NCBI GenBank assembly: GCA_027717875.1
Contig: JALLOL010000003.1
Location: 1 to 36,632 of the forward strand
Source: Acidobacteria bacterium AH-259-L09
Lineage (GTDB): Bacteria; Acidobacteriota; UBA6911; RPQK01
Reading direction: 5' to 3'
Length of the DNA: 36,632 nt
The position numbers and the translations under genes were made by a program. The first letter of the stretch is position 1. Each line of letters opens with the position of its first letter. This document shows positions 1 to 36,632 of the stretch, one piece after another. The notes beneath the pieces were generated by a model. The model had not been told where the DNA came from. It saw only the letters and a program-made list of their open reading frames with translations, and did no database searches.

Positions 1-1215
1 CAGGCGTCTCTCATCGTCGTAATAAACTCTTACCAGGCACTCTCGGGGGCTTATGCGATCTCCAATTTTCTTCATCAACTGCAGTCCAACGGCGTGATTG
101 ATTTCCGAATCAATGCACTCACGCCCTGCACCAAGCCGCATGGCTGCTTGTCCTAACAGATCTGCCCGAGCCTCTTGCAGGTATCCTGGCAGCTCGGCCC
201 TATACTCAAAGACTGCCTTCGATTTTGGCAAGAGATCATCTTGCTCGACCACCCTTGGATTTCCGCCTTGAATTTCCACAAGCTGCTGGAATTTTTCCAG
301 CGCTGCACCGCTCTCAAGCTGTTTTCGTGCCAGGCTTCGTGCCTCCTCCACATCCTCAATCCTTTTGCCCATCATAAGCATATGGGCCGACAACTCGAGG
401 CACAAATAGGTGAGATCTTCAGGACCATCTCCCTTGAGTGTGTCAATCGCCTCCCGCACCTCCAGGGCATTGCCAATCATCCGTCCCAACGGTTGTGACA
501 TGTCGGAAATCACTGCCACCACTTTTTTGTTCATTTTCCGGCAGGTGGCCACCAACGCCTGAGCGAGACGCTCGGAGTCGGAGAGTCTTTTCATGAAAGC
601 CCCATGACCGGTCTTAACATCTAGGACGAGACCGTCGACACCCTCAGCGACCTTCTTGGAAACGATACTGGCAACAATCAGTGGAATGCTCTCCACGGTG
701 GCGGTGACATCTCGGATCGCGTAGAGCATTCTATCTGCGGGGGCCACCTCCTGCGTCTGACCGATCAGTGCCAGCCCGTACTGGCTGACCGTATCCCGGA
801 ACTCGTCCAGTGAGAGATTTGTCCTAAATCCCGGAATCGATTCCAGTTTGTCAAGCGTTCCACCCGTGTGGCCGAGCCCTCTCCCCGAGACCATGGGGAC
901 ATAGACTCCAGCCGAGGCCACCAAAGGTGCAATCACCAAGGAGGTTTTGTCCCCTACTCCTCCAGTAGAATGCTTATCGACCCTGACCCCCGGGAGTCGG
1001 CTAAAGTCGAGCACCTGGCCTGAATGGATGAGCGCCTCTGTCAAAGCCGTAGTCTCGACTTCATCCATGCCGTGAAGAAAGACCGCCATTAACCAAGCAC
1101 TTAGTTGGTAGGCTGGGATATGACCCTGAATTGCCCCTGAGACCAGAAATCTAATCTCCTGGGAGGAGTTCGAGAGTCCGTCCCGTTTTCTCCTGATGAT
1201 TTCAACTGCCTGCAT
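1..1215 (-). CDS. deoA: Pyrimidine-nucleoside (thymidine) phosphorylase, 3' end outside the window
   Basis: Catalyses reversible phosphorolysis of thymidine or uridine to the base and (deoxy)ribose 1-phosphate in cytosolic pyrimidine salvage. The frame reads 405 codons to the window edge without a stop; family members are about 430-440 residues, so only the C-terminal tip is missing. Visible family signatures are the phosphate-binding KHSTGGVGDK segment near residues 80-90, the SGRGLGHTGGTLDKLES stretch after it, and VDGLVLDVKTG near residue 190. The ATG at 1215 begins MQAVEIIRRKRDG, the usual start; GAAAG lies just upstream as a weak ribosome site, and an ATG slightly further upstream runs into a stop after four codons. 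It follows rpsU on the same strand but a strong terminator lies between, so it probably has its own promoter, which I could not identify. DeoA and Pdp cannot be told apart here. Confidence 0.93.
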   Translation of the reverse strand, partial: MQAVEIIRRKRDGLSNSSQEIRFLVSGAIQGHIPAYQLSAWLMAVFLHGMDEVETTALTEALIHSGQVLDFSRLPGVRVDKHSTGGVGDKTSLVIAPLVASAGVYVPMVSGRGLGHTGGTLDKLESIPGFRTNLSLDEFRDTVSQYGLALIGQTQEVAPADRMLYAIRDVTATVESIPLIVASIVSKKVAEGVDGLVLDVKTGHGAFMKRLSDSERLAQALVATCRKMNKKVVAVISDMSQPLGRMIGNALEVREAIDTLKGDGPEDLTYLCLELSAHMLMMGKRIEDVEEARSLARKQLESGAALEKFQQLVEIQGGNPRVVEQDDLLPKSKAVFEYRAELPGYLQEARADLLGQAAMRLGAGRECIDSEINHAVGLQLMKKIGDRISPRECLVRVYYDDERRL

Positions 1216-1250
1216 CAGCTTTCAAACATGGTGGATCAGAAAAAAGGCAT

Positions 1251-1277
1251 AAAAAAACCCGGCGCTACGGCCGGGTT
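1251..1277 (-). terminator. Rho-independent terminator of rpsU
   Basis: An 8-bp perfect stem (1256-1263 with 1270-1277, GC core CCCGGC/GCCGGG) with a 6-nt loop is followed on the minus strand by a run of seven T. It lies 27 bases after the rpsU stop codon and before the phosphorylase gene. This is a textbook intrinsic terminator acting on minus-strand transcripts. Confidence 0.92.
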
Positions 1278-1303
1278 CTCTTCTCACTTGAAGCGAGATC
1301 GAG

Positions 1304-1498
1304 TTAAGAGTAATGTCTGATTCTTTTCCGAGCCCGTTTTCTGGCAAGTGCTCCCTTTAACCGTCGTTTCTCTCCAGGTTTCAGGTAAAAGGAATGTTTC
1401 TTGGCATCCCTGATAATGTCTTCTTGCTGCACCTTCCTCTTAAATCTGCGCAACGCGCTCTCGAGTGACTCACCTTCTTGAACGATGACTTCAGCCAA
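1304..1498 (-). CDS. rpsU: 30S ribosomal protein S21
   Basis: Small basic protein of the 30S subunit that sits near the mRNA path and the anti-Shine-Dalgarno region. The 64 residues show the family pattern: an N-terminal VIVQEGESLESALRRFKRK segment, then a Lys/Arg-rich tail ending KRARKRIRHYS. The start codon is TTG at 1498, supported by GAGGTG seven bases upstream; no in-frame ATG or GTG suits the family N-terminus. It has its own strong sigma-70-like promoter and a structured leader of about 120 nt, and ends in an intrinsic terminator, so it is a single-gene unit. The leader is longer than expected for such a small gene and may carry control. Confidence 0.96.
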   Translation of the reverse strand: MAEVIVQEGESLESALRRFKRKVQQEDIIRDAKKHSFYLKPGEKRRLKGALARKRARKRIRHYS

Positions 1499-1532
1499 TT
1501 GTTTTCACCTCACATTTCGAAAAACCCAAACA

Positions 1533-1605
1533 GAGCCGCGAATGTTAAGGAGTGGCGGGAAACCGAACATGTCGGGCCTCCACCGCTCCCTGACGGTCGC
1601 GGCTC
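1533..1605 (-). repeat. Imperfect palindromic element in the rpsU leader
   Basis: Outer arms GAGCCGCGA (1533-1541) and TCGCGGCTC (1597-1605) pair over 9 bp. A second stem lies inside, 1550-1559 with 1580-1589, about 10 bp with one mismatch and one wobble pair. A short CCGA/TCGG stem may cap it. The element lies between the rpsU promoter and start codon and would be transcribed. The arm next to the outer stem (CCGCTCCCTGACGGTCGCGGCTC) resembles, from memory, a dispersed palindrome seen in many acidobacterial, verrucomicrobial and planctomycete genomes; this could not be checked here. Confidence 0.6.
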
Positions 1606-1624
1606 CATAAAGGTAGAAGTAGAA

Positions 1625-1653
1625 CTATAAAGGACAATTTTTTACTCTGTCAA
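1625..1653 (-). promoter_or_regulatory. Sigma-70-type promoter of rpsU
   Basis: Minus-strand TTGACA (1648-1653) is a perfect -35 box, followed after 17 bases by TTATAG (1625-1630), or TATAGT at 18. Transcription would start near 1617, about 120 nt before the TTG start of rpsU. Confidence 0.75.
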
Positions 1654-1704
1654 GGATTGTGGAATAGAAAAGGCGGCTCCAGCCATTCAACAAGAGGAAT
1701 CAGA

Positions 1705-2532
1705 TTAACGGCCATTCCAAAAGGGTGGCGCATAGTATTGTGCCTTGTCCCCCAGACGCTGTAGCAAATCTTCCTTCATTTGCGGGGGATATTCTGAAGT
1801 CGGAATCGCTTGAGCTATCTCAATGGCTTTTGTTAACTCACCCAAAAACTCGTAACTCTCAATCAACCCCAGCCGCGCGCCAAGTCGACAATCGGCACAG
1901 CTTGTCCTGTCTAACACCTCCTGAAAGCACTCCACTGACTTCTCGTACTCACTTTGAATTTGCAAAATTGTCCCTACTCGGGCACGCGCTTGCTCCACCA
2001 GATGATCAGCGATTCCCTCCTCGATGAGGAGCCCAAATTTTCCAAGAGCCTCATCGAATTGGTTTAACTGCAAATAAGCATCACCCATCTTAAAGAGAAC
2101 TCGACGATGAAGCTCCGGTGAAGTGTCTAGGATTTGGATGTATCCCAAGTAATCGAGTGCCTGTGTCAAATCTCCCAGCTCCACCTCATGAATCTCTGCC
2201 AGCTTCAGATAGGCATCAGCACTCAAGTGGCTATCCGGATACTCCGTGACCAGTTTACGGAAATAGATTAGTGCTCGCTCGACGTTATGAAAGTTGACGT
2301 AATAAATCGTTCCGATTTCCCACAGAGCATCATCCGCATATCGACTCTTGGGATAATTTCGATAGACGGATTCGTAGAGCGCGGCGGCCTTCATATGGTT
2401 CCCCTCCCGCCACTGGTTTTGCGCGCGCTCCATCTGGACGCGCACTTCATTTTCAGTTTGGAAATAGAGCCAGACGCCGACTCCGAAGATCAAAAAGGGG
2501 ACTGGCAAAATCCAGCGAAGTTTATCATCCAT
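1705..2532 (-). CDS. Membrane-anchored tetratricopeptide-repeat protein coupled to gyrA
   Basis: The 275-residue protein has a single N-terminal transmembrane segment (about residues 6-24, [18 protein letters not shown]) and then TPR-like helical pairs through most of its length, for example [31 protein letters not shown] near residue 45 and repeats of the form [17 protein letters not shown]. This layout resembles YbgF/BamD-like periplasmic scaffolds, so it is probably inner-membrane anchored with the repeats outside the cytoplasm. Its ATG overlaps the gyrA stop by eight bases (ATGGATGA), so it is probably translated by coupling to gyrA. No enzyme motif was seen. The substrate or partner is unknown; a general protein-assembly or envelope role is only an inference from fold and topology. 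Confidence 0.8.
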
Positions 2533-4978
2533 CGACCACTTGCTCTTCTTCTCGCGGGACCAGTGTCATGTCAGCCACCTTATCCTCTTCCCCGAGGTCC
2601 ATGAGCTTGACGCCTTGAGCTACACGGGTGATCGTCTGGCGGATACGGTTGGCCTCCAATCGAATGATCTTACCCTTTTCCGTGATTATAATGACCTCGG
2701 AGTCGTCCTTGACGGCAAAACCGGAAACCACCTGGCCATTTCTGTGCGTCGTCTTAATGTTGATGATTCCCTGGCCTCCCCGTCCTTGTTGTCGGTATTC
2801 GCTTACCGGAGTCCGTTTGCCATAACCATTTTCTGTGACGACAAGGATGTTATCGGACTCATCGCGGATGATATCCATACCAACAAGCTCATCATCCTTT
2901 TTCAAGGCCATGCCCCTGACTCCTCGAGCCGTGCGTCCCATCCCGCGAACTCCTTTCTCCGAAAAGCGAATTGCTTTTCCATGCCGAGAGCAGAGAAGGA
3001 TATCATTATACCCGTCTGTTTGCCCAACGGCGATCAACTCGTCCCCTTCTTCCACGCCGCAAGCGATAATACCCGCAGTGCGGGGATTCGAAAAAGCTTT
3101 CAACTCGGTCTTTTTGATGTAACCCCAAAGAGAGACCATGACCACGTATCCCGCTTTTGTGAAATCCTGTACAGCAATCATATCGCGGACCCTTTCGCCG
3201 CGCTCGAGATTGATCAGATTCACGATCGGTTTCCCTTTTCCCGCCGAGCCCACATCTGGGATTGCATAGACTTTGAGCCAGTACATTCTACCCTTGTCGG
3301 TGAAGATGAGGATATAACTATGAGTGGAGGCAACGAAGAGATAGTCGATGACATCCTCTTCGGTTCTGGTAGACATACCGATGCGTCCTTTGCCTCCTCT
3401 TCGTTGACTTCTGTAGATGTGCAGGGCTGTTCTTTTGATGTATCCGTTATGAGTAGCGGTGATGACGACTGGCTCTTCGGCAATCAAATCCTCCATCGTT
3501 AGTTCAATCTCTTCATCAAGAATCACCGTCCGGCGTGGATTCTGGTAGTTCTTCTGGATTTCAATCAGCTCCTCTTTAATGACTCCTTTCAAAGCTTGCT
3601 CACTAGCCAGAATCCCTTGTAGTTGGGCGATCCTCTTGATGACGTGGTTGTATTCTTCGACAATCTTGTCTCGCTCCAGTCCTGTCAGGCGTTGCAGCTT
3701 CATGTCCAAGATAGCCTGGGCCTGAATTTCTGTGAATTCAAACTGAGCGCTAAGGTGGTCTTTTGCCTCCGCCGGCGACTTGGAATTTCGAATCAGGATA
3801 ATGACCGAGTCCAAATGATCCAGGGCTTTCTTTAAACCTTCTAAAACATGCGCCCGTTTTTCCGCTTTAACCAGTTCATAGACCGTTCGGGATCGGACAA
3901 TCTCCTGGCGATGTTCCAAGAACAGGTTAATGATTTCCACCAAACTCAGCACACGAGGTTGCCCATCGACCAGAGCCAACAAAATGACCCCAAATGAAGT
4001 CTGCATTGGGGTCAACTTGTACAGCTGGTTCAGAATAATCTGGGCTTGTTCCCCTTTTTTCAGTTCGATGACCACTCGCATCCCCCGGCGATCCGATTCA
4101 TCGCGAAGGTCACTGATCCCTTCAATCTTTTTGGCATGGACGAGGTGGGCAATTTTCTCGATGAGTTTGGCCTTATTTACTTGATAAGGGATTTCATGAA
4201 TAATGATTGCATCGCGGTCCTTTCCAATTTTTTCAATCGAGGCCTGAGCCCGCAGCCGTACAATTCCCCGTCCCACTTTGTACGCTTGGCGGATACCAGC
4301 GCGTCCATAAATGAGAGCGCCAGTGGGAAAGTCTGGACCGGGGACCAGTTCCATAATTTCCGCCAGCGAAGCGTCAGGGCGATCAATGAGCAAAAGTGCA
4401 GCGTCAACAATTTCACCCAGATTGTGAGGTGGAATGTTCGTGGCCATCCCAACGGCAATGCCGGAGGCCCCGTTTACAATCAGATTGGGAATCCTGCCGG
4501 GTAACACGAGAGGCTCAGTTAAGGAATCGTCATAGTTGGGCTGGAAATCGACTGTTTCCTTATCAATATCCGCCAATAGCTCCTCGGCAATCCGCGACAT
4601 CCGGACTTCCGTGTAACGCATGGCTGCGGGCGAATCACCATCGACGGATCCAAAATTCCCCTGCCCATCAACCAGAAGTTCACGCATGGAGAAAGTCTGG
4701 GCCATTCGTACGATCGCGTCGTAGACAGCCGTTTCCCCATGAGGGTGATATTTCCCGATCACATCGCCAACCACACGGGCCGACTTTTTATAGGGTTTGT
4801 TATGAGTATTTCCCAGCTCGCTCATGGCATACAGGATTCGCCGGTGAACTGGCTTCAATCCGTCTCGAACATCGGGAAGCGCACGTCCGATAATCACGGA
4901 CATGGCGTAGTCCATATAGGAGGTCTTCATCTCTTCTTCGATGTTGACAGGGATTTCCTGCCCACGATATTCGCGCAC
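2525..4978 (-). CDS. gyrA: DNA gyrase subunit A
   Basis: Breaks and rejoins duplex DNA in the A2B2 gyrase that introduces negative supercoils. The 817 residues begin with the winged-helix and tower domain, where AAMRYTE places the catalytic tyrosine at residue 122, the same number as in E. coli. The quinolone-determining stretch [15 protein letters not shown] carries Thr83 and Asp87, so the usual Ser83 is a threonine. The GyrA-box QRRGGKG at the start of the C-terminal pinwheel marks it as GyrA rather than ParC. The long acidic tail of E. coli GyrA is absent. The start is GTG at 4978 with GGAAGGAGAG upstream. It lies 39 bases after gyrB and overlaps the following TPR gene, so the three form one operon. 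Confidence 0.98.
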
Positions 4979-5017
4979 TCTTACTCTCCTTCCAGTTTTT
5001 ATTTTTGTTAAATACGA

Positions 5018-7465
<2,448 letters not shown>

Positions 7466-7478
7466 TTAAACCCTTTTT

Positions 7479-7487
7479 ATTATACCA
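7479..7487 (-). promoter_or_regulatory. Extended -10 promoter candidate for gyrBA
   Basis: The minus strand reads TGGTATAAT, a perfect -10 hexamer (7479-7484) with the TGn extension, 26 bases before the gyrB ATG. No good -35 is present, which is acceptable for extended -10 promoters. The resulting leader would be only about 20 nt. Confidence 0.5.
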
Positions 7488-7552
7488 TATTGCCTCTGGG
7501 CGTGCGGGTCGCTTGCAGAAGATATAGTGCTTGTTAAGCCGCATAAATACCA

Positions 7553-7581
7553 TATATAGTGGTTCATGGTGGGGAGGTCAA
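7553..7581 (-). promoter_or_regulatory. Second promoter candidate for gyrBA
   Basis: Minus-strand TTGACC (7576-7581) and TATATA (7553-7558) are separated by 17 bases. It lies between the long palindrome and gyrB, and would give a leader of about 90 nt. Confidence 0.5.
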
Positions 7582-7583
7582 CT

Positions 7584-7690
7584 GAAGCTCTGAAAGGGAG
7601 GGAGGGTCGAGAGGGGTCAGACCTGGAGTTTTGAGTTTTTGGATCCAAAAACTCAAAACTCAAGGTCTGACCCCTCCCTTTCAGAGCTTC
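7584..7690. repeat. Long near-perfect palindrome across the dnaN stop codon
   Basis: The two arms meet at the GGATCC centre (7641-7646). The inner stem is 33 bp with one mismatch (7611-7643 with 7644-7676) and contains GGGGTCAGACC facing GGTCTGACCCC. The outer 17 bases (7584-7600) exactly mirror 7674-7690, which include the last codons and stop of dnaN; about ten extra bases (7601-7610) bulge from the left arm. The RNA would fold into one very long hairpin on either strand and could end dnaN transcription from the right or block read-through from the left. There is no terminal U-run. The GGGGTCAGA core recurs after prmC. Confidence 0.9.
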
Positions 7691-8787
7691 ATTGGCATGA
7701 TCACATACTGATGAAAATAATCCGCTTCCGGCTTGGGTTTCAAGAGACCCTGGGTCTCTTGATCGCGGAGTTCAATTTCGACCTGCTCACTGTCAAGTCC
7801 CGCTAGAAAATCGAGTACATATTGCGCATTAAAACCGATTTCAAGCGGTTCACCCTTATAGATTGCAGGCAAACTTTCTTTCGCTTCCCCAATGTCTGTG
7901 CCCGTGGAAAGGATGTCCAACTGATCCTCTTTGAGCAAAAACCGAACAGCGTGCGTCTGCTCGTCGGCCATAACCGATACTCGTTTGAGGGCATCGGCGA
8001 ACTCAAGTGTGCTCAAGCCGATCGTTTTATCATTTTCACGCGGAATGACCATTTCGTAGTTTGGAAATTGCCCTGTCAATACGCGGGAGACAAGCAGTCT
8101 CTCACCGATTCTAAAAAACAGGTGATTTTCACTGCTCGCAAACTCAATGCTGAGGACATCATCTGCCGACAGCTTACCGAGCTCAGTCAAGGTTTTTTGG
8201 GGAATCAGGATTCTTTTTTCTCCCTCGAGGCCTGCGATCTCGACGTTTCGCGAGATGAAGACCAGCCGATGTCCATCGGTCGTGACAAGAGTAATACTGC
8301 CTGGATTAACGATCATTAAGGCCCCGTTCAGGGTGTAGCGCGATTCTTCCTGGGTAATGGCAAAGACACAGCTTGCAATCATGTAGCGAACAGGCTTTGC
8401 CGGGAGGGTGATTGTTTTTTCAACCATGGAAGGGATATCAGGAAAATTCTCCTTGGACAGACTCGCAATCTTAAATTTGGACCTCTCGCAGGCAACGTGA
8501 ATCCAATTGTGACCATCGCTTTTGAAATGAATATCCGCTGGTGGGAGAAGGCGAACGATGTCAAAGAGCTTGCGCGCCGAAACGCTCAGTGCTCCGCTGA
8601 CCTTAATATTGGCGGGACATACACACTGAACTGTCACATCCAGATCAGTTGCTGTCACTGTCAAGGCATTGCCAGTGGTCTCGACCAGAAGATTGGAGAG
8701 AATGGGGACGGTTGTCTTTCTCTCTACCACTCCTTGAACATACTGGAGTTCTCTTAACAGCTCCCCTTTCTTAACCACAAAATCCAC
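7681..8787 (-). CDS. dnaN: DNA polymerase III beta subunit (sliding clamp)
   Basis: Ring-shaped processivity clamp that holds polymerase III and other factors on DNA. The 368 residues match the family length (E. coli 366) and show its three-domain pattern: an N-terminal VKKGELLRELQYVQGVVERKTTVPILSNLLVE stretch broken into family motifs, VTTDGHRLVF in the middle domain, and a C-terminal end reading YVIMPMKL, the usual clamp ending. The start is GTG at 8787 with AGAGGAG upstream. It follows dnaA by 56 bases on the same strand, the standard dnaA-dnaN order. Its last codons and stop form part of the right arm of a long palindrome, which is unusual for an essential gene. Confidence 0.98.
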   Translation of the reverse strand: MDFVVKKGELLRELQYVQGVVERKTTVPILSNLLVETTGNALTVTATDLDVTVQCVCPANIKVSGALSVSARKLFDIVRLLPPADIHFKSDGHNWIHVACERSKFKIASLSKENFPDIPSMVEKTITLPAKPVRYMIASCVFAITQEESRYTLNGALMIVNPGSITLVTTDGHRLVFISRNVEIAGLEGEKRILIPQKTLTELGKLSADDVLSIEFASSENHLFFRIGERLLVSRVLTGQFPNYEMVIPRENDKTIGLSTLEFADALKRVSVMADEQTHAVRFLLKEDQLDILSTGTDIGEAKESLPAIYKGEPLEIGFNAQYVLDFLAGLDSEQVEIELRDQETQGLLKPKPEADYFHQYVIMPMKL

Positions 8788-8843
8788 AGCTACTTACTCC
8801 TCTTCTGCATATTGCTGGTAGCTCCTCTGATGAGAGAGATAGC

Positions 8844-10163
8844 TTATCGAATTGTATCGAGCAGCTTATTTAAAGTGCTGTTGAGCCGGGGGTCTCTCTT
8901 GCGCAAATCTCCAATTTTACGGATCGAGTGCAGAACAGTCGTATGGTGCTTTCCGCCAAATTCCTTTCCGATCTGAGGCAGAGAATTATCGGTCAACTCT
9001 CGGGTCAAGAACATCGCCATTTGACGGGGCTCAGCCACTCGCCGCGAATTGTCTTTAGCTTTTAGGTCTGACACTTTCAACGAGAAGTGGTCAGCCACAA
9101 CTCTCTGGATGAGGTCAACTGAAACGATGCGAGCATTATTCTCAGCGATGTTTTTGAGGACCCGTTGTGCCAGCGAGAGCGTAATCTTCTCCCCGGTCAG
9201 ACTCCCATAGGCAGCCAAGCGCACTAAAGAACCCTCCAGCTCTCGAACATTGGATTTAACATTAGTGGCAATGAAAAAGGCCACAGCATCAGGTAAAGTC
9301 ACGTTTTCAAATGCCGCCTTCTTTCGTAAGATAGCAACCTTTGTCTCCACATCTGGCGGTTGCATATCAGCGATCAAGCCCCATTCAAAGCGGCTGTGGA
9401 GCCGCTCTTCTAAAGTAGGAATTTCTTTGGGCGGGCAATCGCTGGTGATGACAATCTGCTTTTGCGAGTCATACAAAGCGTTGAAGGTATGAAAAAACTC
9501 CTCTTGGGTTCGCTCCTTGCCTGCCAAGAACTGAATGTCATCCATCAAAAGCACATCGATATTGCGATATTTCTCTCTGAACCGGATGGTTTTGTCGTAG
9601 CGAATGGCATTAATCAACTCGTTCATAAACCGCTCAGAGGACATATACGTGAGCTGCGTTCCAGGAAGTTGGGACTTAATACAGTGGCCAATGGCGTGCA
9701 TCAGGTGGGTTTTACCCAACCCCACTCCGCCATAAACAAAAAGCGGGTTATAAGCCTTCGCCGGGCGCTCCGCCACTGCAACCGCAGCCGCATGAGCGAA
9801 CTGGTTGCAGCATCCCACCACAAAACTATTAAATGTATACTTCCCATTAAGATTGCAAAGCGAGGCCTCTCTACAGGGCTCCCTTAAGGCGGCTGCCAAG
9901 GCCTGGGTTTTCTCACGCGAATCATCGTCCACGATAAAGAAAACCTGAAAGTGGTCCAGATTCAGCTCAGAGAGCGAGTCTTTGATGACTTCCGAATAGT
10001 TCTCGGCAAGCCAATACTTGAAGTGCTTATTAGGTACCCGGATAAAGAGTTTTTTCTTACTTAGGTCTTGTTCTTGAAGGGAAGTCGGTTTGAACCATAT
10101 GTCAAAGTTCTGATGAGAAACCTTTTTCTCGATACATGAAAGAATGTTATCCCAGAGCTCCAT
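8844..10163 (-). CDS. dnaA: Chromosomal replication initiator protein DnaA
   Basis: AAA+ protein that binds DnaA boxes and opens the origin. The 439 residues contain an N-terminal domain I (LWDNILSCIEKKVSHQNFDIWF), a short linker, the AAA+ core with Walker A GGVGLGKT at 145-152 and Walker B LLMDDIQFLAGK with the acidic pair at 208-209, and the DNA-binding domain IV with the signature GGKHHTTVLHSIRKI near the end. Domain II is short. The ATG at 10163 has AAGGA upstream. The 424 bases before it hold DnaA-box-like motifs. No rpmH is found upstream; the upstream neighbours are HIT, ihfB-like and rpsA genes on the same strand. Confidence 0.98.
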   Translation of the reverse strand: MELWDNILSCIEKKVSHQNFDIWFKPTSLQEQDLSKKKLFIRVPNKHFKYWLAENYSEVIKDSLSELNLDHFQVFFIVDDDSREKTQALAAALREPCREASLCNLNGKYTFNSFVVGCCNQFAHAAAVAVAERPAKAYNPLFVYGGVGLGKTHLMHAIGHCIKSQLPGTQLTYMSSERFMNELINAIRYDKTIRFREKYRNIDVLLMDDIQFLAGKERTQEEFFHTFNALYDSQKQIVITSDCPPKEIPTLEERLHSRFEWGLIADMQPPDVETKVAILRKKAAFENVTLPDAVAFFIATNVKSNVRELEGSLVRLAAYGSLTGEKITLSLAQRVLKNIAENNARIVSVDLIQRVVADHFSLKVSDLKAKDNSRRVAEPRQMAMFLTRELTDNSLPQIGKEFGGKHHTTVLHSIRKIGDLRKRDPRLNSTLNKLLDTIR

Positions 10164-10587
10164 AGTTGATCCTTACTTACTCGTAAGCACAATGCAAATG
10201 CAAACAAACCGCAATCTTGCATGACCTTTCTGAAGTCCGCCCTGATTTCCACAGCAATTTCCACAGATGTGGAAAACAGCCCTGGTTTTCCTCGTGTTAA
10301 GTGTGCCCGGGAAGTGAATAAGCTATCATGAGGTGAAGTGCGCTTCAAATGAATTTTTTGAGAAAACTACACTCAAAAATTCATTAAGCCGCATCATCTT
10401 ATTCAATCGAGCTTTCCGCCCGGAGCTGGAATTTTTTTTCAAAACAGTGCTCCAAAAGTCCTGTGGTTTAGCGTATTTCCTTTGGCCAAGCGGACTTGCA
10501 GAGAGATCTCAAACTCTGGGAAACAAATCGCGATTCTGGGCGATGTGCTTTTTGATGTTTTTACCGTTTTGGGTGTTTACGGACTCC
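10164..10587. other. Intergenic region before dnaA: candidate origin or dnaA control region
   Basis: No credible gene was seen in these 424 bases. Two ATTTCCACA motifs (10245-10253, 10257-10265) and a reverse TTTTCCACA (10268-10276) lie about 80-110 bases upstream of dnaA; the last two form the perfect inverted repeat TTTCCACA-GA-TGTGGAAA (10258-10275). They differ from TTATCCACA at one or two positions. An AT-rich hairpin (10348-10362 with 10372-10385, one bulge) follows and could serve as an unwinding site or as a terminator for the upstream HIT gene. Strict DnaA boxes were not found, so calling this oriC is tentative. Confidence 0.45.
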
Positions 10588-11073
10588 TCATTCGGAGCAA
10601 AAGTGAGGAGAAAGCTTATCGTAGGTTTTCTCGATGTCTTCGGGAATAAGTCGAGTTTGCCCGACCACCGAAACAAAGTTGGCATCTCCTTCCCAACGCG
10701 GAACAACATGAAGATGCAGATGCCCAGCCACACCGGCTCCGGCACTTTTTCCAATATTAAATCCGATGTTGAACCCATGGGGTTGGTATACTTTCCGCAA
10801 GACGCGCTCACATTCACAGGCTAGTACAATTATTTGATTGAGTTCGGCGGGAGAGGTGTCGACCAGTGTGGCAACATGTCTGAGGGTAACAATCATTAAA
10901 TGGCCTGTGGTGTAGGGAAACCGATTCAGAAGAAGGCAAGTGTGGTCTTTTCGAAGCAGGATCAAGTTTGGCCGGTCCTTCTTCTCAGACAGAAGGTGGC
11001 AAAAGACACAAGTGCTTTCCCGGCGGCTAGAGGAAATGTAATGGAATCGCCAGGGGGTCCATATGTGGTCCAT
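10588..11073 (-). CDS. HIT-family protein, Ap4A phosphorylase/hydrolase-like
   Basis: Histidine-triad nucleotide-binding protein of 161 residues. The triad reads HLHLHVVPRW near residues 137-146, and a CVFC pair near residues 22-25 fits the zinc-binding pair of the longer HIT branch (Ap4A phosphorylase-like, related to mycobacterial Rv2613c). Members split dinucleoside polyphosphates or nucleotidyl adducts in the cytosol; the exact substrate cannot be read from sequence. It begins with MDHIWTPWRFHYI, a typical N-terminus of this branch. The ATG directly follows the stop of the ihfB-like gene, so it is the last gene of an rpsA operon. A segment reads GFNIGFNIGK where homologues usually have GFNIGMNLGR, a conservative change. 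Confidence 0.88.
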   Translation of the reverse strand: MDHIWTPWRFHYISSSRRESTCVFCHLLSEKKDRPNLILLRKDHTCLLLNRFPYTTGHLMIVTLRHVATLVDTSPAELNQIIVLACECERVLRKVYQPHGFNIGFNIGKSAGAGVAGHLHLHVVPRWEGDANFVSVVGQTRLIPEDIEKTYDKLSPHFCSE

Positions 11074-11349
11074 CTAAGAGTTAATGAGTTCTTTCAACTC
11101 CTTGCCTGGCTTAAAGTAGGGAACTTTCTTCGCGGGGACAAAGACTTTCTCACCGGTTTTGGGGTTGCGGCCTTCCCGTGACGCCCTTTCCCGAAGCCGA
11201 AAACTGCCGAAACCCCGGAGTTCAACCTTCTCCCCAGTTTTCAAAGATTCAACAATGCTGTCTAAAACAGTCTGCACAATGACCTCTGCATCCTTCTTAC
11301 TCAAATCCGAATGCCTGGCGACTTCGTCGATAAGATCAGCTTTCGTCAT
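11074..11349 (-). CDS. ihfB: HU/IHF-family DNA-binding protein, IHF-beta-like
   Basis: Small nucleoid protein that bends DNA as a dimer. The 91 residues show the family fold markers: MTKADLIDEVA at the start, VELRGFGSF near the beta-arm base, GRNPKTGE on the arm and VPYFKPGKELKE at the end; these are closer to IhfB than to IhfA or HU. The ATG at 11349 has GGAGG five bases upstream, which favours it over the GTG two codons earlier. Its first 14 bases overlap the end of rpsA, so its ribosome site lies inside rpsA. The rpsA-ihfB order is the same as in E. coli, which supports the assignment. A homodimeric HU-like role cannot be excluded. Confidence 0.85.
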   Translation of the reverse strand: MTKADLIDEVARHSDLSKKDAEVIVQTVLDSIVESLKTGEKVELRGFGSFRLRERASREGRNPKTGEKVFVPAKKVPYFKPGKELKELINS

Positions 11350-13147
11350 TGTCACCTCCCTTTTCCTGCTTGGCCTTCTTTTTCAATTGACCCAGCTGCT
11401 CACCAGCAATTTCTCCAATGGAAGTGGTTGCCATTTCGGGTGTGTAAGACCAGCTCTCTTCCCTTTCTGAATCTTCTTTCAGGGCTTTTATAGAGAGGCC
11501 GATCTTGCGTTCCAATAAATTCAATTTGATGATCTTTACTTCAAGTTCCTGGCCGACCTTGAAATGGTTTTGCGGATGGTCAATGTGCTTATCAGAAAGT
11601 TCAGAAACGTGGCAAAGTCCCTCAATACCCTCACTGACCTCGACGAAGGCCCCAAAGTCAGCCAAGCGAACGATCTTCCCGCGCACCACATCCCCAATCT
11701 GGTGCTCAGAGAAGAACTCCTCCCAATTATCTGGCTCGAGCTGTTTGATCCCCAGAGACAATCGCTGGTTTTCCGCATCCACGTTGAGAACCACAGCACT
11801 GACCTCCTGACCTCTCTCCAGGACTTCCGCTGGATGTCTTATTTTCTTGGTCCAACTGATATCGGAAATGTGAACAAGTCCCTCGATTCCTTCTTCAACC
11901 TCAACAAAAGCTCCAAAGTCGGTCAAGTTTTGCACTGTGCCTGTCACGATCGAGTTGATGGCATACTTTCCCTCAATTTGATCCCAAGGGTTAGGTTCTG
12001 TTTGTTTCATTCCTAGCGAGATTCGACGCCCTTCGGCGTCGATGTCCAGAACAACGGCCTCCACTTCATCCCCCACCGACACGACTTTTGACGGGTGCTT
12101 GATGCGTTTGTTCCAGGTCATCTCAGAAATATGAATGAGCCCTTCGATGCCTTCCTCCAGTTCAACAAATGCTCCGTAGTCTGTCAGGCTGACCACTTTT
12201 GTCTGAACCCGGGTACTTTCCGGGTAACGCTGGGAGGCAGCGAGCCAGGGGTCTTCAGTAAGCTGCTTGTATCCAAGGGAAGCCTTCTCCTCGAGCCGGT
12301 CAAATTTGAGAACCTTAACCTCAATCTCATCTCCCACCTTAAACAAATCAGATGGATGGTTGACCCGACCCCAGGTCATGTCGGTGATGTGCAGCAGCCC
12401 GTCGATACCCCCCAGGTCCACAAAGGCCCCGTAGTCGGTAATATTCTTAACGGTTCCAGAAACAACCTTTCCTTCCTCCAGTTCCTTGAGGGTTTTTTCC
12501 TTCAACCTAAAGTATTCTTCCTCCAGGACCGCCTTACGGGAGAGAACGATATTGCCCCTTCGCCTGTTTACCTTGATGACACGCATGCGCAGCTCCTCAC
12601 CGCACCAGCTGTCCAAATTCCGAGTGGGATGCAGATCAACCTGCGAGCCGGGCAGAAAGGCTCTGACACCAACATCCACAGCCAGTCCGCCCTTGATTCT
12701 TTCGATGACGCGCCCTGTGATGACCGACTGATCGTAATAGGCCTGCTCCAAGGCTTCCCAGATCTTCAATCGCTCGGCCTTCTGTCGAGACACCACCACG
12801 TAACCATGCCTGTCTTCGGTTCTCTCCAGAAGAACATCGACCTTGTCCCCCGGCTTCACGTCGAGATTCCGGTCCTCGTCGCGAAATTCCTCCAAAGGTA
12901 TTAATCCTTCCGACTTGAAACCGACATCGACAACCACCTTTGATCCAGTGATTTTTAGTACTGTCCCCGTGACAACTTCGCCCTCGGCAATGTTCTTGAA
13001 GCTGTCGTTATATGCTTCTAGCATCTTTTGGCGGTCCAAGTCTTTCGGATCTTCAATGGCGGGACCTTCGGCTACTTTTTTCCGTTGAGGACCTTCTGAC
13101 TCGGTGGTATCTTGAGTTGGCTCCACCTCATCTCCAGCTAACGACAT
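11336..13147 (-). CDS. rpsA: 30S ribosomal protein S1
   Basis: mRNA-binding ribosomal protein needed for translation of structured or weakly initiated messages. The 603 residues hold six S1 OB-fold domains, visible as repeats starting GEVVTGTVLKI, QSVITGRVIERI, GKVVSGTVKNITDYGAFV, TKVVSLTDYGAFVELEEG, SIVTGTVQNLTDFGAFVEV and GDVVRGKIVRLADFGAFVEV; the first two are the diverged ribosome-binding type. The N-terminal 35 residues are acidic and poorly conserved. The ATG at 13147 has AGGAGG at five-base spacing, better than a TTG one codon earlier. It leads an operon with the ihfB-like and HIT genes. Its leader is about 190 nt and has a hairpin before the ribosome site, compatible with the autoregulation known for S1. 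Confidence 0.97.
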   Translation of the reverse strand: MSLAGDEVEPTQDTTESEGPQRKKVAEGPAIEDPKDLDRQKMLEAYNDSFKNIAEGEVVTGTVLKITGSKVVVDVGFKSEGLIPLEEFRDEDRNLDVKPGDKVDVLLERTEDRHGYVVVSRQKAERLKIWEALEQAYYDQSVITGRVIERIKGGLAVDVGVRAFLPGSQVDLHPTRNLDSWCGEELRMRVIKVNRRRGNIVLSRKAVLEEEYFRLKEKTLKELEEGKVVSGTVKNITDYGAFVDLGGIDGLLHITDMTWGRVNHPSDLFKVGDEIEVKVLKFDRLEEKASLGYKQLTEDPWLAASQRYPESTRVQTKVVSLTDYGAFVELEEGIEGLIHISEMTWNKRIKHPSKVVSVGDEVEAVVLDIDAEGRRISLGMKQTEPNPWDQIEGKYAINSIVTGTVQNLTDFGAFVEVEEGIEGLVHISDISWTKKIRHPAEVLERGQEVSAVVLNVDAENQRLSLGIKQLEPDNWEEFFSEHQIGDVVRGKIVRLADFGAFVEVSEGIEGLCHVSELSDKHIDHPQNHFKVGQELEVKIIKLNLLERKIGLSIKALKEDSEREESWSYTPEMATTSIGEIAGEQLGQLKKKAKQEKGGDNDES

Positions 13148-13185
13148 CAAAACCTCCTAATAAGTATTTTCCATCACTTTCGGTC

Positions 13186-13251
13186 TAGCAGTCTACACAC
13201 CGGGACTCTTACTGAAAACTCCAAGGATCTAAGTGTGGTAGACGATGGCTA
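13186..13251 (-). other. Stem-loop in the rpsA leader
   Basis: Bases 13191-13200 (GTCTACACAC) pair with 13233-13243 (GTGTGGTAGAC) with one bulge, extended by TAGC (13186-13189) and GCTA (13248-13251). It lies about 35 bases before the rpsA Shine-Dalgarno. It could be a target for S1 autoregulation, which is an inference. Confidence 0.4.
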
Positions 13252-13351
13252 GTGGGAAGCGAGGGGTAAACGAATTCTCCTCACTAACTTCGCTACGCCC
13301 TAGATACGACAACGCTTCGCATTCCCTCGCCGCTAGAAATTTGAAACCCAA

Positions 13352-13381
13352 CTTATACCGCGCCACCGAAGGCTTTGTCAA
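13352..13381 (-). promoter_or_regulatory. Sigma-70-type promoter of the rpsA operon
   Basis: Minus-strand TTGACA (13376-13381) is followed after 17 bases by GTATAA or after 18 by TATAAG (13352-13358). It implies an S1 leader of about 195 nt. Confidence 0.7.
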
Positions 13382-13550
13382 GGGTCCGGCCGGGTCGACT
13401 TGGGCGACAAATCTTTGGTAGACTAAAGTGTCCGCTACGACCCGTGGGACCCGTGAAGCATCGTTGTTAACCGGAGGGATTGTCGGTCGCTGTCGAAATG
13501 TTCGGTAACAAAGGTCATTGCTTTGACCTTACAGATGAAGAGTCTATCTC

Positions 13551-13772
13551 ATGAAAAATGGTATTCATCCCGCGTATGAGATGCTGACGGTTCGCTGTGC
13601 CTGTGGCAACGAGTGGGAAACGCGCTCGACAAAATCCGGAGAGATCCGTCTCGAGATCTGCTCCAAATGCCATCCGTTTTTCACTGGCAAACAAAAACTG
13701 ATGGACACTGCGGGGAGAGTCGAGCGATTTCAAAGAAAGTATTCGCAGCATAAAAAGCAGGTATCCGGTTAA
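13551..13772 (+). CDS. rpmE: 50S ribosomal protein L31, zinc-binding type
   Basis: Small protein of the 50S subunit at the intersubunit bridge. The 73 residues begin [12 protein letters not shown] and contain [14 protein letters not shown] and [25 protein letters not shown], all family signatures. The cysteine pairs CAC and CSKC show this is the zinc-carrying (C+) form, not the zinc-independent paralog used under zinc shortage. The ATG has GAAGAG upstream. It leads a plus-strand run with prfA 21 bases downstream, a common rpmE-prfA-prmC order in bacteria. Confidence 0.96.
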
Positions 13773-13793
13773 CTTTCCCCATTTGTTCTATTT

Positions 13794-14867
13794 ATGTTTG
13801 AGAAGCTTAACGCATTAGAAGAAAAGTACGAAGAGCTCTCGCGACTACTGGCAGATGCAAAGCTGATGGTTACGCGGGAAAAGTATCGGAAAACAGCACA
13901 AGCTCACGCAGAACTGCAAGAGATTGTCAGCCGGTACCGAAACTACAAATCGATCTCAAAGGAAATCGAAGGCACTAAAAAAATCCTGGAGGAAGAAGAG
14001 GAGGAGGAACTTCTGGCCTTGGCTCGCACAGAGCTCCAGGAGTTGGGAGAACGAAAAGCCGGTTATGAAGAGGAACTCAAGCTTCTCCTTCTTCCCGAAG
14101 ATCCCAATGATGAAAAGAACGTCATCCTGGAGATCCGCGCCGGTGCCGGGGGAAATGAAGCCACTCTTTTTGCTCAGGAAATCTTTCGGATGTATACACG
14201 TTACGGGGAGAGCCGCGACTGGAACACCCAAGTTCTCTCCGCTCACCTTTCTTCAGTTGGTGGGTTCAAGGAAATCATCGCCATGATCGAGGGAGAAGAT
14301 GTTTACAGTCGCCTCAAGTACGAAAGTGGGGTCCATCGAGTACAGCGCGTTCCGGAAACTGAAACGCAAGGACGGCTACACACCTCAGCAGTTACTGTGG
14401 CGGTTTTACCCGAGGCCGACGAAGTCGAAGTCCAAATCGATCCGAAGGATCTTCGAATCGACACCTACTGTTCCTCCGGTCCTGGTGGCCAATCGGTTAA
14501 CACGACTTACTCTGCAGTACGTATAACGCACGTTCCTACCGGAGAAGTTGTTACCTGTCAGGATGAAAAGTCTCAAATCAAGAACAAAGCCAAGGCGATG
14601 AGGGTTCTTCGCTCGCGCCTATATGAAAAGGCGCACCAGCAGCAACAGAGCGAGCTCGCCCAAACTCGCCGTGCCATGGTGGGAAGCGGCGACCGCAGCG
14701 AGAAAATTCGAACCTACAACTTTCCACAGAATCGAGTGACTGACCACCGTCTGGGCTTGAACTTGCATCAGCTCAATACGGTCATGGAAGGCGACCTTGA
14801 CACCATCATTGACGCTCTAATCACATCTAGCCGAACAGAGGCTTTGAAGAACCAGAAAATCGCCTGA
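13794..14867 (+). CDS. prfA: Peptide chain release factor 1
   Basis: Reads UAA and UAG stop codons and triggers release of the finished protein. The 357 residues match the family length. The codon-reading PxT tripeptide is Pro-Glu-Thr at 187-189 within [15 protein letters not shown], and the catalytic GGQ is at 231-233 in [17 protein letters not shown]. An N-terminal coiled-coil region rich in Glu and Lys occupies residues 1-100. RF1 rather than RF2 is supported by PxT and by the absence of an internal frameshift stop. It directly precedes prmC, whose product methylates the GGQ glutamine. RF1 does not read UGA, so it would not compete at the selenocysteine codon found further along this window. 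Confidence 0.97.
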
Positions 14868-14891
14868 ACGGAAGCGATCAAGAAAGAGGTT

Positions 14892-15752
14892 GTGACGGTT
14901 AAAGAGGCGATCCAGTTTGCAGCCCAATATCTCAGTGAACATCAACTTCGCTCCCCTCGCCAAGACGCCGAGCTTTTATTGGCCTCTATTCTTCAGCAGG
15001 ATCGCGCCTTCCTATACGCTTACCCTGAATGTTCGCTTTCTGCCGCGCAAGAGCGCCTCTTGCGTCACTGGTTGAAAAAGCGAGGAGATCACTATCCATT
15101 GCAATACCTGCGGGAAAAACAAGAGTTCTACGGCAGGGAGTTTTGGGTCCCCCCCGGGGTCTTCATTCCCCGGCCGGAGACAGAACTATTGCTCGAGGTG
15201 GGTTTGAAACTCTTGGGGAAGCGTTCTGAAAAACAGCTTTTTGCAGCTGACGTTGGAACAGGCTGCGGTTGCATTGCAATAACACTGGCTTGCGAAGAAC
15301 CTCGGGTTATTATCACTGCCACAGATATCTCGCCTACGGCCTTGGAAGTGGCTCGCTGCAACGCTGTTACATATCGCTGTCTCGATCGGATCGAATTTTA
15401 CCAAGGGAACACGCTTGAACCCGTGAAGGATCGTCGCGCCTATTACCACCTGGTGCTTTCTAATCCTCCGTACGTGAGCAACCGCGCAAGAAACCGGGTT
15501 GAACCCTCGGTAGAGAAATACGAGCCGATTGAAGCCGTTTTTGCTGGAGAATCGGGCCAGGAGGTCTACCTGAGACTGTTTCGCAAGGCGAAAGACCTTC
15601 TGTCCTCAGAAGGGAAGCTAGTCATGGAATTGGGCTATGACACCGCAGGCAGTATTCCGCGGCTAGCTGAAGAAAACGGATGGGCTCTGAGTGATTTAAG
15701 AAAAGATTTGTCAGGCATCGATCGCTGCGCGATCTTTGGGGTCAGAGCGTGA
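14892..15752 (+). CDS. prmC: Release factor glutamine methyltransferase PrmC/HemK
   Basis: Transfers a methyl group from S-adenosylmethionine to the glutamine of the GGQ motif in release factors. In the 286 residues, an N-terminal helical domain is followed by FIPRPETE (91-98), the SAM-binding VGTGCGCIAI (121-130) and the catalytic NPPY (191-194). The GTG at 14892 has AAAGAGG just upstream and lies 25 bases after prfA, its functional partner. The last five codons, together with the stop, form the left arm of a perfect 13-bp palindrome, so the gene end and the palindrome share sequence. Confidence 0.96.
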   Translation: MTVKEAIQFAAQYLSEHQLRSPRQDAELLLASILQQDRAFLYAYPECSLSAAQERLLRHWLKKRGDHYPLQYLREKQEFYGREFWVPPGVFIPRPETELLLEVGLKLLGKRSEKQLFAADVGTGCGCIAITLACEEPRVIITATDISPTALEVARCNAVTYRCLDRIEFYQGNTLEPVKDRRAYYHLVLSNPPYVSNRARNRVEPSVEKYEPIEAVFAGESGQEVYLRLFRKAKDLLSSEGKLVMELGYDTAGSIPRLAEENGWALSDLRKDLSGIDRCAIFGVRA

Positions 15753-15772
15753 AAATCCAACGCTCTGACCCC
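15738..15772. repeat. Perfect 13-bp palindrome across the prmC stop codon
   Basis: GGGGTCAGAGCGT (15738-15750) is mirrored by ACGCTCTGACCCC (15760-15772) with a 9-base loop. The prmC stop TGA begins at 15750. No T-run follows, so it is not a classic terminator. Its GGGGTCAGA core is shared with the palindrome at the dnaN stop. Confidence 0.9.
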
Positions 15773-15816
15773 TCCATTACATCATTATTTGATATGGTTT
15801 ACCTGGCCACGAACGA

Positions 15817-15836
15817 AGTGCGAGGCACTAGCTAAG
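15817..15836 (+). repeat. Short repeat AGTGC-GAG-GCACTAG, copy 1
   Basis: Bases 15817-15830 read AGTGCGAGGCACTA and the flank continues as GCTAAG. A related copy with the three central bases as CTC lies at 23808-23827, upstream of the selenoprotein gene. Both are near-palindromic. Confidence 0.5.
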
Positions 15837-15848
15837 ATGGGAGAGACG

Positions 15849-16190
15849 ATGTCAGAGTGCATATTTTGCAAAATTGCCCGTAGAGAGCTGCAGTCTCAAA
15901 TTGTTCGAGAAGATGACCAAGCGGTTGCCTTTCGGGACGCCAACCCCCAAGCGCCGACCCACATTCTTGTCATCCCCAAGAAACACATCTCTTCGCTGGC
16001 GGAAGCTTCAGAACAAGATGGCGAGCTGCTTGGGCATCTTCTTTTGATGATCTGCCAAATCGCGCAAGAGCAAAACCTGGAGTCCAATTATCGTGTGGTG
16101 ATTAACAACGGAGCAGGAGCGGGCCAAAGCGTATTTCACATCCACTTGCATCTGCTAGGTGGACGAACGTTCCATTGGCCGCCCGGATGA
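15849..16190 (+). CDS. hinT: HinT-like histidine triad nucleotide-binding protein
   Basis: Cytosolic purine nucleotide-binding HIT protein, typically a nucleoside phosphoramidase. From the ATG at 15849 the product has 113 residues, like E. coli HinT (119). It starts [13 protein letters not shown], contains [12 protein letters not shown] and ends with the triad [10 protein letters not shown] followed by WPPG, all typical. GGGAGAG lies just before this ATG; an ATG four codons earlier is possible but would leave it without a ribosome site. The stop overlaps the folE start as ATGA. A second, longer HIT gene lies at 10588-11073; the two belong to different branches of the superfamily. Confidence 0.9.
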
Positions 16191-16741
16191 CGATGGAAAA
16201 GCTGATCAAGGGAATTCTGGAAGAATTGGATGAAAATCCCAAGCGTCAGGGGCTCGCCCACACTCCGGCTCGTGTCGCTCAAACGTTCCGCTTCCTAACC
16301 AGGGGTTACCAGGAGAACATTGAGGAAATTCTCAACGGCGCCCTTTTTGACGTGAGCTATGATGAGATGGTGATCATAAAGGACATTGAGGTTTACAGCC
16401 TGTGTGAACACCATCTCTTGCCTTTTTTTGGGAAATGTCACGTTGGCTATGTACCCTCCAATAAAATTATTGGTCTGAGCAAGATCCCCCGGCTCGTCGA
16501 TATGTTTGCCCGCCGCCTGCAGGTTCAAGAACGTCTCACCCAGCAAATTGCTGACACGATTCAGGAACAAATCAATCCTCAAGGAGTGGGGGTAATCATC
16601 GAGGCGCAGCATCTTTGCATGATGATGCGCGGTGTTGAAAAACAGAACACCCAGATGATTACCTCGACCATGCTGGGAAGATTCCGTCAAGACCAACGAT
16701 CCCGGATGGAATTCCTAGATTTGGTGAGGGCCGGCAGCTGA
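16187..16741 (+). CDS. folE: GTP cyclohydrolase I
   Basis: Converts GTP to 7,8-dihydroneopterin triphosphate, the first step towards folate, tetrahydrobiopterin or queuosine precursors. From the ATG at 16187 the product has 184 residues. Zinc ligands are Cys73 and His76 in [13 protein letters not shown] and Cys144 in [12 protein letters not shown]. Further family segments are [10 protein letters not shown] and [23 protein letters not shown]. The start overlaps the HinT-like stop as ATGA, and its own stop overlaps the next start as TGATG, so three proteins are translated in series. This is the classical type IA enzyme, not the zinc-independent FolE2. Confidence 0.96.
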
Positions 16742-18207
16742 TGAATCAACTGAGCACCTTGTTTGTCATGCCTTCCAGCTTTCGTTGGCTCTTCTTCTGC
16801 TTGTTTTTCTTTCCCTGCACGCTCGGCCATCTCATGGGTCAAGAGGCCAGTCAGATCCAGGTGCCGAGTATCCGTGTAGAGGTCAACCTCGTGACCTTAA
16901 GATTCACAGTCAAAAACCGCCAAGGCAGTCTCCTTAACAACCTCAAAAAAGAAGACTTTCGAGTCTTCGAAGATGGAGTTCCTCACGAAATCGTTTTCTT
17001 TAATCCTCCACGAAACACCACTGTGGAAATGGGCCCCCTGAGGCTAGCATTCCTTCTGGACATCAGCGGCAGCACGTTTGAAACTCGAGCGCAAGAGATT
17101 ACGGCCGCAACGACTTTTTTGGAAAATGTGCATGATTTCACGAAAGTGGGAGTTTTTGGTTTTACGGATAAGCTGATCCTTTTTCAAGATTTTACCTCCA
17201 TTCGATCCCTGGCCCACAAGGCGCTAACCGAAGCTCACAAGCACCTCGGGCGAACGGCGATCTATGGCTCCTTAAACACGCTGATCTCTCAAATTAACAG
17301 TCGTTCCGGCGAGGCAGTAGGCAATGTGATTATTGTGATCTCCGATGGAATGGACGATGCTTATAAGAGATCCGCTCAGACCCTTGCTCTGGCCCGCGCA
17401 AGTAATGTCGTCATTTACACAATCCTAGTTCCCTCGGCGGCCCAGCTTTACATCGCTCCCTCCCCAGCCCTGCGCCAGTCTGCCGCCTCCTCTGCATCGG
17501 CGAAAGATGATCGAGAAGCGCAGGAAAAGGCTTTTGCCAACTTGTCTATCCGAACCGGTGGGAAACATTTCAGCGGATTCGAAGCCATTCTGGATTTTGA
17601 CGAGGTCATGGCTCAAATCAATGACGATATCTTTGGAAATCTTTACTCCATTGGATACTATACGGATGATCCCTACCGGGATAAACGAGAGCGCAACATT
17701 CGCGTCCAGATACAATATCCGGATGCATTTATTCCCGCGCGATTCGAGAATCTCCCCGAACGACTGACAGCCAAGAAAAAGTTCATTGCCGCACTTTTTG
17801 ACAATGAGGCGATTGCACGACTCCCCGAGAACTTGCACAGCACCTTCCACGAAATCGGTGCCGAGATGGACCTGCTGACTCCCAAGCGCCAAGGGGGCCA
17901 ACTCGGACTTCCCTTTCGGATAAAAATCAGTCCCTACAGTCTGCGTGCTACGGACAAAGGCGGTATTCGAACACAGTTCGGGATCATTGGCCTGTTGTTA
18001 GATCAGGACGGAAACGAGGTGGTACGGCTTCGAGAGATTTTCCGTGTCAGGCTTGATGCTAAACAGATCCGCGAAGGCCGCGGGATCATTTATACAAACA
18101 AGCTTTTTGCTCCCCCGGGCATCTACGCGTTCAAAGTCGCCTTGTTGGAGATTCCAACCTGGAAGATGACGGCATTTGAAAATGTGGTGAGGATTGAAGA
18201 GCGGTAG
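16741..18207 (+). CDS. Secreted VWFA-related protein of the acidobacterial type
   Basis: The 488 residues begin with a signal peptide (about residues 1-34, with FRWLFFCLFFFPCTLG as the hydrophobic core). A short beta domain follows (VNLVTLRFTVKNRQGSLLNNLKKEDFRVFEDG split across 50-80), then a von Willebrand A domain with the MIDAS motif Asp107-x-Ser109-x-Ser111 (LLDISGST) and VIIVISDGMDD near residue 200. The C-terminal part is beta-rich. It matches the acidobacterial VWFA-related family; members are exported and their ligands are unknown. Translation is coupled to folE by a TGATG overlap, an odd partner for a cytosolic folate enzyme. The gene is followed by a short heptanucleotide repeat. 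Confidence 0.85.
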   Translation: MNQLSTLFVMPSSFRWLFFCLFFFPCTLGHLMGQEASQIQVPSIRVEVNLVTLRFTVKNRQGSLLNNLKKEDFRVFEDGVPHEIVFFNPPRNTTVEMGPLRLAFLLDISGSTFETRAQEITAATTFLENVHDFTKVGVFGFTDKLILFQDFTSIRSLAHKALTEAHKHLGRTAIYGSLNTLISQINSRSGEAVGNVIIVISDGMDDAYKRSAQTLALARASNVVIYTILVPSAAQLYIAPSPALRQSAASSASAKDDREAQEKAFANLSIRTGGKHFSGFEAILDFDEVMAQINDDIFGNLYSIGYYTDDPYRDKRERNIRVQIQYPDAFIPARFENLPERLTAKKKFIAALFDNEAIARLPENLHSTFHEIGAEMDLLTPKRQGGQLGLPFRIKISPYSLRATDKGGIRTQFGIIGLLLDQDGNEVVRLREIFRVRLDAKQIREGRGIIYTNKLFAPPGIYAFKVALLEIPTWKMTAFENVVRIEER

Positions 18208-18231
18208 CAGGAGCCAGGAGCCAGGAGCCAG
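18208..18231 (+). repeat. Short heptanucleotide tandem repeat (CAGGAGC)
   Basis: Three copies of CAGGAGC plus CAG begin directly after the VWA stop codon. The same heptamer occurs on the opposite strand at 18386-18453, so the two arrays are inverted about 154 bases of non-coding sequence and the acyltransferase end. Confidence 0.9.
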
Positions 18232-18351
18232 ATCAAAAGTTGGATCTTTGAATCGATGATTGTACGGGCGAGTTCTGCAACCTTCCTCTGACTGCCCTTG
18301 CAAGTCTTCATTTTTCAGATACTGGAACTCTACGTCCAAACAAGGAGCTCC

Positions 18352-19164
18352 TCAAACCTTCTCCTGGGTCTCTTCCCGCCCTGAACTCCTGGCTCCTGGC
18401 TCCTGGCTCCTGACTCCTGGCTCCTGGCTCCTGGCTCCTGGCTCCTGGCTCCTCCAATAAGACTCGCAGTACTCCCGAACCCGATCCATTTCCCCTTGAT
18501 AGCGAATCATCCATGCCTCCTCATCACCGTCAGGTGGCACGATCAAGGGTTGGCCTATTTTGACCAGGACAGGAGTGAAAGGTTTGGGAATTCTGAACTG
18601 GTCCCAGCTACTGAGAGTCCAGAAACTCTTGGGCTGAATGTGAAAGGGGACTATCGCTGCTCCTGTGTTCCGGGATAGCCAAATTGGTCCCGGCTTCACC
18701 TTATAGATGGGGCCTTGAGGGCCGTCTATAGTAAAAGCGGTGTCGACTCCCTGGTCCAAGCATCTCTTCAATTTAAGGAGGGCTTTTGCCCCTCCTTTGC
18801 CGGTGGAGCCTCGAGCGGCGACGTATCCAAATTTCTCTATTACTCTAGCGATGTATTCCCCGTCAAAATTGCGACTTGTGACCACAAAAATATTTCGGAA
18901 GCGCCAGAAGTGTGTGGCATAAAAGATTTGGTTGTGCCAAAAAGAGTAAATAATGGATTTTCTCTTTTCCTTAAACTGCTGGAAGTTTTCCCAATCCTCC
19001 AATCGATAGCGCAGCGTCAGGCCAATCAGCCACACCAACGCCCCGCCCAATAAACTGATGAGCAAGATCTGGATTTTCTGCCAGGGATTGAAAGGCTTTG
19101 ACGGAGTAGGATTATTCGACCGGGTTCTCGTCTTTGTGAAGTTCATGCGCTCATGCGAAGCCAC
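18352..19164 (-). CDS. DUF374-type lysophospholipid/lipid A acyltransferase with repeat-derived tail
   Basis: Membrane-associated acyltransferase, probably transferring an acyl chain to a lipid A or phospholipid precursor. The 270 residues have a transmembrane segment near residues 30-50, SFWHNQIFYAT (catalytic His of the HX4D-like motif), RNFDGEYIARVIEKFGY, RGSTGKGGAKAL and TIDGPQGPIYKVKPG, which together are the DUF374 pattern. The start is uncertain: a GTG at 19164, or an ATG six codons later; neither has a good ribosome site. It lies eight bases after the TyrA-like gene on the same strand. After about residue 240 the sequence becomes QEPGARS-type seven-residue repeats encoded by nine heptanucleotide units, so the natural C-terminus has probably been replaced or extended. 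Confidence 0.8.
   Translation of the reverse strand: MASHERMNFTKTRTRSNNPTPSKPFNPWQKIQILLISLLGGALVWLIGLTLRYRLEDWENFQQFKEKRKSIIYSFWHNQIFYATHFWRFRNIFVVTSRNFDGEYIARVIEKFGYVAARGSTGKGGAKALLKLKRCLDQGVDTAFTIDGPQGPIYKVKPGPIWLSRNTGAAIVPFHIQPKSFWTLSSWDQFRIPKPFTPVLVKIGQPLIVPPDGDEEAWMIRYQGEMDRVREYCESYWRSQEPGARSQEPGVRSQEPGARSSGREETQEKV
18386..18453 (-). repeat. Heptanucleotide tandem array inside the acyltransferase gene
   Basis: Nine units of CTCCTGG on the plus strand (one reads CTCCTGA) plus five further bases. Since three units equal 21 bases, the frame is preserved and the array encodes seven-residue repeats in the acyltransferase tail. It resembles the heptanucleotide STRR repeats of cyanobacteria in unit length; any relationship is an inference. 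Confidence 0.92.
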
Positions 19165-19172
19165 TATGGAGG

Positions 19173-19937
19173 CTATGAGAACTCAATCTTTTTCGATAAA
19201 TAGTCGGCTAATTCCTGGTCCAGACTGAGGATCTCTCGAATTAATCGCTGTCGATATCGCGCTGCGTAAGGATTCTCACACTCCATGTCACGAAAAAGTT
19301 GATCGGTGTCGTGTTGAACAGTTCTCACCAGTCGATAAAAGGCCTCCGGTCCTGGAGTGGAGATGGCCTGCCCGCCCCAGCCCAGCCGTTTCATGGCTTG
19401 AGCAATTAGATGAAAAACCGCCTGGCCTTTGGCAATCTGCCTGTCGTGCTCCTCTGGGGTCGGCTCTATAGTCACCAACTGCAGTGCTTCGAGGTAGTGG
19501 CGAATAAGCTCATAGACCTGGGGCTCGATCCGAACGGGACATAGCGCGATTTTCAGTCCGGCGATACCTTCCTTACCGCTGTCTGGCCCAAAGAGCGGGT
19601 GAGTCCCAAGGATTTGCACCGCCTGAGGAAGATGTGCCAACATCCACTGAATAGGGCGTCTCTTGACGCTGCACGTGTCGAGCACGATTTGCCCTTCTCG
19701 CAAGAAGGGTGCCATTTTCTTACAGGTTTCCTCCACGGCAGAAATGGGGACGCACAAAATAATGAGTTCCGCCGAAACCACTTCTTCAAACGTTGCCGCT
19801 TGGGTCAGACCCTGCATCTTTTGCGCGTCGCAGTCGTACACCAGCAGTTGCTTGTCGCGCTGCAAATACCCAGATGCCATTTTGCCAAAACGCCCAAAAC
19901 CCAAGAGACCGACCTTTTCGATTTTCACGGGGTGCAA
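19173..19937 (-). CDS. tyrA: Prephenate/arogenate dehydrogenase family protein
   Basis: NAD(P)-dependent oxidative decarboxylation in tyrosine synthesis. The 254 residues open with a Rossmann fold, GLLGFGRFG at 10-18, followed by LIILCVPISAVEE and VLDTCSVKR, and contain the active-site region GTHPLFGPDSG at 111-121. The helical domain carries EEHDRQIAKGQAVFHLIAQAM, a family feature. At 254 residues it is a little shorter than most prephenate dehydrogenases and has no ACT domain, closer to the compact arogenate or cyclohexadienyl type. The annotated start is TTG at 19937; a GTG three codons later is equally possible, and the message may be almost leaderless. It probably forms an operon with the acyltransferase. 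Substrate choice (prephenate or arogenate) cannot be decided. Confidence 0.85.
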   Translation of the reverse strand: MHPVKIEKVGLLGFGRFGKMASGYLQRDKQLLVYDCDAQKMQGLTQAATFEEVVSAELIILCVPISAVEETCKKMAPFLREGQIVLDTCSVKRRPIQWMLAHLPQAVQILGTHPLFGPDSGKEGIAGLKIALCPVRIEPQVYELIRHYLEALQLVTIEPTPEEHDRQIAKGQAVFHLIAQAMKRLGWGGQAISTPGPEAFYRLVRTVQHDTDQLFRDMECENPYAARYRQRLIREILSLDQELADYLSKKIEFS

Positions 19938-19940
19938 TTA

Positions 19941-19946
19941 TATAAT
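19941..19946 (+). promoter_or_regulatory. -10 box candidate for rnhB
   Basis: A perfect TATAAT on the plus strand lies 57 bases before the rnhB start in the short divergent gap. No convincing -35 precedes it, and the AT-rich sequence also gives TATAAT on the minus strand (19938-19943), which would serve a leaderless tyrA message. Confidence 0.35.
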
Positions 19947-20002
19947 AGTGGCCAAGATGCCCGAAAATGCGCTGGTCATTTGATTTTCCTCGATAGCTGA
20001 CA

Positions 20003-20956
20003 ATGGTACTCGACTTATCAAGGTTTTCAGTTGCCGAAATTCGCGAACGTTTTCTCAGTCAAGAAGATCCTGTGCCGGCTCATCTGCTGGCTAAGATGCA
20101 GAGAGATCCGCGAGGGGGAGTCCGCAAGATTTGTCAGTATTTGAAGAAACGGCGGGAGGGGGAAAAACGAGAGCAGCGGCGTATCGAGTCGATGCTCAAC
20201 TTTGAACGGCTGCTTTGGAACTCTGGTGTCCGCTATGTTGCGGGTGTCGACGAGGTCGGGGTCGGACCTTTGGCCGGGCCCCTGGTAGCAGCGGCCGTCG
20301 TTTTTTCTCCCCAGACATTCATCCCCGGAATCAATGACTCTAAAAGGCTCGCGCCTAAGATTCGTGAGCAACTTGCGCAAATCATTCGAACCAAGGCTCT
20401 AGGAGTCGGGATCGGATTAGCAAAGGTGACCGAAATCGACCAGCGCAATGTTTACCATGCCGGCATATTGGCCATGAGACGTGCGGTGCAAGGTCTCCCC
20501 GTAAGCCCCACTTACCTCCTGCTTGATGCCAAGCAAATCCCCGAATTTTCAATTCCTCAAACTGCTTTTATCAAAGGCGACTCCCTCAGCTTTTCCATTG
20601 CAGCCGCCTCAATCATTGCCAAGACGTACCGGGATCAGCTCATGCGTGAGCTGGACCTCCGATATCCTCAGTATGGGTTCGCCCAGCACAAGGGATACAG
20701 CACCCCGGAGCATCAAAAAGCTATACAAAAACACGGGCCTTCAGCGGTTCATCGAAGGTCCTTTGCGTTCATTGACGAATTATGCGGCGGGTACTCTATC
20801 CTGTTTTATGCACTGAGAGATAAACTGATGCGGCTCAGTTCAGTTCAAGCGACGAAGGAGTTTGAAAAAGAATTTAACGCTGTCCGCTCCAAACTGAGTC
20901 AACCCGAGCAGCGAAAAATAAAGCTGATGCTGGCAAGACGTTGGGCTAACTTATAA
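20003..20956 (+). CDS. rnhB: Ribonuclease HII with N- and C-terminal extensions and a GVG motif
   Basis: Cleaves RNA-DNA hybrids and single ribonucleotides in DNA. The 317 residues exceed the usual 200-250: about 75 N-terminal residues resemble the extension of B. subtilis RNase HII, and about 60 C-terminal residues are basic and helical. The catalytic acids are visible as Asp83-Glu84 (GVDEVGVGPLAGP), Asp175 (LLLDAKQIPE) and Asp211 (AKTYRDQLM); SIAAASIIAK and YGFAQHKGYSTPEH also fit. The substrate-reading GRG motif of the family is Gly86-Val87-Gly88 here; the codon is GTC, two changes away from most Arg codons. No strong ribosome site precedes the ATG. It is followed by pcm after 22 bases. 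Confidence 0.93.
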   Translation: MVLDLSRFSVAEIRERFLSQEDPVPAHLLAKMQRDPRGGVRKICQYLKKRREGEKREQRRIESMLNFERLLWNSGVRYVAGVDEVGVGPLAGPLVAAAVVFSPQTFIPGINDSKRLAPKIREQLAQIIRTKALGVGIGLAKVTEIDQRNVYHAGILAMRRAVQGLPVSPTYLLLDAKQIPEFSIPQTAFIKGDSLSFSIAAASIIAKTYRDQLMRELDLRYPQYGFAQHKGYSTPEHQKAIQKHGPSAVHRRSFAFIDELCGGYSILFYALRDKLMRLSSVQATKEFEKEFNAVRSKLSQPEQRKIKLMLARRWANL

Positions 20957-20978
20957 GCTCATAACTGTTCGAGGCAAG

Positions 20979-21641
20979 ATGGGTGACCCCTTTCGGATTG
21001 ATCGCGAACGTATGGTGGAACACCAGCTAAAGAAGAGGAGTATCCACGACCCGCGCGTGCTGCAAGCCTTCCGAAGAGTCCCGCGGCACGAGTTTGTCCC
21101 AGAAAATCTAAGACAACAGGCATACGCCGATGGCCCTTTGCCCATCGGCGAGGGACAGACCATCAGCCAACCTTACATGGTGGCCATAATGACTCAGGTG
21201 GCCGAGATTACACCGGGGAATCGAATTTTGGAAATCGGTACGGGCAGCGGCTATCAGACCGCCATTTTACTCGAGATGGCTGCGGAGGTGTATACAATCG
21301 AGAGAGTCCCACAGCTTTCGGAGCAGGCCCTGGAAACCCTCCGTCGCTTAAACTACACCGAAGTCCACACTCGAGCCGCCAACGGCACCCTAGGATGGGA
21401 AGAAGAGGCTCCCTTCGACGCCATTTTGGTCACCGCCGGCGCACCGCAAATTCCAAGACCTTTGCTGGACCAGTTGGCCATCGGAGGTCGGCTGGTGATT
21501 CCACTTGACGAGGACTACTCGCAAGTCCTCTATATCGTTAGAAGAACGGAGGAAGGGTTCGAAAAGGAACGTGGGGAACGTTGCACTTTTGTCCCCTTAA
21601 TCGGAGAACATGGCTGGAAAAAAGATCCGCGCATCCACTGA
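20979..21641 (+). CDS. pcm: Protein-L-isoaspartate O-methyltransferase
   Basis: Methylates abnormal L-isoaspartyl residues so that they can be repaired. The 220 residues contain the active-site segment GQTISQPYMVA (about 59-69), SAM motif I LEIGTGSGYQTAIL (84-97), a post-I acid in VYTIERVPQL, and AILVTAGAPQIPRPLLDQL, all characteristic. The length matches E. coli Pcm (208) plus a short tail. It follows rnhB closely on the same strand and ends four bases before the stop of the convergent symporter gene, so no room is left for a stand-alone terminator. Confidence 0.95.
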   Translation: MGDPFRIDRERMVEHQLKKRSIHDPRVLQAFRRVPRHEFVPENLRQQAYADGPLPIGEGQTISQPYMVAIMTQVAEITPGNRILEIGTGSGYQTAILLEMAAEVYTIERVPQLSEQALETLRRLNYTEVHTRAANGTLGWEEEAPFDAILVTAGAPQIPRPLLDQLAIGGRLVIPLDEDYSQVLYIVRRTEEGFEKERGERCTFVPLIGEHGWKKDPRIH

Positions 21642-21645
21642 TTTC

Positions 21646-23067
21646 TCACAAGGCCTCCCCATGGCGAGGCGGAGCAAAAAACGGATCCACCTTTTCGCGC
21701 CGCGGCGCTTGCGTCAACAAAGAGACCATGATGAGCGAAATCACGGAAACAACAATCGCTGGAACAACTGCGTCAACCGCGGGGCTTCCATAGACCTTCC
21801 ACGTTAACGTCACCGCTGTCCCCAGAACAATTGAACTCACAGCCCCCGGGGCGGTGGCTCGTCTCCAAAAAAAGGCTGCCAGAAGGGCAGGGGTGATCCC
21901 TGCTCCGTAGATGGTGTAGGCCAACAAAGCGACGGAGAGAAACTCATCAGATAGCGTGGAGAGGTAATAGGCAATTACTCCCAGAACGACAACAACCAGT
22001 CTTAGTAAGAAAACCAGAAAGCGCTCTGAAGCCTTCGGATTCACAAATCGCTGATAGATGTCACGCACTACAGAAGTGGCAGGCGCCAAAAGATAGCTGC
22101 CAGCGGTGGACAGTACGATTGCCATGATGGTGGTCAACACCACAGCTCCCAAAAAGGGAGGGAGATGATCGCGCGCTGCGTAGGCGATCACGCGCCCATG
22201 GATCTCAAGATCCGGTTCCAGCGAACTCGCCACCCAGGCCGTCATGATGATCATGCACTCCATAAAGGCCACCCCAGCCAACATCCAAAGAACGGCCTTG
22301 CGGGCAACACCTGCACTGCGCGCGGAAAAGAATCGTTGATACATATTCGCATCGCCTAGCACCAGCAAAAAGGCTGGAAGCAGTAATCCCACTGCCTCTA
22401 CTGGAAGAATGGGGCCAAAGAGATCGAAGTGTGAAGGTGCGAGGGCGCGCCTCATTCCTTCCAGCCCATTCGCCTGGACCCAAAAAACGGACAGGGCAGT
22501 GGATATTCCCAAAATCATGGTGACGCCCTGCACCACTCCGATGTATGCAATCGAGAACATCCCTGCCGTGGCCGTGTAAATAACGATAAAAATAGTAGTG
22601 AGGATGACGGCACTTTTCACCGGCAGGTCGGGAAGCGCCAGGTTGAGCACTGCTCCCGCCGCCCGGTACTGATACGACACAATGGTGGTATAGGCGATCA
22701 CCAGGGTGAGCACACCAAAGAGGCGAGCGGTGGCGTTGTAGCGTTTCTCCAATAGATCCTGAATAGTGATCTGTTTTAGTCCTCGGGCTCGGCCGGCAAT
22801 CCCATGCAGCACGGCGATGCCCAGAATCGATGCCAGGGGAAGGATCAGCGCCGCAATACCTACCCGATAGGTTTTCTCGGCATTTCCAAAAATACTCCCT
22901 GTGCCGATCCAGGTGGCCAGAAGCGTGCCAAACAGTACAAATGTATTTAGCTTCCGCCCCGCCACTGAGAAATCTTCCTGCGTTGCCACCCCCCGGCTTC
23001 CCTTAAAGCCCACAGCAACCAACACCAGCAGATAGACCAGAATCATCCAGAAGTAAATCGTGGTCAT
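21646..23067 (-). CDS. Sodium:solute symporter (SSS family)
   Basis: Integral inner-membrane transporter driven by the sodium gradient. The 473 residues form about 13 hydrophobic segments. Family features include an N-terminal FKGSRGVATQEDFSVAGRKL loop, LATWIGTGSIFGNAEKTYRVG and VLSTAGSYLLAPATSVVRDIYQR, which contains the conserved Ser region of the second sodium site. The sequence is nearest the SSS group that includes pantothenate, proline and uncharacterised solute carriers; the substrate cannot be assigned. Its ATG at 23067 overlaps the stop of the preceding selenoprotein frame as ATGA, so translation is probably coupled. It converges on pcm. Confidence 0.9.
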   Translation of the reverse strand: MTTIYFWMILVYLLVLVAVGFKGSRGVATQEDFSVAGRKLNTFVLFGTLLATWIGTGSIFGNAEKTYRVGIAALILPLASILGIAVLHGIAGRARGLKQITIQDLLEKRYNATARLFGVLTLVIAYTTIVSYQYRAAGAVLNLALPDLPVKSAVILTTIFIVIYTATAGMFSIAYIGVVQGVTMILGISTALSVFWVQANGLEGMRRALAPSHFDLFGPILPVEAVGLLLPAFLLVLGDANMYQRFFSARSAGVARKAVLWMLAGVAFMECMIIMTAWVASSLEPDLEIHGRVIAYAARDHLPPFLGAVVLTTIMAIVLSTAGSYLLAPATSVVRDIYQRFVNPKASERFLVFLLRLVVVVLGVIAYYLSTLSDEFLSVALLAYTIYGAGITPALLAAFFWRRATAPGAVSSIVLGTAVTLTWKVYGSPAVDAVVPAIVVSVISLIMVSLLTQAPRREKVDPFFAPPRHGEAL

Positions 23068-23789
23068 GGGGTGAGCTTAAAGGTTCTTTGATGGGTACCG
23101 AAATTGGTTACTTCTGCCTGTGAAGCTGCAACAACCACCCGCAAGACCTCATAGTCTTTGCTAACTTCTGGAATGCAAAAGTGTGCTTCGAAAACATTCG
23201 TTCGGCCGGCATACTCTAACTCGAGATCCTGAATTCGATGCTCATTGTGAAAAACGACTGCATGGACCGTCAGCTTGTTAGCGTCCCAGAGCCCACCGGG
23301 CTCGATGGGACACCCTCAAAGCAACCGGATCGATGCCTGCAGGTGAACCGCATCGCCAGAGCGAAAGACATCGACGCTCTCCGGCGTCATGATGTCCACA
23401 ATGAATCCGTGAAGCTGAAGTATTAAACCCTCTCCGAGAATGCTCTCTCCCGGAATCAACCAAGTGCTGGTTGAGGCTCGCTCTAAAGCTTGCGGATAAG
23501 CTAAGGGGCCTTCGGCTATAATTTCAACTGGGGTTGGCTCAGTTAAAAGGATTTTTGCGCTATAGGCCGCCGCCCCTTTGGTTCCGTAGACCACTGCCCT
23601 TCGCTTGTGGGGGCGCTCCATAATGGATTCTGTATCCCCGGACCCACCGAGATGTAATCCCTGAGCCAATACCTCACCGGTCAGCCGATGTTGGATGGTG
23701 ATGCGACAGCCACCAACCAGAGAGCCAATAATCTTGGCATCGCAGGAAACAATTCGCACGGTGATTTCAGTAGGTTGCGGTTCCAGCAT
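23064..23789 (-). CDS. Probable selenoprotein with in-frame UGA (Sec158) and Sec-Gly-Cys-Pro motif
   Basis: I do not recognise a named function. The frame starts at an ATG with GGAGG six bases upstream and runs 157 codons to a TGA (23316-23318), then continues in the same frame for 83 codons to a TGA at 23064-23066, giving 241 residues. The part after the first TGA reads GCPIEPGGLWDANKLTVHAV and is clearly protein-like; it ends in an ATGA overlap with the symporter. A SECIS-like hairpin follows the TGA directly. Decoding the TGA as selenocysteine gives Sec158-Gly-Cys160-Pro, a redox-type Sec-x-Cys pair; other cysteines are 16, 28 and 205. There is no signal peptide, and both halves look beta-rich, Ig-like. 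From memory, homologues exist with Cys-Gly-Cys-Pro at this place, which I could not check. The alternative is a nonsense mutation in a pseudogene. Confidence 0.8.
23283..23318 (-). promoter_or_regulatory. Candidate bacterial SECIS element following the in-frame UGA
   Basis: On the minus strand, after UGA and four bases, GUCCCA (23306-23311) pairs with UGGGAC (23283-23288), then an unpaired UC bulge (23304-23305), then GAGCCC (23298-23303) pairs with GGGCUC (23289-23294), closing a GGU loop (23295-23297). All twelve pairs are perfect. The loop begins 18 nt after the UGA and carries G in its first two positions, as the known SelB-binding hairpins require (E. coli fdhF has a loop at a similar distance and also a bulged U). 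Confidence 0.85.
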
Positions 23790-23807
23790 AAAATCCCTCC
23801 AGTTCTA

Positions 23808-23827
23808 AGTGCCTCGCACTAGTTAGG
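23808..23827 (+). repeat. Short repeat AGTGC-CTC-GCACTAG, copy 2
   Basis: Bases 23808-23821 read AGTGCCTCGCACTA, followed by GTTAGG. It matches the copy at 15817-15836 except that the three central bases are inverted, and lies just upstream of the selenoprotein ribosome site on the other strand. Confidence 0.5.
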
Positions 23828-24100
23828 GCTCCCGAGATTAGCAAAAACTGCGGTGAAGAGAAACCGGTTGGGAGCCCCGAGCCCGATCGCGCCAACAATG
23901 TCATCCTATTTCTGGGCGATGCCATTTTGGTGCTGACCACTCCTGAGTTTTCCCGGCGCCGGGCCGAGGGTGCAGGAGATTCTCGAGTAGGTCATGGTTG
24001 GCGGCGGTCACGGATGAAGCATGTCAGCGACATCATGAACAGCCTGGATTACCCACAGGGATACGGATGGAGTTACGGTTTCTGGACCCAGTCACCTTAA
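23822..24100 (+). pseudogene. Chimeric remnant: alkaline-phosphatase-like and RND-permease-like fragments
   Basis: An open plus-strand frame without a start codon fills this 302-base gap. Around 23882-23920 it reads PDRANNVILFLGD, which resembles the N-terminal metal-site segment of alkaline phosphatases (NVILFIGDG). After an unrelated stretch it reads, from 24014, MKHVSDIMNSLDYPQGYGWSYGFWTQ (in pieces), matching the segment ISETMEGLDFPPGYSWSFGFWTQ of the neighbouring minus-strand RND permease. The two fragments are in one frame and end at a TAA (24098-24100) that overlaps the permease end. The DNA of the RND piece differs enough from the neighbour to be an old paralog, not a recent copy. An 8-bp inverted repeat GGGCTCCC/GGGAGCCC (23826-23833, 23870-23877) lies inside. 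Confidence 0.6.
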
Positions 24101-27100
24101 TGCTGCAGTTTCCTGTGAGCTTTGCTGCACAGCTTCGGGAGAACTCGCCCGCCAGAGCCGCTTGAGCCCTATAGAGAAGTCGTCAATCAAAGTGTAGTAG
24201 GTCGGGAGGACCACCAGAGTGAGGACCGTGGAGGCCATCAGCCCGCCCATGAGGGTCCGAGCCATAGGGAAATAGCGCAGATCGAAGAGCGAGCTGGTGC
24301 CAAGGGCCAAGGGCATCAGTCCCGCCACAGTCGTGCCAGCCGTCATCAGAATAGGTCGGAACCGCTCCCGACAACCCTCGAAAACTGCCTGTGACCTGTC
24401 GAGACCTTTGTGCCGCAGATTATTGATGTGATCGATCAGCACGATGCCATTATTAACCACGATCCCGATCAGGATCAGAATACCGATTTGAGCCATGATA
24501 TTGAACGGAGTACCCGTCAGGAATAGAAACCAGGCCACTCCGGCTGCCGCGAACAGCAGGGAAATCATGATCGCAAATGGATGAGCCAGAGACTCGAAAA
24601 GAGCCGCCATGACGAAGTAAACCATGAAGAGGGCAAGTAATATGTTGAAGGCAAACTCTTGCTCCTGCTTGTTGCCGCGTTGAGTCCAAAAGCCGAAACT
24701 CCACGAGTAGCCGGGAGGAAAGTCCAGACCCTCCATCGTTTCGCTTATGAGCTTCTTCCCTTCATCCTGCTTATCGCCGCCATAGTTGCTCAGAATCTCC
24801 GTGTAGGTGCGGCGATTCTCCCGCTGGATTGACCCGGGAGACCTGACTATTCTCAGATCAGCTACCTGGGAAAGGAGGATCTGTTCTCCGTTGGGTCCTG
24901 CCCCGACCACCATCGATTTCAGATCCGACAGGTTTTCACGGTCGCTGGGCTGCAATTTGATCCAAATATCCACCTCCCCTTGGGAGGTTCGATACCCTCG
25001 AATCTCGCGGCCCCGAAGCACAATGCCCAGGATGTTTGAGACGGACTCGGGGGAGACGTTGTACCTCTTCGCCAGCTGCCGATCAAGTACAAGCTGGACC
25101 TCTTGCTGACCGCGATCCAAAGCCCTGCGAATCTCCGCGAATTGACCGCTGCCTATAAATCGTTTTTTTGCCTCCCGCGCCAGCTCCATGAGGATGGTGC
25201 TGTCTTCTCCGTAAAGATTCACGCCAATCCAGTTACGGTTTTCTGCGCCCTCCTGGAAATCCAGCCGGATCTCGGCTCCTGGAATAACAGGCAGGCCTGC
25301 GGCAATCTGCTTCCGAACGTCCTTGAGTTCGTCAAGCGTGATTCGCTCTTTATCGAAGTAAATCCGCGTCGCCGCTTCGTTGTTGGCGTAGAAACTGTAG
25401 ACATCTTTAATTTTGAGACGCTTCCCGTTTTCGAGCAGGAACTCTTCGACGGGAACCACGTAGTCCTGTTCTATTTTGGCGTAATGGTAGTTTTCTGTGA
25501 ACTCGTATTCGACTCCCAAGGACTGCAGCTCTTGAGCTTCCGGTGAACTGTCCGGCAAATTAAACAGGAGCCACGAGGAGACGCCAAGGACCAAGGGCAC
25601 AATCAGAAACCCAACCAGGTACCGATGTCTGAGGGTCCAGCCCATCAGCTGGAGGTACCTTTCAACTACCGGGCTCTGAGGTATGGAAGCCTGCTGAGAG
25701 TCACCAGTTCCATCTGCTCGTCCTGACCCGCCGCGTCGGCCGAAAAACCAACGGAGAGCCCCCTTCATTCGGGCACCCAATGCCCGCTGCCAAGGCGGGC
25801 TCTTTTCCATCCGAGCACTCAGCAGCCTGGCTGCCCCAAGGGGGATAAGGGTGAGGGAAACGAAAAGTGAACAGAGCAGCGTAATGATAATAGCTGTACC
25901 CGTGTGCCCAAGAAAAATGGTGAGATTCGTCTCTTTTCCAAACACAAGGGGTACGAAGATGATGATCGAGGTAAGTGTGGCAGCCATTACTGCCCGGATC
26001 ACCTCTTGGGTCCCCACGCAAGCCGCCGAAACTCTCGTCTGTCCCTTCTCAAGTTGCTGGCAAATGGATTCCAGTACCACAACCGCGTTGTCCACCAGCA
26101 TCCCCGTCGCCAGCATCAGGCCCATCATGGACAGTACATTCAAGCTGTTCCCCAGGAGATACAAAAACCCGATTGAGGCGACAATCGAAAATGGGATAGA
26201 CACTCCGATCAACAGCGTCGGCCCTATTCTCCTCAGGAACAAATAGAGCACCCCAACGGCCAGAATCGCTCCGATGAAACCGGCATTCAGAAGGCCGGAA
26301 AGCGATTTCGTGATTTCCTCACCCGAATTGTGCCAAATCAGCACCTCAATCCCCTCCAAGGCCGGATCTCTGTTGAGTTCCTCGATCTTGGCCAGCACTC
26401 GATTGACGGTCTCAACCGTGTTGGCGTCTGACGCTTTCCGAATCTCTAGCGAGACGGCAAATTCACCGTTCAGATGACGACCAAACACGGGTTCAGGATC
26501 CCGCAACTGCACATCGGCGATGTCCGACAGAGTCAACCCCCGGTCATTGGCAGGAAAATTGGCGATCTGATCCAGCGAATCGACGGCACCTTTACTCAGG
26601 ACGCGGTAGCGACTGCCTCCGTCTTCGATTTCCCCTAAAGCGAGGTTCAAGTTGGCGCTGTCCAGGCGTCGAAAAAGCGCATCGACGTCCACACGGTAGC
26701 GTTTGATTTCATCAATGCGCAGATAGATATCCACCTCCCGACGCTCCACACCTCCAAGGGAGACATCGGCAACGCCCGGCACACTCTCCAACGGCTTCTT
26801 GATCTTGAGATCCAAAAGACCGTAGGAACCACGAAGATCTCGCCCGGAGGCGATACGTCCCTCCACTATCGGGATGTCATTCGTATTGAAGTTCAGAACC
26901 AAGATGCGATCCACGTCTTCAGGAAGGTCCTTTCGAGCCTGTTCCACCGTTTCCCGAACTTCTGACCGGAGCAGGTCAATATCCTGATCCCATGGAAACA
27001 TGAGTTCGATCACTGCTTCATCGGCACTCGAGCGTGACGTAATGCGGTCGACATGGGGGATGGTGCTCAGAACTTCTTCCAGCGGTTTTGTAATAGAGTC

Positions 27101-27331
27101 CTGAACCTGCCCAGGCGTCGAATTCGGATAGGGCACGACCACGACAACCACCGGGGCATTCAGGCTCGGAAAAAGCACCAGCGGGATTTTGTAGATTGAC
27201 ACCGCTCCCAGCAGCAGGAAAGAAACCAGCAGCATGCAGATGGTCACCGGATACCGAATTGAGAATCCAGAAAGCCGGTACGCACTTCCAGCGGTAAGAC
27301 CTTCTCCCGGGCGGTAGGTGGAACTTCTCAT
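24092..27331 (-). CDS. RND efflux permease, second of a tandem pair
   Basis: Proton-driven inner-membrane pump of the AcrB/MexB superfamily. The 1079 residues have the duplicated 6+6 transmembrane plan with two large periplasmic loops. Seen are SIRYPVTICMLLVSFLLLGAV as the first membrane helix, GLMLATGMLVDNAVVVLESI in the fourth, a tract of helices around 470-520, and GILILIGIVVNNGIVLIDHINNLRHKG in the second half, a strong RND signature. The start is at 27331 with a GAGAGATGAG context. It lies 28 bases after the first permease and belongs to the same operon, together with the adaptor. Two different permeases with one adaptor recall MdtABC, where they form a heterotrimer. The substrate is unknown. 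Confidence 0.93.
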   Translation of the reverse strand: MRSSTYRPGEGLTAGSAYRLSGFSIRYPVTICMLLVSFLLLGAVSIYKIPLVLFPSLNAPVVVVVVPYPNSTPGQVQDSITKPLEEVLSTIPHVDRITSRSSADEAVIELMFPWDQDIDLLRSEVRETVEQARKDLPEDVDRILVLNFNTNDIPIVEGRIASGRDLRGSYGLLDLKIKKPLESVPGVADVSLGGVERREVDIYLRIDEIKRYRVDVDALFRRLDSANLNLALGEIEDGGSRYRVLSKGAVDSLDQIANFPANDRGLTLSDIADVQLRDPEPVFGRHLNGEFAVSLEIRKASDANTVETVNRVLAKIEELNRDPALEGIEVLIWHNSGEEITKSLSGLLNAGFIGAILAVGVLYLFLRRIGPTLLIGVSIPFSIVASIGFLYLLGNSLNVLSMMGLMLATGMLVDNAVVVLESICQQLEKGQTRVSAACVGTQEVIRAVMAATLTSIIIFVPLVFGKETNLTIFLGHTGTAIIITLLCSLFVSLTLIPLGAARLLSARMEKSPPWQRALGARMKGALRWFFGRRGGSGRADGTGDSQQASIPQSPVVERYLQLMGWTLRHRYLVGFLIVPLVLGVSSWLLFNLPDSSPEAQELQSLGVEYEFTENYHYAKIEQDYVVPVEEFLLENGKRLKIKDVYSFYANNEAATRIYFDKERITLDELKDVRKQIAAGLPVIPGAEIRLDFQEGAENRNWIGVNLYGEDSTILMELAREAKKRFIGSGQFAEIRRALDRGQQEVQLVLDRQLAKRYNVSPESVSNILGIVLRGREIRGYRTSQGEVDIWIKLQPSDRENLSDLKSMVVGAGPNGEQILLSQVADLRIVRSPGSIQRENRRTYTEILSNYGGDKQDEGKKLISETMEGLDFPPGYSWSFGFWTQRGNKQEQEFAFNILLALFMVYFVMAALFESLAHPFAIMISLLFAAAGVAWFLFLTGTPFNIMAQIGILILIGIVVNNGIVLIDHINNLRHKGLDRSQAVFEGCRERFRPILMTAGTTVAGLMPLALGTSSLFDLRYFPMARTLMGGLMASTVLTLVVLPTYYTLIDDFSIGLKRLWRASSPEAVQQSSQETAALR

Positions 27332-27359
27332 CTCTCAGGTTCTCCCCATGCGGTGGTTG

Positions 27360-30300
27360 TCAAAGACTGTCACCCGTAGGGGCCTCCAGGACTGGCGCGC
27401 TGTGCGGGGACGTTCCGCTTCCAACATAGACCTTGCGATCGACAAGCTCGTAAACAACAGGAATTAGGATCAACGTAATGAGAGTCGAGAAGAGCAGTCC
27501 TCCCATGACCGCAATTGCCATAGGAGCCCGCACTTCCGCTCCTTCACCCCAGCCCAAAGCCATTGGTATGAGACCCAACACTGTGGTGAGCGTGGTCATC
27601 AGGATGGGTCGCAGCCGGACGTGGCCTGCCTGGAGCAAGGCCTCACGTTTGGCGAGCCCCTGCCTGCGAAGCAGGTTTGTATAATCAATCAACACAATGG
27701 CATTGTTCACCACAATACCCGCTAGAACAATAGCACCCAGAAAAACCACAATACTGATTGTGGTTCCCGTCAGGAAGAGAGCCAGCAACACTCCCACGAC
27801 TCCAAACGGGACAGTAAAAATGATGATGAAAGGGTGAACCAGAGATTCGAACTGGGAAGCCATCACCAAGTAGACGAGGAAAACGGCCAGGGCAAAAGCA
27901 AAGAGCAGGCTCTTGTAGGACTTTTCCAGTTCTTCATTCTGTCCCGCCAGCATCACGGTCGTGCTAGTGGGAATTGCGGCCCGTAATTGCTGCAGTCGAC
28001 CCCGGATCTCCTCAGAAACACTGCTCAAATCACGGCCGACGAGGTTAGCGGAAACAATTGCCGCTCTCTGCGAGCGAATGCGGCGAATCTCGCTGGGACC
28101 CCGACCCAATTTCACATCAGCGACCGCTGCCAGCCGAATGGGCACCACATTAGGCTGCTCGCTGTCCACGGGTTGCCGCTCGCCGCTGTCGAACCGTACT
28201 TCGCCACGGCGAGTCCAGCTCCCTGAATTAATGACCAGGTTCTTCAGGTTGGCAATGGTGTTTCGATCTGCCTCCTCGACTCGCACCAGAACGTCAATTT
28301 GCTTGTCCTCTTCTCTGTAGCGGGTGGCGACATCACCGCGGATCTTGGTTCGCAAGACACTGGAAATCTGATTTTCTTCCAGCCCCAGCCTTGCCAGACG
28401 CTCACGGTTGAAGTGGACATGAATTTCCGGGTCACCCGGTTTTGTGCTGGTTTTGATATCGGTTAATCCCTGGATCTCTCCAAGATTGCTGGCAACTAGA
28501 CTGGCCGTCTCTTGCAAATCTTGCAGATCGTAACTGTAGACCTCAACTTCCACCGGCGTTCTAAAGCTGAATAGCGTAGGCCTTTTGAACTTGCAGGTAA
28601 TATCAGGATACTCTTGTAAGTCGGCGCGAACTCGGTCAATCACCTCAGCTTCCCGCGACTCGTCTCGCTTGTCTTTCATAACCACATAAAGCTGGCCAGT
28701 GTTTTCCTGGAGGGTATTGCGGGCAAACTGATTTTCGGTGCTGCCTCCCACGCTTGAAAAAACAGTACCCACCTCCCGGTACCCGGCTACACGTGTTTCA
28801 ACAGCTTGCATGACCCGGTTGGTGTACTGCAGGGGGCTGCCTTCGGGCAACTTGATCTCGAACGCAAACTCCCCCTGGATCAGAGGTGGAATCAACTCCG
28901 CTCCCAGGTACACTGCCATCCAGACGGATGCCGCTGTCAGAAAGAAGGCTGATCCGAAAACGGCCGCCTTATTGTTCAGTGACCATTGCAGGAACTGGGG
29001 ATAGCGGCGCGATAGGGTGTTAAACCCGCGCTCAAATCGATTTAAGACCGGCGAAAAAAGTCTCAGCAGAGATCGACCCACCGTCCGAAAGAGACGACGA
29101 ACGTCCATCACGACCACTCGAGGAGTCTCGACAAAAACGAAGCGAAGAACCCTGACCAAATTTCTATTTAATGTCCCAAAGAAAGGGCCGATGTTGCCAT
29201 CGGCCATTGGTTTGGGAGGGTTTGGAGGCGTGTCAGTGAGTGCGTTCTCCTCCGGCCCCCGGCCCCCTCGGGCAATTATCATGGGGATGCACGTCAGAGC
29301 CACCAGCAAGGATGCAAGTAGAGCGTAGGTAATTGTTAAGGCCTGATCCTTGAAAAGCTGACCCGCGATCCCTTCGACAAAGATCAGGGGAAGGAACACG
29401 GCGATCGTGGTAAGCGTGGAAGCGGTGACCGCTCGGCTCACTTCCTGAGTACCTTTATGGACCGTTTCTGCCAACCCCGCTTCCTGCTTTCGATGCCGAT
29501 GGATAGCCTCCAAGACAACAATGGAATTATCCACCAACATTCCCACTCCCAGCGCCACGCCTCCCAACGACATGATGTTCAGCGTAATCCCAGTTTGGTA
29601 CATGAGGGCAAAGGTGGCCATAATGGAAATCGGGATCGAGAAGGCAATCGTGAGGGTACTGCGCAGGTCACGCAAGAAGACAAAAAGTATCAGCGTGGCC
29701 AGAATCCCTCCCAAGACGGCTGCAGACAAAACGTTGAAGACAGAGTTCTGAATGAATTCAGCCTGATTAGAAACCACCTCATAATCGACGTTCTTTGGAA
29801 AGCGTTCTTTCTCTGCCAGGGTTTCCATTGCTCTGATCACCGCCCTCGCCACCGTCACCGTATTGGCGTCTCCCTGCTTGTAGATGGCCATTTCCACGCT
29901 TTCTTTTCCGTTGAGACGGGTGATGACTTCCCGGTCCTTGGTACCCCGCCACACCCGGGCTACGTCGCCCAGTACCACTTTTCGTCCCTGCTGATTCCGA
30001 ATGATGATTTGCTCGATTTCCTCCACCGAACGGAACTCGTTCAGCATCCGGACCAAGTAATTCGCATCCTGGTCGTAAAGACTCCCTGCGGCCTGGTTCA
30101 GGTTTTCCTGCCGCAGGACGTCCGTGACTTCTGTGATGGGAATCCCTAGTTCTGCCAGCCGCTTTTCATCGACCTCGATTGGGATCTGTTCTTCAAGTCC
30201 CCCGATCACCTTGATGGCAGCGACACCGTCGGTTGAGTCCAGGTGCTTTTTCAATTCTTCTTCCGCGGCATAACGCAAGGCGCTGAGACTGATGTCGCCG

Positions 30301-30725
30301 TAGACTCGAATCCGCATGATTGGATCGTGCGAGGGATCAAAACGAAGAATGACGGGTTTTTCTGCGTCGCGAAGCAAGTCGACGAAGTCCAGTTTTTCTC
30401 GCACTTCCAGGCTTGCAAGGTCCATGTCCGTGTCCCAGGAAAACTCAAGCACTACTTCCGACTGGCCGGAGCGAGATATGCTAGTCATTTTGGTGAGTCC
30501 AGGCACCACACCCACGGCTTCCTCAATAGGCTGGGTGATTAGACTCTCCACTTCTTCCGGGGCGGCGTCCTCATAGTCCGTCTGGACGGTCAGAGAGGGA
30601 TAGGAAATGTCAGGTAGAAGGTTGAGAGCCAAGCGGTCGAGTGAAACCAGCCCGAATAGAATCACCGCAACCACGAACATGGATACGGTTACGGGACGCT
30701 GTATGGCAGTTCTTATGAGATCCAT
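27360..30725 (-). CDS. RND efflux permease, first of a tandem pair
   Basis: The 1121-residue pump starts MDLIRTAIQRPVTVSMFVVAVILFG, the usual RND N-terminus. LNIMSLGGVALGVGMLVDNSIVVLEAI marks the fourth membrane helix and AIVLAGIVVNNAIVLIDYTNLLRRQG the tenth; AVFLVYLVMASQFESLVHPF is another family segment. It begins directly after the adaptor stop, so the two are translated together. A loop near residues 500-545 is longer than usual, with several prolines. It shares only the family pattern with the second permease, so it is not a recent duplicate. Hydrophobe/amphiphile export (HAE type) is more likely than metal export from the DN motif in helix four, but substrate cannot be assigned. Confidence 0.94.
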   Translation of the reverse strand: MDLIRTAIQRPVTVSMFVVAVILFGLVSLDRLALNLLPDISYPSLTVQTDYEDAAPEEVESLITQPIEEAVGVVPGLTKMTSISRSGQSEVVLEFSWDTDMDLASLEVREKLDFVDLLRDAEKPVILRFDPSHDPIMRIRVYGDISLSALRYAAEEELKKHLDSTDGVAAIKVIGGLEEQIPIEVDEKRLAELGIPITEVTDVLRQENLNQAAGSLYDQDANYLVRMLNEFRSVEEIEQIIIRNQQGRKVVLGDVARVWRGTKDREVITRLNGKESVEMAIYKQGDANTVTVARAVIRAMETLAEKERFPKNVDYEVVSNQAEFIQNSVFNVLSAAVLGGILATLILFVFLRDLRSTLTIAFSIPISIMATFALMYQTGITLNIMSLGGVALGVGMLVDNSIVVLEAIHRHRKQEAGLAETVHKGTQEVSRAVTASTLTTIAVFLPLIFVEGIAGQLFKDQALTITYALLASLLVALTCIPMIIARGGRGPEENALTDTPPNPPKPMADGNIGPFFGTLNRNLVRVLRFVFVETPRVVVMDVRRLFRTVGRSLLRLFSPVLNRFERGFNTLSRRYPQFLQWSLNNKAAVFGSAFFLTAASVWMAVYLGAELIPPLIQGEFAFEIKLPEGSPLQYTNRVMQAVETRVAGYREVGTVFSSVGGSTENQFARNTLQENTGQLYVVMKDKRDESREAEVIDRVRADLQEYPDITCKFKRPTLFSFRTPVEVEVYSYDLQDLQETASLVASNLGEIQGLTDIKTSTKPGDPEIHVHFNRERLARLGLEENQISSVLRTKIRGDVATRYREEDKQIDVLVRVEEADRNTIANLKNLVINSGSWTRRGEVRFDSGERQPVDSEQPNVVPIRLAAVADVKLGRGPSEIRRIRSQRAAIVSANLVGRDLSSVSEEIRGRLQQLRAAIPTSTTVMLAGQNEELEKSYKSLLFAFALAVFLVYLVMASQFESLVHPFIIIFTVPFGVVGVLLALFLTGTTISIVVFLGAIVLAGIVVNNAIVLIDYTNLLRRQGLAKREALLQAGHVRLRPILMTTLTTVLGLIPMALGWGEGAEVRAPMAIAVMGGLLFSTLITLILIPVVYELVDRKVYVGSGTSPHSAPVLEAPTGDSL

Positions 30726-31955
30726 TCAGTTAGCTGAAGACTTGTTCGTCAATTTGACCATGGACCCGTCTTTCAGTGCCCCGTGACCCGCTACTACGAC
30801 GGCCTCTCCCGGTGAGATACCCTGGCGAATCTCAACCTCTGCATTGCTTTCATAGCCTAACTCGATCGGCACCCGTCTGGCCTTATCCTTTTCTACAACG
30901 AAGACAAATCTCCGGTTATCTTCTTCCACGACTGCCCGCTTGGGAACCAGGACGGATCCCCGACGCGTGTCGCTCTGGATATCCACCTGCACAAAGGCTC
31001 CCGGCTTGAACGGTCCTCGAGCATTCTTCAGCTCCACAGTCACTTTCACCGTACCGGTGGATTGATCGACGATCGGGCTGACGCGGGCCACATGACCCTG
31101 GATGCTCTGCGATTCATCCACTCCGGAGATAACAGTAACAGACTGGCCGGGACTGACCTGACTTGCCTCTCGCTCGGACAGGAAGACCTCCGTCAAGAGT
31201 GGAGAAAAATCACCGAGCTTGAACAGCTCATCCCCATTCTTGACTGTCTGGCCGAGGTCCACCGTGCGCTTGGTGATATACCCGCTGTAGGGCGCCTCGA
31301 TTCGAGTTCGGGAGATTTCCAACTGTGATTGTTCAATTTCCGCTTCCAGCTCTTCCACTTTGTGCACCAATTCCCGCGACTCCGACGAAGACACCCTCAG
31401 GTCGTGCTCCAGTTCATCCAGTTTGTACTTGATCTGAGCCACCTCACGCTCGCTGACAAGCTTCTCCTTGTACAGTCTCTGATAGCGATCCAACTCCTCA
31501 CCGGTGTTCTTAACCTGAACCTGCGCCTTTTCATTGCGAATTCTTGACGTCTCCAGCTGGAGCTTGGCTTGGGCCAGTTTCTGCCTGGCTGACTGAAGAC
31601 GGATTCTGGGCTCGGTGTCGTCAAGACGACTAAGAAGCTGGCCCTTTCTTACATGATCACCCTCCTCTACCAGGACTTCTTTAGCTATGCCTTCTCCTTG
31701 TGCTACTACACTGACCTCTCGGAGTGGGCGCAGATTGGCGGTTGAACTAACAAAATAAGAAATTTCTCCCTGCCGGGCGCGGACCAGTTCAACCGGGACC
31801 GCCTCTTCATCGCCATTACCATTTCCAGGCGAGACCTCCGAACTGGCTCCAGAGACGGCGGAGCCCGGATAGACGTACTGTTTAATGAAATAGCCGGCTA
31901 CAGCAAACAAAGCGACCAGAATCAGAAACCCGTAAACTTTCTTCCTCAAGCTCAT
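30726..31955 (-). CDS. RND efflux periplasmic adaptor (membrane fusion protein)
   Basis: Links the inner-membrane pumps to an outer-membrane channel. The 409 residues start with a hydrophobic anchor (about 8-28), followed by a barrel-sandwich half ANLRPLREVSVVAQGEGIAKEVLVEEGDHVRKGQLL, a coiled-coil hairpin of about 100 residues rich in Glu, Gln and Lys (around 110-215), the second lipoyl half IEAPYSGYITKRTVDLGQTVKNGDELF, and a beta-barrel domain (VTVELKNARGPFKPGAFVQVDI). This is the AcrA/MdtA layout. It is first in the operon; its stop abuts the start of the first permease. No TolC-like gene lies in the window, so the channel must be supplied from elsewhere. Confidence 0.93.
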   Translation of the reverse strand: MSLRKKVYGFLILVALFAVAGYFIKQYVYPGSAVSGASSEVSPGNGNGDEEAVPVELVRARQGEISYFVSSTANLRPLREVSVVAQGEGIAKEVLVEEGDHVRKGQLLSRLDDTEPRIRLQSARQKLAQAKLQLETSRIRNEKAQVQVKNTGEELDRYQRLYKEKLVSEREVAQIKYKLDELEHDLRVSSSESRELVHKVEELEAEIEQSQLEISRTRIEAPYSGYITKRTVDLGQTVKNGDELFKLGDFSPLLTEVFLSEREASQVSPGQSVTVISGVDESQSIQGHVARVSPIVDQSTGTVKVTVELKNARGPFKPGAFVQVDIQSDTRRGSVLVPKRAVVEEDNRRFVFVVEKDKARRVPIELGYESNAEVEIRQGISPGEAVVVAGHGALKDGSMVKLTNKSSAN

Positions 31956-32410
31956 ATCTTATCTGTCCCGAAACCACTCCATTCAGGAACTCAAACTTCC
32001 ACTCAATGACTGCGTACGCTATCGGCTCCCAATTGGTTCACACAATTCTTTCACTACGCAATGAAACGGCAGATTCTTCTCTCGGATCCACTAACTGGCC
32101 TGCCTGGGTCCGAAACTTCTGCAGGCGGCGCTCCGGAATATTGTACACGTCTATACTATACTGGAGGAACTCATGCGGGCGAAATCGACCCGGGTATAAC
32201 CCATATGAACTGAAAAGGAACAAAATGAGCTGCTTGCCATAGTGGAAAGCACCAAGGGAGATATAGTGATGTCCTCGAGGTGAACGGGCTTTTCCAGAAA
32301 ATAATCCTGTCCAGCAAATCAAGGAAGTTTCTTGTGGACCTGCTCATCCGCTGGTGATATTCTCGCTCCAATCTAAACAATAAGTCCCTGACTAAAAAGG
32401 AGGAGATCTG
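31956..32410 (+). pseudogene. Intergenic region with possible remnant of a sigma-54-type regulator
   Basis: No intact gene was found in these 455 bases. On the plus strand 32093-32145 reads NWPAWVRNF and, one frameshift later, LQAALRNIV, which resembles the NWPGNVREL segment of NtrC-type AAA+ activators. Bases 32218-32301 read EQNELLAIVESTKGDIVMSSR, a stop, then TGFSRK, which resembles the C-terminal Fis-type helix-turn-helix (GDI...AAR.LGISRKTL). The order and spacing fit a decayed activator gene, but both matches are short. The divergent promoters for the efflux operon and the NTF2-like gene should also be here; none was convincing. Confidence 0.35.
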
Positions 32411-32812
32411 ATGAGTGATTTGGAGGCAATTAACGGGCTACGCGAGGAATACATTGCCGCGGCCAATGCTGGTGACGTTGATGGCTGGTTGGCCACCTTG
32501 ACCGATGATGCGGTGTTTATGCCCCCTAACGAACTAGCGGTCGCAGGGAAAGCAGCCATTCGTTCCTGGGTAGTCAAATCGTTCTTCGACCCATTTGATA
32601 TCCAACTTAGCTTCTCTCATCAAGAGGTTGAGGTAGCAGGCGATTGGGCTTTCGTTCAAGGCCGCTTCAGCTATTCACTCACCCCTAAGGCTGGCGGTGA
32701 AGTAATCGAGGAAAGTGGCAAGTTTATAGACATATTGAAACGACAATCGGATGGGTCTTTCAAGTACGCCCGTGCCATCTGGAACAGTGACAATCCGCTT
32801 CCTGGCCAGTGA
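32411..32812 (+). CDS. SnoaL/DUF4440-like NTF2-fold protein
   Basis: A 133-residue protein of the NTF2-like superfamily: an N-terminal helix (LEAINGLREEYIAAANAGDVDGWLATLTDDAVFMPPNE), a short helix with GKAAIRSWV, and four beta-strands ending in DGSFKYARAIWNSDNPLP. This is the pattern of SgcJ/EcaC-type and DUF4440 proteins, which bind small molecules or act as isomerases; no catalytic residue can be named. The ATG has GGAGGAG eight bases upstream, an excellent ribosome site. It stands alone between the efflux operon and the hydrolase, with no obvious partner. Confidence 0.82.
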   Translation: MSDLEAINGLREEYIAAANAGDVDGWLATLTDDAVFMPPNELAVAGKAAIRSWVVKSFFDPFDIQLSFSHQEVEVAGDWAFVQGRFSYSLTPKAGGEVIEESGKFIDILKRQSDGSFKYARAIWNSDNPLPGQ

Positions 32813-32896
32813 AGGTGTGGAGACTCTTGAGAAGCATTGGTGATCATCAGTGCAGTGAGCGATGCTTTGGCCGATCACTCTCGTTTCCTTCAATGC

Positions 32897-33808
32897 CTAA
32901 TCTTTATCTGCTTGTAGCTTGAGCCAGGCTTTCATCATTCCAGAAACTTGTTTAGCGGCGTCCTCGTGGACCCAGTGGCCTACTCCGGGAATGGTTACCA
33001 GAGTTAGTTCTTTTTCCAACCAATCCCAGGTGTCATTGAGCGCCCCACGCATCAGTGCTCTGTCTTCAAGGCCGTGGAACATAAGAACGGGCACCGTGAC
33101 TTTCACCACAGGTGAGGTATCCTCAAGATAGGGTGGCTCAGGATAGTTCTGTTTATAGTAATTGAGCATCGCTTCAAAATCGGAGCGGCGGAACGCTTCA
33201 AGATATCTTTCTTTCACTTTGGGATCTTGAATCCGACGGGCCAACCTTTCGGCGCTGAGGTTATTGTGCGCCCCCTCCTGTTGAAACCGGCGTGCGTAGG
33301 CTGAATTCATTTTCTGTTCGTTGTTGTGAGCAAGTTCTCGAAAAATGCCTCGGGGATGGGGCAGATTGCAGATGATCAGCTTGTCGGTCATCTCAGGATA
33401 CTTCATTGCGAAGGTCCAAGCGACCAAGCCGCCCCAGTCATGCCCAACGATGATCGCCTTATCTTTGCCGAGATGGTGGATTACTGCGAGGACATCGTCA
33501 ACAAGAAAACTCACATCATAGTTCTCTTTGCCCTTGGGTTTGTCGCTCTGGTTGTAGCCGCGCTGATCGATGGCGACAACTTGGTAGTCCTCTGAAAGCG
33601 CCGCTATTTGGTGACGCCAGGAATACCAGAAATCAGGAAAACCGTGAATCATGACTGCTAATGGACCCTGGCCAAGAGTGACGTAGTGAATCTTGACACC
33701 TTCGCTATCGGCGTAGCCATGCCCCACAAGCTCGTAAACGTCGTTAGCCTCAGCTAATGCTACCGCTGGCACCGCAAGGAATAATGAAAGAGCTAACAAT
33801 TCTCGCAT
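32897..33808 (-). CDS. Exported alpha/beta hydrolase, epoxide-hydrolase-like
   Basis: The 303 residues begin with a signal peptide ([18 protein letters not shown], about 4-21), so the enzyme is probably periplasmic. The oxyanion motif is [10 protein letters not shown] (55-64), the nucleophile elbow is GHDWGG with Asp124, and the catalytic histidine lies in [10 protein letters not shown] near residue 280. An aspartate nucleophile with HGxP indicates the epoxide hydrolase or haloalkane dehalogenase branch; the former fits better because of the [11 protein letters not shown] segment. The cap domain (residues 145-220) is typical. The substrate is unknown. A stub of a kinase gene reaches into its first codons. 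Confidence 0.88.
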
Positions 33809-33906
33809 ATTCTTCCCTTCGATAAGGATCTACACCTTACCTTCAGCTTCTTCGCCCAATCCGCCTGTTCCGTGATCTGGTAGTGAGCGAGTGTGGTGCC
33901 GATCAT
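33793..33906 (-). pseudogene. Stub of a second PD40-type kinase gene
   Basis: Immediately after the stop of the kinase gene an ATG (33904-33906) starts a 37-codon frame reading MIGTTLAHYQITEQ, very close to the N-terminus of the complete kinase (MIGKTISHYKILEKIG). After that the match is lost (ADWAKKLKV and so on) and the frame ends within the hydrolase start. It looks like a kinase gene truncated just before its glycine loop. Confidence 0.55.
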
Positions 33907-33907
33907 G

Positions 33908-36619
33908 TTAGTTGTCTGTGGGGACGAGGCGTTTCAGTTCCTCGAACCAGTTGAGGACGACGTGGATTTGAGCGGCCTCTGCCTGCTCCTCGCTTGGCTT
34001 GATCATCAAGAAGCGCCCATCGGGGCCAACATCGTAAGATGGTCGTGTTGTATGGACATAGCTTCCTTCGAATAACACCTGCGGTGGCTCAAAGCGAAAC
34101 TCTGGCGCGATCTCGACAGCCACAGCCATCATCTTGTTCCCCTCAAGATAGAAAATCTCTCGACCGTTCGGTCGCCACAGCGGCTCGAGGCCGCCGCTAG
34201 GGGAAATCCGGGTCGGCGCTCCGAGACCCGGATAAGGTCGCACCCAAATCTCCGGCCTGCCCGTCACGTCAGACACATAGGCAAGCCACCGTCCGTCAGG
34301 CGAGACCGTTGCTGAACCCCCGGTAACCGTATTTTGTGCCACGAGCCGCGGCTTGCGCTCACCCTCGATCGGCAGAGCCATGAGCTCAGGTCCCGAATTG
34401 GGGTTAAACTGCACGAAGATCAGCTCCTGACCGTCCGGCGTCCAGGACGAAGTGTAATGATCCATTGTACTCTTCAGAAGCTGCTCCGGATTCAGGGCGC
34501 TTCCGTCCGCTGGGGTCCAAAACAGGTTCATCCGGTCGCTGGCCCGGGATGAAGCAAACGCCACTCGCTTGCCGTCGGGTGTCCACACACCACGCCCGTT
34601 AGGCCCTTCGAGTGCCAGTGGAAATGGGGGTCGACCCCTAACATCATAGACCCAGAGATCCCCGTCATTCACTGGCCCGGTAGTGAGAGCCACTTGCTGG
34701 CCATCGGGCGAAAGGCGAGGATATCGGGGATAGTCCAGCGGCTCATCAACTATCTGCTCAACCTCTCGCCCATCCCGATCCACCCAGACCAGCGCACCTC
34801 TCCGTATCTGTGCACCGGCCGGGATATACACAAGCGATCCGTCGCTGGAAAAGCCGTAGTCCGCAGCGCCACGGGTGCGTATTTGAACACCGTCAAGGAT
34901 CGGAACTGGAGAACCTATCACGTTCAGCTGTGCAAGGTCGAAGGGTACCGCCATTAGAACTTCCGCTCGTACATACACAATGTGGCCAGTCGGTACATAA
35001 TGGGCACTGTAGCCTTCTTCGTCGAGCAGAACCTTGCGATCGCCTCCCTTGCGGGAAAGTACCGCGATACGTGCGCTATCGAGACGATCCCTTTCAAAAG
35101 TCGTGAACAGCAGCGCCTCGCTACCTGGAAGAATCTCCGGCCAGCGATGCGCGAACTCACCCTTTTCAAGCGTAGTTGCGGCCACCGGCTTCCCCCCGGA
35201 AGCCGAAACTCCCTTGAGACCCTCATTGACCGTTCCATAAATTATCGTATCATCGGGCGCCCAGGTTGCGCCCCGCTGCGTGGTCCCAACCTCGCTGATG
35301 ATCACAGGACTGCCACCCTCGAGCAGCACCTTTTTGAGCTTACCCTCGGCGAAGAACCCTACCCATCGCCCGTCTGGAGAGAAGAAAGGGTGGTCGGCGC
35401 TCTCAGTACCAGGAAGCACCTTGGCTTCGAACCCATCCATAGAGTGCAGGTAGAGCCGCCTGCTCTCGTCGGGATCACGGGCGATATATACCAATTGCTC
35501 ACCATCGGGTGAAAGGGAAAGGAAATGTCCAGCACCTATCCCACCCAACCGTTTGGTGGCCGGAACGCTAATGCGATAACGCTTGATGGACTGTCGCATT
35601 GGCGTGATGCTTAGATTCCACACTGCAATTAGAGTGATGATGGCACCCACAATCAACGAAGCGAGAAGCCACGGAGCCGTCTGCCGCCACGATCTTGCTG
35701 TGACGGGTGTGCTCATCGTTGCCGTTGTTGCTGCGACCGAATCAACTCCAGCTTGCGCCGCCGAGGACTCCGCGATCTCACTGATCTCTTCCAGATCGAT
35801 CCGCACGTCGTCAATGTGCTGGAATCGTCGATCAGTCTCCTTAACCAGCATCTTTTTCACCGTGCGCTGAAGAGCGGCAGGAACTTCATCCATGTAGCGA
35901 GATAAGGGCGGTGGATCTTCTTTCAGGATGCTACTGGCTGTCTCCATGGGCTCGGGTTTCTTGAAAGGGTCCGTGCGCGTGAGCATCTCGTAGAGGACAA
36001 TACCGAAGGAGAAAATGTCCGATCGCGTGTCCACCTCTTCCCCTCGCAACTGCTCTGGAGACATATAGGCCAGCGTCCCCAGCGTAGCACCCGTCTTAGT
36101 CAAGCTGGCCGTGACGGTTTGCTCTTGGCTCTCCACATCTCCCGCCGGGAAAAGCTGCTTGGCCAAGCCAAAGTCCATCACTTTCACATGACCCTTAGGA
36201 GTCAACATTATGTTGGAGGGCTTGAGATCGCGATGCACGATTCCTTTCTCGTGAGCCTCTTCCAGAGCTTCAGCAATCTCCGTTGCCTTCTGGAGTACAT
36301 CCTTCAGAGCAAGAGGACCTTCTGCTAGCTTGTCCTTGAGAGTCTCGCCGGGTACATACTCCATCGCAATGAAGTCTCTGCCCGCAGCTTCACCCACTTC
36401 GTAGATCTTGCAAATGAAAGGATGATCCAAAGCGGCGGCAGATTTAGCTTCTCGGAGAAAGCGCTTGTGAGCAATGAGATCTTGTTGCAGCTCCTCCGGC
36501 AGGAACTTCAGGGCGACTTTCCGGTCCAGTGAGGTATCCTCAGCCAGAAAGACTTCTCCCATACCTCCCTGGCCTATCTTTTCCAGGATTTTGTAGTGCG
36601 AGATAGTCTTCCCAATCAA
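33908..36619 (-). CDS. Transmembrane Ser/Thr protein kinase with PD40/TolB-like beta-propeller
   Basis: The 903 residues start with a Hanks-type kinase domain: GQGGMGEV (16-23), the ATP-anchoring Lys38 in VALKFL, the catalytic loop HRDLKPSN (129-136) and DFG (149-151), followed by SPEQLRGEEVDTRSDIFSFG. A linker and one membrane helix (about 313-335, WLLASLIVGAIITLIAVW) lead to an outer C-terminal half with repeated S-P-D-G-x-x-L/W motifs (for example LSPDGEQLVYIA, FSPDGRWVGF, LSPDGQQVAL), typical of a PD40 propeller. Such kinases are numerous in acidobacteria and may sense periplasmic signals. The start is TTG at 36619, supported by GGAGAG upstream. It is complete despite ending 13 bases from the window edge. 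Confidence 0.92.
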   Translation of the reverse strand: MIGKTISHYKILEKIGQGGMGEVFLAEDTSLDRKVALKFLPEELQQDLIAHKRFLREAKSAAALDHPFICKIYEVGEAAGRDFIAMEYVPGETLKDKLAEGPLALKDVLQKATEIAEALEEAHEKGIVHRDLKPSNIMLTPKGHVKVMDFGLAKQLFPAGDVESQEQTVTASLTKTGATLGTLAYMSPEQLRGEEVDTRSDIFSFGIVLYEMLTRTDPFKKPEPMETASSILKEDPPPLSRYMDEVPAALQRTVKKMLVKETDRRFQHIDDVRIDLEEISEIAESSAAQAGVDSVAATTATMSTPVTARSWRQTAPWLLASLIVGAIITLIAVWNLSITPMRQSIKRYRISVPATKRLGGIGAGHFLSLSPDGEQLVYIARDPDESRRLYLHSMDGFEAKVLPGTESADHPFFSPDGRWVGFFAEGKLKKVLLEGGSPVIISEVGTTQRGATWAPDDTIIYGTVNEGLKGVSASGGKPVAATTLEKGEFAHRWPEILPGSEALLFTTFERDRLDSARIAVLSRKGGDRKVLLDEEGYSAHYVPTGHIVYVRAEVLMAVPFDLAQLNVIGSPVPILDGVQIRTRGAADYGFSSDGSLVYIPAGAQIRRGALVWVDRDGREVEQIVDEPLDYPRYPRLSPDGQQVALTTGPVNDGDLWVYDVRGRPPFPLALEGPNGRGVWTPDGKRVAFASSRASDRMNLFWTPADGSALNPEQLLKSTMDHYTSSWTPDGQELIFVQFNPNSGPELMALPIEGERKPRLVAQNTVTGGSATVSPDGRWLAYVSDVTGRPEIWVRPYPGLGAPTRISPSGGLEPLWRPNGREIFYLEGNKMMAVAVEIAPEFRFEPPQVLFEGSYVHTTRPSYDVGPDGRFLMIKPSEEQAEAAQIHVVLNWFEELKRLVPTDN

Positions 36620-36632
36620 TGGTCACTCTCCA

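Follow-up and report, generated by a model that had tools for sequence, protein, structure and literature searches.

A predicted selenoprotein family with two beta-sandwich domains in Acidobacteriota

Introduction

A reading frame of 157 codons in the genome of Acidobacteria bacterium AH-259-L09 ends in UGA, and the same frame stays open for a further 83 codons. Is this UGA a stop codon, or is it decoded as selenocysteine (Sec)? We addressed the question in the window, by which we mean the whole stretch of DNA that was analysed (36,632 nucleotides, contig JALLOL010000003.1), and in homologous loci of other genomes. Taken as a whole, the data are best explained by a Sec-decoded two-domain selenoprotein that has a thiol/selenol redox centre as its most likely function, and we hold this explanation with high confidence. 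By comparison with related loci, UGA158 is likely decoded as Sec, which would yield a selenoprotein of 241 residues instead of the 157-residue protein that stands in the databases without an assigned function.

Results

Reading frame and gene neighbourhood

The gene starts on the minus strand with the ATG at 23789, which opens the 157 codons that lead to UGA at 23318..23316. The 83 sense codons behind it end with a TGA at 23066..23064, which overlaps the ATG of a symporter gene at 23067 as ATGA. The original prediction had described this arrangement, and it was borne out in coordinates and motif. The features of the locus are the following.

23064..23789, minus strand: predicted selenoprotein gene, 241 residues with UGA158 as Sec (frame translation and full-length homology)
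23316..23318, minus strand: in-frame UGA, codon 158, the predicted Sec codon (aligned Cys in homologues, TGA in 11 distinct loci)
23310..23312, minus strand: codon of Cys160, which pairs with Sec158 in Sec-Gly-Cys-Pro (Cys in all 79 full-length alignment rows)
23742..23744, minus strand: codon of Cys16, characteristic of the UGA clade of short, signal-less proteins (present in 36 of 40 short rows and in 1 of 79 full-length rows)
23706..23708, minus strand: codon of Cys28, characteristic of the same clade (present in all 40 short rows and in 1 of 79 full-length rows)
23795..23800, minus strand: GGAGGG, probable ribosome binding site (read by eye, just upstream of the ATG)
21646..23067, minus strand: sodium:solute symporter (SSF) gene (PF00474)
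23280..23314, minus strand: SECIS-like hairpin (folding, shuffles, comparison of loci, and the bSECIS limits of PMC13188914)

The symporter gene is likely co-transcribed with the selenoprotein gene. Among the window and 28 loci, a symporter match adjoins the gene only in the window, L001 and L096, and no such match was found beside the gene in L002 and L017. Ten neighbouring genes scanned against Pfam comprised ThiC, two Xaa-Pro peptidases, an acyl-CoA dehydrogenase, a class-V aminotransferase, DUF2252, a gamma-glutamyltransferase, an FAD-binding protein, the symporter of L096 and one protein that had no Pfam match. Since these ten are varied and have nothing in common, the gene neighbourhood was rejected as a guide to function or substrate. 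Upstream of the gene and on the same strand, the window carries consecutive genes for two RND efflux pump subunits and one HlyD/CusB-type subunit (24092..31955). The genes gyrA, gyrB, dnaN and dnaA, the usual surroundings of a replication origin, also stand in a row (2525..10163), about 13 kb from the selenoprotein gene. An Rfam search of the whole window returned nothing at gathering scores.

A frame that is open once UGA counts as a sense codon is also what a genome-wide reading of UGA as Cys or Trp would produce. Yet TGA terminates 14 of the 23 other long frames in the window that have a complete stop, and the final stop of the gene itself is TGA. We give such a reassignment virtually no credence.

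Cysteine at the UGA column in homologous proteins

A protein search, in which the best 120 of 183 relatives were examined, returned 79 full-length proteins, all with Cys at the UGA column. The other 41, of 153 to 205 residues, all end one residue before this column. Among the best 120 of 772 relatives in a profile search, 91 were additional to the protein search, and 91 of 91 of these listed matches likewise carry Cys there. Searching with the 157-residue part alone yielded 52 relatives, including five additional short ones, all ending at the same residue. Among the matches listed, 170 of 170 full-length homologues therefore have Cys at position 158, and 46 of 46 short homologues stop one residue before it. 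The Cys-Gly-Cys-Pro homologues mentioned in the original prediction are real, and a residue other than Cys at position 158, which had been named as a sign against Sec, was looked for among these 170 and found in none. Because the UGA column holds Cys in all full-length relatives listed, the part behind the UGA is an ordinary conserved part of the protein. Homology spans the entire 83-codon extension, in line with the earlier view of it as plausible protein, and this excludes a chance open frame.

Homologues that end naturally before the UGA had also been named as a sign against Sec. Short homologues do exist, yet they all end at the same residue, and two of them, P0075 (L002) and P0214 (L096), match DNA exactly that continues with UGA-Gly-Cys-Pro and the hairpin. 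Weak genome matches outside the close family keep Cys-Gly-Cys wherever the motif can be aligned; L035 is not alignable at this place. Two short relatives with a hydrophobic N-terminus, P0216 and P0217, also end one residue before the Sec column and probably belong to an additional Sec lineage, one that has a signal peptide.

The UGA form in other genomes

In a sample of 396 genomes of the phylum, 18 had a match, and eight of these carried one TGA. Together with named genomes, among them that of L020, this gave 11 distinct UGA loci including the window. The UGA sequences include Acidobacteria AH-259-O06 (95% identical) and three other named Acidobacteriota (L002, L017 and L020). The copy in G005 (L098) shows homology from residue 121 onward only and, by its sequence, is apparently broken or misassembled. 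No homologue of the gene was found in the nearest genome, G001 (65% complete). G011 holds two UGA-form copies on different contigs (L053/L102 and L049/L101), the second of which is cut by the contig end.

Before the UGA, dN was 0.335 between the window and L002 and 0.385 between the window and L096; behind it, the values were 0.254 and 0.359, with synonymous sites at or near saturation. Comparison of the window with L001 gave a dN/dS of 0.76 before and 0.60 after the UGA, from too few changes to judge selection. By the values for L002 and L096, the part behind the UGA is conserved about as strongly as the part before it.

Gene callers had been expected to truncate the protein, and the public record P0002 does end it at 157 residues, an outcome that would also follow from a sequencing error or from a nonsense mutation in a gene undergoing decay. 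The same UGA codon and the same hairpin, however, recur in 11 distinct loci on lineages across the tree, the sequence downstream of the UGA is conserved, and the G005 copy alone looks broken. Such an accident is hardly conceivable as the explanation. Both a pseudogene and a general reassignment of UGA were rejected, given the UGA and hairpin in the 11 loci and the TGA stops of the window frames.

Another reading takes the UGA as a leaky stop, so that the 157-residue N-terminal domain is the main product, the Sec form is minor and regulated, and both matter. All of the 46 short homologues listed would give the same short domain, and in bacteria release factor 2 and Sec insertion contend for the UGA codon. 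Against this, every one of the 170 full-length Cys relatives listed runs on without a stop, and conservation is about equal on the two sides of the UGA. We consider the leaky stop improbable and prefer Sec decoding into the full-length protein.

A SECIS-like hairpin behind the UGA codon

The RNA of 23314..23280 folds at -25.7 kcal/mol, compared with -15.1 (sd 2.6) for dinucleotide shuffles (z -4.06, 0 of 200 as stable). Its apical part reads GAGCCC-GGU-GGGCUC: the upper stem pairs 23303..23298 with 23294..23289 on the minus strand, the loop GGU lies at 23297..23295, and 18 nt separate the UGA from the loop. Six of six pairs, a three-base loop starting with GG (GGN) and the distance of 18 nt were found in 11 of 11 UGA loci, of which L098 had been chosen by a pattern containing the 5' stem half and the other ten are free of such bias. 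In contrast, all six stem pairs were present in 0 of 33 Cys loci. The SECIS-type hairpin that had been claimed to follow directly on the UGA is real by these measures. In L086, CAGCCC stands with GGGCTG, a compensatory swap of a G-C pair for C-G, and the stem of L002 contains a G-U pair. This comparison covered loci that fit the motif pattern; L026, L032, L051, L090 to L094, L107 and L109 lie outside the pattern, and all keep Cys-Gly-Cys.

According to PMC13188914, the bSECIS limits are a loop of 3-9 nt with G in the first two positions, an upper stem of 4-16 bp, a distance of 16-37 nt from the UGA and an energy of at most -7.5 kcal/mol. We applied them to the apical hairpin with a purpose-written script. 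All 11 UGA loci fell within these limits, as did 3 of the 33 Cys loci and 7 of the 75 ordinary TGA stops compared.

The conserved peptide E-P-G-G-L is nearly palindromic (self-complementary) in its codons, so a weak hairpin is expected from the protein sequence itself. Synonymous recodings of the window's peptide had a mean of -13.0, and 0 of 300 were as stable as the hairpin. This control, together with the absence of six pairs from all Cys loci compared, indicates that the perfect stem exceeds the effect of the peptide. UGA loci were more stable than their own synonymous recodings (mean z -1.95, 10 loci), whereas Cys loci were not (mean z -0.15, 31 loci); the difference gave a Mann-Whitney p of 1.3e-4 for rows that are related by descent. 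Taken one by one, the Sec loci were equalled or exceeded in stability by a fraction of 0 to 0.18 of their recodings. Homologous sequences are related, and counts across loci are not independent.

Selenocysteine genes in related genomes

Sec genes were judged from the genomes of relatives, with a threshold of 60 bits for tRNA-Sec. Eight of nine genomes with the UGA form exceeded it (G005, G008, G011, G012, G014, G017, G380 and the genome of L020). No tRNA-Sec above 60 bits was found in the ninth, G002 (72% complete, best 47.8 bits), nor in the 65% complete G001. Among the seven UGA-form genomes searched for proteins, SelA over the cut-off was not found in G002, G005 and G011, SelD not in G017 and SelB not in G002. 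The original prediction had tied its reading to selA, selB, selC and selD elsewhere in the genome. For the UGA-form relatives this held in G008, G012 and G014, which have SelA, SelB and SelD over the cut-off together with tRNA-Sec, and it did not hold in every genome. In the window's own genus, G001 has SelA, and both G001 and G002 carry a SelD gene interrupted by an in-frame TGA as well as a partial match to SelB that stays below the cut-off.

SelD had an in-frame TGA in six of the seven UGA-form genomes searched, the seventh being G017. Most genomes with SelD over the cut-off show this in-frame TGA (for example L070, L071 and L073), and SelD is therefore itself a predicted selenoprotein in them; G009, G013, G016, G018 and G081 have SelD without it. 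Of the Cys-form genomes checked, 15 of 24 had tRNA-Sec above 60 bits, and its absence from some of them is as expected if Cys forms do not need tRNA-Sec. On contig C98 of G012 (L096, L097), the gene, tRNA-Sec and SelD lie at 49.6, 63.0 and 74.1 kb, and on contig C1 of G005 (L098, L099) at 8.9, 14.5 and 25.2 kb. In G014 the three are far apart, so the linkage may be mere shared synteny.

Predicted fold and relation to known selenoproteins

AlphaFold2 predicted two beta-sandwich domains, with Sec in the second, Ig-like domain. The model is nearly all beta, with 15 strands of three or more residues and one helix of four or more, and it places Sec158-Gly-Cys160 in the loop after strand 147-156 of domain 2. 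A Foldseek search with the whole model matched titin, complement and other Ig-type chains at TM-scores below 0.4, which are informative for the fold class only. For domain 2, the fold matches listed from the PDB (3tp4, 2x2y, 4rtd and others) share 8 to 19% identity. This fold is common to macroglobulin/complement-type and other Ig-like beta-sandwich domains, a widespread scaffold that implies no common function.

Neither Pfam nor NCBIfam models matched the protein, and 43 family members had no Pfam match below E 0.001. A sequence search of the PDB found no solved structure and one chance-level match (E 0.87). A literature search found no paper on the family. No entry in the family table of a 2026 review corresponds to it (119 families by the review's own count; PMC13188914), and the families of Haft and Tolstoy 2025 were compared as this table lists them. 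The earlier suggestion of a possibly new family agrees with the lack of a match in Pfam, NCBIfam and that table (PMC13188914). By descriptions and domain models, this is a predicted new family of bacterial selenoproteins, set apart from the catalogued ones.

Two known groups come nearest in motif. The DUF1573 domain, too, has an Ig-like beta-sandwich fold, and it conserves C-G-C-T. The Sec-Gly-Cys motif is common to the new family and to the DUF1573 selenoproteins (PF07610, motif UGC) as listed in PMC13188914 and PMC9312934. In contrast to DUF1573, the new family has an extra N-terminal domain and P-x-E-P-G-G-L-W-D-A behind the motif, and the Pfam model sets the two apart: PF07610 matched neither the window protein P0001 nor, at E up to 1, any of the 43 family members. 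A search for DUF1573 in 13 related genomes gave two matches, in one genome and inside long frames.

TlpA and Prx-like proteins have the thioredoxin fold. UGC-containing selenoproteins of these two types share the Sec-Gly-Cys motif and a presumed thiol redox role with the new family (PMC13188914 and PMC9312934). The thioredoxin fold is alpha/beta, whereas the model of the new family shows two beta-sandwich domains, and the protein has no thioredoxin-type Pfam match.

Sec and Cys forms on the tree

We built a quick tree of 160 N-terminal sequences, among them all 41 short proteins and 77 of 79 full-length ones; L102 (99 residues) and five loci that nearly duplicate others were omitted. If the short proteins are counted as Sec, the tree requires at least five changes between Sec and Cys, three of which are forced by strongly supported branches. 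The window's clade holds 46 rows (support 97). Of these, 41 are short proteins and four are UGA loci; the remaining one, P0003, is a Cys form and has both Cys16 and Cys28. The other UGA loci on the tree (L017 with L100 and L101; L020; L095) sit among Cys forms.

A simple hydropathy score assigned a hydrophobic N-terminus to 0 of 40 short rows, as against 75 of 79 full-length rows. The window's clade is probably cytosolic, given this lack, and relatives in other lineages mostly have a hydrophobic N-terminus and would probably work outside the cytoplasm, mostly with Cys.

Discussion

How might such a protein work? SelB, together with Sec-tRNA, would bind the hairpin and place Sec at the position that Cys occupies in full-length relatives. 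We infer a thiol/selenol redox role of Sec158 with Cys160, in which Sec158 would attack an oxidised or disulfide substrate and Cys160 would resolve the intermediate. In the window's clade, the added pair Cys16/Cys28 may pass electrons on to the Sec site; strand order alone leads us to expect that the 16-28 loop of domain 1 faces the Sec loop of domain 2 in the model.

The main rival for the function is metal binding: the protein is a selenoprotein, but Sec-Gly-Cys and Cys16/Cys28 serve as a binding site for metals or metalloids such as copper, mercury, arsenic or zinc and carry out no thiol-disulfide chemistry. A C-x-C site could act as a thiolate site together with the two other conserved cysteines, and the efflux cluster with its CusB/HlyD-type subunit lies upstream on the same strand. 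Weak matches to the RND or HlyD proteins of the window were also seen within 4.5 kb of the gene in four of 28 loci, all of them Cys forms (L004, L008, L021 and L028). However, a gap of about 300 bases separates the efflux genes of the window from the ATG downstream, RND genes occur widely, the remaining 24 loci have no RND/HlyD match, and none of the ten scanned neighbours is a metal gene by Pfam. The family alignment lists no nearly invariant His or Met. We regard metal binding as rather unlikely and retain redox catalysis as the preferred function.

A wider scenario would join these observations, and we offer it tentatively, as one that may well prove wrong in parts. In a family of tandem beta-sandwich proteins, the near-palindromic RNA for Cys-Gly-Cys-Pro-x-Glu-Pro-Gly-Gly-Leu-Trp would be a dormant SECIS element, and Cys would have turned into Sec several times independently, through a Cys-to-UGA change and synonymous changes in Pro and Gly codons. 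In one clade, the signal peptide would have disappeared and a cytosolic relay of Cys16 and Cys28 would have arisen, supplying the Sec site through the contact between the two domains.

According to PMC13188914, a thioredoxin-like fold is shared by most selenoproteins that have been characterised. The family predicted here would place Sec on a beta-sandwich scaffold, and at least 46 relatives stand in the databases as short proteins cut at one residue. Recurrent truncation at one and the same residue can be used as a signal when searching for hidden selenoproteins. With its repeated Sec/Cys switches and a nearly ready SECIS element in the peptide, the family would offer a direct test of how a Cys gene is converted into a Sec gene.
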